DNA of 64,000 nucleotides from Sulfitobacter sp. HGT1 (GTDB lineage: Bacteria > Pseudomonadota > Alphaproteobacteria > Rhodobacterales > Rhodobacteraceae): NCBI RefSeq assembly GCF_013282155.1, contig NZ_BLWI01000002.1, positions 1 to 64,000 of the forward strand, written 5' to 3'. The notes under the pieces are model-generated. The model worked only from the letters and a program-made list of their open reading frames with translations. It did no database searches and had not been told where the DNA came from. The number at the start of each line of letters is the position of its first letter. Position 1 is the stretch's first letter. The translations under genes were made by a program, and so were the position numbers. This document shows positions 1 to 64,000 of the stretch, one piece after another.

Positions 1-98
1 CGATTTTGCTCTGACAGTGCCCATATGTAAGCTCCTGAAATGTTCTGTGGGCAATTCGTTTGTGGGCTGCAAGGCTCGGCTGGCCCCGCCAGCGCGGG

Positions 99-623
99 TC
101 AGAGATTTTTCAGAAAACCACGAATATTCTCTTCGGCAAAATCAAGAATGGCAGTGTCGTTCAGCTTGCCGGCGTCGACCTTTGCATTGGCCATGGGAAC
201 AACGACCTCTTTGCATGTATAGGTTTCTGCAAGCATGCCGTTGAGGATATACTTCAGGTGGGATTGCGCGCGCACCCCACCCAACGCACCACCGGATACG
301 GAAATGACAAAGCATTTCTTGCCCTTGAACACAGATTCAAACGCGGGCCGCGACGCCCAGTCGATCGCGTTCTTGAGAACGCCAGGAACGCTGTAATTAT
401 ATTCAGGCGTAACGAACACAAGACCATCGGCATCATGTATTTGCTTGATCAAACCAGTCGCCGCAGGCACGTCGCCCAGATCTGCATTGTAGTGCGGCAG
501 CCCACCGATGTCGGCGAAGCTGCAGGTCACATCAGACCCAAGCCGGTCAACAAGCGCGCGTGCCGCAGCTTTAGAAGCAGAGGCTGCCCGCAGGCTTCCG
601 ACCACGAAAAGTAGATTGGTCAT
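99..623 (-). CDS. NADPH-dependent FMN reductase family protein
   Basis: This 174-residue protein has the flavodoxin-like fold of the NADPH-dependent FMN reductase (chromate/quinone reductase) family. The phosphate-binding loop GSLRAAS lies at residues 9-15, and the segment PEYNYSVPGVLKNAIDW near residue 73 is the family signature around the flavin. Members move electrons from NAD(P)H to FMN, quinones or other small acceptors in the cytoplasm. It is the last gene of the minus-strand catabolic operon, 20 bp behind the TRAP large permease, so it probably supplies reduced flavin or reduces an intermediate of that pathway. The substrate cannot be told from the sequence. Length is normal and no defect is seen. 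Confidence 0.85.
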   Translation of the reverse strand: MTNLLFVVGSLRAASASKAAARALVDRLGSDVTCSFADIGGLPHYNADLGDVPAATGLIKQIHDADGLVFVTPEYNYSVPGVLKNAIDWASRPAFESVFKGKKCFVISVSGGALGGVRAQSHLKYILNGMLAETYTCKEVVVPMANAKVDAGKLNDTAILDFAEENIRGFLKNL

Positions 624-643
624 GGGTGATCTTCTCTATTTGT

Positions 644-1957
644 TTACAGACGGGCGAGCCACGTCGCGATTGAAGGGAAAGCAATGATCAGCGCCAGCGA
701 GACGAGCATGGCGATAACGAAAGGAAACGCCCCACGAAAGATTTGGCCGACTTTAAGGTCAGGGTCATCCATAGCGGATTTGATCGTGTAGACGGACAAT
801 CCAAAGGGCGGGGTCAGAAGTCCGATCTCAACGGCGACAACTGTCAGCACGCCAAACCAGATCAGGTCGAACCCGGCGGCATTGGCCACGGGCAAGGCAA
901 TCGGCAGCATGATCAACATGATCGAGATCGAGTCGATCAGACAACCCAGCGCGATGATGATCAGCAGATACAGAATGAGAAAGCCAAATGGACCAACCGG
1001 GCCAGACAGAAAGAATTCCGCCAGTTCGCGCGGCACGCCAGACAAAGCCAGCATGCGGCTAAAGAAGGTCGCGGCCATGATCAAAAGCAGGACAGATACG
1101 GTGATTTGACCGGTTTCGACCAACAGCTTCCAAAGCGTGCCATTCCCAAGCGACTTGCGCAGCAATGCGATGACCAGCGCGCCGAAGGCACCCGCTGCAC
1201 CAGCCTCGGTTGGGTTAAAGAACCCGCCGTATAAACCACCCAACACCAGCATCATCAGACTGACGATGGGTATCGACTTTCGGACAATTTCGCCTCCGGT
1301 AATATCGTGGAATTCGATCGTGTCCTCAGTGTTGGCAAACACAAAGTTCTTTTGGGTCTTCGCCAACAAAATGATCGTTGCTGAAAACAAAACCGCCAGC
1401 AAAAGGCCCGGCCCAATCCCGGCGAGGAACATCCGCCCGACCGATTCTTCGGCCAGTACCGCGTAGACAATCATCAACAGCGAAGGCGGGATCATCATGC
1501 CCAACACTGAGGAACCGGCGACAACGCCAGTTGCGAATTTCTTGGTGTATCCGTGTCGCGTCATTTCTGGCACCGCCACACGGCTAAAGACGGTTGCGGA
1601 TGCAATGGAAATGCCGGTGATCGAGGCGAACACAGCATTGGCAAAGACAGTGGCAATACCAAGTCCAGCAGTCACGCGCTTTAGCAAGCGTTCAAAAACG
1701 TCAAAGGTATCCTTACCGACCCCCGACACCGTCACAAGCAGCCCCATAAGAACAAACAGGGGCACGACGGCAAAGAGATATTCTTGCAGTGAATCGTTGG
1801 CCACCGCACCGATCATCCGTGTCGCAACGGCTTCATTCCGGATCAAGGCAACGCCTGCAAAAGACACAAGCAGCATCCCGATACCGATGGGTAGCCCGAT
1901 GTAGATCAACAGGATCAACGCGCCAATGGCGTATATCCCAATTTCAATAGGGGTCAT
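644..1957 (-). CDS. dctM: TRAP transporter large permease (DctM)
   Basis: The 437-residue, very hydrophobic protein is the large (12-TM) permease of a tripartite ATP-independent periplasmic (TRAP) transporter. It forms the sodium-coupled translocation channel in the inner membrane. Typical DctM features include the N-terminal membrane segments, a conserved Gly/Pro-rich region (FNPTEAGAAGAFGAL) in the middle and LLTPPFGLSVY near the C-terminus. Its start overlaps the stop of the small permease gene by 4 bp (ATGA), which implies translational coupling. The adjacent CoA-transferase and ring-cleavage genes suggest a carboxylate cargo, but the substrate is unknown. Confidence 0.93.
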   Translation of the reverse strand: MTPIEIGIYAIGALILLIYIGLPIGIGMLLVSFAGVALIRNEAVATRMIGAVANDSLQEYLFAVVPLFVLMGLLVTVSGVGKDTFDVFERLLKRVTAGLGIATVFANAVFASITGISIASATVFSRVAVPEMTRHGYTKKFATGVVAGSSVLGMMIPPSLLMIVYAVLAEESVGRMFLAGIGPGLLLAVLFSATIILLAKTQKNFVFANTEDTIEFHDITGGEIVRKSIPIVSLMMLVLGGLYGGFFNPTEAGAAGAFGALVIALLRKSLGNGTLWKLLVETGQITVSVLLLIMAATFFSRMLALSGVPRELAEFFLSGPVGPFGFLILYLLIIIALGCLIDSISIMLIMLPIALPVANAAGFDLIWFGVLTVVAVEIGLLTPPFGLSVYTIKSAMDDPDLKVGQIFRGAFPFVIAMLVSLALIIAFPSIATWLARL

Positions 1958-2523
1958 TGGGGGTCAGCTCCTGTGTCGGACGTCCGCAGGTTGCTTGCGG
2001 CCCGCACGATGAATTCAATTGCAGCCACGGTCACGCCCAACAGGATCATTGCGCGGAATGGCCACGTCGGCAGTGTCGCGATACCGGTGACACCGATAAA
2101 TTCGCCAGAGCTGAAATCTTTTTCGAAAATTCGCAGTGTTGACCACGCGATCAGGCCAAGCATGGCGGCACCAACAAAATCAAACAGAGCGGCAATCAAA
2201 CGGCCCGATTTGGGAAAGCGGCGCTTGAAAGGTGGCAGAAAAATCTCGGTCCGCGCTAGCCTGTCGGCCCGCACTGTCGTGGCAAGTTGCAGATAAACGA
2301 TCATCACCAGAACCAATGCCCCAAGTTCCGACACCAATGGCAAGGATGCGCCAAGCAGGTTGCGGAATACGATATCGGCGCAGATAATGATCATCAGAAC
2401 ACCGATCATCAGCGTTCCTAAGACCGCGAGGCCTTCCACGACGAATGCCCAAATGCGGGCAATACCGTGGCTGCCGTGCCCACGCGATACGCGGGCACTG
2501 TCTGGTTTGTTTTCAGTTTTCAC
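1954..2523 (-). CDS. dctQ: TRAP transporter small permease (DctQ)
   Basis: The 189-residue protein has the four-helix arrangement of the TRAP small permease, with a hydrophilic N-terminal extension of about 25 residues before the first membrane segment. DctQ supports the large permease and the binding protein in the inner membrane. It sits between the genes for its two partners, 12 bp downstream of dctP and overlapping dctM by 4 bp. Assignment rests on position, hydropathy and the stretch RIFEKDFSSGEFIGV between the second and third helices, which is common in this family. Confidence 0.88.
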   Translation of the reverse strand: MKTENKPDSARVSRGHGSHGIARIWAFVVEGLAVLGTLMIGVLMIIICADIVFRNLLGASLPLVSELGALVLVMIVYLQLATTVRADRLARTEIFLPPFKRRFPKSGRLIAALFDFVGAAMLGLIAWSTLRIFEKDFSSGEFIGVTGIATLPTWPFRAMILLGVTVAAIEFIVRAASNLRTSDTGADPQ

Positions 2524-2535
2524 AGGTCTGGACCG

Positions 2536-3606
2536 TTACTTGTCCCAGTCACGCGCAGGGGTTTCACCCGCAGCACGCAACCCGTCCATGTACTCTGACA
2601 AAAAGGCGGTACCGGGCGCGCCCTGCTCATCGACAGCAGCAGCCCATTCGCCAGCTAGGTCAGGCAGCATGTCCACCCAAGCCTGACGTTCGCCAGAAGG
2701 CATTTGGACGATCGTCACTGGTGGCGATTGCTCGGCACCATTTTCAACCATCAGATTCATCATCAACTCGTGACGATCCACCATGTCCTGTCCGTGGCTT
2801 TCTGTGTAGTAGGCACCGGCCTCGATCATCGCATTCTGTACTGCTTCTGGCAGGCCATCCCATGTGTCGCGGTTGATTGCGACAGCACCCGAGAACGCCG
2901 CACCGGCGTCGAAGCGGTTGATGTAAGGTGCGACCTCATAAAGCTTGATCGGCATCGCCCCAAGCGCCAACGTCAAAGCCCCGTCAGATACACCTGTCTG
3001 AACATCCGTGTAGAATGTTGTCAGCGCACCATCGACAGCGTTGGCACCCGTGCCACGCAGCCAGCTACCCAGAACACCGGGGGCAGAAAGCTTCATCCCG
3101 TTGATGTCGGCAATACCTGTCAGTGGTTCTTTGGTGTAGATGTCATATAGGTCCGTTGCGGTCAGGCCCAGAACCTTGAGGTTGTGATCTTCCCACTCAG
3201 CGCGGAAGGCGTCGTTTGTTTCAAACAGGCTTTCCATAACGTCCAGCAAGACGGGCGGGTTGGCTGTGGCAAACGGTGTATTGGTCGATACTTGGCTCAG
3301 TGGAAGCTTTGCCGCTTCCAAGAACGAGAACACCCAGCCTACGTCAGTGATGCCTTCTTCAACAGAACTCAGCGTTGCGTTGGCTTTATACAGCGTGCCG
3401 CCAAAGGCTTCGTTCCATGCGATTTCATATTCACCGCTTTCAGCAAGGATTTCATCCGTGCGCGCCATGAAATGCGTTTGGATCATGCCAACCCATGGCA
3501 CAACGGTTGGGTGGCTGGACGCCACTGTGATATCAATCGTCTCTTGCGCCAGCAAAGCCGCAGGAAAGGCGATCACCGCCGTCATTGTTCCTAGAAAAGT
3601 CTTCAT
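2536..3606 (-). CDS. dctP: TRAP transporter substrate-binding protein (DctP)
   Basis: This is the periplasmic solute-binding protein of the TRAP system, 356 residues including a signal peptide (MKTFLGTMTAVIAFPAALLA). The start at 3606 is chosen over an upstream ATG at 3639 because it gives a proper signal peptide and has the Shine-Dalgarno stretch GAGGGAGGAA just upstream. The mature part opens with IDITVASSHP, typical of DctP proteins, and ends in an acidic, Trp-containing helix. Family members bind organic acids through a conserved arginine. It follows a YCII gene in the same operon. The ligand is not identifiable, though the neighbouring genes suggest an aromatic or dicarboxylic acid. Confidence 0.9.
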   Translation of the reverse strand: MKTFLGTMTAVIAFPAALLAQETIDITVASSHPTVVPWVGMIQTHFMARTDEILAESGEYEIAWNEAFGGTLYKANATLSSVEEGITDVGWVFSFLEAAKLPLSQVSTNTPFATANPPVLLDVMESLFETNDAFRAEWEDHNLKVLGLTATDLYDIYTKEPLTGIADINGMKLSAPGVLGSWLRGTGANAVDGALTTFYTDVQTGVSDGALTLALGAMPIKLYEVAPYINRFDAGAAFSGAVAINRDTWDGLPEAVQNAMIEAGAYYTESHGQDMVDRHELMMNLMVENGAEQSPPVTIVQMPSGERQAWVDMLPDLAGEWAAAVDEQGAPGTAFLSEYMDGLRAAGETPARDWDK

Positions 3607-3625
3607 CGTATTCCTCCCTCGATGT

Positions 3626-4030
3626 TCAGTTGATTTCAAAAGTCTGTGTTGAGTAGTCGAGACGCACGCTTATTGACCCTTCGTTGATCATCCACGGGCG
3701 GACCGTGAAAGTGCGTGCGCCGCATTGATGCATGGGGTCGCGTTCTGCGATGGCGATGGCCTCCGCGCGCGATGCGGCGCGTATGACGACCATGCCTTCG
3801 CCCTCCCAATGGTCTTCGTCGTCGGTCCACAAGGGCCCTGCCGCATACATGATGCCGTCTTTTTCAAGCCCGACCTGAAAGGCAAGATGCGCCTCAAGAT
3901 TGGCAAAAACCGCGCCCAGCCCGTCTGTTGGCGTCGTAAAGATCGCGTAAAGCTGCTTTTGCAGCATCGCACTGCTGGCTTCACGCACGGCGGCGGCTGG
4001 TACGGCTTTGGGGTTGTCCACGTCACTCAT
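3626..4030 (-). CDS. YCII-domain protein
   Basis: A 134-residue protein with a YCII/ferredoxin-like domain at about residues 24-115. The His-Asp pair seen in this family is present (H48 and D58), followed by GPLWTDDED and the segment RAEAIAIAERDP that ends the fold. YCII proteins are small dimers; some act as dehydrochlorinases or isomerases in aromatic catabolism and many have no known role. The start is supported by GGAGGAG six bases upstream of ATG. It lies between the CoA-transferase and the TRAP binding-protein gene, so a role as isomerase or lactonase-like helper in the same pathway is plausible but unproven. Confidence 0.8.
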   Translation of the reverse strand: MSDVDNPKAVPAAAVREASSAMLQKQLYAIFTTPTDGLGAVFANLEAHLAFQVGLEKDGIMYAAGPLWTDDEDHWEGEGMVVIRAASRAEAIAIAERDPMHQCGARTFTVRPWMINEGSISVRLDYSTQTFEIN

Positions 4031-4061
4031 GTTGTTGCTCCTCCCTTGTAGCCCAATGGTG

Positions 4062-5210
4062 TCAGCTGGCTTTGCGCGCGCTGTTCAGTTCGGCCCTGAT
4101 TTCATCGCCGTGCTCATCAAGCGTCGGCGGCGGCAGAACCTCATATTCGGGCGTGTCATCAAAGCTGTAAGGCGGGCGCACCGTGGTAAAGCTGCCCATC
4201 TCGGCGTGCTCGGAAGTGACCGCGATGCGCAGATGCTTTGCTTGTGGGTCTTCAAGTGCCTCATCCGCGTCATAAGCCGGTGAATGCGGGACCTCTGCTG
4301 CCTCAAAGCGGGCACACCATGTGTCGCGCGTCTCAGCCTTGAAGATCGGCGTCAAAATCTCGATCATCTCGTCTTGATGTTTGATCCGCTCAAGACGTTC
4401 AGCAAATCGTGGATCTTCTTTCAGCGCCTCTTGCCCTGTCGCAGACAAGAACCCTTCCCAGAACTTGGTCGGCGAAGACATGTGAATGGCGACCCATTTG
4501 CCGTCGCTGCATTCGAAGGTGTAACTTTGGGACACAACCGGGCGCGACAGTGGGCCCATGACTTCACCCGCTGAATAGTGGTGCGTAAAGCTGTCGAGGT
4601 TGAAATGCGCCATCGCTTCCAACATCGAGATATCCAACCTGCGGCCCTTGCCCGAGACGCCACGTTCGACCAAGGCCGCCATAATGCCCATTGCGGCGTA
4701 TTGGCCAGTCACGGCATCGGCAATCGCAGGGCCGATAACCCGTGGATTTTTGGGCGGCGTAAGCAGACGCAAATACCCGCTCGCGGCCTGTGCAACAGTG
4801 TCATAAGCAGGGCGGTCGCGGTATGGACCAGACTTGCCAAATCCTGAAATCGCGCAATAGATCAGAGTTGGATTGATCTTGCGCAGATCCTCTCCTCCAG
4901 CACCCAGTTTTTCCGCCACACCGGGGCGGAAATTCTGGATGAACACATCCGCCGAGGCGATCAGATCATGAAACGTCGCCAGGTCGTCGGACAGCTTTGT
5001 ATCCAGCGCGATCGATCGCTTGTTACGGTTATACGTCTGGTAATGCGGTGAATAGAGCCCGCCTTTGAACGCACGGAACGGATCACCGGAACCGGGTCTT
5101 TCAACCTTGATGACATCGGCACCAAGATCGGCCAAATGCATCGAGGCTGCAGGACCGGTAATGTATGTTCCCATCTCGATGACGCGGATATTTTTCAGAA
5201 TTTTGACCAT
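4062..5210 (-). CDS. Family III CoA-transferase (CaiB/BaiF)
   Basis: The 382-residue protein matches the CaiB/BaiF (formyl-CoA transferase) family, which moves CoA between carboxylic acids in the cytoplasm. The N-terminal motif GPAASMHLADLGADVIKVE, the segment FIQNFRPG near residue 90 and the catalytic aspartate in IADAVTG (D165) are all present. The start at 5210 (MVKILKNIRVIEMG) is preferred to the ATG 66 bp upstream because it matches the family N-terminus and avoids overlap with the previous gene. The CoA acceptor is likely the product of the pathway encoded around it, and the citryl-CoA-lyase-like gene 10 bp upstream may act on the thioester it forms. Confidence 0.9.
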   Translation of the reverse strand: MVKILKNIRVIEMGTYITGPAASMHLADLGADVIKVERPGSGDPFRAFKGGLYSPHYQTYNRNKRSIALDTKLSDDLATFHDLIASADVFIQNFRPGVAEKLGAGGEDLRKINPTLIYCAISGFGKSGPYRDRPAYDTVAQAASGYLRLLTPPKNPRVIGPAIADAVTGQYAAMGIMAALVERGVSGKGRRLDISMLEAMAHFNLDSFTHHYSAGEVMGPLSRPVVSQSYTFECSDGKWVAIHMSSPTKFWEGFLSATGQEALKEDPRFAERLERIKHQDEMIEILTPIFKAETRDTWCARFEAAEVPHSPAYDADEALEDPQAKHLRIAVTSEHAEMGSFTTVRPPYSFDDTPEYEVLPPPTLDEHGDEIRAELNSARKAS

Positions 5211-5220
5211 AATGCCCGCC

Positions 5221-6030
5221 TCAGGATGTTGAATTTGAAGGTTTTGACGTCTCACCATCGTAGGAAATCGCCACATCGGCCTGATGCGACATGATGAACC
5301 CGATGGACCGCAGTGATTCTTCGTAAAGATGGGCTGCCAGACCGGCGGTGCGCGCCAATAGTGGCACCGCTTTCAGGGCCTCCAACGGCCAACCTGCATC
5401 CAGAATGACCGCCGGTATCGCACCGGACACATTGATTGGCAGCGGTCTGTTGATGATGCCGGGTGCGTGTTTGGCCAGCGCACGAAGCGTTTCAATATAT
5501 CTCCCTGTCACACCCAGATCATCTGCAATATCCAGCAATTTGATGGCACGCGGGTCACCGTCGCTGTGTTGGGGGTGGCCAAGGCCGGGGACTTTCTTGC
5601 GCTGCGCCTTGAGCTCGTTAAGGCATGCGATTGCCGCTGTCTCAAGGTCGGTGCCGTCGGCATCTGCCTTTGCCATGACCTGCGCCAGATATTGCCCAGA
5701 AACCTCGGTGCTGCCCGCCACAACAGAACCCATGCCCAGCAGACCTGCGGCCATAGCGCCCTGCCATGCCTCGGGGCCTGCGGCCAACGTCATGCGCGCC
5801 GCCTGAACGCTAGGGACCAACCCGTGTTCCGCAATCGCGACAAGACAAGCATCAAGCATCTTGCGTTGCGCAGATGATGGCTTTTGACCGATCACCAGCA
5901 GCCAAAAGTAGTCACTGAAATCAATCTGACCGATCAAATCGTCACACAGGTCATACCCCCGCACCGTGATCGAATCGACGTCCGATGTCGCGATTGCTGT
6001 TAAAGCCTGATCCTGTTTGCCAATTCGCAT
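5221..6030 (-). CDS. Citryl-CoA lyase / citrate synthase-like protein
   Basis: A 269-residue member of the citrate synthase superfamily, shorter than citrate synthase (about 430) and the size of the stand-alone citryl-CoA lyase-like group. The catalytic-type histidines are visible in AEHGL (H69) and GLGHPQH (H152), the latter equivalent to the GFGHRVY loop, followed by DPRA. Such proteins cleave or form a C-C bond between a CoA thioester and an oxoacid. The start at 6030 has AAAAAGGA upstream and replaces an unlikely ATG at 6078. As first gene of the minus-strand operon, paired with a CoA-transferase, it probably performs the retro-Claisen step that ends the pathway. The true substrate is unknown. 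Confidence 0.82.
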   Translation of the reverse strand: MRIGKQDQALTAIATSDVDSITVRGYDLCDDLIGQIDFSDYFWLLVIGQKPSSAQRKMLDACLVAIAEHGLVPSVQAARMTLAAGPEAWQGAMAAGLLGMGSVVAGSTEVSGQYLAQVMAKADADGTDLETAAIACLNELKAQRKKVPGLGHPQHSDGDPRAIKLLDIADDLGVTGRYIETLRALAKHAPGIINRPLPINVSGAIPAVILDAGWPLEALKAVPLLARTAGLAAHLYEESLRSIGFIMSHQADVAISYDGETSKPSNSTS

Positions 6031-6052
6031 ATTGTGTCCTTTTTCGCATACC

Positions 6053-6064
6053 GAAAATATTTTC
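6053..6064. promoter_or_regulatory. Palindrome resembling an IclR-type operator
   Basis: The perfect 12-bp palindrome GAAAATATTTTC lies in the 159-bp divergent region, 23 bp upstream of the citryl-CoA-lyase-like start. Its form is close to the known IclR-type consensus (TGGAAAT-ATTTCCA). Because an iclR-family gene starts at 6190 on the other strand, this is a reasonable binding site for that regulator. The role is inferred from position and symmetry only. Confidence 0.4.
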
Positions 6065-6189
6065 TCTTGCCGAAACAATTGCAGCGAATTAAGGTTTCGT
6101 CAAGCTTCATGTTTCCTGCCAACATCACGGCACTTCATTGAAACAAAAACGGGAGGCAAAGATGACGGCGAATTTGAACAAGGTGCTGC

Positions 6190-7050
6190 ATGCTTGAGCT
6201 TGGAAAAAATCAGGATCCGGCAGCGTCTAAGCCAACGCAGAAGCGCAACAAAAACGAGCTTGAAAGACCAGCCGAATTTGTCGAGGCGCTTGCAAAAGGC
6301 CTTGCTATTATTGAAAGTTTTGATGTCTCCAGCCCCGAAATGACCCTCAGCGAAATTGCGCGGAAGGTCGGCCTAAGCCCAGCGGCTGCGCGACGGAGTC
6401 TGATCACGCTCAAGACGCTTGGCTATGTCGGGCAAAACAACAAACGCTTTCACCTTCGCCCCAAGATCATGACCTTGGGATCAGCGTTCTACTATTCAGC
6501 GCGAATCGATGAAGTGCTCCAGCCATTCCTGCGAGATTTGGTGGCAAGGTTCGGCGATGCCTCTTCTGTTGGCACGCTCGATGGCAAGGACGTGATCTAT
6601 ATTGCCCACAGTTCTGTTCAGCGCGCGCGCCGTGCCGCAGCGGTCGTTGGTGCCCGTTACCCGGCCTACGCGACATCGCTTGGTCGCGTCTTGCTTGCCG
6701 GTCTTCCAGACGCTGAACTTGATGCCTATTTTGACGACCTTGTCATTGCGCCGCTCACATCCAAGACAATCACCGATCCAACCGCATTACGTGCAGAAAT
6801 TGATGCCGCGCGCGCGGCGCATTATTCAACGACAGTAGATCAGCTTGACTATGGGATCACCGCGCTGGCCGTCCCGATACGCGCGGTGGATGGCCGGACA
6901 ATCGCTGCCCTCAATACATCAGGCTACAGCGGCATCATTGATGCCGACTATTTGATCAACGAACGGCTACCGCAAATGCGCGCCGTAGCATCCAGCATTG
7001 CTGAGACCCTCACGCGCTATCCCGCGCTTGCATCGGTCATCGGACAATAG
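6190..7050 (+). CDS. IclR family transcriptional regulator
   Basis: The 286-residue protein has the IclR layout: an N-terminal winged helix (residues about 35-95, with LSEIARKVGLSPAAARRSL as the helix-turn-helix) and a C-terminal effector-binding domain containing DGKDVIYIAHS and the closing block ALNTSGYSG. IclR regulators of this branch (PcaR/PobR/PcaU type) usually control aromatic acid degradation and respond to a pathway intermediate. It is transcribed away from the CoA-lyase/TRAP operon and leads the amidohydrolase-dioxygenase genes, so it probably controls both arms. The N-terminal 30 residues are charged and poorly conserved, and the exact start is less certain. Confidence 0.9.
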   Translation: MLELGKNQDPAASKPTQKRNKNELERPAEFVEALAKGLAIIESFDVSSPEMTLSEIARKVGLSPAAARRSLITLKTLGYVGQNNKRFHLRPKIMTLGSAFYYSARIDEVLQPFLRDLVARFGDASSVGTLDGKDVIYIAHSSVQRARRAAAVVGARYPAYATSLGRVLLAGLPDAELDAYFDDLVIAPLTSKTITDPTALRAEIDAARAAHYSTTVDQLDYGITALAVPIRAVDGRTIAALNTSGYSGIIDADYLINERLPQMRAVASSIAETLTRYPALASVIGQ

Positions 7051-7077
7051 AAGGTCTTTCAGGAGGGAAAACCAAAC

Positions 7078-8589
7078 ATGTGTAGACTTTGCGATCCGCA
7101 AAAACCCCAGTTGCCCTGCCCCACGCGGCGCGACTTTCTTAAGGCAAGCGCCGTCGCGGGCGTCGCTGGCACAGCCGGTATTTCAATCGCGGGCACGGCC
7201 CACGCGCAACAAGCTGCTGCTTCAACATTGCCCGAAGGCGTCGGAACACCCGGTCGGCGTGTACTGATCAAAGGCGGTGCTGTCATGTCGATGGACGACG
7301 CCGTGGGCAACTTTGCCGTGGGTGATGTCTTGATTGACGGCAAGAATATTATTGCCGTGGGTGCCAATATCGATGCGCCCGACGCGGCCGTGATTAATGC
7401 GGCAGGCAAGGTCGTCATGCCCGGGTTTGTTGACACACACCACCACCAGTTCGAAACCGCCCTGCGCAGCCAACTGTCCAACGGTATTCTTGTCAACGAT
7501 GGCCGCCCTGCAAATGCATCCAATTATTACGAGACGATCCTGCAGGGATTTTCCATGCATTATCGTCCCGAGGACGTCTATATCAATGAACTGTTTGGCG
7601 GCATCTCGCAGCTTGATGCTGGCGTCACAACCGTCATGGATGTCAGCCAGATCCACCATTCGCCAGAACATTCAGACGCGGCCATCGAGGGCCTGCGCGA
7701 TGCGGGTCGTCGCGGTGTCTTTGGCTATTTCGAAGGTTGGGGCGATCGCGCCAAATATCCGGGGGATGCTGCGCGCATCAAAGAACAGTACTTTTCATCC
7801 GACGACCAACTGACAACAATGGTCATGGGCGGCGAAATATACCTTCCCGGATACGAAGAAGCGTGGAAAATCGGCCGCGAATTGAGCCTGCCGATTGCAC
7901 TGCATGTGGTCGGAACGTTTGGTATGCAACCAACCTTTGACGAACTGGGCGCTGCTGGCATGTTCGGCGAAGACAATATTTTCATCCACATGACCGGAAT
8001 GTCTGATGAAGGTTGGAAGTACGCTCAGGACGCCGGTGCGCACATCTCACTTTCGGTCCCGATTGAGATGCACATGCGCCACGGCACGCCGCCGATCCAG
8101 AAGGCCATCGACATGGGAATGTCCACGTCATTGTCGACGGACGTGGAATGCACCATGACGGCTGATTTCTTTACCCAGATGCGCGGCTTGATCACGCTGC
8201 AACGCATGATTGCCAACGAAAAGGCGCTGTCAGGTCAGGAATATCCAGAACTGATGCAGTGCATGCAAGCCATTCGCCATGCCACGATGGGCGGCGCTGA
8301 AGGGCTGAAGCTGGATCGCAAGATCGGGTCACTGACGCCGGGCAAAGAGGCAGACATCATCCTGCTGGATGCCGAAGCTATCAATGTTGCACCGCTGAAC
8401 AATGTCCCCGGTGCCGTTGTGACCCTGATGGAGCGTAGCAACGTCGATACAGTTATGGTCGCCGGTCAGGTGAAGAAATGGAAAGGCCAGATTCTGGGCT
8501 TTGACATCGAACGCCTGCGCGGCGAGTTGGAAGCAAGCCGCGACTATCTGTTCGAAGCCGCTGGCGTCGAACGCGACCTTTTCGCCTAA
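7078..8589 (+). CDS. Tat-exported amidohydrolase family protein
   Basis: A 503-residue metal-dependent amidohydrolase with a twin-arginine signal (PTRRDFLKAS, residues 15-24) and likely cleavage after AHA near residue 43. Metal ligands of the cytosine deaminase/TrzN-type subgroup are visible: HxH at H121/H123, H276 (IALHVV), H304 (FIHMTG) and D355 (LSTDVE). Members hydrolyse C-N or C-halogen bonds on rings. Export to the periplasm is unusual for this subgroup and fits a first hydrolytic step before TRAP uptake. An odd feature is Cys2, Cys5 and Cys14 ahead of the arginines. A Shine-Dalgarno AGGAGGG precedes the start. The substrate is unknown. Confidence 0.88.
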   Translation: MCRLCDPQKPQLPCPTRRDFLKASAVAGVAGTAGISIAGTAHAQQAAASTLPEGVGTPGRRVLIKGGAVMSMDDAVGNFAVGDVLIDGKNIIAVGANIDAPDAAVINAAGKVVMPGFVDTHHHQFETALRSQLSNGILVNDGRPANASNYYETILQGFSMHYRPEDVYINELFGGISQLDAGVTTVMDVSQIHHSPEHSDAAIEGLRDAGRRGVFGYFEGWGDRAKYPGDAARIKEQYFSSDDQLTTMVMGGEIYLPGYEEAWKIGRELSLPIALHVVGTFGMQPTFDELGAAGMFGEDNIFIHMTGMSDEGWKYAQDAGAHISLSVPIEMHMRHGTPPIQKAIDMGMSTSLSTDVECTMTADFFTQMRGLITLQRMIANEKALSGQEYPELMQCMQAIRHATMGGAEGLKLDRKIGSLTPGKEADIILLDAEAINVAPLNNVPGAVVTLMERSNVDTVMVAGQVKKWKGQILGFDIERLRGELEASRDYLFEAAGVERDLFA

Positions 8590-8604
8590 AGCATGACCTA
8601 TATC

Positions 8605-8654
8605 CCCGCAGCAACATGCTGCGGGATCACCTTATGAACAGGCCCGACCGGGCC
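8605..8654 (+). other. Two intercistronic hairpins
   Basis: Between the amidohydrolase and the dioxygenase genes lie a perfect 9-bp hairpin (CCCGCAGCA, loop ACA, TGCTGCGGG at 8605-8625) and a short second one (GGCCC, loop GACC, GGGCC at 8641-8654). There is no U-tract, so they are more likely to set the relative mRNA levels of the flanking genes than to act as full terminators. Confidence 0.4.
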
Positions 8655-8679
8655 ACCCGATTGATGAAGGAGTGATAAT

Positions 8680-9540
8680 TTGGCTCAATTAGTTGCCACC
8701 TTGGCCTCGACCCACCACCCGTTTTACCTCAAGGCGACAACTGCGCCGCCCGCGGAGCAGCCACCCTTTGCGCCAGAGTGGAAGCGCAAGATCGAAGCCT
8801 ACCGTGAAACGCTGGAACGCACGAAGCCTGATATTCTGGTGATGATCGGCTCGGACCACTTCCACCAGATTTTTCTGGACAACTGCCCGCAGTTCCTGAT
8901 CGGCAAAGCGCCACGCTATGACGCGACATTCTATAATGAAGAACGCGAATTCGGCATTCCGAAATACGTGCTGGAAGGCGACGAAGACATGTCCGGCTTC
9001 ATGCACCAGAACCTGATGGATCAGGACTTTGACTTGGCATTCTCCAACGAGCTGAAGATCGACCATTCGATCATCTGCCCTATCATTACCGTACGCCCCG
9101 ACAATGACCTGCCGGTGGTGCCGATATACACAAACATTTTCGCCCCACCGCTGCCGTCGCCAAAGCGCTTTTATGAACTGGGTCGGGCAATTCGCAAAGC
9201 AATTGACGCCTACCCTTCGGACAAACGCATTGCGGCCATCGGCACGGGGCATCTTTCATTGGAACTTGGCGGACCGCGCCAGTTCATGGAAACCGGACCC
9301 GACCCCGAATTCGATCTTCAAGCGATCGAGTGGCTGCGCAACGGCGACATTGATGCGATCCTTGCCAATGTCGATCACGAAAGCATGGCCAAAAGCGGCA
9401 ACGCGACCCACGGCTTCCTGAACTTCATTCTGATGTTGGGTGTGGCCGGACCCGAAGGCGCGGATTACGTCGACAACTATGATCTGTTCCACACGATGGA
9501 AGCCTACTTTACTTGGTATCCCAAGGAGACCGCAGCATGA
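8680..9540 (+). CDS. LigB-type extradiol ring-cleavage dioxygenase, catalytic subunit
   Basis: The 286-residue protein belongs to the LigB (type II extradiol dioxygenase) superfamily, whose Fe(II) enzymes open catechol-type rings. The iron-ligand histidines are seen at H12 (ASTHHPF) and H60 (GSDHFH), with H129 (KIDHS) and the catalytic-type H191 in GTGHLSLELGG. The third ligand, Glu242 in LigB, is not obvious: the corresponding segment here reads SGNATHGFLNF (residues 239-249). Translation probably begins at TTG 8680, as AAGGAG lies seven bases upstream and no ATG is well placed. It overlaps the LigA-like gene by 4 bp, so both subunits are likely made together. The aromatic substrate is unknown. 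Confidence 0.85.
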   Translation: MAQLVATLASTHHPFYLKATTAPPAEQPPFAPEWKRKIEAYRETLERTKPDILVMIGSDHFHQIFLDNCPQFLIGKAPRYDATFYNEEREFGIPKYVLEGDEDMSGFMHQNLMDQDFDLAFSNELKIDHSIICPIITVRPDNDLPVVPIYTNIFAPPLPSPKRFYELGRAIRKAIDAYPSDKRIAAIGTGHLSLELGGPRQFMETGPDPEFDLQAIEWLRNGDIDAILANVDHESMAKSGNATHGFLNFILMLGVAGPEGADYVDNYDLFHTMEAYFTWYPKETAA

Positions 9541-9902
9541 GCAAGTATTACGTCAACAAATTCCTATTTACCGTAGATCGGGACCCCGAATACCTTAAGC
9601 GGTACACCGAAGACCCGCGCAATTTCGTCGCAACATGGGAACAGTCAATTGGACCAAGGCTAAGCGATGCAGAGATGTCCACTGTCAACGGGTTTACACC
9701 GGAAGAACGCGAAGCACTGATCAACCACGACTATGTGGCACTGTTTGAAATGGGCGCGCATTTCTTCCTGAACCTGACGATCTTCATCGGGATCTATGAT
9801 GAGCCATATATGGAAAAAAGCGGACCGCTGGCGTTTCAAAAAGAGTTCGCAGCCAAATTGCAGCATTGGGTTGGTAAGGATTATCCATCTGTCGCGACAT
9901 GA
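9537..9902 (+). CDS. LigA-like dioxygenase small subunit
   Basis: A 121-residue helical protein with the signature of the protocatechuate 4,5-dioxygenase alpha subunit (LigA) family, in particular ALINHDYVALFEMGAHFF at about residues 66-83. LigA closes the active site of LigB and has no catalytic residues of its own. The start at 9537 (MSKYYVNKF) overlaps the stop of the LigB-like gene as ATGA and is preferred to ATG 9513, which lies inside that gene. It is the last gene of the plus-strand arm, and insertion-sequence debris begins just after it. Confidence 0.8.
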   Translation: MSKYYVNKFLFTVDRDPEYLKRYTEDPRNFVATWEQSIGPRLSDAEMSTVNGFTPEEREALINHDYVALFEMGAHFFLNLTIFIGIYDEPYMEKSGPLAFQKEFAAKLQHWVGKDYPSVAT

Positions 9903-10118
9903 ACTAACCCTTTGAAGACAAATATTAGTCTTTCCCAAACTATGGGGCCACTGGGACGTGATCCTTGCGGCAGCATGACTTCCACCGATTGGCGCAAATG
10001 GTGCTGTCAGACAAATGCGAACCAGTCTCTGTTCTTCAGCAACCTCAATCTGTCAGGCTGCGCAGAGACCGCGCCACTCGGCCAGAGCAGCGGCGCGGTT
10101 CTTCGCGAGCCAAAAGCC
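9903..10118 (+). other. IS3 left-hand debris with trace of orfA
   Basis: This stretch carries no intact gene. Its last 33 bases (about 10090-10122) read AARFFASQKP and stop, in the frame and position expected for the end of an IS3-type orfA (the common AAAFFA ending), with the TGA overlapping the GTG of orfB. Upstream of that nothing resembles the helix-turn-helix of orfA, so most of orfA and the left end of the element appear to be lost. No left inverted repeat matching the right flank was recognised. Confidence 0.45.
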
Positions 10119-11017
10119 GTGAGGTTCAGGTTTGTGGAAGAGCACCGAGATCAGTTTCCGACAGAGCGCTTGTGTCATGCTATGGAGGTCAGCGCGCGCG
10201 GATTGCGGGCTTTCCGCAGTCGGCCAGCCAGCCGCAGGCAGCGATCGGATCTTGTTGCGTTGGCGCATATCAAGGAACAGTCACGCCTCAGTCTGGGCAG
10301 CTACGGACGCCCACGGATGACCGAAGAGCTGAAGGAGATCGGATTGGATATCGGTCACCGCCGTGTTGGCCGTTTGATGCGCCAGAACGGCATATCGGTG
10401 GTGCGAACGCGCAAACATAAAGTCACAACGGATAGCAACCACAAGTTCAACATTGCACCAAACCTGCTAGATCGCGACTTTGTGGCTGAGCGCCCGAACC
10501 AGAAATGGGCTGGTGACATCAGTTACGTCTGGACAGGTGACGGGTGGCTGTATTTGGCCGTGATCCTGGACCTGCATTCCCGACGCGTTATCGGCTGGGC
10601 CGTTAGCAATCGCATGAAACGCGATCTGGCGATCCGGGCGTTAAAAATGGCTATAGCATTCTGCTCACCGCCCAAAGGCTGCGTCCATCACACAGATCGT
10701 GGGTCGCAATATTGCTCTCACGACTATCAGAAGATCCTGCGCCAACACGGGTTCACCGTGTCCATGAGCGGCAAAGGGAATTGTTATGATAATGCCGCCC
10801 CCTCCCGGCAGCATGCTTTGCATGCGCCTGCCGGGCAATGGTCGAGACGTTCTTCAAAACCATCAAGGCTGAACTGATCTGGCGGAGGTCATGGGAAACA
10901 CGGCGGCAGGCTGAAATGGCGATCTTCGACTACATCAACGGCTTCTACAAACCGCGCTGCCGCCACTCAGCACTGGGCTGGAAAAGCCCCGTCGCTTTCG
11001 AACGGAAAGTGGCTTGA
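10119..11017 (+). pseudogene. IS3-family transposase orfB, frameshifted by a 38-nt insert
   Basis: The reading frame shows an IS3/IS150-type OrfB: HTH_21-like region (LGSYGRPRMTEELKEIG), then the integrase core with the first aspartate in GDISYVW and the second in HHTDRGSQY, up to GNCYDNA. There 38 extra bases (10800-10837) interrupt the gene and shift the frame. The missing end, with the catalytic glutamate (MVETFFKTIKAEL) and the typical tail RHSALGWKSPVAFERK, continues in another frame from 10838 to the TGA at 11015-11017. With orfA also missing, the element is probably inactive on its own. It separates the catabolic cluster from the nuclease and metal genes. Confidence 0.85.
10800..10837. 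repeat. Palindromic insert within IS3 orfB
   Basis: The 38 bases that separate GNCYDNAA from MVETFF contain an almost perfect hairpin: CCCGGCAG CATGC (10804-10816), loop TTT, GCATG (10820-10824), a three-base bulge CGC, then CTGCCGGG (10828-10835). Without it the conserved transposase frame joins exactly. It looks like a small palindromic (REP/RPE-like) element. If it were 39 bases long the reading frame would be open, so a one-base loss may have caused the frameshift. Confidence 0.75.
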
Positions 11018-11183
11018 ACGAGCGCTTGGGGCGGCACAAAAGCGCGACAGGTCCACACGGTCCAAAGGAGACATGTAATTACAACAGACTATGCTGCGGT
11101 ACGGTCCGTCAAACCGGACATTCACTTAAGCAAAATATAAGGGCCGTAAGTCAACCCATCGAAGAGGCAAACGGTTGTCGCTA

Positions 11184-12254
11184 CTATTCGGATGGTGCGA
11201 ACTGGATTCTCTGATCAGGGAATGCGTCACGAAGGTTTTTCATTGCCTGAAGCCAATTTGATCCGCCCCACTGATTAATAAAAGCGTAAGTGCAATTCTC
11301 GAAGTGGAGGAGTTCCTCATCGCCACAGAAAAACCGGGTGCGATCAAAACTACGTCCCATCTTTTGCCGCTTTTCTTGTGCAAGGAGATAGAATTCGTTC
11401 GCACTCACTTCGCCATTGACTGAAACGAGAGCACGATCAATAGACCGCCCAAGGTGTTCTGCAACCTTCTTCGGGGCGACGCCTTGCTCGACGAGGTAGC
11501 GGAACGTTTGATAGATGGCATGCCGCTTGCGCAACCCAGATATCTTACGTTCACCGAGAATTATATCGTAGCTGGTCCAGTCTCGGGTGTCCGAGCGCGC
11601 CTCTCGCTCCTTACGCTTCTTCTTGGTTACTCGGACCTGGTATTCCGCCATCTCCGGGAGCGGGATGATCTGCTGGACATCCACGAAAACTCGACTGTCG
11701 TATTTGTAAGGCTGGAGCCGCACACATCGGATGTCGATACCGCGCTCGATGAGCCAAAGAACCGATGTCGTCAATTCGAGAGCGAACTCGGCTGAGGCCA
11801 GAACGATCCGAACGTCTTGGGCGAACGCATCCTCGTCAGGCTCTTCCCACCCGAGGAAATCGAGCAACTCAGCTCGCGCATCGGTATCGGAATTGCCGAT
11901 CTGTGCCTGATAATGATCGAAGACGTCGGCGGCCTGATCAAAGGTCATGGTCGAGACCATCGCGGCATAGCGGATCGCCTGGAGTTCCATATGGCCGCCA
12001 TCTTCCGTTCGCTTGAGCTCGATCACAACGAGGTTCGCATCGCGGTCGATGCCGAGGAGGTCGATGCGCCGACGCGATTCGTCCCAGTCTCCGAACTCCT
12101 CCGCGATCACCAGCGTGTCGGGTGCGACGACTGAGATGTTCGCTCGGAGAAGACGCTGAAGATCTCGCCGCTCCTGCATCTGCATTTGGCTGAATGTGGT
12201 CTTGATCAGAGGACGAATTTCTTCTGTGGCAAACTCGTAGATTGGCATTTGCAA
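11184..12254 (-). CDS. NucS-like PD-(D/E)XK nuclease domain protein
   Basis: A 356-residue protein with a nuclease-type core near the N-terminus: D65 (RRIDLLGID), the E-x-K of VIELKR (E79, K81) and a RecB-like QxxxY (Q92, Y96 in LQAIRYAAM). This resembles the endonuclease NucS/DUF91 C-terminal domain, here without the NucS N-terminal half. The rest is an uncharacterised, basic region rich in Lys/Arg near residue 215. The start may be TTG 12254 (AAGG six bases upstream) or ATG 12248. It lies between IS debris and the metal module, pointing to horizontally acquired DNA. A role in phage or plasmid defence is possible but only inferred from location. Confidence 0.7.
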   Translation of the reverse strand: MQMPIYEFATEEIRPLIKTTFSQMQMQERRDLQRLLRANISVVAPDTLVIAEEFGDWDESRRRIDLLGIDRDANLVVIELKRTEDGGHMELQAIRYAAMVSTMTFDQAADVFDHYQAQIGNSDTDARAELLDFLGWEEPDEDAFAQDVRIVLASAEFALELTTSVLWLIERGIDIRCVRLQPYKYDSRVFVDVQQIIPLPEMAEYQVRVTKKKRKEREARSDTRDWTSYDIILGERKISGLRKRHAIYQTFRYLVEQGVAPKKVAEHLGRSIDRALVSVNGEVSANEFYLLAQEKRQKMGRSFDRTRFFCGDEELLHFENCTYAFINQWGGSNWLQAMKNLRDAFPDQRIQFAPSE

Positions 12255-12271
12255 TTCTTACCTTTCTGGGT

Positions 12272-12484
12272 TCACCACCATTCAATCGCAGCGCAAGCCG
12301 ACGGGCAAGCGCCATCGGCACTCGCGGCCCAAACCTGCCCTTCGCCAGTCAGAGCGATGCTGCGACGCAGCCAGTCAAAGCGGCCATTCGTGAACCGCGC
12401 AGCATTTTGTTGGATGAAACGCCGTTCAGCGGACTCTGCTACCGTTAACTGGTCGTCTTCCGATGGCTGCTTTTTGGAAATCAC
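12272..12484 (-). CDS. Small hypothetical protein, possibly coupled to MFS gene
   Basis: A 70-codon frame starts with GTG whose last bases form the stop of the MFS gene (GTGA overlap), an arrangement that often marks a coupled gene. The product (MISKKQPSEDDQLTVAESAE at the start, a Trp-rich end) has no family that I recognise. It has a polar first half and no membrane segment. The overlap is the only support, and the frame could be chance. Confidence 0.25.
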   Translation of the reverse strand: MISKKQPSEDDQLTVAESAERRFIQQNAARFTNGRFDWLRRSIALTGEGQVWAASADGACPSACAAIEWW

Positions 12485-13797
12485 AGTCTTGGCCAGTGCT
12501 GATGATAGTCATCAATGACAATCGGGTGGCTATGTGTTCGGCCATTCTGAACATGCGGGTGGTCTGCTGGCAGGTCTTCATGCGTATGTTCAAAAGCTCC
12601 AGAGTCGTCCCGCGTCCAAAGGATGACCCCGCTTATCATCCCAATTGCCGCAAGCAATGCAAGGACAGCAAAGGCCATTGTTGGCCCGGCGACCGTGATC
12701 AGCCATCCTGCAAGCGGATATGTGATAAGCCAGCAAGCGTGTGACAAAGCAAACTGAGCAGCATAGACGGCAGGCCGATCTTCGGCATGTGCGGATCGCT
12801 TGAGCAGCCGTCCCGATGGGGTCAGCACTACAGAATAACCGATCCCGATGATCAGCCAGCCCGCGAGAAGCGGGAGCCATTGTGTGTCGTAGATGAGTGA
12901 CATCAGAGACAGGCTTAGAAGCGAGACAACAAGCACAGCGGCTCCGCCGATCATCACCGAGCGGTCGGGGCAGTTGTCCAAAAGTCGGGGTAGCAAAAGG
13001 GCCGCCAGCATCGACCCGCCGCCAAAGGCACCAAGAGCTATTGCTACTTGAGTGTCGCCAAGGCTCAGATCGGAGCGGACCAGAACCACGGTATTCACCA
13101 GCACCATCGCGCCCGCCGCCGCTGCTGCGAGGTTGAGCGACAAAAGCCCACGCAGGCGCGGCGTGGCGAGATATATCCGCATCCCCCGTGTGGTGCGGTC
13201 ATAGATCCCCCTTGACGCCGTTGGTTGCGGGCTGGGCAGCAGGACTGACACGACCAGCAAGGCCGACCCGACAAACCCGATCACAGTGCCGACAAACAAC
13301 ACGTGATAGCTGACGAAGGTCAGCAGGATCGCGGCCAGCATCGGGCTGATGATATTTTCAAGGTCATAGGCCAGCCGGGAAAGTGACAAGGCACGGGTGT
13401 ATCGGTCTTCCTCTGGCAAGATGTCGGGGATTGTGGCCTGAAACGTCGGCGTGAAGGCGGCAGAGGCGGACTGAAGCACAAAAATCAGGATGTAAGCCTG
13501 CCATACATCGGTCACGAAGGGCAAGCAAAGCGCCACTGCGGCCCGGATTAGATCAAGGCTGACCAGCATGGTCCGGCGTGGCCAGCGATTGGCAAAGGCT
13601 CCGGCGATTGGGGCTATGCCGACATAGGCCACCATCTTGATCGTGAAGATGGTTCCCAAAACCAGACCGGCCCGTTCACCTGATAGATCATATGCCAAAA
13701 GCCCCAGTGCAATAGTGGCCAGGCCGGTGCCGAGCAGCGCCACGATTTGTGCCAGGAACAGGTGCCGGTAGGTGCGGTCAGCGAGAACAGAAAGCAT
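12481..13797 (-). CDS. MFS transporter with histidine-rich tail (probable metal exporter)
   Basis: The 438-residue protein has about twelve membrane segments of the major facilitator superfamily and starts directly with helix 1 (YRHLFLAQIVALLGTGL). The C-terminal 37 residues contain four His-x-His pairs (EHTHE, DHPHV, THSHP, YHQHW), which suggests binding of nickel, cobalt, copper or zinc on the cytoplasmic side, as in NreB-type exporters. It lies 9 bp downstream of a CsoR/RcnR-type repressor gene and is probably controlled by it. The metal cannot be decided from sequence. The GAGGGATC stretch precedes the ATG start. Confidence 0.82.
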   Translation of the reverse strand: MLSVLADRTYRHLFLAQIVALLGTGLATIALGLLAYDLSGERAGLVLGTIFTIKMVAYVGIAPIAGAFANRWPRRTMLVSLDLIRAAVALCLPFVTDVWQAYILIFVLQSASAAFTPTFQATIPDILPEEDRYTRALSLSRLAYDLENIISPMLAAILLTFVSYHVLFVGTVIGFVGSALLVVSVLLPSPQPTASRGIYDRTTRGMRIYLATPRLRGLLSLNLAAAAAGAMVLVNTVVLVRSDLSLGDTQVAIALGAFGGGSMLAALLLPRLLDNCPDRSVMIGGAAVLVVSLLSLSLMSLIYDTQWLPLLAGWLIIGIGYSVVLTPSGRLLKRSAHAEDRPAVYAAQFALSHACWLITYPLAGWLITVAGPTMAFAVLALLAAIGMISGVILWTRDDSGAFEHTHEDLPADHPHVQNGRTHSHPIVIDDYHQHWPRL

Positions 13798-13806
13798 AAT
13801 GATCCC

Positions 13807-14079
13807 TCAGAGGTATTTAATAATCGCTTTGAACTCTGCCGCGACAGGAGAACCGCTGGAGCCAGTCTGCGCGGTATCGAGGCAATGATCTATATGGTCT
13901 TGGATCAATGTGCGTTTGGCTTGCTGGATCGCCTTCTCAACGGCATGAAGTTGCTGTGCGATGTCGGTGCAAGGCTGCGCATCTTCAATCATATTAATGA
14001 CGCTTAACAGATGTCCATTGGCACGTTTCAGCCGCTTGACGATTGCCGGATGGGTTGCATGAGGTGCATGTTTTGTCAT
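13807..14079 (-). CDS. CsoR/RcnR family metal-sensing repressor
   Basis: The 90-residue all-helical protein belongs to the DUF156 family of metal-responsive repressors. Metal-site residues are C37 (QPCTDI), H62 and C66 (DHIDHC), with the same spacing as C36-H61-C65 of the Cu(I) sensor CsoR; the position equivalent to RcnR His64 is a cysteine. His4 and His7 flank the site of the RcnR N-terminal ligand, so an InrS-like nickel site is also possible. These repressors leave a G/C-tract operator on metal binding. One such tract lies 10 bp upstream of its own start. It heads the exporter operon. Confidence 0.9.
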   Translation of the reverse strand: MTKHAPHATHPAIVKRLKRANGHLLSVINMIEDAQPCTDIAQQLHAVEKAIQQAKRTLIQDHIDHCLDTAQTGSSGSPVAAEFKAIIKYL

Positions 14080-14088
14080 ATCAAACAG

Positions 14089-14108
14089 GTAACCCCCCTG
14101 GGGGGATG
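14089..14108. promoter_or_regulatory. CsoR/InrS-type operator (C6-T-G6)
   Basis: The sequence GTAACCCCCCTGGGGGGATG lies in the 64-bp divergent gap between the repressor gene and the His-rich gene. It is a two-tract inverted repeat (C6, one base, G6) as bound by CsoR and InrS-type regulators, unlike the single G-tract of RcnR sites. Placed between two divergent genes, it could control both. Confidence 0.7.
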
Positions 14109-14143
14109 AGGCAAGTGGGCCAAGACCTGCGGAAAAGAGTGGG

Positions 14144-14503
14144 ATGACACGGATAGTGACGGGCTATTTGAGAATTGTGCTGACCATCGCTTTCGCGGTG
14201 GGCATAATCTTGTCATCCAATTCCCGCATGGTCTCTCACGATATCACCGAACTGGCAAAGATCGTGACCGAGCATCACGCCGAGATCGCGGATCACGGCC
14301 ATGCCCACGAGGACATCATTGATGTGATGCATGCCTATCATGGACACGCCCATGATGTAGCAGACCACGACCATAACATTGCATTCCTGCCGCCTCGCAC
14401 GCCATCAGGTATGGTGTTGCCGACACGAACGCATTGGGCATTGGCAAGCTATGCCATGCCGGATCGCAGGGGCTTCAATCTGGATCGACCTCCGCGCGTG
14501 TGA
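14144..14503 (+). CDS. Histidine-rich secreted or membrane-anchored small protein
   Basis: A 119-residue protein with one N-terminal hydrophobic segment (GYLRIVLTIAFAVGIILSS) followed by a histidine-rich region that includes two copies of HGHAH and about a dozen histidines between residues 30 and 80. It is probably exported or anchored on the periplasmic side and binds a transition metal. No named family is recognised. It is divergent from the CsoR-like gene across the operator and leads the HupE-like and anchor genes, which fits a metal-response role. The Shine-Dalgarno is weak. Confidence 0.6.
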   Translation: MTRIVTGYLRIVLTIAFAVGIILSSNSRMVSHDITELAKIVTEHHAEIADHGHAHEDIIDVMHAYHGHAHDVADHDHNIAFLPPRTPSGMVLPTRTHWALASYAMPDRRGFNLDRPPRV

Positions 14504-14557
14504 TGCTGCGCCCTTTAGGCGCTGTCATCCCACACTTTTACAAAGCGGAAAATCACA

Positions 14558-15292
14558 ATGATACACAACCGATCCTACGGGTCGAGGCATCTGTTGCATC
14601 CTATGCGGCAATCCCTGATCCTAATGGCAATGGTCCTGTTGGCGTTGCTCGCCTTTGCGGCCACGGCCTATGCCCATGCCGTCACCGAAGGCGACAAGGG
14701 CTATATCCAGGAGGTCAGCGGCATGAAGCTGATCCCGTTCATGTATCTGGGGGCCAAACACATGGTCACCGGATACGACCATCTGCTGTTCCTCTTCGGC
14801 GTCGTCTTCTTCCTCTACAAGATGAAGCACGTCGCTATCTACGTCAGTCTGTTCGCCATTGGCCATTCAACAACGATGTTGGCCGGGGTCTATTTCGGCT
14901 GGAATGTCAGCGCCTACCTCATCGACGCCATCATCGGGCTGTCGGTGGTCTACAAAGCGCTGGACAATCTTGGAGCTTACCAGCGGTGGTTCGGATTCCA
15001 ACCCAACACCAAGGCCGCCACCGTGATCTTTGGCTTCTTTCACGGGCTGGGTCTTGCAACCAAAATCCTGGAATATGATATCGCGCAGGACGGCCTGATC
15101 CCTAACCTGCTGGCCTTCAACGTCGGCGTCGAGATTGGTCAGTTGATCGCCCTCGCCATGATCCTGATTATCATGGGCTATTGGCGCAAGACCACTGGCT
15201 TCTGGAAACACGCTTACACCGCAAATGTCGTAATGATGTCGGCCGGGTTCATTCTGATCGGATATCAGATGACCGGCTACTTCGTCGCCTGA
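14558..15292 (+). CDS. HupE/UreJ family membrane protein
   Basis: The 244-residue protein begins with a signal-like segment ending in TAYAHA and has six to seven membrane helices. Conserved histidine motifs of the HupE/UreJ_2 group are present: GYDHLLFLFG, FAIGHSTTM and FGFFHGLGLA. Relatives next to hydrogenase and urease genes are thought to move nickel; here there is neither enzyme, and the neighbours are a CsoR-like repressor, an exporter and a His-rich protein. A transport or periplasmic metal-handling role is therefore likely. The start at 14558 is preferred because GGAAAA precedes it, while the internal ATG (residue 16) has no clear ribosome site. Confidence 0.8.
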   Translation: MIHNRSYGSRHLLHPMRQSLILMAMVLLALLAFAATAYAHAVTEGDKGYIQEVSGMKLIPFMYLGAKHMVTGYDHLLFLFGVVFFLYKMKHVAIYVSLFAIGHSTTMLAGVYFGWNVSAYLIDAIIGLSVVYKALDNLGAYQRWFGFQPNTKAATVIFGFFHGLGLATKILEYDIAQDGLIPNLLAFNVGVEIGQLIALAMILIIMGYWRKTTGFWKHAYTANVVMMSAGFILIGYQMTGYFVA

Positions 15293-15312
15293 TCCCTTTG
15301 GAGAACAAGAAA

Positions 15313-15948
15313 ATGCATAATGGAAACAAACCAAATCTTGATGACTTGCCAACCTCGGCACAACTTATCAAATCAACGATTATCGCCGCCGTCGCGGCTG
15401 TCGTGATCCTCGTGACTGTCGTCCTGCCGTCGGAATACGGGATTGATCCAACGGGCATCGGTAAGGCCGTGGGGCTGGCTGAAATGGGCGAGATCAAGGT
15501 CCAGCTTGCCGAAGAGGCGGAAGCCGACCGCCTGCTGGAGCTTCAAAACAACGGGACGGTTGAAGAACAACCCAATCTCGGCGGCGGGTTCTTCAGCGTC
15601 TTTGTCGGTGCAGCCCACGCACAAACAACCAAACCGGAATGGACGGATCAATACAGCGTCACGCTGACCCCCGGCGAAGGCATCGAGGCCAAGCTGGTCA
15701 TGGAAGAAGGGGCTGAGGCGGAGTTCCACTGGGTTGCTGAAAATGGCGTCGTCAACTTCGACCTGCACGGCGACGGTAGCGGACAGAACATCAGCTACCA
15801 AAAGGGCCGCGCTGTTGCGGGTGATGAAGGCGTTCTGACCGCAGCGTTCGCCGGCAATCACGGCTGGTTCTGGCGCAACCGCGATGGGCAGGATGTCACG
15901 GTCACGCTTTATGTTCGTGGCGATTACAGCGAGATGAAGCTGCCATAA
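15313..15948 (+). CDS. Transmembrane anchor protein
   Basis: The 211-residue protein has a short polar N-terminus, one membrane segment (residues about 20-42, IIAAVAAVVILVTVVLP) and a large periplasmic domain with WFWRNRDGQDVTVTLYV near the end. Proteins of this kind are annotated as transmembrane anchor proteins beside HupE/UreJ-like genes. The start at 15313 follows GGAGAAC and lies 20 bp after the HupE-like gene, so the two are probably cotranscribed. A longer reading frame from 15181 overlaps the previous gene and is unlikely. The function is unknown; a partnership with the HupE-like protein is inferred. Confidence 0.75.
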   Translation: MHNGNKPNLDDLPTSAQLIKSTIIAAVAAVVILVTVVLPSEYGIDPTGIGKAVGLAEMGEIKVQLAEEAEADRLLELQNNGTVEEQPNLGGGFFSVFVGAAHAQTTKPEWTDQYSVTLTPGEGIEAKLVMEEGAEAEFHWVAENGVVNFDLHGDGSGQNISYQKGRAVAGDEGVLTAAFAGNHGWFWRNRDGQDVTVTLYVRGDYSEMKLP

Positions 15949-16157
15949 GAGAAAGGCGGCCCCTGTCGCAGGGTGGGGGCCGGCCATTGCTCTAATGCGA
16001 CTTTAGCCGCGTCGCAGAAAATCGGTAAAATGGGCTTATTGCGTTGGAAAAGTCGTTGTAGATTGGCAGTCGAACTGCCACGCATGCATGGGCATAGGCT
16101 TCTTGTTCCGCCCAATATGAGGGGCGGTTCGCTGATTGGGTGATTTGCTGGTTTAGA
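15949..16157. other. Non-coding gap before IS1182 remnant
   Basis: No gene is supported here. A GC-rich stem (GGCCCC at about 15959, GGGGCC at about 15976) just after the anchor gene may end its transcript, but no U-tract follows. The remainder may include the right end of the degraded insertion sequence. Confidence 0.3.
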
Positions 16158-16626
16158 TCATATTGCGATCCTCGTTTTGGCGGTCTGTGGTCTTAGCTTT
16201 GCGAGTTTTCGCAGGTTTTGGGCAATGGCGGCAAGCGTAAATTCGTCTTTCGCGCCACAGGGCCCTCGCAGCCTGAGCCGCCTCAGTTTCAATATCCGTT
16301 TGAGGTTAGCGAAGAGCATCTCGACCTTCTTGCGCTTGGCTTGAGCCTTTGGGTTGAAGTCGGATTTCAATGCCATCCGAGTGAAGTCACGGGCATCCTC
16401 GTGCTCTTCGCGGGTGATAAGTCCGCGCGTTTGTCCTTGGACAGCAATTGGATTTTGAAGGGCATATGTCGCACACACATTTGCTCGCCTGATATTTACG
16501 ACGGCCTGTTCTTGGTTGCTTGTTGCGCGGATCGCCCGCGCAAATTTGCGCGCCCGTACCGTCGCCATCCCGCCCAGCGCCCAGGTTCTCGACCAGTTTC
16601 CTTGTCAGCTTGCCGGATAAAGCCAT
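16158..16626 (-). pseudogene. IS1182-type transposase remnant
   Basis: Two overlapping frames together resemble the C-terminal part of an IS1182-family transposase. The upstream frame shows YQASKCVCDICPSKSNCCP, the Cys cluster of these enzymes, and the downstream frame shows EEHEDARDFTRMAL and RKKVEMLFANLKRIL followed by AAIAQNLRKLAKL. The frames are joined by at least one frameshift near 16440, and the whole N-terminal half is missing. It is a dead fragment that marks past insertion at the edge of the accessory block. Confidence 0.75.
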
Positions 16627-16727
16627 TCAAAAACACCACATCCCATACCACTCAAGGAACGAATACAGACGCAATCGAAAGAAACTCAAGACAATTAAAA
16701 CCTGACACTAAGCTACTGTTAAGCAAT

Positions 16728-16751
16728 GAAAAAGGCCGCTCAAAGCGACCT
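16728..16751 (-). terminator. Rho-independent terminator after tRNA-Ser
   Basis: On the minus strand an 8-bp stem (AGGTCGCT, loop TTG, AGCGGCCT, one G-U pair) is followed directly by TTTTTC. It lies 29 bp beyond the tRNA 3' end. Confidence 0.75.
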
Positions 16752-16779
16752 GATCAAACTGACAAAAATGACGGGATGG

Positions 16780-16866
16780 CGGAGGAGGTGGGATTCGAAC
16801 CCACGGTACGCTCTCACGCACGCCGGTTTTCAAGACCGGTGCATTCGACCACTCTGCCACTCCTCC
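16780..16866 (-). tRNA. tRNA-Ser (anticodon UGA)
   Basis: The minus strand folds as a class II tRNA: 7-bp acceptor GGAGGAG/CTCCTCC, D-arm with AGAGTGGTCGAATGC, anticodon stem ACCGG/CCGGC-type around CTTGAAA with anticodon TGA, a long variable arm (GTGCGTGAGAGCGTAC) and T-arm GTGGG TTCGAAT CCCAC. The discriminator is G, as for serine tRNAs, and CCA is not encoded. It reads UCN serine codons. Its 3' end faces the accessory block. Confidence 0.97.
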
Positions 16867-17097
16867 GCAGCACAGACCGCATAGAGGGGTGCCAGCGATT
16901 CTGCAAACCTCGAAATGCACCCAGTTCACGACAATCGGCGGGGAATTTTGCCGATCCTGCAGCGGCAGCCTTTTCAGCGCGGGCTGCAAAGGCTAGTGTG
17001 ACGCCAAGACCTCGGCAACGGGGCGTGAAACATGCCGTATTCACGGCGCGAATGGGCAACGGCGAAAACGCCGGGTCCGCAGGCAAGGACGACGGGT
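16867..17097 (+). other. Gap between tRNA-Ser and the SPOR gene
   Basis: These 231 bases contain no supported gene; the frames that cross it are continuations of shadows or of the SPOR gene's upstream frame. It should hold promoters for the divergent tRNA and the SPOR-dacC-tmk operon, but no clear boxes were recognised. Confidence 0.3.
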
Positions 17098-17955
17098 ATG
17101 GACAGGCGTAAGGTTTCTTTATTCTCTCAGGCGCGGCCGCTTTTGATGGCGACTGTGGGCTTTGTGGCGTTGACTGCGCTGGCGGGGTGCGATGCCAACG
17201 GCCAGTTTGGACTGGGCCAAAAGAACGACACGGCATCGGCACCCACCTCGACCAAGCTCGTGGAGCGTGATGTCGAAGCGCCGGATGTGTTTTCCGTGAC
17301 AGATCAGGGGCTTTGGGACGGACGGCCCAGTTTGGGCGGCGTCTGGGTCGCCCACCCCGATGTGACAGACCCCGAACGCGTGATCATCCGCAACGAGGCC
17401 AACGGGAAATTCGTGATCGGTGCGTTGTTCCGCCGTGAACGCGATCTGCCGGGGCCAAATCTGCAAATATCATCTGATGCGGCGGCGGCCTTGAATGTGC
17501 TGGCCGGTGCCCCTGCCCCGCTGAATGTGACCGCATTGCGCCGCCAAGAGGTGGGTGCGCCGGCTGAGGATTCAGCCCCTGAGGCGACGGTCGAAGCACC
17601 GGCAACCGTGACCGAAACCGCGCTTGCCCCTGTGGCCACTGCTGCGGCTGCCGCGATTGAAGCGGCCCCCGCGACCCCCGCCCCCGCGACCCCCGCCCCT
17701 GCGCCGACGCAGCCCTCCAATCTGGCAAAACCTTATGTCCAGATCGGGATCTTCAGCGTCGAGGCAAATGCCGACCGCTCTGCCAACCAGATGCGCAGCG
17801 CCGGTATGTTGCCCACCATCAAACGTAGTGAAATTAACGGCAAAGCCTTCTGGCGCGTTTTGGTCGGCCCCGCCGCCACCAAGACGGAGCTGACCGCCTT
17901 GCTGAAATCCATCAAAGCTGAAGGGTTCTCGGACGCATATGCCGTGTCCAACTGA
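17098..17955 (+). CDS. SPOR domain lipoprotein
   Basis: A 285-residue protein with a basic start, one hydrophobic segment and a lipobox (ALAGC, residues about 27-31), a Pro/Ala-rich linker (repeats of APATPAP) and a C-terminal SPOR domain beginning YVQIGIFSVEANAD. SPOR domains bind denuded peptidoglycan at the division site. The start at 17098 follows AAGGA and is preferred to the ATG at 17032, because it puts the lipobox at normal distance. The next gene, 23 bp downstream, is a D,D-carboxypeptidase, consistent with a cell-wall role. The sequence resembles RlpA-associated proteins only in the SPOR part. Confidence 0.85.
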   Translation: MDRRKVSLFSQARPLLMATVGFVALTALAGCDANGQFGLGQKNDTASAPTSTKLVERDVEAPDVFSVTDQGLWDGRPSLGGVWVAHPDVTDPERVIIRNEANGKFVIGALFRRERDLPGPNLQISSDAAAALNVLAGAPAPLNVTALRRQEVGAPAEDSAPEATVEAPATVTETALAPVATAAAAAIEAAPATPAPATPAPAPTQPSNLAKPYVQIGIFSVEANADRSANQMRSAGMLPTIKRSEINGKAFWRVLVGPAATKTELTALLKSIKAEGFSDAYAVSN

Positions 17956-17978
17956 TCCAAAGCCAAAGGAGCTTTAAC

Positions 17979-19148
17979 ATGATCCGCATCTTCGCTGCCA
18001 CGCTGGCGCTGGTCTTTCTATCCCTGCCCGCGCTGGCCTTCGAGACCCGCGCGACGGCGGCCTATGTGGTTGACCAGACCACCGGTACCGTCTTGATGGC
18101 AAAGGATGCGGACACGCCTTTGCCGCCCGCGTCGATGTCCAAGCTGATGACGCTCTATATGGCGTTCGAGGCGATCGAACGGGGCAAAAGCAATGGCGGG
18201 CTTGATCTGACCGAAAAGCTGCCGGTGTCCCAACATGCGATGTCCTATGGCGGGTCGACCATGTTTCTGGATACCACCGACCGCGTGTCGGTGGAGGATC
18301 TGTTGCGCGGCATTATCGTCTTGTCCGGCAACGATGCCTGCGCCGTGATCGCCGAAGCGCTCAGCCCTGATGGCACCGAAGCGGGATTTGCGCGGTTGAT
18401 GACACAGCGCGCGCAGCAAATGGGGATGACCAATTCAACCTTTGCCAATTCAAACGGCTGGCCCGCCGCCGGGCAGCGTATGTCGATGCGCGATCTGGGG
18501 TTGCTGGCGATGCACCTGATCAATGACTACCCGCAATATTATCCGCTGTTTTCGCAACGCGAGTTTCTGTTTGACGGCCGCGCGCCGCAAAACAAAAGCA
18601 ACCGCAACCCGCTGCTGGGTCTTGGTATCGGTGCCGATGGTCTGAAAACGGGCCACACCGAAGAGGCCGGATATGGTCTGGTGGGGTCGGCCAAACAGGG
18701 CAATCGCCGGGTGATCTTTGTGATCTCGGGGCTGGAAACCGCCGCCGCGCGTGCACAGGAATCCGAGGCGATTGTAAACTGGGCCTTCCGGCAGTTCTCG
18801 CAACGCTCGATGGGGGCGGCGGGTACTGAAATCGCGCGGGCTCCTGTTGCCATCGGATCGGCAAGCTCGGTCGGGTTGGAACTGGCCAAGGATCTATCGG
18901 TGTTGATCCCTGTTTCGGGCGGAAGCCAAGTGGTTGCCGAAGTGGTCTATAAAAGCCCGTTGCGCGCCCCTGTTGCCAAGGGTGACCCTGTGGGCGAACT
19001 GGTTCTGACCCGTGGCGATCTGCCCGAAGTCCGCGCCCAGCTTGTCGCCTCCGAGGCCGTGGCCCCCGGTGGTTTCATGGTGAAACTGACCGCCGCCGCC
19101 CAACATCTGCTGAACCGCCTTAACGAAGGCCCCGAGGACGCTTCGTGA
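17979..19148 (+). CDS. dacC: D-alanyl-D-alanine carboxypeptidase (PBP5/6 type)
   Basis: The 389-residue protein has a cleavable signal peptide (ending PALA, residue 20) and the three motifs of a penicillin-binding low-molecular-weight peptidase: S52-M-S-K55, S116-G-N118 and K223-T-G225. It trims the terminal D-Ala from peptidoglycan stem peptides in the periplasm. The C-terminal domain (from about residue 285) is the usual beta-rich PBP5_C. It is cotranscribed with the SPOR lipoprotein upstream and overlaps tmk downstream by 4 bp (GTGA). The symbol dacC is used for this gene in related genomes; dacA would describe the same activity. Confidence 0.93.
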   Translation: MIRIFAATLALVFLSLPALAFETRATAAYVVDQTTGTVLMAKDADTPLPPASMSKLMTLYMAFEAIERGKSNGGLDLTEKLPVSQHAMSYGGSTMFLDTTDRVSVEDLLRGIIVLSGNDACAVIAEALSPDGTEAGFARLMTQRAQQMGMTNSTFANSNGWPAAGQRMSMRDLGLLAMHLINDYPQYYPLFSQREFLFDGRAPQNKSNRNPLLGLGIGADGLKTGHTEEAGYGLVGSAKQGNRRVIFVISGLETAAARAQESEAIVNWAFRQFSQRSMGAAGTEIARAPVAIGSASSVGLELAKDLSVLIPVSGGSQVVAEVVYKSPLRAPVAKGDPVGELVLTRGDLPEVRAQLVASEAVAPGGFMVKLTAAAQHLLNRLNEGPEDAS

Positions 19149-19771
19149 CCGCAAAGGGGTTTTTCATCAGCTTTGAGGGCATTGACGGATCGGGCAAGTC
19201 GACCCAGACCAAACTGCTGAAACAAGCGCTTGAGGCATCGGGCCATGACGTGATCCTGACCCGCGAGCCCGGCGGGTCTCCGGGGGCCGAGGAAATCCGC
19301 GCGCTGGTGCTTCAGGGCGATCCGGACCGCTGGTCGGCGCATACTGAAATCCTGTTGTTCACCGCCGCCCGGCGCGACCATCTGGAACGCACCATCCAGC
19401 CTGCGCTGGATGCGGGCAAGGTGGTGATCTGCGATCGTTTCGCCGATAGCACCCGTATGTATCAGGGGCTGAGCCGTGGCGATCTGCGCAGCACCGTTGA
19501 CCAGTTGCACGACTTGATGATCGGCATTGAACCCGACATGACCATCCTGATCGACATGGACCCTGCCCAAGGGCTGTCGCGCGCCCTGTCGCGCAACACC
19601 GCCGAAGAACGGTTCGAGGATTTCGGCGAAAGCCTGCAAGTGGCCATGCGCAAAGGGTTCCTGTCCCTCGCGCAGGAATTCAGCGACCGCTTTGTCGTGA
19701 TTGACGGCGCGCAAGCGATCGAAGCCGTTGCACAGGATATTCTGGCCGCGACCCGACAGCGGCTGGCATAA
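19145..19771 (+). CDS. tmk: Thymidylate kinase
   Basis: A 208-residue cytoplasmic kinase that phosphorylates dTMP to dTDP with ATP. The P-loop EGIDGSGKSTQ lies at residues 11-21, the DR motif in CDRFADST near 98 and the lid region SRNTAEERFED near 150. Translation starts at GTG 19145, overlapping the dacC stop. The next gene encodes the DNA polymerase III delta' subunit, a linkage common in bacteria. Confidence 0.97.
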   Translation: MTAKGFFISFEGIDGSGKSTQTKLLKQALEASGHDVILTREPGGSPGAEEIRALVLQGDPDRWSAHTEILLFTAARRDHLERTIQPALDAGKVVICDRFADSTRMYQGLSRGDLRSTVDQLHDLMIGIEPDMTILIDMDPAQGLSRALSRNTAEERFEDFGESLQVAMRKGFLSLAQEFSDRFVVIDGAQAIEAVAQDILAATRQRLA

Positions 19772-19853
19772 TCCACCGCTTTCCCGCTCAGGCATCCGCG
19801 AATTATGCAGTGCGCCCTCTTCCAACGGACGCATTCCGTGTTAAACGCAATAC

Positions 19854-20969
19854 ATGAGCGACGATACCCCCCAGCCAGACCGCATTGACGGCACGCACCA
19901 CCCGCGCGACACCCCCCGCCTGATCGGTCAGGAGGCTGCCGAAGCCGCGTTTCTGGACGCCTTCAATTCCGGTAAATTGCATCATGGCTGGCTGTTGACC
20001 GGCCCTCGGGGTGTGGGCAAGGCAACCCTGGCCTGGCGCATCGCCAGATTTCTGCTGGCAACCCCTGATCCCGATGAGGGCGGCATGTTTGCCCCCGAAA
20101 CCCCGACCAGTCTGGATATCGACCCCGACCACCCGGTGGCGCATCGCATTGCCGCCGGTGGCGAAGGGGCGCTTAAATCCGTGACCCGCACCGTGGATGA
20201 AAAAACCAAACGTCTGCGCAAACAGATCGTTGTGGATGACATCCGCAAACTGAACGGTTTTTTCCATATGTCGGCGGCAGATGGTGGCCGCCGTGTGGTG
20301 ATCGTGGATGACGCCGACCTGATGAACCCGAACGCGGCCAACGCGCTGCTCAAGATGCTTGAAGAACCCCCTGCCCGCGCGATTATCCTGCTGATCAGCC
20401 ACCGCCCGTCAGGCTTGCTGCCCACCATCAAATCGCGGTGCCGTACCTTGCGACTGGGCACCTTGTCGCCCGACCAGATGGCGCAGGCGCTGGCCCAATC
20501 GGGTGTGGATGTCCAAGGCGATCCCGCGGCCCTTGCGGCGCTGTCGGGCGGCTCTGTCGGTGGCGCGCTCGGGCTTTCCTTGATGGGCGGCCTCAAGATG
20601 TATGCCGAACTGGTCGGCATTCTGGGCACCCTGCCCCAGATGGACCGGTCCCGCGCGCTGGCTCTGGCCGAAGCCGCCGCCACCCGCGGTGCCGAAGAAA
20701 AACTGACGCTGCTGTTTACCCTGATTGACCTGTTGATGCTGCGCCTTGCCCGTAGCGGTGCCACAGGCCAGCCCCCCGAAACCGAAGCCGCCCCGAACGA
20801 GCGGGCCGTGCTTGCGCGCCTGTCCGCAACCCCCGCGCAGGGCCGCGCATGGGCCGAAGCCGCCCACGAGATCGGCACCCGCGCGCGTCACGGGATGGCC
20901 GTCAACCTTGACCCTGCTGCACTGGTCCTAGATACCCTGTTCAAGATGGGTCAAACCGCACCCAGATGA
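19854..20969 (+). CDS. holB: DNA polymerase III subunit delta'
   Basis: The 371-residue protein is the delta' component of the clamp loader. It has the AAA+ fold with GPRGVGKATLAWRIA (residues about 44-58), the Walker-B-like region VVIVDDADLMN, and the SRC motif (KSRCRTLRL) of clamp-loader subunits. It opens and loads the sliding clamp together with gamma/tau and delta. It lies 82 bp after tmk and 18 bp before tatD. Compared with E. coli HolB it has an extra region after the P-loop and lacks an evident four-cysteine zinc site, as is usual in alphaproteobacteria. Confidence 0.93.
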   Translation: MSDDTPQPDRIDGTHHPRDTPRLIGQEAAEAAFLDAFNSGKLHHGWLLTGPRGVGKATLAWRIARFLLATPDPDEGGMFAPETPTSLDIDPDHPVAHRIAAGGEGALKSVTRTVDEKTKRLRKQIVVDDIRKLNGFFHMSAADGGRRVVIVDDADLMNPNAANALLKMLEEPPARAIILLISHRPSGLLPTIKSRCRTLRLGTLSPDQMAQALAQSGVDVQGDPAALAALSGGSVGGALGLSLMGGLKMYAELVGILGTLPQMDRSRALALAEAAATRGAEEKLTLLFTLIDLLMLRLARSGATGQPPETEAAPNERAVLARLSATPAQGRAWAEAAHEIGTRARHGMAVNLDPAALVLDTLFKMGQTAPR

Positions 20970-20987
20970 TCAACAAACGGGACCGGC

Positions 20988-21794
20988 ATGAGCGACATTT
21001 ACCCCATCACCGACAGCCATTGTCACCTTGATTTTCCCGATTTTCAGGATGAATTGCCAGATGTGATCGACCGCGCCGTGCAGGCCGGCGTCACGCGCAT
21101 GGTCACCATCTGCACCAAGCCGAAAAACGAACCCGCCGTGCGCGCCATCGCCGAAACCTACGCGCCGGTGTTTTACGCCGCCGGAACCCACCCGATGAGC
21201 GTGGCAACAGAACCCATGGCCAGCTATGACGACCTGCTGGCGCTGACCCGTCACCCCAAGATGGTGGGCATCGGCGAAACCGGGCTTGATTACCACTACA
21301 CCGCTGAATCGGCCGACATCCAGCAAACCTCGCTGCGCACCCATATTGCCGTGGCCCGCGATACGCGCTTGCCCCTGATCATCCATTCGCGCGACGCCGA
21401 TGACGACATGGCCCGTATCCTGCGCGAGGAATACAGCAACGGCGCATTTCCTTGCGTGATGCATTGCTTCTCCAGCACCGCTGAACTGGGCCGTGCCGCC
21501 CTTGATCTGGGGTTCTATCTGTCGATGTCGGGCATCACCGCCTTCCCCAAAAGCAGCGATTTGCGCGACATCTTTGCGGCCGCACCGCTCGACCGGATAC
21601 TGGTTGAGACCGACAGCCCCTATCTGGCCCCGCCCCCGCACCGTGGCAAACGCAATGAACCGGCCTATACGGCACATACCGCCCGGCGCGGCGCGCAAAC
21701 CTTTGGCCTCGACTACGCCGATTTCGCGGCCCAGACCCAAGCCAATTTCGACCGCCTGTTTACCAAGGTCGCGGCCTTCACCGGGGCAGCATAA
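20988..21794 (+). CDS. tatD: TatD family hydrolase
   Basis: A 268-residue TIM-barrel metal-dependent hydrolase. The ligand motifs are present: TDSHCHLDF at the start (H-x-H), GETGLDYHY near residue 97, IHSRDADDD, MHCFSS and ETDSPYLAPPPHR near 205. TatD proteins have 3'-5' exonuclease/DNase activity in vitro. The gene follows holB closely and shares a one-base overlap (TAATG) with the MBL gene downstream, an order typical of alphaproteobacteria. Confidence 0.93.
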   Translation: MSDIYPITDSHCHLDFPDFQDELPDVIDRAVQAGVTRMVTICTKPKNEPAVRAIAETYAPVFYAAGTHPMSVATEPMASYDDLLALTRHPKMVGIGETGLDYHYTAESADIQQTSLRTHIAVARDTRLPLIIHSRDADDDMARILREEYSNGAFPCVMHCFSSTAELGRAALDLGFYLSMSGITAFPKSSDLRDIFAAAPLDRILVETDSPYLAPPPHRGKRNEPAYTAHTARRGAQTFGLDYADFAAQTQANFDRLFTKVAAFTGAA

Positions 21795-22591
21795 TGGCAA
21801 CGATGAAGATCACCATTCTGGGCTGCGGCTCGTCGGGCGGGGTGCCGCGCCTTGGCGGGCAATGGGGCGCTTGCGATCCGACAAACCCCAAAAATGCCCG
21901 CCGCCGCTGCTCCATCCTCGTGGAACGGATCAGCGAAACGGGCACCACATCCGTGCTGGTCGACACCTCACCCGACATGCGCAGCCAGTTGCTGGATGCC
22001 AATGTCGGACGGCTTGATGCGGTGATCTATACCCATTCGCACGCCGACCATGTGCACGGCGTCGACGACCTGCGCATGATCGTGATCAACATGCGCAAAC
22101 GCCTGCCCGTCTGGGCCGATATCCCTACCCGCGAGGCCCTGTTCGACCGCTTTGGCTATGTCTTCATCCAACCCGAAGGGTCGTCCTACCCGCCCATTCT
22201 GGACATGAACCTGATCGACGGCGACGTCACCATCGACGGCCCCGGCGGCCCCCTCAACTTCACCCCGTTTCTGGTCAACCACGGCGGCATCGACGCGCTT
22301 GGCTTCCGGATGAACGATGTCGCCTATCTGCCGGATGTGGCCAGAATACCCGACGCCGCATGGCCGCATCTGGAAAACCTCACCTGCTGGATCGTCGACG
22401 CCCTGCGCCGCGACCCGCACCCGACCCACAGCCACCTTGAACAAACCCTGGGCTGGATCGAAAAAATGGCCCCCCAAACCGCCGTGCTGACCAATATGCA
22501 CAATGATCTGGATTACGACACCGTCGCCGCCGAAACCCCCGATCACATCCAACCCGCCTATGACGGCATGACGCTGACCTTTCCCGCCTGA
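21794..22591 (+). CDS. MBL-fold metallo-hydrolase (PhnP-like)
   Basis: The 265-residue protein opens with ITILGCGSSGGVPRLGG and carries the zinc motif THSHADHVHGVDDLR (HxHxDH), typical of PhnP-type cyclic phosphodiesterases. A group of Cys residues in RRRCSILVE is also present. It is probably a two-metal phosphodiesterase in the cytoplasm. It is the last gene of the SPOR-to-MBL run. The start overlaps the tatD stop; the alternative ATG at 21803 is also possible. Confidence 0.9.
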   Translation: MATMKITILGCGSSGGVPRLGGQWGACDPTNPKNARRRCSILVERISETGTTSVLVDTSPDMRSQLLDANVGRLDAVIYTHSHADHVHGVDDLRMIVINMRKRLPVWADIPTREALFDRFGYVFIQPEGSSYPPILDMNLIDGDVTIDGPGGPLNFTPFLVNHGGIDALGFRMNDVAYLPDVARIPDAAWPHLENLTCWIVDALRRDPHPTHSHLEQTLGWIEKMAPQTAVLTNMHNDLDYDTVAAETPDHIQPAYDGMTLTFPA

Positions 22592-22622
22592 TTTCATTTT
22601 GCCAGATAAACTCCACGGGGGT

Positions 22623-22643
22623 CTGGGGGTGTGAAACCCCCAG
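22623..22643 (+). terminator. Hairpin after the MBL gene
   Basis: A 7-bp stem CTGGGGG/CCCCCAG with loop TGTGAAA lies 32 bp after the MBL stop. It has no U-tract; G/C-tract hairpins like this are frequent between roseobacter genes and may end or process the operon mRNA. Confidence 0.4.
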
Positions 22644-22673
22644 CGATCCGCAAAAACCCCCAAGGCTTTCGTT

Positions 22674-23603
22674 GTGCAGACACTCCTCGATGTAATTCTC
22701 CCCGTCTTTCTGGTCATCGGCTTCGGATATGTCTCTGTCTGGCGGGGCGTGTTTCCGGTCGCGGGCATCGACGGCGTCATGCGCTTTGCCCAAAGCTTTG
22801 CCGTCCCCTGCCTGCTGTTCCAGTCCATCGCAAATCTTGATCTGTCCGCCTCCTTCGACCCGCGCCTTCTGTTCAGCTTTTACTCCGGTGCCGCGATCTG
22901 TTTTGCCCTTGGTATCTTTGGCGCAAGGTTCATCTTCAAACGCGACTGGGAAGACTGCGTGGCCATCGGGTTTTGCTGCCTCTTTTCAAACTCGGTCCTG
23001 CTGGGCCTGCCGATCACCGAACGCGCTTACGGGGCCGACGCGCTGACAGGCAACTTTGCGATCATCGCCATGCACTCGCCGTTTTGCTACGGCCTTGGCA
23101 TCACGGTGATGGAATTCGTGCGCAACCGCGGGCAATCCGGGCTGAGCCTTGCGCGCAACGTCACCAATGCGATGTTCCACAACCCGCTGGTCATCGGGAT
23201 CATCGCGGGGTTCTTGGTCAATTTCAGCGGCGTCGCTATACCGGCCGTGATTGATGACGCCCTGTCGCTGATCGTGCGCGCCGCCTTGCCGGCAGCGCTT
23301 TTCGCGCTTGGCTGTGTGCTGTTCCAATACAAACCCGAAGGCGACCTCAAGGCGATTGCAATGGTCTGCGGCATTGCCTTGCTGGTCCATCCGGCGATTG
23401 TCTGGCTGCTGGGGTCCAGCTTTGCCCTGCCCCAAGACCTGTTCCGTTCGGGCGTGCTGACCGCTGCCATGGCACCGGGGTTCAACGCCTATATCTTTGC
23501 CAATATGTATGGCCGTGCGCGCCGTGTGGCGGCCAGTTCGGTGCTGATCGCCACCGTGGCCTCGGTTCTGACCGCGTGGATGTGGCTGTCGATCCTGCCA
23601 TGA
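22674..23603 (+). CDS. AEC family transporter
   Basis: A 309-residue membrane protein with ten predicted helices in two groups of five, as in the auxin efflux carrier (AEC) family. The first helices (ILPVFLVIGFGYVSVWRG) and the motif NSVLLGLPITERAYG are typical. Bacterial members export or exchange organic acids such as malate. Translation probably begins at GTG 22674. It overlaps the GST gene by 4 bp (ATGA). The substrate is not known. Confidence 0.88.
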   Translation: MQTLLDVILPVFLVIGFGYVSVWRGVFPVAGIDGVMRFAQSFAVPCLLFQSIANLDLSASFDPRLLFSFYSGAAICFALGIFGARFIFKRDWEDCVAIGFCCLFSNSVLLGLPITERAYGADALTGNFAIIAMHSPFCYGLGITVMEFVRNRGQSGLSLARNVTNAMFHNPLVIGIIAGFLVNFSGVAIPAVIDDALSLIVRAALPAALFALGCVLFQYKPEGDLKAIAMVCGIALLVHPAIVWLLGSSFALPQDLFRSGVLTAAMAPGFNAYIFANMYGRARRVAASSVLIATVASVLTAWMWLSILP

Positions 23604-24235
23604 TGCCGACGTTCTATTCCTTTCGCCGCTGCCCCTACGCCATGCGCGCGCGGCTGGCGCTTTTGGCATCGGGCGTTCAGGTCGAGCTGCGCGAAATCGT
23701 CTTGCGCGACAAGCCGCAGGCTTTTCTGGAGGCCTCCCCCAGCGGGACCGTCCCCTGTCTGGTCCTTCCCGATCACGTGATCGACGAAAGCCTTGATATC
23801 ATGATCTGGGCGTTTCTGCGGTCTGATCCACAGCGCCTGCACGCCATGCCAGATGCGGGGTGGGATTTGATTGCCCGCTGCGACGGCCCTTTTAAACATG
23901 CGCTGGACCGGACCAAATACGCCACCCGCTATCCCGACCAAGATCCTGACCGGCACCGCGCCGATGCCTGCCGTTTCCTGTCTGATCTTGATGCGCGGAT
24001 CGACACGCATCTGTTTGATCGCCCCCTACTGGCCGATCTGGCGATTGCGCCCTTCGTCCGTCAATTCGCCTTTATCGACAAGCCGTGGTTTGATGCGCAG
24101 CCTTGGCCTGATCTGCACGGCTGGCTCGACCGGTTCTTGTCCTCTGACGCATTCGGACTAGCTATGATGAAGTACCCCGCTTGGGTGCCCGGCGACGCAC
24201 CCACGCAATTTCCAGTGAAAGACCCCAGATCATGA
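23600..24235 (+). CDS. Glutathione S-transferase family protein
   Basis: The 211-residue protein has an N-terminal thioredoxin-like GST domain starting FYSFRRCPYAMRARLAL, with CPYAMR as a glutaredoxin-like active-site motif, the conserved PSGTVPCLV turn and ESLDIM, followed by a helical C-terminal domain. It uses glutathione for conjugation or thiol exchange. It overlaps the AEC gene upstream and the CIA30-like gene downstream by 4 bp each, so the three form one operon. The specific substrate is unknown. Confidence 0.88.
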   Translation: MMPTFYSFRRCPYAMRARLALLASGVQVELREIVLRDKPQAFLEASPSGTVPCLVLPDHVIDESLDIMIWAFLRSDPQRLHAMPDAGWDLIARCDGPFKHALDRTKYATRYPDQDPDRHRADACRFLSDLDARIDTHLFDRPLLADLAIAPFVRQFAFIDKPWFDAQPWPDLHGWLDRFLSSDAFGLAMMKYPAWVPGDAPTQFPVKDPRS

Positions 24236-24705
24236 CGCAACAGATCACGCCCGGTTGGGAATTTGTCCCCGATGCCGTCATGGGCGGGCTGTCGCGCGGT
24301 CAAATCTCGCAAGAGCCGGTCAAAGGCGCACCCGCGACGCGGCTGACGGGTGAAGTATCATTGGAAAACAACGGCGGTTTCTTGCAAATGGCCTTTGATT
24401 TTGCAGCAGGTGGCGGTGCGTTTGATGCCAGCGCGTGGACAGGGATCAAGATTGACGTTTGCGGCAACGGGGAACGCTATGATCTGCGCCTGCGCACCAC
24501 CGATCTGGAAAAACCGTGGCAGTCCTTTCGCAGCGCATTTACGGCACCGGCTGAATGGACGACCTTGGAATTTGCCTTTGCCGATCTCGAAGCCCACCGC
24601 ACTGACGCGGATTTTGATCCCAAAGCATTGCGCCGCTTGGGCATCGTCGCCGTAGGCCGCGCGTTCAAGGTCGATGTCGCTGTGCGTGATCTGTGGTTTT
24701 ACTAG
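24232..24705 (+). CDS. CIA30 family protein
   Basis: A 157-residue protein matching the NADH:ubiquinone oxidoreductase intermediate-associated protein 30 (CIA30) domain, a beta-sandwich. Typical elements are DAVMGGLSRG at the start, GVSLENNGGF-like SLENNGGFLQM, and DLRLRTTDLEKPWQSF. In eukaryotes CIA30 helps assemble complex I; bacterial roles are uncertain. The start at 24232 overlaps the GST stop as ATGA and is preferred to the ATG at 24181. No signal peptide is seen. Confidence 0.85.
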   Translation: MTQQITPGWEFVPDAVMGGLSRGQISQEPVKGAPATRLTGEVSLENNGGFLQMAFDFAAGGGAFDASAWTGIKIDVCGNGERYDLRLRTTDLEKPWQSFRSAFTAPAEWTTLEFAFADLEAHRTDADFDPKALRRLGIVAVGRAFKVDVAVRDLWFY

Positions 24706-24840
24706 ATCGCTTGGCATCGAATACCGCCACAGTACCGCATCTTGCGCAGCAGTATCGGCGTTTTAATCCGTGAAACTTGATGAAAAAACTCTGCCGTGTG
24801 ATCAGAACCCCTTGCATCATCCCGTCTGCGCGATCATCCA

Positions 24841-25854
24841 ATGGGTGTGAAAAACAATATTCCCTCCGCACTCTGCTTGGCTGATCTAGGCTGGTCCGCG
24901 TTCTTCTCGGACCAGTTGGACCCGTCCGAGGCAGCCCTGCGCCCCGCGCGTATTGCAACCGTGCACCGGTCGCGCATGTCAGCCGAGACTGTCGACGGGC
25001 CTGTGCGGCTGTTGTTGCCGCCCAAAACCAACACCACCGATTTCGCGGTCGGCGATTGGGTGCTGCTGGCCGCCGATGACAACATGCTGGTGCGCCGGCT
25101 CGACCGGCAGTCGCTGTTGAAACGGGCGGCCAAGGGCGGCCGTGTGCCACAGTTGATCGCGGCCAATCTCGATACCTTATTTATCGTCACCTCGTGCAAC
25201 GATGATTTCAACCCAGCCCGACTGGAACGTTACCTTGCCCTTGCCAACGAGGCAGGCACCAAGCCGGTGATCGTTCTGACCAAGGCCGACAAGGTCGATG
25301 ATACCGCCAGTTTTCTGGATCAGGCCAAGGCGCTGCAACGCGGCCTTGATGTGGTCACGGTCAATGGCAAAACGCCCGACGCGGCCGCCGTGCTGGCCCC
25401 GTGGTGCAGCAATGGTCAGACCGTTGCCCTTGTCGGGTCTTCAGGTGTGGGGAAATCGACCTTGCTGAATACCCTTTCCGGCAAAACCGGTGAAGATGCC
25501 CAGCAGACAGGCGGCATTCGCGAGGATGACGCAAAGGGCCGCCATACGACGACCTCGCGGTCCTTGCATGCGATCAAGGGCGGTGGATGGCTGATCGACA
25601 CGCCGGGCATGCGCACGCTGCACGTCAGCGATGTATCGGACGGGTTGGACATGTTGTTCGCCGAGATCACCGAACTGGGCCCAAACTGCAAGTTCCGCGA
25701 TTGCACCCATTCGCATGAACCCGGATGCGCCGTGCAAGCGGCGGTCAGGGCGGGTACGCTCGACCCTGCGCGGCTTGAAAGATGGCGCAAGCTGGGTGAT
25801 GAAAACCGCGATAACACTGCCGCGTCAACACAAACCCGCGGAAAACGGTGGTAG
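24841..25854 (+). CDS. rsgA: Ribosome small-subunit-dependent GTPase A
   Basis: The 337-residue protein is a circularly permuted GTPase that helps late maturation of the 30S subunit. It has an OB-fold N-terminal domain, then G4-type VLTKADK, the P-loop GSSGVGKSTLLN (residues about 200-211), DTPGM as G3 and a C-terminal Cys/His zinc region (CKFRDCTHSHEPGC). No close operon partner exists: 135 empty bases precede and 352 follow. Confidence 0.96.
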   Translation: MGVKNNIPSALCLADLGWSAFFSDQLDPSEAALRPARIATVHRSRMSAETVDGPVRLLLPPKTNTTDFAVGDWVLLAADDNMLVRRLDRQSLLKRAAKGGRVPQLIAANLDTLFIVTSCNDDFNPARLERYLALANEAGTKPVIVLTKADKVDDTASFLDQAKALQRGLDVVTVNGKTPDAAAVLAPWCSNGQTVALVGSSGVGKSTLLNTLSGKTGEDAQQTGGIREDDAKGRHTTTSRSLHAIKGGGWLIDTPGMRTLHVSDVSDGLDMLFAEITELGPNCKFRDCTHSHEPGCAVQAAVRAGTLDPARLERWRKLGDENRDNTAASTQTRGKRW

Positions 25855-26206
25855 CGACTGCGGGGGGCTAGCCACCCTTTAGCTACATGAAATCAACGCC
25901 TTATAAAGGCGTCCCACAGACAGCGCGCCTTGCAACGCTGCCCGCACAGGTCTGCGGGCCGGAACCATTGCGCGATACATGCGTTGCCCTTGCGAAGTCG
26001 AAAAGAGCAAGCATGCCCGAAAACCCCACAATTCCCCCGCCGCCAAAGGTGACATCAAAACCACTCTATTAGACCAACAGGCGCTGTGACGGTGCCGCGT
26101 CCCGCAGCTTATGTCGTGCCGACGTAACGGAACGCCCCTCCAGTTTTATTGTTATTTTCTCTCCTTCTCATGTTAATTTGATGAACGATTAAAAAAGGAT
26201 ACCATT
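25855..26206. other. Intergenic region, no gene found
   Basis: This 352-base gap between rsgA and the antiporter gene shows no frame with a ribosome site or family resemblance. It is more AT-rich just before the antiporter start (26145-26200), where the promoter and leader probably lie. No hairpin terminator with a U-tract was seen after rsgA. Confidence 0.4.
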
Positions 26207-28009
26207 GTGGCAACAGAAGCACTTGGCGCGCTTACCCCCGTAACGGCAATCGCATTGGTCGGCGCAATCGGCGTCGGATCACAATGGATCGCGTGGCGGC
26301 TGCGCATGCCTGCCATCGTGCTTATGCTGGTCGCCGGTATTGTGATCGGGCCGGTTCTGGGTATCTTTGACCCGACCCGCGATATCGGGCCGCTGATGGC
26401 CCCGATGATATCCATCGCAGTGGCCATTATCCTGTTCGAGGGCGGGCTTTCGCTGAACTTTCACACGCTGCAAGACGCGGTGGGCGGGGTCAGGCGACTG
26501 GTTTATATCGGTGCGCCCTTGGGCTGGCTTTTGTCGGCCCTGTCGCTGCATTATGTGGCAGGTTTGGGCTGGTCCAGCTCTGCGGTTTTTGGCGGGATCA
26601 TGATCGTCACAGGCCCCACCGTCATCGCGCCGCTGTTGCGCACCGCCCGCCTGTCGCGCCGCCCTGCCACCTTGTTGCAATGGGAAGCGATCATTAACGA
26701 CCCCATCGGCGCGCTGGCTGCCGTTTTGGCGTTCGAAGTCGTGCTGGCCCTGAACACCGCAACCACCGCGTCAGAGGCAATGGTCGATCTGCTGCTGGGT
26801 GCCGTTGTGGCAACTGCCGCAGGGGTCGCCGCGGGCGTTGGCCTGTCGCGTAGTTTCAAGCGCGGCTGGGTGCCGGAGTACATGAAAGTGCCGGTGCTGT
26901 TTGCCCTGTTGCTGGGTGTCTTTGCAGCATCCGACGCGGTGCTGCATGAAAGCGGGCTCCTGGCCGTGACGATCATGGGCATTGTGATCGCGAACTCCAA
27001 ACTGCCCAGCTATGAGGAACTGCGCCGCTTCAAGGAACACGCGACCGTGTTGCTGGTATCGGGTGTGTTCATTCTGCTTGCTGCGGGGCTGGACGTTGAC
27101 GCGCTCGGCAATCTTGACTGGCGCGCTGCGGCCTTTGTCGCGGTGGTCGTTCTGATAGCGCGGCCCGTGACGGTTTTTATTTCGCTCTTTGGTTCGGGCA
27201 TCCCGTTTCGCGAAAAACTGCTGGTCGCGCTGACCGGTCCGCGCGGTGTGGTGCTGGTTGCCGTTGCGGGATTGTTTGGCGACCGTCTGCTCAACCTCGG
27301 CTTTGAAGACGCGGCACTGATCGCGCCCTTGGCCTTTGCCTTGGTCGCGGTGACGGTTGTGGTTAACGGCTTTAGCCTTGCGCCCTTTGCGCGGGTGCTG
27401 GGCCTGGCCGGTGCGGATGTGCCGGGCGTGGTGATCATCGGGGGTGCGAACTGGACAACGGCGCTGGCCGAAACCCTCAGAAAGGCTGAAGTGCCGGTGC
27501 TGATGACCGACCCCAATTTCATCCGGCTGCGCAAGGCCCGTGCAGCGGGCATCGACACGTTTTCGGGCGATATTCTGTCCGAAGCGGCGGAACAGCGGGT
27601 CGAACTGGTCAGCTATGCGACGCTGATCGCAGCCACGGATAATGACGCCTATAACACCTTGGTAACCACCGACCTTGCCCCTGAATTTGGGCGCGAAAAT
27701 GTGTTTCAGGTGATGCGTGAACGGTCTGAAAGCACCCGCCACCAGCTGCCGCGCACCTTGGGCGGCCGGCCCTTGGCGCTCGAGGCCACCCATGCCGAGC
27801 TTGAGGCGATGATGGCCGATGGCTGGCGCTTCCGGACCACCAGACTGACGGAAGAGTTTTCCTTGGAGGACTGGCGCGCAGAAAGCCCTGATGCAAAACT
27901 GCTGGCGCGGATTGCGCCCAACGGAGCGATCCGGTTCATCCGCAAAAACGAAGAGTTCAAAGGCGCGCCCGACATCCGCATCATCGCCCTGCGCCCCCCA
28001 CAAGACTGA
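26207..28009 (+). CDS. CPA1-type cation:proton antiporter
   Basis: A 600-residue protein with about twelve membrane helices of the NhaP/CPA1 family in the first 400 residues, including ILFEGGLSLN, the ND pair in AIINDPIGAL (sodium/proton site) and ALTGPRGVV. From residue about 405 a Rossmann-like TrkA-N region (PGVVIIGGANWTTALAETL) follows, suggesting regulation by a nucleotide. It likely exchanges Na+ or K+ for H+ at the inner membrane. Translation starts at GTG 26207 with AAAAGGA upstream. Confidence 0.92.
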   Translation: MATEALGALTPVTAIALVGAIGVGSQWIAWRLRMPAIVLMLVAGIVIGPVLGIFDPTRDIGPLMAPMISIAVAIILFEGGLSLNFHTLQDAVGGVRRLVYIGAPLGWLLSALSLHYVAGLGWSSSAVFGGIMIVTGPTVIAPLLRTARLSRRPATLLQWEAIINDPIGALAAVLAFEVVLALNTATTASEAMVDLLLGAVVATAAGVAAGVGLSRSFKRGWVPEYMKVPVLFALLLGVFAASDAVLHESGLLAVTIMGIVIANSKLPSYEELRRFKEHATVLLVSGVFILLAAGLDVDALGNLDWRAAAFVAVVVLIARPVTVFISLFGSGIPFREKLLVALTGPRGVVLVAVAGLFGDRLLNLGFEDAALIAPLAFALVAVTVVVNGFSLAPFARVLGLAGADVPGVVIIGGANWTTALAETLRKAEVPVLMTDPNFIRLRKARAAGIDTFSGDILSEAAEQRVELVSYATLIAATDNDAYNTLVTTDLAPEFGRENVFQVMRERSESTRHQLPRTLGGRPLALEATHAELEAMMADGWRFRTTRLTEEFSLEDWRAESPDAKLLARIAPNGAIRFIRKNEEFKGAPDIRIIALRPPQD

Positions 28010-28016
28010 GTGAATA

Positions 28017-28057
28017 CCGCACTGCCGCCGCTGGATTTCACGGCGCTGGTAGTGCGG
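28017..28057 (+). terminator. Long hairpin after the antiporter gene
   Basis: CCGCACT (28017-28023) and AGTGCGG (28051-28057) form a 7-bp stem a few bases past the stop, with a weakly structured GC-rich loop. There is no U-tract, so terminator function is uncertain. Confidence 0.3.
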
Positions 28058-28249
28058 CCCACCCCCAAATAGCGGCAGAAATCCGAAAGACCGAGCGCAT
28101 GGAAAAGCGTTCGGCGTGCGTGCTTCAGGCAGCATTCAGTCACGTTGGATGGTGATGATATGAATGAAGAGGAAAGTTCGGAACCAAACCCAAAGGCGGC
28201 AGTTCACAAACGGCCTCAAGTAGCCAATGCCGGTAGGCCAAAAATAAAT

Positions 28250-28333
28250 TGGTGCGGGTGAAGGGACTCGAACCCCCACGCCATAGGCGCCAGAACCTAA
28301 ATCTGGTGCGTCTACCAATTCCGCCACACCCGC
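28250..28333 (-). tRNA. tRNA-Leu (anticodon UAG)
   Basis: The minus strand forms a class II tRNA: acceptor GCGGGTG/CACCCGC, D-arm TGGCGGAATTGGTAGACGC, anticodon stem CCAGA/TCTGG with loop TTTAGGT (anticodon TAG), variable arm CGCCTATGGCG and T-arm GGGGG TTCGAGT CCCTT. The discriminator is A and the CCA end is encoded. It reads CUN leucine codons. Confidence 0.97.
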
Positions 28334-28453
28334 ATTGCGCGGTCTCTATCAAACAAGTTTGGGATAGGCGAGTGTAAAAAACACAAGACATCAACACTTT
28401 TTTACCTTATCCACTTCATTACCTGAGGTAGGTAAAGCAAGAAAGAGACGCCC

Positions 28454-28975
28454 ATGAAACCGAATACGGTCGGGCGCGTCAGCGAACAGGATTCGCTAGC
28501 GGGCCATTATATGCCCTATGTCAGCGTCGATAGCGGCCTGATATCTGGCACACGTTTGCTCACCCTTGATGGGGAGATTCCGGTGGAAGTTCTGAGCATC
28601 GGTGACAAACTTATTACGCGTGATTGTGGGATTTCCACTGTCACCCATATCCAACGCACCACTCGTAAAGTTCATACCATCGCTTTTGCAGCCGGATCGC
28701 TGGGGCATACGCGTCCTGAATCCGATACCCTGCTGGCGGCTGACCAGATGGTTCTGGTTCGCGACTGGCGTGCGCAGGCGATGTTCAATTCCGAACGCGC
28801 CCTGGTTGCGGCACGCGCCCTTGTGGATGGTGAATTCATCATCGACCAAGGCGAACAAAAACAGGTCCTGATCCAGATCTTCTGCGACGGTCCGCATATT
28901 CTGTATGCCGGCGGGTTGGAGCTGGGAACCGCAGATGCCTGCCGCGCACGTGGCGCAGTCCTGGACGCCGCATAA
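28454..28975 (+). CDS. Hint domain-containing protein
   Basis: A 173-residue protein with a Hedgehog/intein (Hint_2) domain over most of its length: GTRLLTLDGEIPVEVLSIGD near the start and DQMVLVRDW near residue 97. Stand-alone Hint proteins are abundant in roseobacters, often at the end of large secreted proteins. Here the residue that is usually the nucleophilic Cys (CFxxGT) corresponds to Gly in GLISGT, so self-cleavage by the normal route looks unlikely. No signal peptide is evident. It is flanked by tRNA-Leu and a strong terminator, so it is likely monocistronic. The function is unknown. Confidence 0.82.
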   Translation: MKPNTVGRVSEQDSLAGHYMPYVSVDSGLISGTRLLTLDGEIPVEVLSIGDKLITRDCGISTVTHIQRTTRKVHTIAFAAGSLGHTRPESDTLLAADQMVLVRDWRAQAMFNSERALVAARALVDGEFIIDQGEQKQVLIQIFCDGPHILYAGGLELGTADACRARGAVLDAA

Positions 28976-28982
28976 CACGACC

Positions 28983-29012
28983 GCTGCCCAAGGGATTGGG
29001 CAGCCGTTGTTT
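28983..29012 (+). terminator. Terminator after the Hint gene
   Basis: A perfect 9-bp stem GCTGCCCAA/TTGGGCAGC with loop GGGA begins 8 bases after the stop and is followed by CGTTGTTTCC, a partial U-tract. Confidence 0.7.
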
Positions 29013-29707
<695 letters not shown>

Positions 29708-29742
29708 TCCACCAAAGGTTCCAAGAAAGAGGATATCATCCA

Positions 29743-31149
29743 ATGAGCACCAAGGACTTCTTGAAAAAGATCAAGGACGAGGACATCGAATACGTAGATG
29801 TTCGCTTTACGGACACGCGCGGCAAGCTGCAGCACGTCACAATCGTTTCTGATCTGGTCGATGAAGACTTCATCGAAGAGGGCTTCATGTTTGACGGCTC
29901 CTCGATCGCGGGCTGGAAAAGCATCGAAGCATCCGACATGAAACTGATGCTCGACACCGACACAGCTTACGTTGACCCGTTCTATGCTGAAAAAACACTT
30001 TGCGTGCACTGCTCGATCGTCGAGCCGGACACAGGCGAAGCCTATGACCGCGACCCACGCGGCACGGCCCAGAAAGCCGAAGCATATCTGAAATCCTCGG
30101 GTATTGGTGACACGGCCTATATGGGCCCCGAAGCCGAATTCTTCCTGTTCGACAACGTCAAATTCTCGAACACGATCAACAAGGTATCCTACGAAGTTGA
30201 TGCGTCCGACGCGTCCTGGAACACCGACACCGATTACGAGATGGGCAACACGGGCCACCGCCCCGGCCTCAAGGGCGGCTACTTCCCGGTCAACCCTGTC
30301 GACGAAGCACAAGACCTGCGCGCCGAGATGCTGTCCACGATGAAGCGCCTCGGGATGAAGGTCGACAAGCACCACCACGAGGTGGCGTCCTGCCAGCACG
30401 AACTTGGTCTGATCTTCGGAACCCTGACGCATCAGGCGGACGAGCTGCAAAAGTACAAATATGTGATCCACAACGTGGCACATGCTTACGGCAAATCGGC
30501 AACCTTTATGCCCAAGCCGATCTATGGCGATAACGGCTCAGGCATGCACGTGAACATGTCGATCTGGAAAGACGGCAAGCCGCTGTTTGCAGGCGACAAA
30601 TACGCCGACCTGTCTCAGGAAGCGCTGTATTTCATCGGCGGCATCCTGTCCCACGCCAAATCGTTGAACGCCTTCACCAACCCGGCGACCAACAGCTACA
30701 AGCGCCTGATCCCGGGCTTCGAAGCCCCCGTTCTGCGCGCCTATTCCGCCCGCAACCGCTCTGGCTGCGTTCGGATCCCATGGACAGAAAGCCCCAAAGC
30801 CAAGCGCGTCGAGGCACGTTTCCCCGATCCCGCAGCCAACCCCTACCTGTGCTTTGCAGCACTGCTGATGGCTGGCCTTGACGGCATCAAGAACAAGATC
30901 GATCCGGGCGAAGCCATGGATAAGAACCTGTATGATCTGCCTGCCGAGGAACTGGCCGGTATCCCAACCGTTTGCGGGTCCCTGCGCGAAGCGCTGGACG
31001 AGCTGCAAAACGACATGGATTACCTGCTGGCCGGTGACGTGTTCACCAAGGACCAGATCGAAGGTTACATCGAACTCAAGATGGAAGAAGTGCACAAATA
31101 CGAGCACACACCCCACCCTGTTGAATTCGGCATGTACTACAGCTGCTAA
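29743..31149 (+). CDS. glnA: Glutamine synthetase, type I
   Basis: A 468-residue GSI enzyme that makes glutamine from glutamate, ammonia and ATP; it assembles as a dodecamer. Typical parts are the N-terminal beta-grasp (FDGSSIAGW near residue 50), metal-binding [22 protein letters not shown], the ATP-site [10 protein letters not shown] and the adenylylation tyrosine in [10 protein letters not shown] near residue 397. It follows glnB and is closed by a strong hairpin terminator. No defect is seen. Confidence 0.98.
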
Positions 31150-31171
31150 TCAACAGAAGTTAAGAAAATCC

Positions 31172-31199
31172 AAAGGGCGTCCCAAGCGGGGCGCCCTTT
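31172..31199 (+). terminator. Terminator after glnA
   Basis: A 12-bp stem AAAGGGCGTCCC/GGGGCGCCCTTT (one G-U pair) with loop AAGC lies 22 bases after the stop. The A/T ends of the stem supply the weak U-tract common in this group. Confidence 0.8.
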
Positions 31200-31282
31200 G
31201 TGCATTGATCACGGCAGTTTCACTTTGCAGATCAGGCCCCGTTGGTTAATGTCGCATTAATTCAGTCACTTTGGGGTTTTTT

Positions 31283-32086
31283 ATGTATTTCTTTAAAACG
31301 ATTACCGCCGCCTGCCTTTTGACAGCCGGCCTCTGCGCACCCGTGGTTGCCGCAGAATGCGGAAACAGCGGCGGCGGCTTTAACGCCTGGAAATCCTCCT
31401 TCGCAAAAGAAGCAGCAGCCGCAGGGGTTGGCAAACGCGGTCTGGCAGCCCTGGCCGATGCCCAATACGCCTCGCGCACCATCGCCGCAGACCGCAACCA
31501 AAAGTCGTTCAAATACTCCTTGTCGAAATTCATGCAGGTGCGCGGGGCCGATACCATCGTCGCCCAAGGCCGCAAACGCAAAGCCCGCGATGCCGCGTTC
31601 TACCAGTCCTTGGAATCCCGCTTTGGCGTGCCGGCAGGGGTCATCATCGCGATCCACGGGATGGAAACCGCATTCGGGGGCTTCATGGGCGACAGCGCTG
31701 TTGTCTCGGCCATCACCACATTGACCTATGACTGCCGCCGCTCCGCCTTCTTTGAACCCCACGCAATCGGCGCGTTGAAGCTGGTCGATATGGGCGCAAT
31801 CACCGGATCGACCAAAGGCGCGAAACACGGCGAACTGGGCCATACACAGTTCCTGCCGGGCAATGCCCTGCGCTACGGCGTTGACGGCAATGGCGACGGG
31901 CGCATTGATTTCTATAACCAGACCGATGCCCTCGCCTCGACCGCCAATTTCCTGCGCCAGAAGGGCTGGCAACCCGGCGTCGGCTATCAGGAAGGTCAGG
32001 GAAACTTCGCCGTGATCAAGCAATGGAACGCCGCCGGCGTGTATCAAAAAGCCATCGCCATCATGGGTGCCCGCATCGACGGCTAA
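31283..32086 (+). CDS. Lytic murein transglycosylase (MltB-like)
   Basis: The 267-residue protein has a signal peptide (MYFFKTITAACLLTAGLCAP onward) and an SLT_2/MltB domain that cleaves peptidoglycan glycan strands. The catalytic glutamate is in HGMETAFGGFMGD, and GELGHTQFLPGNALRYGVD with DGRIDFYNQTDALAS are typical of the family. Instead of an OmpA or peptidoglycan-binding tail it ends soon after the domain. The start at 31283 follows GGGG six bases upstream; TTG at 31271 is less likely. Confidence 0.9.
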   Translation: MYFFKTITAACLLTAGLCAPVVAAECGNSGGGFNAWKSSFAKEAAAAGVGKRGLAALADAQYASRTIAADRNQKSFKYSLSKFMQVRGADTIVAQGRKRKARDAAFYQSLESRFGVPAGVIIAIHGMETAFGGFMGDSAVVSAITTLTYDCRRSAFFEPHAIGALKLVDMGAITGSTKGAKHGELGHTQFLPGNALRYGVDGNGDGRIDFYNQTDALASTANFLRQKGWQPGVGYQEGQGNFAVIKQWNAAGVYQKAIAIMGARIDG

Positions 32087-32103
32087 CCTAACCTGGCACC
32101 AGA

Positions 32104-32127
32104 ATGCGCACCCGGACAGGTGCGCAT
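32104..32127 (+). terminator. Hairpin after the transglycosylase gene
   Basis: A perfect 9-bp stem ATGCGCACC/GGTGCGCAT with loop CGGACA starts 17 bases after the stop. It has no U-tract, so it is a probable but not certain terminator. Confidence 0.5.
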
Positions 32128-32147
32128 CCCCTGCCTTCCAAATGGCC

Positions 32148-32166
32148 AAAAATCCTCGCCGAAGGT
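32148..32166. repeat. Copy of a dispersed TCCTCGCCGAAGG repeat
   Basis: AAAAATCCTCGCCGAAGGT matches the arms of the inverted repeat at 33596-33669. It lies in the non-coding stretch before the glyoxalase-related gene. Confidence 0.5.
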
Positions 32167-32349
32167 ATCCGAACCGGGCCCCGAACCGCGTCCCTTGCAA
32201 CTTTCGCGCCAACGCGCCATATGGGGGTCAGGGAAAGGCCCCTGCCGTCCGCATTCCGGTGAAGCCCTTTGAAACACGACACCTTCAATCTCGCCGATTG
32301 ACGGGTAACGCGGACCCCCTTCGACTTTTGCGAGAGCAGGAGTGTTAAA

Positions 32350-32778
32350 ATGACAACCCCGATCCCCCCGACCGATGTCCTGAAATCTCAGGCAAAACGC
32401 CTGCGTGCAGATCTGGCAGCGCAAGGAAACACCGTTTCCCACGCTGCGACCCTGGAAATGGTTGCCCATCAATGGGGCGCGCGCGACTGGAACACCCTGA
32501 GCGCCCAAGCCAGCACCCCGACCATCGGCTGGAAACCCGGCGACCGCGCCTCGGGCCGCTATCTTGGCCAACCGTTCAAAGGCGTGGTGAAAGCGGCGAA
32601 ACTCTCCGGCTCCGGCATGTGGTCCCTGACGCTTTGCTTTGACCAAGCCGTTGACGTGGTGACCTCGCCCCTGTTCAGCAACCTGCGACGGCAGGTGAAC
32701 GCCGTGGTGGGCGCAAACGGGATTTCCCCGCGCAAGACCTCGGACGGGCAGCCACATCTGGTGCTTGACCCGCGCTAA
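32350..32778 (+). CDS. Glyoxalase-related domain protein
   Basis: A 142-residue protein with the glyoxalase-related N-terminal region (LKSQAKRLRADLAAQGNTVS and HQWGARDWNTLSA, residues about 10-50) found in many small proteobacterial proteins. The second half resembles a beta domain with no catalytic residues that I can name. Its function is unknown; the region may bind nucleic acid or partner proteins. GAGCAGGAG precedes the start. It converges on the demethylase-like gene with a shared terminator. Confidence 0.7.
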   Translation: MTTPIPPTDVLKSQAKRLRADLAAQGNTVSHAATLEMVAHQWGARDWNTLSAQASTPTIGWKPGDRASGRYLGQPFKGVVKAAKLSGSGMWSLTLCFDQAVDVVTSPLFSNLRRQVNAVVGANGISPRKTSDGQPHLVLDPR

Positions 32779-32784
32779 GCTCAC

Positions 32785-32814
32785 ACGCCTGTTGGATCAG
32801 CGTCCAACAGGCGT
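32785..32814. terminator. Bidirectional terminator overlapping a coding end
   Basis: A perfect 12-bp stem ACGCCTGTTGGA/TCCAACAGGCGT with loop TCAGCG lies between two convergent genes. Its right half is inside the last codons of the demethylase-like gene (stop at 32797-32799). Confidence 0.75.
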
Positions 32815-33525
32815 AACATCGCCGCGCACCACGACGGTATGAATGGTGAACACAACCGCGTCCGTTTCGGGCAAGCGCAAGATACATTGCCGCTCCGACC
32901 TCAGAAACGGCATTTCATCCCCCACTTCGCGCCGGCGCGGCTGATGTAGATCGGCATCGGCATAGGTCAACCTGTTGAACCGCCACAACGGCTGGCCCAC
33001 CCGAACCCCGTCAAACAGACGCTGCACCCGGCGGGCAATGTTATCGTCATATTCTTCGACCGGCACATGGATTGCCGTCAACGGGCGCTCGATTTTCTCG
33101 GCCAAACGCCAATTCGCAGGAAAGCACAGCACAGCGGCGGCCAGAACATGCTCATTCCCCCGCTTTTGCAAAATGCAAATGTCTTCCTGCACCAAATGCC
33201 CCAAACTGCGCAGGGGCGCGTCCCAGTCCAGATCGACCGCGCGCCCGTCAGGGCAGATGACCCGGCTCCCCTCAACGGCAAAGCCAAGCTGTGGCAAAAT
33301 CCCCAAAGCCTCGCGCAACACCTCGAGACTGGCCTCGCGCGCAGTGTCAGGTTCATACAATACATCCTGGGGCCTCTGGGCAATCAGCTCGGCGCGGTAC
33401 TGCATCTGCGCAGCGTAAGCATCGTCCGCCCGCAGCCAGTCATTCGCCGCACAAGGTCCAACCCCCGGCAAGCGCACATCGCCGCCCTGCTCATTCGGCA
33501 AACGCTTTTGTAAAATCTGTCTCAC
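32797..33525 (-). CDS. Heme-dependent oxidative N-demethylase-like protein (DUF3445)
   Basis: The 242-residue protein matches DUF3445, the alpha-subunit family of heme-dependent oxidative N-demethylases. The family signature FPANWRLAEKIERPL is followed by AIHVPVEEYDDNIARRVQR and PLWRFNRLTYADADLH. Known relatives oxidise N-methyl groups with a PAS-like heme domain. No partner subunits lie nearby. The start at 33525 is an ATG with weak ribosome site; the function in this genome is inferred only from the family. Confidence 0.82.
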   Translation of the reverse strand: MRQILQKRLPNEQGGDVRLPGVGPCAANDWLRADDAYAAQMQYRAELIAQRPQDVLYEPDTAREASLEVLREALGILPQLGFAVEGSRVICPDGRAVDLDWDAPLRSLGHLVQEDICILQKRGNEHVLAAAVLCFPANWRLAEKIERPLTAIHVPVEEYDDNIARRVQRLFDGVRVGQPLWRFNRLTYADADLHQPRRREVGDEMPFLRSERQCILRLPETDAVVFTIHTVVVRGDVTPVGR

Positions 33526-33595
33526 GGGTCAACACCCCTACCAAGTAACCTAGAAAATTCGCCACACTCCGCCCCGCCCCGGGCTTCTCTGGCTC

Positions 33596-33669
33596 TTAAA
33601 TATCCTCGCCAAAGGCGAAATTCTTTTGGCCGGCGCGCAAAGGAAGAAATGCCTTCGGCGAGGATTTAA
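33596..33669. repeat. Imperfect inverted repeat of a dispersed element
   Basis: The arms TTAAATATCCTCGCCAAAGGC (33596-33616 as a whole) and GCCTTCGGCGAGGATTTAA (33651-33669) face each other over a 34-base loop, downstream of ccmG and upstream of the DUF3445 gene. A third arm-like copy is at 32148. It could form a long hairpin that ends the ccm operon transcript. Confidence 0.6.
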
Positions 33670-33688
33670 GTCCATTTGGAATAACAGA

Positions 33689-34228
33689 CTACTCTGCCAA
33701 AGCATCCCGTAACGCGGGCAGGAAACGCTGTTCATAGTCGCTTCCGACCAAGGGGCCGGCAAAGCGGAACAATACGGTGCCATCCCCGTCGATGATAAAG
33801 GTTTCCGGCGGCGCGGTTACACCCCAGTCAATGGCCGTGCGCCCTTGCGGGTCAAAGGCTACGCCTTGAAACGGGTTACCGTCATCAGTCAGATAGCTGG
33901 TTGCCGCCCCAGCTGTGTCCTTGAAATTCACCCCGATGATCGCGATCCCGTCGGCCTGCATTTTCAACAGGGTCGGATGCTCTGCGCGGCAGGGCGGGCA
34001 CCAGCTGGCCCAGAAGTTCACCAGCGTCACCTTGCCGCTTGCAAGGGCGTCGGCTGCGGGGGGCGCAAAACCGCTGAGTTCCTGTTCAGGCAGCGCCGGG
34101 GCCGTTTGGCCGACCAGAGTTGACGGCAACCCTTCGGGGTCGGGTCTGAACATGCCAAAGGCCGCAAGGGCCACGAATGCGGCAAAGATCAGCGGGGGGG
34201 CAAGCATCAATGGTGATATCTTAGGCAT
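33689..34228 (-). CDS. ccmG: Thiol:disulfide interchange protein CcmG (DsbE)
   Basis: A 179-residue membrane-anchored thioredoxin. One N-terminal helix (residues 8-28) holds it in the inner membrane and the periplasmic domain carries the active site WCPPC in NFWASWCPPCRAEHP. It keeps apocytochrome c thiols reduced for heme attachment. The next gene upstream is ccmD, which overlaps its start by 8 bp. The conserved GVNFKDTAG segment and a cis-proline region are present. Confidence 0.94.
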   Translation of the reverse strand: MPKISPLMLAPPLIFAAFVALAAFGMFRPDPEGLPSTLVGQTAPALPEQELSGFAPPAADALASGKVTLVNFWASWCPPCRAEHPTLLKMQADGIAIIGVNFKDTAGAATSYLTDDGNPFQGVAFDPQGRTAIDWGVTAPPETFIIDGDGTVLFRFAGPLVGSDYEQRFLPALRDALAE

Positions 34229-34373
34229 CTTTTTGCGCCTCGATCCGGGCCAGTTCCGCCCTTGCGCGGCGGCCTTTGCGCAAGGACAACAGGATCAGCC
34301 CCGCCATCAGCACCAGGGACAGACCGTAAGCGGCAAGCACCTCGGCGGCGTATTTTCCAAGATCAGGCATCAT
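34221..34373 (-). CDS. ccmD: Heme exporter protein CcmD
   Basis: A 50-codon frame (MMPDLGKYAAEVLAAYG at its start) encodes one membrane helix (LSLVLMAGLILLSL) followed by a basic Arg/Lys-rich tail, the standard CcmD layout. CcmD stabilises CcmE on the CcmABC complex. It starts as ATGA on the stop of ccmC and ends inside the start of ccmG, in the place where ccmD is always found. Its second ATG (34370) is an equally good start. Confidence 0.9.
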   Translation of the reverse strand: MMPDLGKYAAEVLAAYGLSLVLMAGLILLSLRKGRRARAELARIEAQKDA

Positions 34374-35104
34374 GCTTCTTTCTTGCTGCGGGCGAGCAAT
34401 GCGCGGGCGCGGCGCAGGCGGATTTCTGTGCCGGTGCGGTACAAAACCAACGCCAGAAACAGCAGGCCAAAGCCGACCATGCTGATCACCAGCGGATAAA
34501 AGAACACGTCAGACACCGTTCGTCCCCCCGTTGCCACGGGCACGGATGTGCCCTGATGCAGCCCCTGGTTCCAGAACTTGACCGCATAGCGTGACAGTAC
34601 CGCAAACACCGACCCCACAAGACACAGCACAGAGGTCAGATCGGCGGCAGTGTCCGGGTCATCGACGGCTTCCCACAGGGCGATATAGCCAAGGTAGAAC
34701 AGGAACAGGATCAGGAATGACGTCAGGCGCGGGTCCCATGCCCACCATGTGCCCCACATCGGCTGGCCCCAGATCGCACCGGTCACCAGCGCAATAACCG
34801 TCATGGTAATACCGACCGGTGCCGCCGCTTTGGCGGCCAGGGCGCTGACGTGGTGGCGGCGGATCAGCCAGATCAGCGAGGCAACCAGCATCATGAACCA
34901 CGCATTGATTGCCATCAGCGCAGCAGGGACGTGCAGGTAGATAATCTTGACCGTTGATCCCTGGCGGAAATCATCCGGCGTGGCAAAGAACCCCCACACC
35001 AGCCCCACAACCACACAGATCGCGGCTGCCGCCCAGAGATAGGGTTGCACACGGGCTGACAGGCCCAAAAACTTTACCGGATTGGCGTATTCCCACAATG
35101 ACAT
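34370..35104 (-). CDS. ccmC: Heme exporter permease CcmC
   Basis: A 244-residue protein with six membrane helices and the tryptophan-rich heme-handling motif WGTWWAWDPRLTSFLILF of the CcmC/CcmF family, plus conserved histidines in HVPAA and the region near HQGTSV. It passes heme to CcmE during cytochrome c maturation. It lies 64 bp after ccmB and overlaps ccmD by 4 bp. Confidence 0.95.
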   Translation of the reverse strand: MSLWEYANPVKFLGLSARVQPYLWAAAAICVVVGLVWGFFATPDDFRQGSTVKIIYLHVPAALMAINAWFMMLVASLIWLIRRHHVSALAAKAAAPVGITMTVIALVTGAIWGQPMWGTWWAWDPRLTSFLILFLFYLGYIALWEAVDDPDTAADLTSVLCLVGSVFAVLSRYAVKFWNQGLHQGTSVPVATGGRTVSDVFFYPLVISMVGFGLLFLALVLYRTGTEIRLRRARALLARSKKEA

Positions 35105-35168
35105 GTTCGGTATTTACCCTTCCCCTAGGATGCACTCAATGGGCAAAACGCCTCAGGCGTTGGCCCGC

Positions 35169-35825
35169 TCATCGCAACGTCATCCGCAACACCGCAGCCG
35201 AGGCGAAAGGCATCAGCGCAATCGTGCCCAGCGTGATGCCCGCCAGCAGGATCAGCGGCGTGGTACCATCCAGCCCCATCGCCCCGCGACGTGCGGCTTC
35301 GGCCCCAAAGATCAACGTCGGCACATAAAGCGGCAGCACCAGCAGCGACATCAACAGCCCGCCGCGTTTGATCCCCACCGTCAGGGCCGCCCCGAAGGCA
35401 CCGATCACCGACAGTGCCGGCGTGCCAAGTGCGAGCGACGCGATCAACCAAAGATACCCGTCAGGGGCAAGGTTCAGCATCAGCCCCAGCACCGGCGCGG
35501 CCAGCACCAATGGCAGCCCGGTGGTCAACCAGTGCGACAGCGCCTTGATGCTCAGCGCGGCCTCCAGCGGCAGGGGCGCGGTGGCCAGCAGATCCAATGT
35601 ACCGTCCTCGAAATCAAGGGCCAGCAGCCGGTCAAGCGACAGCAGGCAGGCCAGCAGCGCCCCCAGCCACAACACCCCCGGCGCGATGGTGGACAGCAGT
35701 TCGGATTGCGGGCCGACGCTGAACGGCACCAGCACTGTGACAATCAAAAAGAACGCGAGCCCGAGGCCAAAGCCGCCGCCGGCGCGAAATGCCAGCATCA
35801 GGTCGCGGTGCAGCAGCGCAATCAT
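35169..35825 (-). CDS. ccmB: Heme exporter permease CcmB
   Basis: A 218-residue protein with six predicted membrane helices, the membrane part of the CcmAB ABC transporter of cytochrome c maturation. [18 protein letters not shown] and [17 protein letters not shown] are characteristic. It overlaps ccmA by 4 bp, which supports coupled production of the two subunits. Two short hairpin-like repeats occur in the 64-base gap to ccmC. Confidence 0.95.
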
Positions 35826-36439
35826 AAAAACGCCTCGTCGCTGGCACCGCTGCGCTGGTCCGCTTTGGCGCGGTACGGGGCCACATCAAAGGTGGCGGCA
35901 TTCAGGCCAAGGTCGATATGGGTGGCGATCAGCGCCATGCCCCCTGCCCGCAGATGCGCCGTGACGGCGGAGGCGAACATCGCAACTGCGTCCGCGTCCA
36001 GCGACACGGTGGGTTCGTCCAGCACCCACACGGGCCGCCCCGTGACCATCAACCGCGCCAACCCCAGCCGCCGTTTTTGCCCCGCCGACAGGGTGCCCGC
36101 CAGCCGGTCGCGCAACGGGTCCAGCTGATAGGCAGCCAGCGCCGGTTCGATATCGCTGTTGCCAAAGACCTGCGCCCAGAAGGTCAGGTTTTCGGTCACG
36201 CTGAGCATCGCCTTGAGGCCATCCGCATGGCCCGCATAGGCGATGGTTTCATCCGCCCCGTCGATCTGCCCCGACAGCGCCGGTTGCAGCCCCGCGATGG
36301 TGCGCAGCAGCGTGGTCTTGCCCGCGCCATTCGGGCCGCGCAAGATCAACGCCGCTCCGGGGGCAATCTCAAAGCTGACCCCGCTCAGCACAGGGACGCC
36401 GCCACGGGCGACGGCCAGATCGTGGATGCATAATGTCAT
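35822..36439 (-). CDS. ccmA: Heme exporter ATPase CcmA
   Basis: The 205-residue ATPase subunit carries Walker [12 protein letters not shown] (residues about 34-44), the signature [14 protein letters not shown], Walker B PVWVLDEP and the switch histidine in IATH. It drives the CcmABCD complex that releases holo-CcmE. It follows the Mth938-domain gene by one base and overlaps ccmB. Its length is normal for CcmA. Confidence 0.96.
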
Positions 36440-36440
36440 A

Positions 36441-36794
36441 TCAGATCGGGATCATCGCCAACGCCACGCGCCGGCCTTCGCTCAGCAAGACGTTATAGGT
36501 GCGCGATGCGGCGGGCGATGACATCACTTCAAGGCCCAGACCCGCGTCATCCATCTGGCGGCGCAGGTCAGCGGGGATATGGGCGATCTCGGCCCCCATG
36601 CCCAGAAACAGGATATCAACCGTGCCTGCCAGTGCCAGCAGCGCGTCGGCGTCGTCAAACCCGCCCCATGTCCGGGTGCCCGACGCGCCCGTAATCACCG
36701 GCCCGTGGATCACGGTGCCGCCAATGCGGAAAAATCCGGGGCCATACCCTTCGACAGGTTTGGCATCGTTAAACACAACCTCGTTCAGGCGCAT
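36441..36794 (-). CDS. Mth938-like domain protein (DUF498)
   Basis: A 117-residue protein of the Mth938/DUF498 (AAMDC-like) fold. The segments [11 protein letters not shown] and HGPVITG near residues 15-40 and [12 protein letters not shown] near 70 are typical. The start at 36794 follows AAGGAT and removes an unlikely 18-residue extension. It is encoded between a TauE/SafE-type gene and ccmA, an order kept in many Rhodobacteraceae. No activity is known; it may bind a small ligand. Confidence 0.85.
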
Positions 36795-36798
36795 GACC

Positions 36799-37554
36799 TT
36801 ATCCTTTCCACAACGGCAATCCGATAATAGCGGAAAGCCCGATGACAATATAGGCCACCACGCGGAAAAGCGTCTCGGATTGCGGGTTAAATAGTCGCGC
36901 CCCGATCATATTGGCCAAAACGTTTGGGATGCCCATCAAAAGGCCCAGCACAACAACGGGCCACACCAACTGCCCGCTGAGCAAAAGCATGATGAACAGC
37001 AGGCAATCAACGCCGACAAGATACAGCAGGAAATTCGCTCGGATCGCTGCGATTGGCAATTTGCTGGCCATATAAAGCATGATCACGGGCGGGCCCGCGA
37101 CACCTGCAAACCCTGTCATGAAACCACCCAAAGCGCCGGTCCCGACAATCAGCGGTTTGCCCAACGTGCCGGAATAGCGCCAGCCGGTGATCAACAGCAT
37201 CAACAGTGCAATGACGACGCCCGACACGATCCAGCCAAAGACATCGGGTGACATGGCGGACAAAACGACCAAGCCCACGGGCATGGCCAGCAAGACACCT
37301 GACAGCAAGAGCCAGATATCGCGTTTGGACCCTTGGCGCAGGGCCGACGGCAGATTTGGCAGCGGGCCAAGCAATTCGGTCGTGGACAGGAAGATGATGG
37401 CCTGAACGGGGCTTAGCACCGATGCGGCGACGGGCATGATAATCATGGCGCTGCCAAAGCCGGAAAAACCGCGTACCAACCCCGATGCGATAACGCTCAA
37501 AAGCAGCCAGATCAGACCCGAGGTTGATCCGGCCGCCGCTAAGACGTCATGCAT
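36799..37554 (-). CDS. Sulfite exporter TauE/SafE family protein
   Basis: The 251-residue membrane protein has about eight helices in two similar halves, each with the family motif (GFSGFGSAMIIMP near residue 30 and GFAGVAGPPVIMLY near 168). Family members export sulfite, sulfoacetate or related organosulfur anions, but many are uncharacterised. It overlaps secF by 8 bp and lies 4 bp before the Mth938-domain gene, so it travels with the sec-ccm run; the link may be only positional. Confidence 0.88.
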   Translation of the reverse strand: MHDVLAAAGSTSGLIWLLLSVIASGLVRGFSGFGSAMIIMPVAASVLSPVQAIIFLSTTELLGPLPNLPSALRQGSKRDIWLLLSGVLLAMPVGLVVLSAMSPDVFGWIVSGVVIALLMLLITGWRYSGTLGKPLIVGTGALGGFMTGFAGVAGPPVIMLYMASKLPIAAIRANFLLYLVGVDCLLFIMLLLSGQLVWPVVVLGLLMGIPNVLANMIGARLFNPQSETLFRVVAYIVIGLSAIIGLPLWKG

Positions 37555-38515
37555 CTATGTTGGCGTATTGACCCGAACCGGTGTCTTTCTTGGTCCAGTC
37601 ACGTTTCACGCCCAGGAACAGCACCACGTTTTTCGCCACATAAACCGACGAATAGGTACCCACGACGACACCCCATGTGATCGCAAAGACGAAACCGCGG
37701 ATCACATCGCCACCCAGAACCAGCAACGCAATCAGCGCCAGCAGGGTGGTGCCCGATGTCATCAAGGTCCGGCTTAGGGTTTCGTTGACGCTGATGTTCA
37801 TCACATCGCGCAGGGGGCGTTTTTTGTATTTGCGCAGGTTTTCCCGCAGGCGGTCAAAGATGACCACCGTATCGTTGATCGAGTAGCCGATGATCGTCAG
37901 GATTGCTGCGATCACAGGCAAATCGAACCGGATTTGCAGGGCCGAAAAAATGCCGACGGTCAGGATCACATCGTGAAACAGGGCCGCAACCGCACCGACG
38001 GAAAACTGCCATTCGAACCGCAACCAGATGTAGATCAGGATTGCCCCCAGCGATGCGCCAACCGCAAGCAGGGCAGTCTGGATAAGTTCGCCCGACACTT
38101 TCGGCCCGACCGATTCCACCGAGGTGAAAACGATCTTTGGCGCAACGGTTTTCAGGGCGGCTTCAACGGCTTCGATCATTTCAGGGGTCGCGGCCTCTTC
38201 GCCGTCTTGCGCCTGAATGCGGACCATCGCCACATGTTTGCTGCTGTCGCTTGTCGGGTCGAACACCTCTGAGATCGACACATCGCCCAGACCCAACGGC
38301 TCCATCGCGGCGCGGTAGGCGGCCACGTCAACAGCCGTCTCGCTTTGGGTGCGCAATGTCGTGCCACCGCGGAAGTCGATGCCATAGTTCAGACCCATCG
38401 TGAACCACACGGCAAGGGCCAGAACCACCGCCACGCAAGACGCCCCAAAGGTCAGCTTGGCGTGTTTGAAAAAGTCGATATTGGTTTCGTCGGGGATTAA
38501 ACGCATGCGTTTCAT
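37547..38515 (-). CDS. secF: Protein translocase subunit SecF
   Basis: A 322-residue membrane protein with six helices and a large periplasmic loop after the first. The RND-type motif near helix 4 and family signatures GIDFRGGT, SINDTVVIFDRLREN and RTLMTSGTTLLALIALLVLGG are present. With SecD it uses the proton gradient to pull translocating proteins through SecYEG. It starts 9 bp after the secD stop. Confidence 0.97.
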   Translation of the reverse strand: MKRMRLIPDETNIDFFKHAKLTFGASCVAVVLALAVWFTMGLNYGIDFRGGTTLRTQSETAVDVAAYRAAMEPLGLGDVSISEVFDPTSDSSKHVAMVRIQAQDGEEAATPEMIEAVEAALKTVAPKIVFTSVESVGPKVSGELIQTALLAVGASLGAILIYIWLRFEWQFSVGAVAALFHDVILTVGIFSALQIRFDLPVIAAILTIIGYSINDTVVIFDRLRENLRKYKKRPLRDVMNISVNETLSRTLMTSGTTLLALIALLVLGGDVIRGFVFAITWGVVVGTYSSVYVAKNVVLFLGVKRDWTKKDTGSGQYANIDA

Positions 38516-38524
38516 TTCAGTCTC

Positions 38525-40174
38525 CTAGACCGTGATCGTCTTGGGACGGGCGCGTTCAAACCAGAACACAACCATCAGACGGGTGACGAAATATGCGGTG
38601 AAAACCGAGGTAACAATGCCGATCCCCAGCGTCACGGCAAAGCCGCGTACCGGCCCCGACCCCAGAACGAACAGGATCACAGCGATGATAAAGGTGGTGA
38701 TGTTGGCATCCAGAATGGCGCTGAGCGCGCGCTCATATCCCAGACTGATGGCACGCGCGGGGCCCTTGGCGGTTTTCAGTTCCTCGCGGATACGTTCAAA
38801 GATCAGCACGTTCGCATCCACCGCCATACCGACAGTCAGCACGATGCCCGCGATCCCCGGCAGGGTCAGCGTCGCCCCGATCAGGCTGAGCAGACCAAAG
38901 ATCATCGCGACGTTCACCAACAAGGCGATATTGGCGAAGAACCCGAACAGGCCATAGGTCGCCCACATAAAGAACAGCACCGCGATGAACGCGACGCTTG
39001 TTGCGATCTTGCCCGCGTCAATGCTGTCTTGTCCCAGTTCCGGCCCGATTGTGCGTTCCTCGACAAAGGTCAGACCCGCAGGCAAGGCCCCTGCCCGCAG
39101 CAGCACGGCCAGATTGGTTGATTCCTCGACCGAGAAATTACCGGTGATGATGCCGGAGCCACCGGGAATGGCGCTTTGAATGGTGGGGGCGCTGATGACC
39201 TCGTTATCCAGAACAATCGCAAAAGGCGCGCCGATGTTTTCGGCTGTATAGGTCCCGAACTTGCGCGCACCGGTGGTGTCAAAGCGGAAGCTGACAGCGG
39301 GCCGGCCGTTCTGGTCAAAGCTGGGCTGCGCGTCGACCAGTTCTTCGCCGGTCACAACGGGGGCAGTTTCAAGAATATAGTACACACCGGGGGCTTCGGC
39401 GTCAGGCAGCAGCGAATTGCCCAGACCGGGATTGGCATTTTCATCCGCGCCACGGTTCACAACAGGGTTAAAGGTCAGCTGCGCGGTTGTCCCGATGATC
39501 GCTTTCAATTCAGCCGCAGACCCGATGCCCGGCACCTGAATAAGGATACGATCAGACCCCTGACGCTGGATCGTGGGTTCGCGCGTGCCAACCTCGTCGA
39601 TACGGCGGCGGATGATTTCCAGCGATTGCTGCATGGTCCGTTCGTCTGTGGCCTGCTTTTCGGCCTCCGACAGGGTCACGGTGATGATGTTATCGGCACC
39701 GTTAACCACGATATCATTCTGGCCGGCCCCTGTGATGGATTGCACAGGCCGCGCCAGCGTGCGTGTCGCCTCCAGCGCTTGGGCCAGCAGTTCGGGATCA
39801 TTGATCCGGACCCGCAATTCACCTTCGGGCGCATCGACGCGGCGGACCGGCGTGATCGACCGCAAGACATCGCGCACCTCGGGCCATGCCGCTTCCATCC
39901 GGTTGGCGTAAACCTCGGCCACGTTGACCTCGGCCAGCAGATGCGCACCGCCGCGCAGATCCAGACCAAGGTTCACCAACCGCTCGGGCAGGAATTCCGG
40001 CCAAAGGGCCGCCTGCGCCTCAAGCTCGGGGGTGGACCCGGCCACATCCATCGCCTTGAGCGCGTCATTATGCTGTTCTACGGGGCCGTAGAACGCGTTC
40101 GGCAGCGCCAGATACAGGCCTGTCACACAGGTGAGGATGATCAACACCCGTTTCCACAGATCAATCTGAAGCAT
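38525..40174 (-). CDS. secD: Protein translocase subunit SecD
   Basis: The 549-residue partner of SecF has one N-terminal helix, a long periplasmic P1 region (residues 30-370, including LDLRGGAHLLAEV and RRIDEVGTREPTIQRQG) and five C-terminal helices with AVDANVLIFERIREEL and FVLGSGPVRGFAVTLGIGI. It lies between yajC and secF in the usual order. No deviation is seen. Confidence 0.97.
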   Translation of the reverse strand: MLQIDLWKRVLIILTCVTGLYLALPNAFYGPVEQHNDALKAMDVAGSTPELEAQAALWPEFLPERLVNLGLDLRGGAHLLAEVNVAEVYANRMEAAWPEVRDVLRSITPVRRVDAPEGELRVRINDPELLAQALEATRTLARPVQSITGAGQNDIVVNGADNIITVTLSEAEKQATDERTMQQSLEIIRRRIDEVGTREPTIQRQGSDRILIQVPGIGSAAELKAIIGTTAQLTFNPVVNRGADENANPGLGNSLLPDAEAPGVYYILETAPVVTGEELVDAQPSFDQNGRPAVSFRFDTTGARKFGTYTAENIGAPFAIVLDNEVISAPTIQSAIPGGSGIITGNFSVEESTNLAVLLRAGALPAGLTFVEERTIGPELGQDSIDAGKIATSVAFIAVLFFMWATYGLFGFFANIALLVNVAMIFGLLSLIGATLTLPGIAGIVLTVGMAVDANVLIFERIREELKTAKGPARAISLGYERALSAILDANITTFIIAVILFVLGSGPVRGFAVTLGIGIVTSVFTAYFVTRLMVVFWFERARPKTITV

Positions 40175-40210
40175 GGCTTAAGCCCTTCTTAACGCTGCCG
40201 GTTGGGCAGT

Positions 40211-40489
40211 TTATTTGGCAGGTTCGGTCTTGGACACAACCGTCGCGATGGTCGACTGCACAACGCGTACTTTGACGTTTTCGGCCAGTTCGACCTCAAG
40301 CTCGCCATCGTCCTTGACCTTGACAACCTTGCCGATCAACCCGCCCTGGGTGACCACCTGATCGCCACGGCGCAGACCCGCAACCATCGCCTGATGTTCT
40401 TTCACCTTCTTCTGCTGAGGGCGGATAAGCAGGAAATACATGATCGCGAAGATCAGAATGAGGGGCACGAATTGCTGAATGCCTTGCAT
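40211..40489 (-). CDS. yajC: Preprotein translocase subunit YajC
   Basis: A 92-residue protein with one N-terminal helix (FVPLILIFAIMYFLLIRPQ) and a small cytoplasmic domain (LRRGDQVVTQGGLIGKV). YajC associates with SecDF in the inner membrane. It is the first gene of the minus-strand run that continues through secD, secF, TauE, Mth938 and ccm. AAAGGA lies 9 bases upstream of its start. Confidence 0.96.
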   Translation of the reverse strand: MQGIQQFVPLILIFAIMYFLLIRPQQKKVKEHQAMVAGLRRGDQVVTQGGLIGKVVKVKDDGELEVELAENVKVRVVQSTIATVVSKTEPAK

Positions 40490-40710
40490 GGGGATGGTCC
40501 TTTTATTGAGGGAGCACGCCCGTTCCGGCCTGCCGTCGAAGTTTGGCGGAACCTAGGTCCAGATGCGGGGCTTTGCAAGGTGGCTTCACGTGTATTTCAG
40601 ACCGCCACGGGCCAAGGGCGGGCTTCTGTGCAGGGTTTGCAGGGCGGCACACGTTTTGAGCGGTTGTGACAGATGGTTTTGCACGGCATGGTGGTGGGGA
40701 ATATGGGGGT
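40490..40710. other. Divergent gap between yajC and the pentapeptide gene
   Basis: These 221 bases have no gene of their own. They must hold the yajC-sec-ccm promoter (minus strand) and the promoter of the pentapeptide gene. No regulator site was recognised. Confidence 0.35.
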
Positions 40711-42258
40711 GTGCCGTTGGACGATATTATCTTTGAAATCAATCAGCGTGATCTGTTGGGGTTCGTGTTGCTGCTGGCGTTCTTATTCGTCCCGATTGGG
40801 ATTTCTCAATTCCTTTATAAGGGCGATCCAGCCAAGCCGCCCCTGTTTGACAGATTGCAGGCCCGCATGGGGCTTGGCAGCATAAACTCTGGCCTGCTGT
40901 TCGTTGCTATCGCCCTTTGGACTATAATTTTCGCATCTCTCGTTATGGGTTTGCTAGGGGTGGTCTGGTCATTCATCATGTCTGCAACCCCTCAAAGTTC
41001 AGAGCAAACGTGGGACTGGCGGTTTTCCTTGGCCAAGATGGCGGCCTTGACCGCAACGCTTGGCGCTGTAGTCGCACTGCCCTTCACCCTGATCCGCCTG
41101 ACATTCACGCGGACTCAGACCGAAACAGCGGTCGAAGCCTTGTTCAACGACAAGATTAACGCAGCAGTAGAGGACCTTCATGCACAGCGTCAGGTTTCAG
41201 TTAAAGTCACAGATGGTGAAACGAAAACCCATGAAACAGTATGGCAAGACGATGTGACCCGCAGAAACGGTGCCATTGATCGGCTTGAAGGGCTGGCGGG
41301 TGAGGAACCCAAAGCCGCCCCGCGCATCGCGCGGATGCTTTCGGTTTATGTACGCGAGCTGTCACGCGAACATCCACCAAAGACGGTGCCAACATCAGAT
41401 GAACGCACTGTCCTTCAAAATTGGGTCCGCGCCCTGACCCCGGCCCGATCCGACATGCAAAACGCGATGCAGGTGTTGGGACGGCTAAAGGAGACGACAG
41501 GCTTGCCACTGGACAGTGGCGAGATTGATTTAACCGAGGCCAACATGCAGGGATGTGATCTAGCCGGACTGAATTTTAGCGGTGCCAAAATGAAAGGGGT
41601 CCAGTTGCAAGGAGCCAACCTCGGCGAGGCGCAGTTGCAGGGGGCTTACCTTAGCAGGGCACAGTTGCAGGGGGCGGCGCTCTGGGGGGCGCAGTTGCAG
41701 GGGGCGAAGCTCGGCTGGGCGCGATTGCAGGGGGCATACCTCAACGGGGCGCAATTGCAGGGGGCGGACCTCAGTGGGGCGCAATTGCAGAGGGCAGACC
41801 TCGGCCAAGCGCAGTTGCAGGGGGCATACCTCAGCGGGGCGCGATTGCAGGGGGCATACCTCAACGGGGCGCAATTGCAGGGGGCGGACCTCTCGGGAGC
41901 GTGGCTACATGGAGCAAATCTCGTAGAGGCGGAGCTAAATGGTGCAAACTTCGACTGGGTGAAATTGCACGGTGCGGATATTTCTGAGGCCACATTAGAT
42001 GCCTTAACCTCGTTTAACGGGGCATCAATCAAAGGTAGCGCGCTGAAGGGTGTTGATTTTACTGATAGCACCATAAAAGTGAGACTGCTCAATTCCGCCT
42101 TTGGCGACGCGACGACGATCATACCCAGCGGCCATGGCCCCGATCACGAAAACTGGCCCGAGCGTTGGTCAAAAGAAGAATTAGACTGGGAAGAATTCAA
42201 CATCCAACACCGCGACTTCCAGCGCTCCATCGGACAAGACCCCGACAACCCCGCATAA
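40711..42258 (+). CDS. Membrane-anchored pentapeptide-repeat protein
   Basis: The protein (515 residues from GTG 40711; GTG 40666 is an alternative start adding 15 residues) has two N-terminal membrane helices (LLGFVLLLAFLFVPIGI and LLFVAIALWTIIFASLVMGL), a third near residue 110, a cytoplasmic-type middle region and a right-handed beta-helix built of A(D/N)LxG-type pentapeptides (about residues 285-430). Eleven 10-residue units of the form xQLQGAxLxG make the core. Such domains bind proteins or mimic DNA; the role here is unknown. It is divergent from yajC across a 221-base gap. DNA repeats show recent expansion. Confidence 0.78.
   Translation: MPLDDIIFEINQRDLLGFVLLLAFLFVPIGISQFLYKGDPAKPPLFDRLQARMGLGSINSGLLFVAIALWTIIFASLVMGLLGVVWSFIMSATPQSSEQTWDWRFSLAKMAALTATLGAVVALPFTLIRLTFTRTQTETAVEALFNDKINAAVEDLHAQRQVSVKVTDGETKTHETVWQDDVTRRNGAIDRLEGLAGEEPKAAPRIARMLSVYVRELSREHPPKTVPTSDERTVLQNWVRALTPARSDMQNAMQVLGRLKETTGLPLDSGEIDLTEANMQGCDLAGLNFSGAKMKGVQLQGANLGEAQLQGAYLSRAQLQGAALWGAQLQGAKLGWARLQGAYLNGAQLQGADLSGAQLQRADLGQAQLQGAYLSGARLQGAYLNGAQLQGADLSGAWLHGANLVEAELNGANFDWVKLHGADISEATLDALTSFNGASIKGSALKGVDFTDSTIKVRLLNSAFGDATTIIPSGHGPDHENWPERWSKEELDWEEFNIQHRDFQRSIGQDPDNPA
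41599..41928 (+). repeat. 30-bp tandem repeat array in the pentapeptide gene
   Basis: Eleven 30-base units, each coding for two pentapeptides (xQLQG AxLxG), follow without interruption. A perfect 56-base repeat (41717-41772 and 41837-41892) shows that four units (120 bp) were duplicated recently. Confidence 0.85.
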
Positions 42259-42348
42259 ACCCGCCACACCACATCTGGCCCCGCGATCCACAATCGGGCA
42301 TAACGCATTCAAAGCGCCGAAAGCGATTCAAGATCAAAGGACAGACCC

Positions 42349-43641
42349 ATGCATGACATCAAAGCCATCCGCGAAAATCCTGAAGCGTTTGACGCGGCCC
42401 TTGCGCGGCGCGGGGATGCGCCGGTCACGGGCGAAATCCTTGAGCTGGACGAAGCGCGGCGCGGGATGATCAATGCGGCCGAAACGGCGCAGGCTGAACA
42501 GAACAAGGCCTCAAAGCTGGTGGGGGCTGCCAAGGCATCGGGCGACGAGGCCGAATTTGAACGCCTGCGCGCCTTGGTCAGCGAAAAGAAGGCCGAAGTC
42601 GCGCAGATGCAGGCCAAGGCCAAGGAGCTGGACGCGCAACTGACCGACAAACTGGCGCGCATCCCCAACCTGCCCGCCGATGATGTGCCCCAAGGGGCCG
42701 ACGAAAATGACAACGTCGAGGTGAACCGCTGGGGCGACGTGCCCACGCTTGATTTCACCGCAAAAGAGCATTTCGAGATCGCCAGCGTTGCCGCCTCGAT
42801 GGATTTTGAAACGGCGTCCAAGACGTCGGGCGCACGGTTTGTGATGCTCAAGGGGGCTGTGGCACGTATTCACCGCGCGCTGGCGCAGTTCATGGTCGAC
42901 ACCCATGTGGATGACAACGGGCTGACCGAATATGTAACCCCCGTTCTGGTGCGCGACGAGGCGATGTATGGCACCGACAAGCTGCCGAAATTCGGCGATG
43001 ACAGCTATCAGACCACGAATGGCTGGTGGTTGATCCCGACCTCCGAAGTGACGCTGACCTATTCGGTGTCCGGCGATGTGCTGGAAGAATCCGCCCTGCC
43101 CCGCCGCATGACCGCCCACACCCTGTGCTTCCGCTCCGAGGCAGGATCGGCGGGCCGCGACACATCCGGTATGCTGCGCCAGCACCAGTTCGAAAAGGTC
43201 GAGATGGTGTCGATCACCCATCCCGACACCTCGGACGACGAACAAAAACGCATGTTGCGCTGTGCCGAGGATTTGCTGGAACGGTTGCACGTCCCTTACC
43301 GCACCGTGCTGCTGTGCACCGGCGACATGGGCTTTGGCGCGAAACGCACTTATGACATCGAGGCGTGGTTGCCCGGGCAAAACGCCTATCGCGAGATCAG
43401 TTCGGTTTCGACCACAGGCGCATTTCAGGCGCGACGCATGAACGCCCGCTTCAAACCCGCCGATGGCGGCAAGCCACAGTTCGTGCACACGCTGAACGGG
43501 TCCGGTCTGGCCGTGGGGCGCTGCCTGATCGCGGTGCTTGAAAACGGGCAGCAAGCTGACGGTTCGGTGAAACTGCCGCAGGTGCTGGCCCCCTATCTGG
43601 GCGGCAAGACGGTTTTGGGCGTTGATGGCGCTTTGTCATAA
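42349..43641 (+). CDS. serS: Serine--tRNA ligase
   Basis: The 430-residue class II synthetase charges tRNA-Ser. It has the N-terminal coiled-coil arm (residues about 30-105), motif 1, the motif 2 region with [21 protein letters not shown]-type arginine loop around residue 265, and motif 3 near the end ([16 protein letters not shown]). AAAGGACAGACCC precedes the ATG. It stands alone between the pentapeptide gene and the tryptophan-rich membrane protein. Confidence 0.98.
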
Positions 43642-43704
43642 GCACTGGGAACCAACGGGCGCTGTGCTATGTTCTTTCTTGAATGACATTTCGAAAAAGG
43701 ACGC

Positions 43705-44415
43705 ATGATGGCCCGCCCGTTGACTGCACTTGTTACCTTTCTGCTGGCCATAGGCTTTGCCGCATCGCCATTTTTCGTGACCAGCTTTGCCGGTTTTGAC
43801 CCCGACCAGTTCCCGGTGCCGCAGGTGTCGCCACCTGTGCAGCCGGCGGGCTATGCGTTTTCGATCTGGGGGGTCATTTATCTGTGGCTGATCATCGGCA
43901 TGGGCTGGGGCCTGTGGAAAGCACGCGAGGATTTCGTCTGGCATGACATGCGCGTGCCGCTTGCCGTGTCGCTGTTCATCGGGTGCTTTTGGCTGGCTGT
44001 CGCCAATGCCAGCCCGGTCTGGGCATCGGTCCTGATCTGGGCCATGCTGATTGGCGCGTTGATGGCGCTGTTCGAGGCACCTCGGAATGACCCCTGGTTT
44101 GCCGCCCTGCCCGTCGGGCTTTATGCAGGCTGGCTGAGTGCGGCGTCCTGCGTGTCATTGGGGCTGTTGGCTGCGGGATATGGCTGGGTCAGTGCAGAAA
44201 CGGCAGGGCTGATCTTTGTCACCCTTGCCATCGTGATTGCCGCCGCTGTGCAATCGACGCTAATGCGCGCGCCGAGCTACGGGATTGCAGTGATCTGGGC
44301 GCTGATTGCGATCGTGTTACATAACTATGCCACGACACCCAGCGTTGCAGCGCTGGCAGCAGGCGGTTCTATCGCACTGCTGCTGCCAACCTTCAAATCA
44401 TGGCGTGCCGCCTAA
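43705..44415 (+). CDS. Tryptophan-rich membrane protein (TspO-like)
   Basis: A 236-residue protein with seven or eight membrane segments. It contains the block PPVQPAGYAFSIWGVIYLWL near residue 45, which resembles the WxxIY part of TspO/MBR proteins, and annotated relatives are called tryptophan-rich sensory proteins. Classical TspO has five helices, so this is a longer relative. Ligand and role are unknown. It starts at ATG 43705 (a second ATG follows directly) after AAAAAGGA. It converges on der across a structured 59-base gap. Confidence 0.65.
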   Translation: MMARPLTALVTFLLAIGFAASPFFVTSFAGFDPDQFPVPQVSPPVQPAGYAFSIWGVIYLWLIIGMGWGLWKAREDFVWHDMRVPLAVSLFIGCFWLAVANASPVWASVLIWAMLIGALMALFEAPRNDPWFAALPVGLYAGWLSAASCVSLGLLAAGYGWVSAETAGLIFVTLAIVIAAAVQSTLMRAPSYGIAVIWALIAIVLHNYATTPSVAALAAGGSIALLLPTFKSWRAA

Positions 44416-44417
44416 GC

Positions 44418-44475
44418 GGCGCGCGGAATTTTAGAAAAATTCCGGCCCAGATTTTTTGAAAAAATCTGACGCGCC
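44418..44475. terminator. Three-way-junction hairpin between convergent genes
   Basis: An outer stem GGCGCG (44418-44423)/CGCGCC (44470-44475) encloses two arms: CGGAATTTT/AAAATTCCG (44424-44444, loop AGA) and CAGATTTTT/AAAAATCTG (44448-44468, loop TGA). It fills the gap between the TspO-like stop and the der stop and provides U-tracts in both directions. It works best as a bidirectional terminator. Confidence 0.75.
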
Positions 44476-45950
44476 TAGCGGTCCTTGCGGTGACCTTCGG
44501 TATGTTTGCGCAGTTTTGACGGCTTGGCCTTTTTGCGTCCCTTATAGGGGTTCGCGTCAGACTGGCCGCGCATCCAGATACGGATCGGCGTACCGGGCAT
44601 GTCAAAATCGACCCGCAAGCCATTGACCAGATAACGGCTATAGCTTTCGGGCACCTTGTCAGGGTGGCTACACATCACGACAAAGCCCGGTGGCCGGGTC
44701 TTTGCCTGGGTCATATAGCGCAGCTTGATGCGTTTGCCTTGGGGCGCGGGGGGCGGATGCGCCTCCATCATGCCCGCAAGCCAGCGGTTCAGTTGCGCGG
44801 TCGTGACCCGGCGGTTCCAGACGTCATAGGCACGCATGATCGCTTGGTGCAGGCGGTCAAGGCCACGGCCGGTTTTGGCCGAGACCGTCACCAAAGGCGC
44901 GCCCTTAAGCTGCGGCAGCAGCCGTTCAAAGCTTTCACGCAGGTCTTTCAACTTGCCCTGTTTGTCGGTCTCAAGGTCCCATTTGTTGACGGCGACAACC
45001 ACAGCACGGCCTTCACGCTCGGCCAGATCGGCGATGCGCAAATCCTGCTGTTCAAAAGGGATTTCGGCGTCCAGCAGAACAACCACGACTTCGGCGAATT
45101 TCACCGCGCGCAGGCCGTCGCTAACGCTCAGCTTTTCCAGCTTTTCCTGAATCTTGGCCTTTTTGCGCATGCCCGCCGTATCAAAGATACGCATTGGTAC
45201 ATCGTCCCAGACCGTCCGAAGGGAGATCGCATCGCGGGTGATCCCCGCCTCTGGTCCGGTCAGCAGGCGGTCTTCGCCCATGATCTGGTTGATCAGCGTG
45301 GATTTGCCCGCATTCGGGCGGCCAACCACGGCAACCTGCAAGGGCTTGGTGTTGGTGGGCACGGGCATGGGCGCATCTTCATCGCCCAGTTCGGCCTCTT
45401 CCTCGGTCAGGTCGACGTCGGTATCGGGGGTGTCGGTGTCAACGCGTTCGGCAAAGCTGTCGGCGATTGGCATCAGATGGGTATAAAGATCGTTCAACCC
45501 TTCGCCGTGTTCGGCCGACATGCGGATCGGTTCGCCCAGCCCAAGGCTGTAGGCTTCGATCACACCGGCGTCGGCGGCTTTGCCTTCGCCCTTGTTGGCG
45601 GCCAGAATCACATGGGCAGATTTCTTGCGCAGGATATCGGCAAAGACCAGATCGGACGGGGTGACGCCGACGCGGGCGTCGATCATGAACAGGCAGACAT
45701 CCGCCATATCGACCGCGCGTTCCGTCAGGCGGCGCATCCGGCCCTGAAGGCTGTCATCGGTAACTTCTTCAAGTCCGGCGGTGTCGATCACGGTGAATCG
45801 CAGATCCGCCAGACGTGCGGCACCTTCGCGCAGGTCGCGCGTCACACCGGGTTGGTCATCGACCAACGCCAGTTTTTTACCGACAAGACGGTTGAACAGC
45901 GTGGATTTTCCCACATTGGGGCGGCCCACGATGGCGAGGGTGAAAGACAT
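44475..45950 (-). CDS. der: GTPase Der
   Basis: The 491-residue protein has two consecutive GTPase domains, each with a P-loop ([12 protein letters not shown] at residue 8 and [12 protein letters not shown] near 210), G3 motifs DTAGLE and DTAGMRKK, and G4 motifs (NKGE and NKWD), then a C-terminal KH-like domain (residues about 390-470) and a basic tail. The first G4 reads NKGE, an unusual form of NKxD. Der is needed for 50S ribosome assembly. It ends the YfgM-bamB-der cluster, a conserved order. Confidence 0.96.
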
Positions 45951-46000
45951 TGATAGGCTCCGAAGGTCAGGTCAAGCCTGCCCTCTAGACTATTTCAAGG

Positions 46001-47377
46001 TCAACGGAAAGCGTGCAATTGCCCTTTTGACGACACGACATAAAGCGTGCCCCCCGCAACAACCGGTGCAGTTGTCGCACCACCGGGGATTTCAGCGGTG
46101 CCGATCAAGGCCCCGTTGGTTGGATCAAAGCTGCGCAGCACCCCGTCATTGGAGGCAAGAATGATCCGCCCGCCCGCAAGGATCGGCCCGTGGTGGGTGA
46201 CGATCTCGGATTGGCGTTTCGGCTTTTCCTTGACGAAATTCGGCAATTTCACACCCCAGACGCGCTGGCCGGTGCTGGCATCAAAGCGCACAAGCTCGTT
46301 CAGGTCGGTGACGCCGAACACGCTGTCACCCGCGGGCCAGACGGCCCCGACCACACCTTCGTTTGCGGTCCATTGGCGTTCACCACCCGACAGCGTGACC
46401 GCAGCCAGACGGCCAGACATGTTGCCCACATAAACGGTATTGCCCGAAATGACCGGTCCGCTGGAGATATCAGAGACATTCGACAAGGCGCGGCCGGGGC
46501 GCTTGCCCAATACCGATACGTTCCAGCGGTTCAAACCACCGCTGCGGAACAGGCCTTGGACTTCGCCGGAGCCAAATGCCATGACGGCAATTTCGGGGCT
46601 GATCGCAGGCGCTGGCGTCGTCAGGATGTTGCCAACCACGGTGCTGGACCCGGTTTGCCATTGCACGCGGCCGTTGTTCTTGTTCAACGCCCAGCCCATG
46701 TCATCGCCAGAGGTGAAATAGACCATATCACCATAGACAGTCGGCGCGCCCGATCCTGTGGCTTCGATATCTTGTTCCCAGCGTGTGGCACCTGTTGCGG
46801 CATCCAGCGCGGTTACCGTGCCGAACCCGAGCGAGACATAGAGCGTATCACCGTCAACGGCCAATCCGCCGCCTGTGGCGTCGCCCTGCCCGTCGCTTGG
46901 GGGTGTCAGATCGCGCGACCACAGCGGCGTGCCGGATGCAGAGGTTGCCGTGACCAAAGCGCTTGAATCGATGGTGTAGATCTTGCCGCCCGCAACCACG
47001 GGTGCCGCCGTGATGCGTTGCTTGCGGCTGTCCCCTTTGCCGATATTGGCAGACCACGCCAGTTGCGGCGCTGTGGACAATGCCGCGTGGTTGATGCGGG
47101 TGCTAGGTGTGCCGGCGGCCTGCGTCCAACTTGCGTTATTGGTCATCGCGGGCAGTGAAATCGCGCGGCTTGTGTTTTCGGGGACGGGCAGATCGGCCGG
47201 AGCCTCGAACCCGTCGCTGTTTTCGATAACAGAGCGGACATTTTCACGCACACCGGGGAGAATCACCTCGGGCTCGGAACATGCGGACAAAAGCAATGAC
47301 GCCATCACAGCCCCCATGCCCAACGAGACCCGCCAGGTTTGCGGTGATCTTGTACAGATGCGGTGGAGATTGGTCAT
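46001..47377 (-). CDS. bamB: Outer membrane assembly lipoprotein BamB-like (PQQ repeat beta-propeller)
   Basis: A 458-residue protein with a lipoprotein signal (LLLSAC, cysteine at about residue 33) and a beta-propeller of PQQ-like repeats such as GGKIYTIDS and GDTLYVSLGFGTVTALDAATG. In gammaproteobacteria BamB helps the BAM complex insert outer membrane proteins. Its position between the YfgM-like gene and der is the same as in E. coli, which supports the name. The gap to der is 50 bp. Confidence 0.9.
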   Translation of the reverse strand: MTNLHRICTRSPQTWRVSLGMGAVMASLLLSACSEPEVILPGVRENVRSVIENSDGFEAPADLPVPENTSRAISLPAMTNNASWTQAAGTPSTRINHAALSTAPQLAWSANIGKGDSRKQRITAAPVVAGGKIYTIDSSALVTATSASGTPLWSRDLTPPSDGQGDATGGGLAVDGDTLYVSLGFGTVTALDAATGATRWEQDIEATGSGAPTVYGDMVYFTSGDDMGWALNKNNGRVQWQTGSSTVVGNILTTPAPAISPEIAVMAFGSGEVQGLFRSGGLNRWNVSVLGKRPGRALSNVSDISSGPVISGNTVYVGNMSGRLAAVTLSGGERQWTANEGVVGAVWPAGDSVFGVTDLNELVRFDASTGQRVWGVKLPNFVKEKPKRQSEIVTHHGPILAGGRIILASNDGVLRSFDPTNGALIGTAEIPGGATTAPVVAGGTLYVVSSKGQLHAFR

Positions 47378-47429
47378 GGCCCTGCTCGCTTTGCTCTTAA
47401 CTCATATCATTTTTGCGCCATTGCTGACG

Positions 47430-48143
47430 TTAATTGCTGTTCGTACCTGCTGTATCAGAAACATCAGGCTGTGCCATAGGGGCCGCAGACCCCATGTCGG
47501 GTTCGCCTCCCAAGGCTACAATCACCTGAAGGGCACGTTGTTGCAAGTCTGTGGTGACTTCGGCGTCCAATAAGATGTCCTGATAGCGGTCAATCGCGGC
47601 CTGAGGTTTGTTTTCCTCGATCTCGATCAGCGCCAACTGTTCACTTGCCAAAAGCCGCAGGCTGTTGCCGGGCTGTGCAAGGGCTTCGAGCGCGAGACGG
47701 CGTTCGCTGGCGGGCGTGTCGGTCCCTTGCAGGGTGACCGCTTTGAACTGGGCGATTTCGCGGTAGATCGCAGGCACGTCATTGTTCACCGCAACCGCAT
47801 TCAACGTGTCGATGGCTGCGGCTTTGTCACCGGCATCGGCTTGTTGGGCGGCGGTCAGAAACCCGATCAAGGCACCAGATTGCGCCGAATTCGGTTCAAT
47901 CGCCGCAAGCGCTGCAGCCCGTGCCTGTGCATCCTCGATAGACAAGGCGGCAAACATCGCATCGCCAAGCGCCTCGGCTTTGGCGCGGGCCTGGGCTTTT
48001 TGGTATTCGTTCCAAGCAGCACCGCCCACCAGCAAAACAACCGCCAAAATCGCAATCCAGCCATAGCGTTTAAGCATAAAATAGAAACGGTCGCGGCGAA
48101 CCTCGTCGTTCACCTCGTCAATGAAGCTGTCTGTATCGCTCAT
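47430..48143 (-). CDS. YfgM-like tetratricopeptide membrane protein
   Basis: A 237-residue protein with a short cytoplasmic start (MSDTDSFIDEVNDEVRRDR), one membrane helix (IAILAVVLLVGGAAW) and a periplasmic TPR-like region (residues about 60-200), ending in a Pro/Ala tail. It corresponds to the UPF0070/YfgM family, a partner of SecYEG and periplasmic chaperones in E. coli. The start at 48143 replaces an upstream frame with no ribosome site. It leads the bamB-der run. Confidence 0.85.
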   Translation of the reverse strand: MSDTDSFIDEVNDEVRRDRFYFMLKRYGWIAILAVVLLVGGAAWNEYQKAQARAKAEALGDAMFAALSIEDAQARAAALAAIEPNSAQSGALIGFLTAAQQADAGDKAAAIDTLNAVAVNNDVPAIYREIAQFKAVTLQGTDTPASERRLALEALAQPGNSLRLLASEQLALIEIEENKPQAAIDRYQDILLDAEVTTDLQQRALQVIVALGGEPDMGSAAPMAQPDVSDTAGTNSN

Positions 48144-48286
48144 GTTTTGCCTGTCCCACCGTGAATTAATGCCCCTCTTAACCTGCAGCAGCGATACTGC
48201 CAAGGGCATCGTTGCACCCTATCTATGCATCAAACCGGTAACAGCGTCACAGTTGGCTTGAAAACGGCAATGTGAACTGGTCACTT

Positions 48287-48299
48287 GACATGATATGTC
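48287..48299. promoter_or_regulatory. Palindrome in the RND promoter region
   Basis: GACATGATATGTC, a 13-base inverted repeat, lies 60 bp upstream of the HlyD-type gene and overlaps a TTGACA hexamer (48285-48290) that could be its -35 box. It is a possible repressor site; no regulator gene is adjacent. Confidence 0.3.
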
Positions 48300-48358
48300 C
48301 TAACAAATTTTTTGACTGATTTATCGACCACTCCATTCCGACAGGCCAAAGGCACATT

Positions 48359-49624
48359 ATGCGTATTTTTCCAATTCTTGCGGCGATTGTCGTTTCCGTT
48401 CTGATGTATATGGCGATTTTTGAACGCGACAAATTGTTGGGCCGCACCGGCGATGTGGCAGTTTCGACGGCGACAGCAACAGACGGTGTTACCGATAACT
48501 CCCCCGCGCTGACCGGCACCCCCGCCCCGTCCCAGATCGCACAACAAGAGCTGGTCAAGGTCGTGGTGCTGCGCAGCACGGCCCGCCAGCTGGATTCAGC
48601 CGTTATCGTGCGGGGCCAAACCGCTGCTGCACGCACCGTCGATGTGGCGTCCGAAACCTCGGCTGTGGTGACATCCCCGCCGCTGCGCAAAGGGGCCAAT
48701 GTCGTGGCGGGCGAAACCCTGTGCGCGCTTGATCTGGGCACCCGAGGTGCTGCCAAAAGCGAGGCCGAGGCCCGCCTTGCCGAGGCAAAATCCCGCGTGC
48801 CAGAAGCGGAATCACGCGTGGCCGAGGCCCAAGCCCGGCTGGACGAGACATTGATCAAGCTGAACGCGGCCGAAAAGCTGGGCCAGGGCGGGTTTTCATC
48901 GACAACCCAGCTGGCAACAGCGCAGGCGGCCGTGGCCAGCGCACGCGCCAGCCTTAGCTCGGCCGAGGCAGGTTTGAACGCCGCAAAGGCCGGCATCGAA
49001 GCCGCGGATGCCGCCGTCGCCGGGGCCGAGGCCGAAATCAACCGCCTGACATTGACCGCGCCTTTTGACGGGCTGCTGGAAAGCGACACCGCCGAACTGG
49101 GCAGCCTGCTGCAAAAGGGCAGCCTGTGCGCCCGTGTGATCCAGCTCGATCCGATCAAACTGGTCGGCTTTGTGCCCGAAACCGAAGTCGACCGCGTCAC
49201 GCTGGGGGCTCCTGCCCAAGCGCGGCTGGCCGCTGGCAACCGTGAAATCATCGGTCAGGTCAGCTTTATCTCGCGCGCGTCCGATCCATCGACCCGCACC
49301 TTCCGCATCGAGATCGACGTGCCAAACGCCGACCTGAGCATCCGTGACGGTCAGACGGCTGAAATCGCCATTTCTTCGGCGGGTGTGGATGCGCATTTGC
49401 TGCCGCAATCCGCTTTGACGCTGAATGATGACGGCACGCTTGGTGTTCGTGTGATTGACGACGCGGATGTGGTGGGCTTTGTCCCGATCGAATTGATCCG
49501 CGACACCCCGCAGGGCATCTGGGTCATGGGTCTGCCGCATGTGTCGAACGTGATCGTGTTGGGGCAGGAATATGTGACCGCAGGCGTGACCGTTGCGCCG
49601 ACCTACCGCGAGGTCACCCAATGA
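48359..49624 (+). CDS. RND efflux periplasmic adaptor (HlyD/AcrA type)
   Basis: A 421-residue membrane-fusion protein with an N-terminal anchor (IFPILAAIVVSVLMYMAIF), a biotinyl-lipoyl region split by a long alpha-helical hairpin (AEARLAEAKSRVPEAESRVA, residues about 140-220), and beta-barrel segments (AELGSLLQKGSLCARVIQLD). It links the inner-membrane pump to an outer-membrane channel. Its stop overlaps the start of the permease by 4 bp. No TolC-like gene is present in the window. Confidence 0.9.
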   Translation: MRIFPILAAIVVSVLMYMAIFERDKLLGRTGDVAVSTATATDGVTDNSPALTGTPAPSQIAQQELVKVVVLRSTARQLDSAVIVRGQTAAARTVDVASETSAVVTSPPLRKGANVVAGETLCALDLGTRGAAKSEAEARLAEAKSRVPEAESRVAEAQARLDETLIKLNAAEKLGQGGFSSTTQLATAQAAVASARASLSSAEAGLNAAKAGIEAADAAVAGAEAEINRLTLTAPFDGLLESDTAELGSLLQKGSLCARVIQLDPIKLVGFVPETEVDRVTLGAPAQARLAAGNREIIGQVSFISRASDPSTRTFRIEIDVPNADLSIRDGQTAEIAISSAGVDAHLLPQSALTLNDDGTLGVRVIDDADVVGFVPIELIRDTPQGIWVMGLPHVSNVIVLGQEYVTAGVTVAPTYREVTQ

Positions 49625-52600
49625 GCAGCATCGTCGATTGGGCCGCCGGCCGTGCCCGCATGGTCATGGCATTTATCCTGCTCAGCCTTGTGGTGGGCGG
49701 CTATGCCTATTCGACCCTGCCCAAAGAGGGCGAGCCGGACATCGAAATCCCTGCCCTGTTCGTATCGGTGCAGTTCCCCGGCATTTCCGCTGTCGACAGT
49801 GAAACCCTGCTGGTCAAACCGATGGAAACAGAACTGTCCGATCTGGATGGCCTGAAAACCATGTCCGGCACCGCCGCCGAGAATTACGCCGGTGTCGCGC
49901 TTGAGTTTGAATTCGGCTGGGACAAGACCCGTATTATGGCCGATGTGCGCGACGCGATGAGCACGGCCGAAGGGAAATTCCCCGAAGGGTATGAGAAATA
50001 TTCGATCCGCGAGATCAACTTTTCCGAATTCCCCATCATTATCGTCAATCTGACCGGCCCCGTGCCGGAACGCACGATGGCCCGTGTCGCGCGGGAACTT
50101 CAGGATGAATTGGAAGGCATGGATGCGGTGTTGGAAGCCGGGCTTGCCGGGGACCGCGACGAGATGCTCGAGGTCTTGATCGACCCTTTGCGGCTGGAGG
50201 CCTATGACGTCACGGCGGGCGAATTGATCAACACCGTTCAGAACAACAACCAGCTGATTGCAGCGGGCGAAGTGCAATCCGATCAAGGCACGTTCTCGGT
50301 CAAGATTCCGTCGTCCTTTGACGACCCGCGCGATGTTTACGACCTGCCGGTGAAAACCAATGGCGACCGTGTGGTGACCTTGGGCGATCTGGCAACGATC
50401 AACCTGACCTTCGAGGACCGTGAAGGCACCGCCCGCTTTAATGGCGAAAAAACATTGGCGTTGCAGGTGGTCAAACGCAAAGGTTTCAACCTGATCGACA
50501 CCTCGGCCCGCGTCAAAGAAGTCGTGGCCGAGCAATCCGCCAACTGGCCTGAGGGGCTGAAGGCGGCTGTGGAAATCGGCACTTCCAATGATCAAAGCCG
50601 CATCGTGGACAGCATGGTGCAGCAGCTTTTGGGCTCTGTCTTTACCGCTGTGGCGCTGGTGATGATCGTGGTGCTTGCCGCGCTTGGTATCCGTGCGGCG
50701 CTGCTGGTCGGTTTTGCGATCCCGACCTCGTTCCTGCTATGTTTCGCGTTCCTCGCACTCATGGGCATTTCGATCTCGAACATCGTGATGTTCGGGTTGA
50801 TCCTCGCCGTGGGGATGCTGGTCGACGGGGCCATTGTGGTGGTCGAATATGCCGATGCCCGCCAACAACAAGGCGAAGGGCCGATGCAGGCCTATGTGAC
50901 GGCCGCCAAGCGTATGTTCTGGCCGATCATTTCCTCAACGGCGACGACGCTATGTGCCTTCCTGCCGATGCTGTTCTGGCCCGGTGTGCCGGGTGAATTC
51001 ATGGGCATGTTGCCGGTCACGCTGATCTTTGTTCTGTCGGCGTCGCTGGTGGTTGCCTTGGTCTATCTGCCGGTTCTGGGCGGTGTGACCGGGCGGCTTG
51101 AGCGCTGGATGGCCGATAACATGACCGCCATCGCGAACCTGCGCCTGTACCTGCATCTGCTGCTGATCCCTGTGGCCTTTGTCATGGTGGCGCTGCCTAT
51201 GGCGCTGATGCAGCCGCTGTTCGCCGTGATCTCGGCGCAGTTTGGCGCGATGGACGGGCTGGATATCCTTGGGTCTGTCATCCCCGCCTTTGCGGTGGTG
51301 TTCCTGTGCATTGCAGCGCTTGCCGCTTTGGTGGCCCTGGGCCTGTCGGGGGCGATGCTGGGGTTGATCAGCTTTTTCGCGCTGTTCACCCGCATGGGGC
51401 GCGGCGGCAAATGGGTCACCTCCAAGCTGTTTCGCAAAACCCCTGATGTGATCCACGCTGGCTATCGCCGGTCCCGCTTTGGCCGCGTGATCGAGGTGAT
51501 TGCAGGCAATCCGGTCATGCCTTTGGTCGTGATCGGTGTGGTGTTCGTTTTTGTCGGCACCACGATGATTTTCTTTGGCAATAACAACAAGGGCGTTGAA
51601 TTCTTTGTTGAATCCGAACCCGAACAGGCGATCGTCTATGTTCTGGCACGCGGCAACCTGTCGTTGACCGAAAAAGACGCCGTGATGAAGCAGGCCGAAG
51701 ACATCGTGCTGGCCCATCCTGGTGTGTCGACCGCGTTTGCCTTTGCGGGCAAGGGCGGGCTGGACAGCAACACCGGCGGTGCGCAGACCCCAAAGGACAG
51801 CATTGGCCAGATCCAGCTGGAAACGATCCCCTGGGAAGACCGCGCCTTGCAGCCTGAACTGGACGGCGACATCGTGATTGCCGAACTGACCGAGCAGCTG
51901 AGCCAGATACCGGGGATCAAGATCGAAATTCTGGCGCAGGCCCGTGGCCCCGCATCGGGCAAGCCCGTGCATCTGCGGTTGAAATCCAACAGTTTCGAGG
52001 ATCTGGTCGTCGCCACCGAACAGGCGCGCAACGAGTTCAACAAAACCCCCGGTCTGACCTTGATCGAAGACACACGCCCCCTGCCCGGCATTGACTGGCA
52101 GATCGACGTTGATGTGGCCAAAGCCGGTCAATACGGGGCCGATGTTCTGACAGTCGGGGCGATGGTGCAACTCGTCACACGCGGGCTGTTGCTGGATACC
52201 ATGCGGGTCGATACCTCGGACGAAGAGATCGAGATCAGGGTCCGCCTGCCCGAAGCCGACCGCGTGCTCAGCACCCTTGATACCCTCAAGGTGCGCACCG
52301 CTGACGGGTTGATCCCGCTGTCGAACTTTATCACCCGCAAGCCGGTCCCCAAACTGGCCGAGATCAACCGCGTCGACCAAAAGCGCCACCTTGATATCAA
52401 GGCCGATGTGTTCCCGGGCCTGATGAAGCTGGTGAAAACCGATGTGATCAATGGCGAGGAAACGGATACCACCCTTGCCACCATGCGCCCTGCTGCGGCG
52501 GATGCGGATATCACCGCCATCGACGGCGCAGGGTTCAAGATCACCAACCGCACCGTCGCGGCCGCAGGTGTTGATCTGCAAGACGGGCTGAACAAGGCAA

Positions 52601-53439
52601 GCCTGCGGATGGTGCCGATCAACGCCAATGAGCGCATTGCCGAGATCACAAAATGGCTTGATACCAACCCCTTGCCTGCCGGTGTCAGCACCGAATGGAC
52701 CGGCGACCAAGAGGATCAAGCCGAAAGTCAGGCCTTCCTGAGCTCTGCCTTTACGGCGGCCTTGGGGTTGATGTTCATCATTCTGCTGGCGCAGTTCAAC
52801 AGCATCTATAACTCGGTTCTGGTGTTGGTCGCGGTGGTTCTGTCCACGACCGGGGTGCTGATCGGGATGCTAATTATGGATCAGACGTTCTCGATCATCA
52901 TGACGGGCACGGGGATTGTCGCGCTGGCGGGGATTGTTGTGAACAACAACATCATCCTGATCGATACCTATCAGGAATTCAGCCAGTACATGCCGCGGAT
53001 CGAGGCGATTATTCGCACCGCGCAGGCGCGTATCCGGCCCGTTCTGCTGACCACCATCACGACGATGGCGGGGCTTGCACCGATGATGTTCGGCCTGAGC
53101 CTTGATTTCGCCAATGGCGGCTACACCATCGACAGCCCCACCGCCCTGTGGTGGAAACAGCTGGCCACCGCCGTTGTCTTTGGCCTTGGCGTGGCGACGG
53201 TTCTGACGCTGATGGTGACGCCATCCCTGCTGGCGGTGCGCGTGTGGGCGACGACCTATGCCCGCTGGATCGCGCAGCTTTTGGCCAAGATGTCGCTGGG
53301 CCGTGCCAGCAAGGCAGCGCAGGACTGGGCGCTGGAGAAGGACGCACAGCGGCTCAAGACGGATATTCTGATCTGGGGCGAAGACCCTGCCCCGGCGGCG
53401 GCAACCAGCGCGTCGGCTGAACTGCGCGCCGCTGAGTAA
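49621..53439 (+). CDS. RND efflux transporter permease
   Basis: The 1272-residue protein is an AcrB-like resistance-nodulation-division pump, larger than the usual 1020-1050. It contains the porter domains and helix 4 with GMLVDGAIVVVE, where AcrB has two Asp (D407/D408) and here D402 is followed by Gly. A hydrophobic stretch of about 100 residues (about 505-610), including LRLYLHLLLIPVAFVMVALP, is inserted between helices 6 and 7; this explains the extra length. The helix-10 region NNNIILIDTYQEF lacks the AcrB lysine. Substrate is unknown. Confidence 0.9.
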   Translation: MSSIVDWAAGRARMVMAFILLSLVVGGYAYSTLPKEGEPDIEIPALFVSVQFPGISAVDSETLLVKPMETELSDLDGLKTMSGTAAENYAGVALEFEFGWDKTRIMADVRDAMSTAEGKFPEGYEKYSIREINFSEFPIIIVNLTGPVPERTMARVARELQDELEGMDAVLEAGLAGDRDEMLEVLIDPLRLEAYDVTAGELINTVQNNNQLIAAGEVQSDQGTFSVKIPSSFDDPRDVYDLPVKTNGDRVVTLGDLATINLTFEDREGTARFNGEKTLALQVVKRKGFNLIDTSARVKEVVAEQSANWPEGLKAAVEIGTSNDQSRIVDSMVQQLLGSVFTAVALVMIVVLAALGIRAALLVGFAIPTSFLLCFAFLALMGISISNIVMFGLILAVGMLVDGAIVVVEYADARQQQGEGPMQAYVTAAKRMFWPIISSTATTLCAFLPMLFWPGVPGEFMGMLPVTLIFVLSASLVVALVYLPVLGGVTGRLERWMADNMTAIANLRLYLHLLLIPVAFVMVALPMALMQPLFAVISAQFGAMDGLDILGSVIPAFAVVFLCIAALAALVALGLSGAMLGLISFFALFTRMGRGGKWVTSKLFRKTPDVIHAGYRRSRFGRVIEVIAGNPVMPLVVIGVVFVFVGTTMIFFGNNNKGVEFFVESEPEQAIVYVLARGNLSLTEKDAVMKQAEDIVLAHPGVSTAFAFAGKGGLDSNTGGAQTPKDSIGQIQLETIPWEDRALQPELDGDIVIAELTEQLSQIPGIKIEILAQARGPASGKPVHLRLKSNSFEDLVVATEQARNEFNKTPGLTLIEDTRPLPGIDWQIDVDVAKAGQYGADVLTVGAMVQLVTRGLLLDTMRVDTSDEEIEIRVRLPEADRVLSTLDTLKVRTADGLIPLSNFITRKPVPKLAEINRVDQKRHLDIKADVFPGLMKLVKTDVINGEETDTTLATMRPAAADADITAIDGAGFKITNRTVAAAGVDLQDGLNKASLRMVPINANERIAEITKWLDTNPLPAGVSTEWTGDQEDQAESQAFLSSAFTAALGLMFIILLAQFNSIYNSVLVLVAVVLSTTGVLIGMLIMDQTFSIIMTGTGIVALAGIVVNNNIILIDTYQEFSQYMPRIEAIIRTAQARIRPVLLTTITTMAGLAPMMFGLSLDFANGGYTIDSPTALWWKQLATAVVFGLGVATVLTLMVTPSLLAVRVWATTYARWIAQLLAKMSLGRASKAAQDWALEKDAQRLKTDILIWGEDPAPAAATSASAELRAAE

Positions 53440-53442
53440 AGC

Positions 53443-54654
53443 TTAGGCAGCAGCGGCAAGGTCTGTTTGCTGCTGCCTGAGTTTCGGCATGGTCACGATC
53501 ACCAATGCCACCGCCGCCAACCCGCAAAGCGCGATACTGACCACCATCGGCAAGGCCGTCCCGTCAAAGAACGGCGTCGAAAGCCCGATGCAAATGGCAC
53601 TGGTCAGCATGGTCATGCTGCCGCTGAGCGACGATGCCATACCCGCGCGCCGGCCATGGGCATCAAGAGCCGCAACCATGGCCGAAGGGATCACCACGCC
53701 CAAAAAGGCATAGGCCAGAAACAGGCCGATCAGCAGCAGCCACATGCCTTGGAAACCCGCCAGTTCGAGCATGGCAAGAACGGTCGCGCAGGTCGCAAAG
53801 CCGATGACCCCGCGCCCGATCAATGTGGCCAGCCCCCATTTATCCGCCAGACGCCCCGCCAACTGGGTGGCGATGAAAAACCCGACCGCATTAAACGCAA
53901 AGGCCAGTGAGAATTGCGTCGGCGTCAGGCCATATTGGCCGGTATAAACAAAGGATGCGCTTGATACGAAAAGGAAAAAGCTGGCCATGCCAAAGCCCGC
54001 GATAAAGGTCAGGCCGACAAAAACCGGATCACGCAGCAAGATGCCACAGCTGCGCGACAATTCCTTGATGTTCACCTTGCGGCGGCGTTCCGGCGTCAAT
54101 GTCTCGGGCAGCGTTACTTGGGCCAGCGTCAGGCTCAGCCCCGCGAATATCCCCATCACAAGAAAGATTTCACGCCAGCTGCCCACCGCCACAATGCCAC
54201 TGCCCGCCAACGGGGCCAGCATCGGGGAAATCGAGATGACCAGCATGATCGTCGCCATCAAACGCGTCGCCTGTGCGCCGGTGTACATATCGCGGATGAT
54301 CGCCCGCGGGATCACCATCACCGTTGCGCCACCCATGCCTTGGATCAATCGGCCCAGCACAAGCACTTCGATTGACGGGGCGGCTGCGCAGACAACGGAC
54401 CCGACGGCAAAAATGCTCATCCCGATTATCAAGGTTTTCTTGCGCCCGATCTGGTCTGACAGCGGGCCATAGACCAACTGCGACGCCCCGTAGGCCAGAA
54501 AATAGGCAACCAATGTCAACTGCGCGCCCGATACCGACGTGCCAAGTGCGGCTTCGATTGCGGGCAAGGCGGGCAGATACATATCGATGGCAAAGGGACC
54601 GGTCACACAGATCAGACCAAGAATGAGAGCAGTACGGAGCATTCCGGTTTGCAT
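53443..54654 (-). CDS. Multidrug effflux MFS transporter (Bcr/CflA type)
   Basis: A 403-residue transporter with twelve membrane helices and the Bcr/CflA signature FAIDMYLPALPAIEAALG near the start plus the MFS loop motif GPLSDQIGRKKTLIIG after helix 2. It exports drugs with proton exchange at the inner membrane. The start at 54654 follows AAAAAGGA and matches the family; the frame upstream (to 54780) has Cys-rich nonsense. It converges on the RND gene with only three bases between stops. Confidence 0.92.
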   Translation of the reverse strand: MQTGMLRTALILGLICVTGPFAIDMYLPALPAIEAALGTSVSGAQLTLVAYFLAYGASQLVYGPLSDQIGRKKTLIIGMSIFAVGSVVCAAAPSIEVLVLGRLIQGMGGATVMVIPRAIIRDMYTGAQATRLMATIMLVISISPMLAPLAGSGIVAVGSWREIFLVMGIFAGLSLTLAQVTLPETLTPERRRKVNIKELSRSCGILLRDPVFVGLTFIAGFGMASFFLFVSSASFVYTGQYGLTPTQFSLAFAFNAVGFFIATQLAGRLADKWGLATLIGRGVIGFATCATVLAMLELAGFQGMWLLLIGLFLAYAFLGVVIPSAMVAALDAHGRRAGMASSLSGSMTMLTSAICIGLSTPFFDGTALPMVVSIALCGLAAVALVIVTMPKLRQQQTDLAAAA

Positions 54655-54845
54655 GGGTGTTCCTTTTTGGATTGGGTATAGACCTGCGCCGCTGCAAATT
54701 TCTGCAATGCAGCAACGTCTGATTTTAATTATCACGCAAACAATAAGTTTCAAGGGACAGAGCTGTGCGCAATTGCACAAGCCCGTGTGTGGCGGGATGA
54801 CAGCCTAACGCTGGCAGGCCGTTGCCTGAAATTTGATCGCGAAAT

Positions 54846-54870
54846 GGCACCGGCCCCAAAGGCCGGTGCC
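54846..54870 (-). terminator. Terminator after the Atm1-type ABC gene
   Basis: A perfect 10-bp stem GGCACCGGCC/GGCCGGTGCC with loop CCAAA lies 26 bases past the ABC gene stop. The minus strand continues with ATTTCG, a weak U-tract. Confidence 0.65.
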
Positions 54871-54895
54871 CCCTGCCCCGATCACACCGGTCAGA

Positions 54896-56755
54896 TCACT
54901 TAGCATCCTCGGATTGCTGGCGCTGCCACAGTTGCGCATAGCGGCCATTGCGGGCCAGCAGATCGTCATGGCTGCCTTGCTCCACGATCTCGCCCTGCTC
55001 CAGCACCACGATCCGGTCGGCTTCGGCGACGGTGGACAGGCGGTGCGCGATGGTCAGCACCGTGCGCCCCTTGCCCGCCTGACGCAGGGCGTCCTGAATC
55101 TCGTGTTCTGTCTCGCTGTCCAGCGCGCTGGTGGCTTCGTCCAGCAACAGGATCGGCGGGTTTTTCAGCAATGTCCGTGCAATCCCCACGCGCTGCTTTT
55201 CACCGCCCGAAAGCTTGAGGCCCCTTTCGCCCACAGCCGTGTCATAGCCATTGGGCAGGCTTTGGATGAAATCATGGATCTGCGCGGATTTCGCGGCGGC
55301 TTCGATCTCGGCTTGGGTGGCGTTGTCGCGCCCGTATCCGATGTTATAGCCGATGGAGTCGTTGAACAGCACCGTGTCTTGGGGCACCACGCCAATGGCC
55401 TTGTGAAGGCTTGTCTGGGTCACGTCGCGCACGTCCTGCCCGTCGATCAACAACGCGCCACCTTGCACATCATAAAAGCGGAACAACAGCCGCCCGATGG
55501 TGGATTTACCCGACCCCGTCGACCCGACAATTGCCACCATCTCGCCCGGTGCTGCCTCGATGGACACCCCCTTGAGGATCTCGCGGTCCGGATCATAGCC
55601 AAAGCGCACATCACGCAACGTGACCCGCCCGCCATCGACCTTGAGGTCGGGCGCATTTGGTTTGTCGGTGATTTCAGCAGGTTGATCCAGCAAGGTGAAC
55701 ATCTGTCCCATATCGACCAAAGCCTGCCGGATTTCGCGGTAAACCGTCCCAAGAAAGTTGAGCGGGATGGTGATCTGGACCATATAGGCGTTCACCATGA
55801 CGAAATCACCGACCGTCAGCGTGCCGTCCTGCACACCAATCGCCGCCATGACCATCACACCGACCAAGCCGCACGTGATCAGCAAGGATTGGCCAAAGTT
55901 CAGAAAGGCCAGTGAAACGTTTGTCTTGATCGCGGCTTCTTCATAGCCTGCCATCGCGGTGTCATAGCGCTGCGCCTCGCGGGATTCCGCGCCGAAATAT
56001 TTGACCGTTTCATAGTTCAGCAAGCTGTCGATCGCCTTTTGGTTGGCGTCGGTGTCTTGGTCGTTCATCTGGCGGCGCAGCCTGACCCGCCATTCGGTCA
56101 CCGCAAAGGTAAACCAGACATAAAGCGCGATCGTCACGGCCACGACCAGCAGATACCAGAAATCGAACAGCACTGTCAGAATGACGCCGATCATCAACAG
56201 CTCAAGGATCAGCGGGCCGATGGAAAACAACAAGAAACGCAGCAGGAAATCAACGCCTTTGACACCGCGTTCGATGATCCGGCTTAGACCGCCCGTTTTG
56301 CGGGTGATGTGATAGCGCATCGAAAGTTTGTGAATATGTTGAAAGGTTTCCAGCGCCAGCATCCGTAACGCCCGCTGGCTGACCCGCGTAAACACCGCAT
56401 CGCGCAGTTGTTGAAAGCCCACATTCATCGCCCGCGCGATACCATAGGCGATGGTCAGACCAATCGCGCCAAGCGCCAAAAGCGGCACGCCTTCGTTTGC
56501 CAGACCGTCAACGGCCCCTTTGTAAAGAACAGGGATGAGGACCGAAATCAGCTTGGACACCACAAGAAAGATCATCGCCCAAACGACGCGCCTTTTCACC
56601 CAAGGCATATCCTCGGGCCACAGGTAAGGTGCGACCTTTTTGATAACCAACATGTTCGACTGACGCTCGGCTGCGTCGGCGATTTCTTCTTCGGTCATCG
56701 GGGCATGGGGGGATTTATTGGCACCGGTCTGGGCGCGGGCGGTATCGGCTGACAT
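54896..56755 (-). CDS. Atm1-type ABC exporter (permease/ATPase fusion)
   Basis: The 619-residue protein joins six membrane helices (about residues 50-330) to an ATPase domain with Walker A GSTGSGKSTIGRLLFRF, the signature KLSGGEKQRVGIAR and Walker B ILLLDEATSAL. The N-terminal extension and segment PYLWPEDMPWVKRRV are typical of alphaproteobacterial Atm1/ABCB7 exporters, which move glutathione-bound sulfur or metal compounds. As a half-transporter it should work as a homodimer. The family name Atm1 is recognised; the substrate is inferred. Confidence 0.92.
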   Translation of the reverse strand: MSADTARAQTGANKSPHAPMTEEEIADAAERQSNMLVIKKVAPYLWPEDMPWVKRRVVWAMIFLVVSKLISVLIPVLYKGAVDGLANEGVPLLALGAIGLTIAYGIARAMNVGFQQLRDAVFTRVSQRALRMLALETFQHIHKLSMRYHITRKTGGLSRIIERGVKGVDFLLRFLLFSIGPLILELLMIGVILTVLFDFWYLLVVAVTIALYVWFTFAVTEWRVRLRRQMNDQDTDANQKAIDSLLNYETVKYFGAESREAQRYDTAMAGYEEAAIKTNVSLAFLNFGQSLLITCGLVGVMVMAAIGVQDGTLTVGDFVMVNAYMVQITIPLNFLGTVYREIRQALVDMGQMFTLLDQPAEITDKPNAPDLKVDGGRVTLRDVRFGYDPDREILKGVSIEAAPGEMVAIVGSTGSGKSTIGRLLFRFYDVQGGALLIDGQDVRDVTQTSLHKAIGVVPQDTVLFNDSIGYNIGYGRDNATQAEIEAAAKSAQIHDFIQSLPNGYDTAVGERGLKLSGGEKQRVGIARTLLKNPPILLLDEATSALDSETEHEIQDALRQAGKGRTVLTIAHRLSTVAEADRIVVLEQGEIVEQGSHDDLLARNGRYAQLWQRQQSEDAK

Positions 56756-56862
56756 GAATGATCCTGAAATGCTAGGATCACAACATAGGCCGCAAGTCAG
56801 GCGGTTGCCAGTGCGATGGTCAAATTGATCTTGCGGCGGGCCGGCGCGACATCAGCCCTGTA

Positions 56863-58044
56863 TCAGTCAGGCAGATCGAAAACCTGCCCCGGATAGATCA
56901 GATCGGGGTCACGGATCGAGTCTCGGTTTGCCTCGACCACGCGCAGATACAAGGTCGGGTCGCCATAGCGCTCACGGGCAATCGCCCAAAGCGTGGCCCC
57001 TTCCTGCACGGTTACTTCCTTGATCGGGCCATCGTAATTCGCGGTGGCGCGCGCCAGTGTTTCGGCGCTTTCGCGTTTGAACGGGGTTTCGACACGGCTG
57101 ATGACCTGACCGCCCTGGTCCAGTTCATCCACGCGCAAGGTGTAGATTCCGGTATTGATCCCTTCGATGTCACCGCGCCAGCGGCCCTGTTCGTCAACGT
57201 CCAGTTTCGCAACTGCCGCGTTGTCCAGATAGACCTGCACATTGGTGCCCGATGTTTGGGCCCGGCCCGCAAGGCGCACTTCGCCCTGTTCGGAATATGT
57301 GATCGTGTCCAGCGCAATGCTGCCCGTGACTTCGGGGGGCACGTCAGACAACAGTTCAACCCCGTCTGCGGTCGATTTCAAAAGCGCGATCTGCGGCGCG
57401 GGTGCATCGGGTGCCTGGGTCAGGGGGGTCGGTTCAACGGTTGCAGGCTGGGCGGCGACGGCATCGGGCTGGGGTTCAACGGGCGCTGCTGGGGTTACTT
57501 CGTCCGCTTGCTCCGTTTCGGCTACAACGGGCGCTGCCAAGGGTGCCGGTGAAAGTGGCGCAAGGATAACCTCGTCCAGCGACTGGACGGTTGTTTCCTG
57601 CACTGCGGCCTCAAGGCTCAGCACCTGCCCTTTGCCGTCGGGCGGCAGGATCGCGAGTGTGGCGAATTTGCCTGCGCTGTCGGCGGTTGTCGTTGCGATC
57701 TCGGCCCCGTTGCTGATGACTTTGACCGCACTGCCCGGTTCTGCCCGCCCCGCGATAACCGTCATGCCGTCAGGCTCCCGGCGCACTTCGTCAAAGCTGG
57801 GTGTTTGGGGGGGCACGGCAGTTTCAGCCGTTTCAGCGGTGGCCGCCGGCTCTGGCGCGGCTGCGGGGGGTGTTGCCACCGTTTGCGGCGCAGCCTCGGG
57901 CGTCACCTCGGGCGCTGGCATCGCGACTTCCACGACCGGATAGGCGCGGTTGATAAAGAAATACGCGGCCACAACCACAATCGCTGCCGCAGCAACCCCG
58001 CCCAAAACCCGAGCATTACGTGACTGGAACACCGACATAACCAT
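56863..58044 (-). CDS. LysM domain protein
   Basis: A 393-residue protein with a short cytoplasmic start, one membrane helix (VLGGVAAAAIVVVAAYFFI), a Pro/Ala/Glu-rich linker and a C-terminal LysM domain (KEVTVQEGATLWAIARERYG), which binds peptidoglycan. A repeated beta-type segment (RAQTSGTNVQVYLDNAAVAK) lies before the LysM. The start at 58044 has AAGGGA upstream and replaces a longer frame. It is divergent from the LOG gene. The role is probably in cell-envelope structure, not known in detail. Confidence 0.85.
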   Translation of the reverse strand: MVMSVFQSRNARVLGGVAAAAIVVVAAYFFINRAYPVVEVAMPAPEVTPEAAPQTVATPPAAAPEPAATAETAETAVPPQTPSFDEVRREPDGMTVIAGRAEPGSAVKVISNGAEIATTTADSAGKFATLAILPPDGKGQVLSLEAAVQETTVQSLDEVILAPLSPAPLAAPVVAETEQADEVTPAAPVEPQPDAVAAQPATVEPTPLTQAPDAPAPQIALLKSTADGVELLSDVPPEVTGSIALDTITYSEQGEVRLAGRAQTSGTNVQVYLDNAAVAKLDVDEQGRWRGDIEGINTGIYTLRVDELDQGGQVISRVETPFKRESAETLARATANYDGPIKEVTVQEGATLWAIARERYGDPTLYLRVVEANRDSIRDPDLIYPGQVFDLPD

Positions 58045-58147
58045 TTTCCCTTTGAACGCACCGCATTGAGACCTTGTATCAAGCAGGGTAACAAGGGTCA
58101 AAATAGAGCTGCATCGCAGTTTCACATTTGCTGACAAGGACCCTGCC

Positions 58148-58699
58148 ATGTTTGAAAAATCCGTCTGCGTTTATTGCGGATCGCGCCCCGGTGCCGACCC
58201 CGAATATATTCTGGATGCGCAGGCCGTTGGCCGCGGGCTGGCCGATAACAACTGGCGGCTTGTGTACGGTGCCGGGGATGTCGGCCTGATGGGTGCGGTC
58301 GCCCGCGCGGCCCAGGATGCGGGTGCTGTGACCTTTGGCGTGATCCCCGAACATCTGGTCAAATGGGAGGTCGGGAAAACCGATCTGACCCAATATATCG
58401 TCACCGAAACCATGCATGAGCGCAAAAAGGTCATGTTCATGAACTGCGATGCTGTGGTGGTGTTGCCGGGCGGTGCGGGGTCATTGGACGAACTCTTCGA
58501 GGTGCTGACATGGCGGCAGCTTGGGCTGCATGAAAAGCCTGTTATCCTTGTGAATACAAACGGTTACTGGGACCCCTTGGTGCAGTTGCTGAACCATGTC
58601 GTTGCCAATGGATTTGCGGATAAATCGCTGCTGGATTATTTCGTCTCGGTCCCCGATGCGCCATCCGCGCTGGCGGCGTTGAAGACTGCGTTTGATTAA
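58148..58699 (+). CDS. LOG family protein (TIGR00730, Rossmann-fold nucleotide hydrolase)
   Basis: The 183-residue protein matches the LOG family, with the motif GGAGSLDELFEVLTW (PGGxGTxxE type) near residue 106 and SVCVYCGSRPGADP at the start. Related proteins remove the ribose 5'-phosphate from nucleotides (AMP nucleosidase or cytokinin-activating activity). It stands alone, with no obvious operon partner. AAGGACCC precedes the start. Confidence 0.92.
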   Translation: MFEKSVCVYCGSRPGADPEYILDAQAVGRGLADNNWRLVYGAGDVGLMGAVARAAQDAGAVTFGVIPEHLVKWEVGKTDLTQYIVTETMHERKKVMFMNCDAVVVLPGGAGSLDELFEVLTWRQLGLHEKPVILVNTNGYWDPLVQLLNHVVANGFADKSLLDYFVSVPDAPSALAALKTAFD

Positions 58700-58970
58700 C
58701 GCAACAAAGGCAGGGTCGTGGGCCGTCTTCTAAGGAATTCACCCAACGATCCACAATCTGCTTGTTGGTGCGGTGTCGGTTTTACGGAACTGTGCGAGTG
58801 CGCAAACCCTAGGGGACGCGGAGCGCTGGCACCAGAAAGGCGACCCTGACGATGGGCTGACTTTGCGCCATCAATGCCCCAAGATCAGGCATTAATGGTC
58901 AGAAACCCGCCGACTTCCGATGTTGCAAAATTGTCTCGGACAGTGGCGGTGCAAGGCACGGGCAGCGCCA
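58700..58970. other. Intergenic region, no gene found
   Basis: The 328 bases between the LOG gene and sodB (58700-59027) contain no frame with a ribosome site or family match. The right end holds the sodB terminator. The left part was scanned for a hairpin after the LOG gene and none with a U-tract was seen. Confidence 0.4.
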
Positions 58971-59005
58971 AATAAAAAGCCCCGCAAACGGCGTTTGCAG
59001 GGCTT
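58971..59005 (-). terminator. Terminator after sodB
   Basis: On the minus strand AAGCCC-T-GCAAAC pairs with GTTTGC-G-GGGCTT (one mismatch) around a three-base loop and is followed by TTTTTATT. It is a standard Rho-independent terminator. Confidence 0.85.
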
Positions 59006-59027
59006 GAACTCTAAAACGGTCGCTCGC

Positions 59028-59627
59028 TTACATGCGCGAGGCGACGTTTTCCCAATCGACAAGGTTGTCGAGGAAGTTCGTCAGATAATTCGGACGCGCG
59101 TTGCGGAAGTCGATGTAGTAGGAATGTTCCCACACGTCACAGCCGAGCAATGCAGTCTGACCAAAGCAGACGGGGTTCACGCCGTTTTCGGTTTTGGTAA
59201 CTTTCAGGCCGCCGTCTGTATCCTTGACCAGCCACGCCCAGCCCGAACCGAACTGGCCCGCGCCTGCAGCTTTGAAATCATCCTTGAACTTGTCCACGGA
59301 CCCAAAGCTTTCGACGATCGCTTTTTCCAGATCGCCGGGCATTGCATTGCCTTTTGGACCCATCATTTCCCAGAACTGGTTGTGGTTCCAAAGCTGGCTG
59401 ATGTTGTTGAAGATGCCGCTTTGCGCGACAGCTTTGGGATCATAGGTGCCTTTGATGATCTCTTCGAGGGACTTGTCCGCCCATTCGGTGCCTTCAATCG
59501 CCTTGTTTCCGTTCACGACATAGGCGTTGTGGTGCTTGTCGTGGTGATATTCCAGCGTTTCAGCAGACATGCCTTTGGATGCAAGGGCGTCGTGGGCATA
59601 GGGAAGATCGGGAAGTGAAAAAGCCAT
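59028..59627 (-). CDS. sodB: Superoxide dismutase (Fe/Mn)
   Basis: The 199-residue enzyme turns superoxide into peroxide and oxygen. Metal ligands are visible in YHHDKHHNAYV (H) and DVWEHSYYIDF (D, H), and the motif AQSGIFNNISQLWNHNQFW matches Fe-SOD. It has no signal peptide, so it is cytoplasmic. A GAGGCCC ribosome site precedes the start. It has its own terminator and is not part of the sox operon. Fe is favoured over Mn by family, not by direct evidence. Confidence 0.97.
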   Translation of the reverse strand: MAFSLPDLPYAHDALASKGMSAETLEYHHDKHHNAYVVNGNKAIEGTEWADKSLEEIIKGTYDPKAVAQSGIFNNISQLWNHNQFWEMMGPKGNAMPGDLEKAIVESFGSVDKFKDDFKAAGAGQFGSGWAWLVKDTDGGLKVTKTENGVNPVCFGQTALLGCDVWEHSYYIDFRNARPNYLTNFLDNLVDWENVASRM

Positions 59628-59838
59628 GATTTGGGCCTCCGTTGATTGATTTCATCTGGGTCACATGAAGCCCGTCGTGGCCTAAGGTCAAGGGGCAGGA
59701 CACAAAGATCGTCCCCCCAAGACACACCATTCAGGCGGGTTTCACCTAACGTCTTGGGAACACAACATGTCAAACCGGCCTTATGTTCCCTGATCCATGG
59801 GCTTTTCTGCGCGATCCGGCAGGCAGGCGGGCCACAGC

Positions 59839-60414
59839 CTAGTGGCTGTGGTACTTTACCTCGGAACCGGGCTGCGCTGCGGTTTTAAGCAGATCGAACA
59901 CGTATTGCGCGACCGAGCGGAAACAGACCAGTTCGGCTGTGTCACCGTCCACCATCCAGAACGCGGCAGGGACCTGCGCCAGACGGGTGCGGCGGATCAT
60001 GCCGGGGGCAAAGGCGTCCGGCGACGTATCGACAGGGGCCAGCTTTGCCAGAACCTCGCGGATATGTGCGCCTTTCAGGCGGAACACGGCGCGGGCGTCG
60101 GACACATTCACCGCCAGCGCGTGATTGCTGCCGATGGATTTGTGCAAGACCTCAAGGTTCGCCGCCACATCCGCATAGGGGCAGATCAGCAGCAATTCGT
60201 CGGGCGACATCCAGGCAATACCTTTGCCCCCGATCATATTGATGCCGCGCATGGCGGGGATATCGACGCCGGCAATCTTCTTGAGCGGTTTTTTCAGGTA
60301 ACCCGCCGCCAGATCACCCCGGATCGAGATCATGCCAATCGGATCAAGGGCGGAAATCTCTGCGATACCTTGCGTGTAGGTGGCACCGTTCAGCGCGCTA
60401 ATGGGCTCAGACAT
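59839..60414 (-). CDS. soxG: Sarcosine oxidase subunit gamma
   Basis: A 191-residue protein related to the gamma subunit of heterotetrameric sarcosine oxidase; it resembles the aminomethyltransferase-like fold without catalytic residues, with INMIGGKGIAWMSPDELLLI near residue 70. The holoenzyme demethylates sarcosine, passing the methyl to tetrahydrofolate. Its start overlaps the soxA stop by 8 bp, so it is translated with soxA. Confidence 0.9.
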   Translation of the reverse strand: MSEPISALNGATYTQGIAEISALDPIGMISIRGDLAAGYLKKPLKKIAGVDIPAMRGINMIGGKGIAWMSPDELLLICPYADVAANLEVLHKSIGSNHALAVNVSDARAVFRLKGAHIREVLAKLAPVDTSPDAFAPGMIRRTRLAQVPAAFWMVDGDTAELVCFRSVAQYVFDLLKTAAQPGSEVKYHSH

Positions 60415-63400
60415 TCTGCTTCTCCCCTTCTTTATCGTAAAACACCGGATCGACGATTTTGGCGTTGTATGTTTTGCCGTCGGTACCGGGGAATTCCAGC
60501 ACCTCGCCCATGCGGTCAGGGCCGTTCAGGACCAGACCCATCGCGATGCCCTTGCCCAGCGTTGGCGAATGATAGGTCGATGTGACCCGCCCGATCATGT
60601 TGCGCTGGTTGTTCTCGTTCACGCCCTCGCCCACCGCATAAGCGCCATCGGGCAAGGTGCTGCCATCGGTCGTCTCAAGCCCCACCAGTTTCCAGCGGGT
60701 CGGATCAACCATATGGCTGCGCTCTTGGGCGCGCTTGCCAAGGTAGTCTTCCTTCTTTTTCGAGATCGCCCAGTTCAGCCCCAGATCCTGCGGGATCACG
60801 GTGCCGTCGGTTTCGTCCCCGATCATGATAAAGCCTTTTTCGGCGCGCAGAATGTGCAGACATTCAGTGCCATAAGGCATCACGCCCAGATCATGGCCCG
60901 CCACCATCAGCGCATCCCAGAAGGCCTGGCCTACGCCCGCGTCCACGGCGATTTCATAGCTCAGCTCGCCCGAGAACGAGATCCGGTAGATCCGGCATTT
61001 GAAGCCGCCAAGCTCGCCATCGACCCACTCCATAAAGCCAAGCGCGTCTTTGCTGACATCCATCCCGCCCAGCTTTTCAAGGCACTTGCGGGCATTGGGG
61101 CCGACCACGGCGATCTGCGCATATTGCTCGGTGACATTGGCAACATAGACGTTCCAATCCCACCATTCGGTTTGCAGCCATTCCTCCATATGCTGGTGGA
61201 TACGGTCGGCACCGCCCGTCGTGGTATGGCACAAGAAAGTATCGTCATCGATGCGCGCAACCACGCCGTCATCAATCAGGAACCCGTTTTCCGAACACAT
61301 CAGACCATAGCGGCATTTGCCCGGTTTCAGGGTGCTCATCATATTGGTGTAGAGCATATTCAGGAACTTGCCCGCATCCGGCCCTTTGACGATGATCTTG
61401 CCGAGGGTCGATGCATCAAGCAGGCCCATATTGGTGCGGGTGTTGGTGACTTCGCGCATGACGGCGTCATGGGTCGTCTCGCCGGGGCGGCTATAGGAAT
61501 AGGGTCTGCGCCAATGGCCGACAGGTTCCCATTCGGCACCGTTGGCCTCGTGCCAGGCGTGCATGGGCGTGCGGCGCAGCGGCTGGAACACATCACCGCG
61601 CGCCTCGCCGCCGATCGCCCCCATGGAAATGGGGTGATACGGTGGGCGGAAGGTGGTCGTGCCCACAGTCGGAATATCGGCGTCCAAGGCCCCCGCAAGG
61701 GTCGCAAGACCGTTGATATTGCTAAGCTTTCCCTGATCCGTGGCCATGCCAAGGGTGGTGTAGCGTTTGGTATGTTCGACGCTGACGAACCCTTCCTGGG
61801 CGGCCAGACGGACATCGGAAACCTTGACGTCGTTCTGATAATCCAGCCACGTCTTTTCGCGCAGTTTGACGTTGGCACCGTGGGGCATCATCCAGACCGG
61901 GGCCAGGGGGGATTCCTCTTGGCGGTCCGCATTTGGCGACACGGCATCAACGGGCAGCTTGAAGCCCAAAGTGGTGACAACACCATCTGCGGCGGCATGG
62001 GCATCGTGCAGGATGTCATCCAGCCCGAAGAAGCCCGCCGCAGCACCCGCCGCTGTCACAAACCCCAGACCATCCACACCGATCGGCGGGTGGTTCACAT
62101 CGGGGCGGAACGTGGCAAGGTTTGTGTCCCACACCAGCTTGCCCCCGCAATGGGACCACAGATGCACCACGGGCGACCAGCCACCGGACATGGCAACCGC
62201 ATCACATTCGATGGTTTCCAACACCGCGCCTTCGCCCGCCTGGCTGCACACAGTCACAGCCGTCACACGCTTGCCGCCTTTGACCGACGACACCGCGTGG
62301 CCCATCATGACGCGAATGCCCAAGGCTTTGGCCCGCGCCATCAGGGCGGAATCTTCGGGCAGTACACGGGCGTCAAGGATCGCGGGCACTGTCAGACCTG
62401 CTTCGACCAAGGCGATGGCCGTTCGGTAAGCATCGTCGTTATTGGTGACAACAACCGTGCGATCGCCAACAGAGACACCAAAATTGACCAGATAATCACG
62501 TGCCGCAGCCGCCAGCATCACGCCCGGTATGTCATTGCCCGCAAAGGACAAAGGCCGCTCGATCGCGCCGGTTGCCGTGATGATATGCCCCGCACGGATG
62601 CGCCACAAACGATGGCGTGGCCCTTGGGCCGCAGGCGCGTGGTCTTTCAGGCTTTCATAGCCCAGCACATAGCCGTGATCATAGACCCCTGCCCCCATCA
62701 CGCGGGTGCGCATGTGGACGTTTTCCATACCCGACAAGGCGCTGACCAGCGCATCAATGTGGGACGCCACCGAAGCGCCTTCGACCGTGCCACCATCGAC
62801 GGGGGCACGGCCGCCCCAATGGGCGGTTTGTTCCAGCAAGATCACCTTGGCACCGGCCAGCGCTGCGGTGCGCGCGGCCTCTAGCCCCGCGACACCGCCG
62901 CCAATGACCAGCACATCGCAAAAGGCGTGGAAATGTTCGTAGCTATCGGCGTCTTTTTCTTTCGGCGCTTTGCCCAGACCGGCGGAATGGCGGATGATCG
63001 GTTCATACACGTGCTTCCAGAACGGGCGCGGATGGATGAACATCTTGTAGTAAAATCCCGCAGGCAGGAACCGCGACAGATGTTTGTTGATCGCGCCCAC
63101 GTCGAATTCAAGGCTGGGCCAATGGTTCTGACTCGCGGCCTCCAGACCGTCGAACAATTCGGTCGTGGTGGCGCGCTGGTTGGGTTCAAACTGCCCACCA
63201 CGGCCAAGGTTCATCAGCGCGTTGGGCTCTTCTGGGCCTGCCGCCACAATGCCGCGGGGGCGGTGATATTTGAACGACCGACCGACAAGCATCTGGTCAT
63301 TGGCCAGCAGTGCCGAGGCCAGCGTGTCGCCTTCGTATCCGCGCAACTGTTTGCCGTTGAACGAAAAATTGACAGCGTTGGATTTGTTGAGCAGGCGGCC

Positions 63401-63424
63401 GCCTGTGGCAATTCTGGTGCTCAT
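60407..63424 (-). CDS. soxA: Sarcosine oxidase subunit alpha
   Basis: The 1005-residue alpha subunit has an N-terminal Fer2-like region (LRGYEGDTLASALLAND), a dinucleotide fold with DVLVIGGGVAGLEAARTAA near residue 165 (NAD site) and a C-terminal glycine-cleavage T-like domain (from about residue 600) that holds tetrahydrofolate. With soxB and soxD it oxidises sarcosine to glycine. The start at 63424 (MSTRIATGGRLLN) is the family start; the longer frame to 63640 runs through the soxD gene. The beta subunit gene is not in this window. Confidence 0.95.
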   Translation of the reverse strand: MSTRIATGGRLLNKSNAVNFSFNGKQLRGYEGDTLASALLANDQMLVGRSFKYHRPRGIVAAGPEEPNALMNLGRGGQFEPNQRATTTELFDGLEAASQNHWPSLEFDVGAINKHLSRFLPAGFYYKMFIHPRPFWKHVYEPIIRHSAGLGKAPKEKDADSYEHFHAFCDVLVIGGGVAGLEAARTAALAGAKVILLEQTAHWGGRAPVDGGTVEGASVASHIDALVSALSGMENVHMRTRVMGAGVYDHGYVLGYESLKDHAPAAQGPRHRLWRIRAGHIITATGAIERPLSFAGNDIPGVMLAAAARDYLVNFGVSVGDRTVVVTNNDDAYRTAIALVEAGLTVPAILDARVLPEDSALMARAKALGIRVMMGHAVSSVKGGKRVTAVTVCSQAGEGAVLETIECDAVAMSGGWSPVVHLWSHCGGKLVWDTNLATFRPDVNHPPIGVDGLGFVTAAGAAAGFFGLDDILHDAHAAADGVVTTLGFKLPVDAVSPNADRQEESPLAPVWMMPHGANVKLREKTWLDYQNDVKVSDVRLAAQEGFVSVEHTKRYTTLGMATDQGKLSNINGLATLAGALDADIPTVGTTTFRPPYHPISMGAIGGEARGDVFQPLRRTPMHAWHEANGAEWEPVGHWRRPYSYSRPGETTHDAVMREVTNTRTNMGLLDASTLGKIIVKGPDAGKFLNMLYTNMMSTLKPGKCRYGLMCSENGFLIDDGVVARIDDDTFLCHTTTGGADRIHQHMEEWLQTEWWDWNVYVANVTEQYAQIAVVGPNARKCLEKLGGMDVSKDALGFMEWVDGELGGFKCRIYRISFSGELSYEIAVDAGVGQAFWDALMVAGHDLGVMPYGTECLHILRAEKGFIMIGDETDGTVIPQDLGLNWAISKKKEDYLGKRAQERSHMVDPTRWKLVGLETTDGSTLPDGAYAVGEGVNENNQRNMIGRVTSTYHSPTLGKGIAMGLVLNGPDRMGEVLEFPGTDGKTYNAKIVDPVFYDKEGEKQNV

Positions 63425-63450
63425 GAGTTCAAACCTTGGTGTTTGCGGCA

Positions 63451-63495
63451 GGCGTCGGAGCCTCCGGCGGGAGTTTTCTTGGCAAAATGAAACAG
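63451..63495. repeat. Dispersed repeat between soxD and soxA
   Basis: The 45-base sequence GGCGTCGGAGCCTCCGGCGG and its continuation GAGTTTTCTTGGCAAAATGA match, from memory, a repeat common in Rhodobacteraceae intergenic DNA. It can fold CTCC-GGCG-GGAG. It fills most of the 77-base gap between soxD and soxA, where other strains have none or little. Confidence 0.5.
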
Positions 63496-63501
63496 CGGCA
63501 T

Positions 63502-63831
63502 TTACGCGGTCTCGGGGGGCTGCCAGTCGGGGCGGCGGTCGGTTATTTTGTCGATGATATTCTGGGGCACCGTGCTGGTCTGGGCCGTGTAGGTACCAAA
63601 GATTTCCAGCGTCATGGTATCGCGGGCCGCATGGAACCACTTGCCGCAGCCATAGACGTGGCGCCAGCGTTCGAAATGCACGCCCTTGGGGTTGTCGCGC
63701 ATGAACAGGTATTGCTCAAAATCGTCATCCGAGGCACCGGGGCCAAAACGGGTCAGGTGTGCTTCGCCGCCTGCGTGAAATTCGGTTTCTTCGGCGGTGA
63801 TGCCGCAATTGGGACAGGTCAGGATCAGCAT
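63502..63831 (-). CDS. soxD: Sarcosine oxidase subunit delta
   Basis: The 109-residue delta subunit is the zinc protein of heterotetrameric sarcosine oxidase. The probable zinc ligands are C6, C9, H58 and C62 (CPNCG and RWRHVYGCGKW), at the known spacing. It starts after CAAGGAG and precedes soxA by 77 bases. The usual partner soxB would be expected directly upstream, but here a terminator and a different gene follow instead. Confidence 0.93.
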   Translation of the reverse strand: MLILTCPNCGITAEETEFHAGGEAHLTRFGPGASDDDFEQYLFMRDNPKGVHFERWRHVYGCGKWFHAARDTMTLEIFGTYTAQTSTVPQNIIDKITDRRPDWQPPETA

Positions 63832-63862
63832 GGGACGCTCCTTGGGAAGGTTGCGCGGGACG

Positions 63863-63891
63863 CAAAAAAGCCGACCCCGGTGACGGGATCG
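63863..63891 (-). terminator. Terminator of the partial gene at the window edge
   Basis: On the minus strand CGATCCCG/CGGGGTCG (one G-U pair) with loop TCAC is followed by GCTTTTTTGCG. It ends the transcript entering from beyond 64000, before soxD. Confidence 0.75.
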
Positions 63892-63927
63892 ACTTTGGTC
63901 GGTAAAAAAATGTTTGGTGTCGCGGGC

Positions 63928-64000
63928 TTAGTTGCCTGTCGCGGTTTCTGCAGCGCCTTCGACGGCTTCTGCAGCACCTTGGACAGCATCGCCTGCGCCT
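63928..64000 (-). CDS. C-terminal end of a small Ala/Glu-rich protein (partial)
   Basis: Only the last 23 codons are inside the window. They read GAGDAVQGAAEAVEGAAETATGN before the TAA at 63928-63930, an amphipathic Ala/Glu repeat with an approximate seven-residue period (AVQGAAE, AVEGAAE). The start lies beyond position 64000. No family is assigned; such tails are common in small coiled or lipid-associated proteins. It is followed by a terminator. Confidence 0.6.
   Translation of the reverse strand, partial: GAGDAVQGAAEAVEGAAETATGN

Follow-up and report, generated by a model that had tools for sequence, protein, structure and literature searches.

Textbooks treat the intradiol and the extradiol cleavage of aromatic rings as separate chemistries bound to unrelated folds. 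For the class III extradiol dioxygenases LigAB and DesB, we take His12 and His61 of LigB to be the histidine ligands of the iron, Glu242 (Glu239 in DesB) to be the glutamate ligand, and His195 to be the catalytic histidine of the GGxSH motif. Mutation of the catalytic histidine can reportedly make an extradiol enzyme intradiol (HPCD H200F); nothing on this switch was found in an open-access literature search. MEMO1 is a LigB-fold protein that is not known to open rings. Hydroxyquinol routes are expected to use a maleylacetate reductase, a PcaIJ/CatIJ-type transferase, and a thiolase. In the citryl-CoA lyase structure 6hxp, the histidine of AHGGA and the aspartate of NVDG are presumably catalytic, roles that are carried over from citrate synthase. 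We found no description of the gene set presented here among the titles listed in open-access literature searches.

The window is the whole stretch of DNA that was analysed, the first 64 kb of contig C2, and its readable sequence begins at base 1, to the left of the cluster. All eleven genes reported in the first-pass annotation were found within positions 99-9902, with a Pfam match for each of the claimed families; that of LigA lies below the gathering score.

99..623, minus strand: NADPH-dependent FMN reductase family protein (Pfam FMN_red, 4.3e-34)
644..1957, minus strand: TRAP large subunit DctM (Pfam DctM, 2.2e-84)
1954..2523, minus strand: TRAP small subunit DctQ (Pfam DctQ, 1.7e-13)
2536..3606, minus strand: TRAP solute-binding protein DctP (Pfam DctP, 6.2e-26)
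3626..4030, minus strand: YCII-family protein (Pfam YCII, 1.5e-10)
4062..5210, minus strand: CaiB-type class III CoA-transferase (Pfam CoA_transf_3, 5e-106)
5221..6030, minus strand: citrate-synthase-fold lyase-like protein, CCL-like (Pfam Citrate_synt, 2.9e-21; NCBIfam PRK06224.1-5 'citryl-CoA lyase', 309 bits, cut-off 193)
6190..7050, plus strand: IclR regulator (Pfam IclR; NCBIfam TIGR02431, 247 bits, below the cut-off of 285)
7078..8589, plus strand: amidohydrolase AHS with a Tat signal, ATZ/TRZ type (Pfam Amidohydro_1 and TAT_signal, 7.9e-6; NCBIfam PRK08204, 407 bits, cut-off 391)
8680..9540, plus strand: LigB-fold protein (Pfam LigB, 1.7e-29)
9537..9902, plus strand: LigA-like small subunit (Pfam LigA, 20.1 bits, E 7e-4, gathering score 25.3)

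The starts of CCL (6030), CaiB (5210), and DctP (3606) are the most likely ones picked from alignments, and longer starts are possible. The ATG of LigA at 9537 gives a four-base overlap with the LigB stop.

The eleven-gene set is a real unit, the members of which co-occur above chance. Presence was counted by tblastn, because greedy longest-ORF calling overlooked many real genes, in 88 loci with a LigB of the cluster type, by title nearly all from Alphaproteobacteria and Actinobacteria. LigA adjoins LigB in all 88 loci, CCL is present in 72, and CaiB and IclR are present in 71 each. CCL and CaiB occur together in 71 loci, which show several arrangements of the genes and belong to two phyla. 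The two arms are thus one conserved unit, as had been proposed, and the counts exclude the contrary case of homologues that never co-occur. The TRAP subunits DctM, DctQ, and DctP were found in 40 (35 at 60% identity or above), 37, and 38 loci, respectively. The FMN reductase has homologues in 38 loci (at least 50% identical in 21), all of which have CCL, and YCII occurs in 34 loci, only where CCL is present. The carriers include marine roseobacters, rhizobia, and soil actinobacteria, and this spread suggests, as a possible substrate, an aromatic compound common in plants or algae. LigB, CCL, CaiB, and AHS look like working proteins under selection, each being conserved at the residues counted below.

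The AlphaFold model of the LigB-fold protein has a pLDDT of 83, and the structure nearest to it is DesB (TMq 0.84). The nearest solved relatives, gallate dioxygenase DesB and LigAB, are 24-25% identical to it in structural alignments. The iron histidines H12 and H60 are kept in all 89 rows of the alignment. The position of the glutamate ligand is occupied by a glycine (G245) in 89/89 rows, preceded by histidine in 75, glutamine in seven, alanine in six, and glycine in one. The segment corresponding to GGxSH reads GHLSL, with L194 in place of the catalytic histidine in every row. The glutamate and the GGxSH motif are each present in DesB and in 15 of 17 distant relatives. Residues H13, H62, H191, E195, and N241 are also invariant throughout the group. 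The active site of LigB is rebuilt, and ring cleavage therefore need not be extradiol. The six best PDB matches of the LigA model are all DesB and are weak (E 0.16-0.78, TMq 0.45-0.49).

A cluster like that of the window (L161) has a hydroxyquinol-1,2-dioxygenase-like intradiol enzyme in place of LigBA, encoded between IclR and CCL. The identities of its other proteins to those of the window are 74% for AHS, 66% for IclR, 78% for CCL, 80% for CaiB, 73% for YCII, 74/56/76% for DctP/Q/M, and 64% for the FMN reductase, and its genome contains no relative of LigB (best E 0.78). The best PDB matches of the intradiol enzyme are PnpC (1e-63) and hydroxyquinol 1,2-dioxygenases. In a tree of CCL and CaiB with 81 tips, L161 is nested in the clade of the window (support 0.905, 27 tips); the clade holding L161 extended by L055 and L058 has a support of 0.888, and the pair of L161 and L047 only 0.563. 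L165, two Variovorax plasmids, and Burkholderia glumae likewise have CaiB, an intradiol enzyme, and CCL, and the regions read there contain neither LigB nor LigA. Support is only 0.401 at the node where the Variovorax/B. glumae group joins, and a LigB fragment with 36% identity lies at the edge of a contig in the genome of L165 (G317). None of the 88 LigBA loci contains an intradiol gene. Because the swap in L161 lies inside a conserved cluster, LigBA probably does a job that an intradiol dioxygenase can also do. The ring-cleaving role given to LigAB at first is upheld by this swap, whereas the missing glutamate and histidine leave its 'LigAB-type' extradiol label unsupported.

CCL is similar to the citryl-CoA lyase 6hxp with an E of 1.1e-27, in a comparison of sequences only. 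Its V105 and S203 align with the histidine of AHGGA and the aspartate of NVDG, and the two positions hold V/I/F/Y and S/A in 73/73 rows. Together with nine others, 82 distinct aligned proteins of the 'citryl-CoA lyase' type are without the catalytic residues that the name implies; such annotations need care, and the citryl-CoA lyase chemistry first ascribed to CCL finds no support. H153 of the GHP motif, which we take to be the hydroxyl-side histidine, and R162 and R228, the presumed substrate arginines, are kept in all 73 rows, and H156, beside the GHP histidine, is group-wide. D137 of CaiB, taken to be the catalytic aspartate, is kept in 72/72 rows, in agreement with the CoA activation assigned to CaiB. 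Of the 16 CCL regions sampled, 13 (L163, L164, L166-L176) have no tested ring-cleavage gene near CCL, and CCL is alone in two (L127, L129) of another 15 plasmid regions; the search for the LigJ/GalB hydratase and the LigU/GalD tautomerase covered 16 regions of other genomes. As CCL is without ring-cleavage genes in many regions, it is not by itself tied to ring cleavage. A CCL-like gene lies near an intradiol-family gene in Cupriavidus metallidurans (L128), a species described as being without the citryl-CoA synthetase and citryl-CoA lyase route (PMC2864759).

The metal ligands of AHS are intact in 58/58 rows, and an RRxFL-like motif occurs in 25 of 43 close and four of 14 distant relatives. 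The intact ligands and the TAT_signal match support a Tat-exported periplasmic amidohydrolase, and the import step finds support in the TRAP transporter genes present in 33 of the 43 loci that have a close amidohydrolase. The IclR regulator is placed near the PcaR/PcaU/PobR group by its sub-threshold match. The FMN reductase family protein is perhaps a quinone or flavin reductase, and the YCII-family protein is a possible tautomerase.

The cluster seems to import and degrade an aromatic ring compound; its aromatic pathway is probably real, and the chemistry may be new. We favour, with moderate confidence, a catabolic cluster that has spread horizontally and acts on a polyhydroxylated aromatic acid in modified form (ester, amide, or lactone-like). 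The Tat-exported amidohydrolase would cleave the compound in the periplasm, and the TRAP system would take up the resulting acid. Genomic evidence suggests that LigBA and O2 would then open the ring, as the hydroxyquinol-1,2-dioxygenase-like enzyme would in sister clusters. The YCII and FMN reductase proteins might tautomerise the product or hold a quinone reduced. Judging from its family and intact aspartate, CaiB would transfer CoA to the ring-opened acid, and the CCL-like enzyme would split the acyl-CoA, probably into acetyl-CoA and a keto acid, using residues of its own, perhaps H156 beside the GHP histidine. The IclR protein may sense the aromatic or the ring-opened acid. The outline drawn in the first-pass annotation (hydrolysis, import, ring opening, CoA addition, and C-C cleavage) is thus retained, without its two enzyme labels. 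A more specific version is tentative: LigBA could be a natural LigB-fold ring cleaver with a rebuilt metal site and acid-base residues and an intradiol or other non-extradiol mechanism, coupled to a rebuilt citrate-synthase-fold lyase that replaces the thiolase step, in a new lower aromatic pathway. Such an enzyme could then trade places with the hydroxyquinol-1,2-dioxygenase-like one. Against the pathway proposal, the swap could mean that two enzymes feed different products into one CoA module, and the loss of the glutamate and histidine could mean that LigBA is no dioxygenase at all.

An unlikely alternative assumes a substrate with three adjacent hydroxyl groups, for which intradiol and extradiol cleavage yield one product. 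LigBA and the intradiol enzyme would open a gallate-like ring at one bond, the product would take up water to form a citrate-like tertiary hydroxy acid, for example 4-carboxy-4-hydroxy-2-oxoadipate (CHA), the compound suggested tentatively in the first-pass annotation, and CaiB and CCL would split the CoA ester of this acid. This would account for the swap without new chemistry and fits the nearest solved relatives of LigB, but the canonical glutamate and histidine are gone, and the resemblance of the L161 enzyme to hydroxyquinol dioxygenases points to a substrate class other than CHA. LeuCD, a hydratase of citrate-like acids, is found in Burkholderia, Cupriavidus, and Caballeronia clusters, whereas LeuD lies near LigBA in only four of the 88 loci and LeuC in none. 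The IclR, CaiB, and CCL genes of Niveispirillum adjoin canonical LigA, LigB, LigK, and 4-oxalomesaconate tautomerase genes (all four over NCBIfam cut-offs); however, its LigK means that CaiB and CCL are not needed for CHA there. The genome of the window has no CHA aldolase LigK/GalC over the cut-off (best 99.9 bits, cut-off 304.5), which leaves room for CHA as a substrate, but the product of a CCL cut of CHA-CoA would be an awkward diketo acid. The same genome contains another LeuCD, which was judged unrelated from the translated ORFs; it is accompanied by GntR-like regulator, TRAP, hydantoinase-like, and PEP-mutase-like genes and by no ring-cleavage genes.

It is quite improbable that LigBA works without oxidation at another step of the pathway, as a LigB-fold hydrolase, isomerase, or similar metal-dependent enzyme. 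The loss of the glutamate ligand and catalytic histidine alongside five invariant residues would suit such an enzyme, as would the precedent of MEMO1, but an O2-using ring-opening enzyme substitutes for LigBA in the same cluster, the LigA-like partner is kept in every locus, and MhpA-like hydroxylases occur in 5/88 loci and P450 relatives in 10/88, all ten without CCL. That the two arms are unrelated neighbours joined by chance is hardly credible: they are transcribed apart, and CCL and CaiB are missing from 16 LigBA loci, four of which (L020, L030, L064, L071) are truncated within 5 kb upstream, but the two arms are together in the 71 loci counted above.

The favoured catabolic cluster can be compared with four known systems. 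Auxin (iad) degradation seemed a candidate for two reasons: dioxindole-3-acetate resembles citrate in being a tertiary hydroxy acid, and some LigBA genes have M20 aminoacylases nearby. According to its authors' inference, the acetyl side chain of dioxindole-3-acetate is removed after CoA activation, as in the route proposed here, with an acyl-CoA synthetase and a ketothiolase assigned by annotation (PMC12633357). This lead was set aside, since the iad passages describe a synthetase and a thiolase (PMC12633357; also PMC9613470), and the words 'lyase', 'extradiol', and 'amidohydrolase' have no occurrences in the text of the former. The citryl-CoA lyase of the reductive TCA cycle shares with CCL the citrate-synthase C-terminal fold, the GHP histidine, and the DPR and AR arginines, but its partner is citryl-CoA synthetase, whereas the CCL-like protein is paired with CaiB. 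LigAB and DesB share the fold and two histidine ligands, and perhaps the LigA-type partner, with the LigBA of the window, but have the glutamate ligand and GGxSH histidine where the latter has glycine and leucine. A conserved operon with a family swap, in which the extradiol-fold member is short of two catalytic residues, is a natural experiment on the choice of the cleavage site. Hydroxyquinol routes are similar in that sister clusters have an enzyme of the PnpC-type intradiol family in place of LigBA and an MhpA-like FAD hydroxylase occurs in some clusters. Maleylacetate reductase, PcaIJ/CatIJ-type transferase, and thiolase are absent from the annotation names of the annotated clusters, and CaiB and the CCL-like protein stand where hydroxyquinol routes would have these three enzymes.

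The gene set and the divergent two-arm layout described by the first-pass annotation were borne out: all eleven genes are present at the start of the window, the first base of which is the first base of contig C2.

99–9902, both strands: divergently transcribed eleven-gene cluster
Left arm, minus strand: FMN reductase; TRAP transporter proteins DctM, DctQ, and DctP; YCII protein; the class III CoA-transferase CaiB (4062–5210); the citrate-synthase-fold, citryl-CoA-lyase-like protein CCL (5221–6030)
Right arm, plus strand: IclR regulator; the Tat-signal amidohydrolase AHS (7078–8589); LigB (8680–9540); LigA-like subunit (9537–9902), together with LigB called LigBA
9912–10877: IS3-like transposase (rve and HTH_21), directly after LigA

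A LigB search of 145 genomes, including that of the window, gave matches with E ≤ 0.001 in 13, and those outside the window's own genome are only 24–35% identical; therefore, the cluster is patchy across genomes and probably acquired. It may be located on a mobile island. The GC content is 54–57% across the first 14 kb of the window and about 60% for most of the remainder. The IS3-like transposase lies on one flank of the cluster and the contig start on the other. In a related cluster from an Agrobacterium deltaense plasmid (L107), an IS66 element is positioned between an IclR gene and CCL.

The AlphaFold model of LigB, computed with 62 sequences, has a mean pLDDT of 83.2 and a pTM of 0.88, with parts of residues 62–68 and 196–202 below 50. 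Its best structural matches are the gallate dioxygenase DesB and LigAB (TMq 0.84), and the predicted fold is that of LigAB, but two defining extradiol features are missing. His12 and His60, which we take to occupy the positions of the iron ligands, are retained in all 89 aligned LigB sequences together with Asp128-His129, and His13, His62, His191, Glu195, Asn241, and Glu274 are invariant. The position of the glutamate ligand is occupied by glycine (Gly245) and that of the catalytic histidine of the GGxSH motif by leucine (Leu194, within GHLSL) in all 89. Both the glutamate and GGxSH are present in DesB and in 15 of 17 distant relatives; the remaining two (L012 and L013), which are among the weakest matches, deviate or fail to align there. 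Since the residue preceding the lost glutamate varies (His in 75 sequences, Gln in 7, Ala in 6, Gly in 1), this histidine is not a general substitute.

The histidine of the AHGGA motif of the genuine citryl-CoA lyase (PDB: 6hxp) is replaced by Val, Ile, Phe, or Tyr, and the aspartate of its NVDG motif by Ser or Ala, in 73 of 73 CCL sequences. The GHP histidine, a second histidine (His156), and two arginines are invariant. The retained residues presumably form the side holding the hydroxy or keto acid, and the altered ones the acetyl-CoA side. Both catalytic residues are also absent from all 13 further CCL sequences in a second alignment, of which four come from LigBA loci already counted and nine from other contexts, including Burkholderia, Cupriavidus, Roseibium, Bosea, and Ochrobactrum. 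Because of this loss, "citryl-CoA lyase" is here a family label, and lyase function is a prediction. Most CCL-like proteins of the nine other contexts (L107–L115) are publicly annotated as citryl-CoA lyase, and none has either catalytic residue; the Roseibium and Ochrobactrum genes adjoin those of acyl-CoA dehydrogenases (in Roseibium also HMG-CoA lyase), not aromatic genes. The CaiB aspartate is present in 72 of 72 sequences and the AHS metal ligands (His-x-His, His, His, Asp) in 58 of 58. Judged by these residues, both enzymes look intact.

The conservation of the whole set was assessed with the window's proteins by tblastn against 88 LigBA loci: 80 from GTDB genomes, the best of at least 518 relatives retrieved with two motif patterns, and 8 of the 11 plasmid matches with at least 66% identity. 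The genes co-occur: LigA was found in 88 loci, CCL in 72, CaiB in 71, CCL and CaiB jointly in 71, and IclR in 71, counts that refer to loci rather than events because some of the loci are near-duplicates (two from Hoeflea alexandrii and two near-identical ones from Rhizobium). AHS is present in 57 loci, in 43 of them with at least 60% identity. DctM was matched in 40, DctP in 38, FMN reductase in 38, DctQ in 37, and YCII in 34, with some DctM and FMN reductase matches being distant paralogues (DctM reaches 60% identity in 35 and FMN reductase 50% in 21). Every locus with YCII or FMN reductase also has CCL. Judging by record titles, the loci come from Alphaproteobacteria and, in 14 cases, Actinobacteria; one record is titled Marinicella. 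The actinobacterial loci, with the order CaiB-CCL-LigB-LigA, have median identities to the window of 74.8% for LigB, 60.8% for LigA, 38.0% for CCL, and 32.6% for CaiB. Their CaiB and CCL appear to belong to another lineage than those of the window, and LigBA may therefore have been joined to a CaiB/CCL pair more than once.

CCL and CaiB are missing near LigBA in L020, L025, L038, L059–L061, L064, L065, L070, L076, and L095. Among the partners of such loci are P450 relatives (10) and an M20 aminoacylase (5, L069 included), and the other neighbours include a GMC oxidoreductase, two-component genes, cytochrome c peroxidase, and FAA hydrolase. In these loci, the ring opener may serve a second pathway.

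CCL was sampled in 385 alphaproteobacterial genomes, of which 32, including that of the window, had a match with E ≤ 1e-30, and 16 regions were read. In five (L161–L165), CCL adjoins a CaiB of the window or Burkholderia type. L161 is the whole window cluster without LigBA, with an intradiol dioxygenase gene between IclR and CCL. Its identities to the window are 74% for AHS, 66% for IclR, 78% for CCL, 80% for CaiB, 73% for YCII, 74% for DctP, 56% for DctQ, 76% for DctM, and 64% for FMN reductase, and a search of its genome for a LigB relative found none (best E 0.78). The L161 dioxygenase has both intradiol domains, and its closest matches are PnpC and other hydroxyquinol 1,2-dioxygenases (1e-63). 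In L165, CCL and CaiB are likewise accompanied by an intradiol gene, and the genome of this locus contains one LigB fragment, 36% identical, elsewhere; L162 has a canonical LigB. The remaining 13 regions (L163, L164, L166–L176) contain no ring-cleavage gene among those tested, and an intradiol gene is absent from all 88 LigBA loci. In a FastTree phylogeny of CCL and CaiB, built from 650 columns for 80 loci plus the window, L161 falls within the clade of the window (0.905), where it groups with L055 and L058 as their sister (0.888), which indicates that LigBA and an intradiol dioxygenase were exchanged at least once within that clade. L165 and a group of Variovorax and B. glumae are placed elsewhere in the tree; support is low at deep nodes (0.401 at one of them). 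More such exchanges probably occurred.

CCL is present in 135 plasmid records, of which 50 were listed; 15 were read in addition to those covered as LigB loci. CaiB, an intradiol enzyme, and CCL are consecutive or nearly so in two Variovorax plasmids and B. glumae. Two Cupriavidus plasmids carry CCL, an AMP ligase, a more distant intradiol-family enzyme, another CaiB, and LeuCD, and the Caballeronia and Paraburkholderia plasmids CCL and CaiB with no ring-cleavage gene seen. In Niveispirillum (the record of L162), CaiB and CCL lie beside LigA, LigB, the CHA aldolase LigK, and 4-oxalomesaconate tautomerase, all four above NCBIfam cut-offs, and two neighbours taken for LigC and LigJ have no family match over the cut-off. 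Two of the 15 regions have CCL alone, and the rest show other contexts.

Of three explanations for the exchange, we favour that LigBA is not an extradiol enzyme, because its catalytic histidine is lost and such a change in another extradiol enzyme is reported to permit intradiol cleavage, a case that our literature search did not return. Otherwise, by our own chemical reasoning, a substrate with three adjacent hydroxyls would yield one product from intradiol and extradiol cleavage, or else the two enzymes deliver different products to one CoA module. The L161 enzyme resembles hydroxyquinol dioxygenases, and an MhpA-like hydroxylase is encoded in five LigBA loci as well as in B. glumae; together, these suggest as substrate a trihydroxybenzene formed by ring hydroxylation. 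In some lineages, hydration to a tertiary hydroxy acid is suggested by the LeuCD genes of the Burkholderiales clusters and by LeuD, found in four LigBA loci from Actinobacteria, in line with the citrate-like intermediate proposed earlier. In 8 of the 88 loci (L022, L029, L047, L050, L054, L056, L057, and L073), a nearby gene encodes a MetE-like (Meth_synt_2) protein that might demethylate a methoxylated substrate. Two weak intradiol matches lie side by side in the window's genome (C2:307144 and 307812, with 29 and 33% identity) and may be subunits of protocatechuate 3,4-dioxygenase; no LigK over the cut-off was found there. The same genome has a second pair of LeuCD genes in L123 (G000:C4:58000-77000), accompanied by TRAP, hydantoinase-like, and PEP-mutase-like genes that were named from their ORFs; this group may encode a separate hydroxy-acid pathway.

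Close AHS relatives (43 loci), S15-type hydrolases (6), and M20 aminoacylases (5, all in loci without CCL) are mutually exclusive across the 88 loci. Because they never share a locus, they look like occupants of one slot that releases an aromatic acid bound as an ester or amide. A TRAP system is present in 33 of the 43 close-AHS loci. Nine of the other ten, namely L023 and eight loci 86–100% identical to it, have ABC transporters of the branched-chain amino-acid type, and the sequence of the tenth (L030) ends 1.4 kb upstream of LigB.

No description of the gene set was found among the open-access literature matches listed; subscription papers lie mostly outside these, and a published account may exist. 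The first-pass observation is confirmed and its pathway outline, from periplasmic hydrolysis and TRAP import through ring opening to CoA activation and C–C cleavage, is likely, but its extradiol and citryl-CoA-lyase labels are wrong in the strict sense. LigB has the predicted fold of the extradiol enzymes LigAB and DesB, whereas their glutamate ligand and GGxSH histidine are here glycine and leucine. Compared with the genuine citryl-CoA lyase, CCL keeps the GHP histidine and two arginines but lacks the AHGGA histidine and NVDG aspartate.
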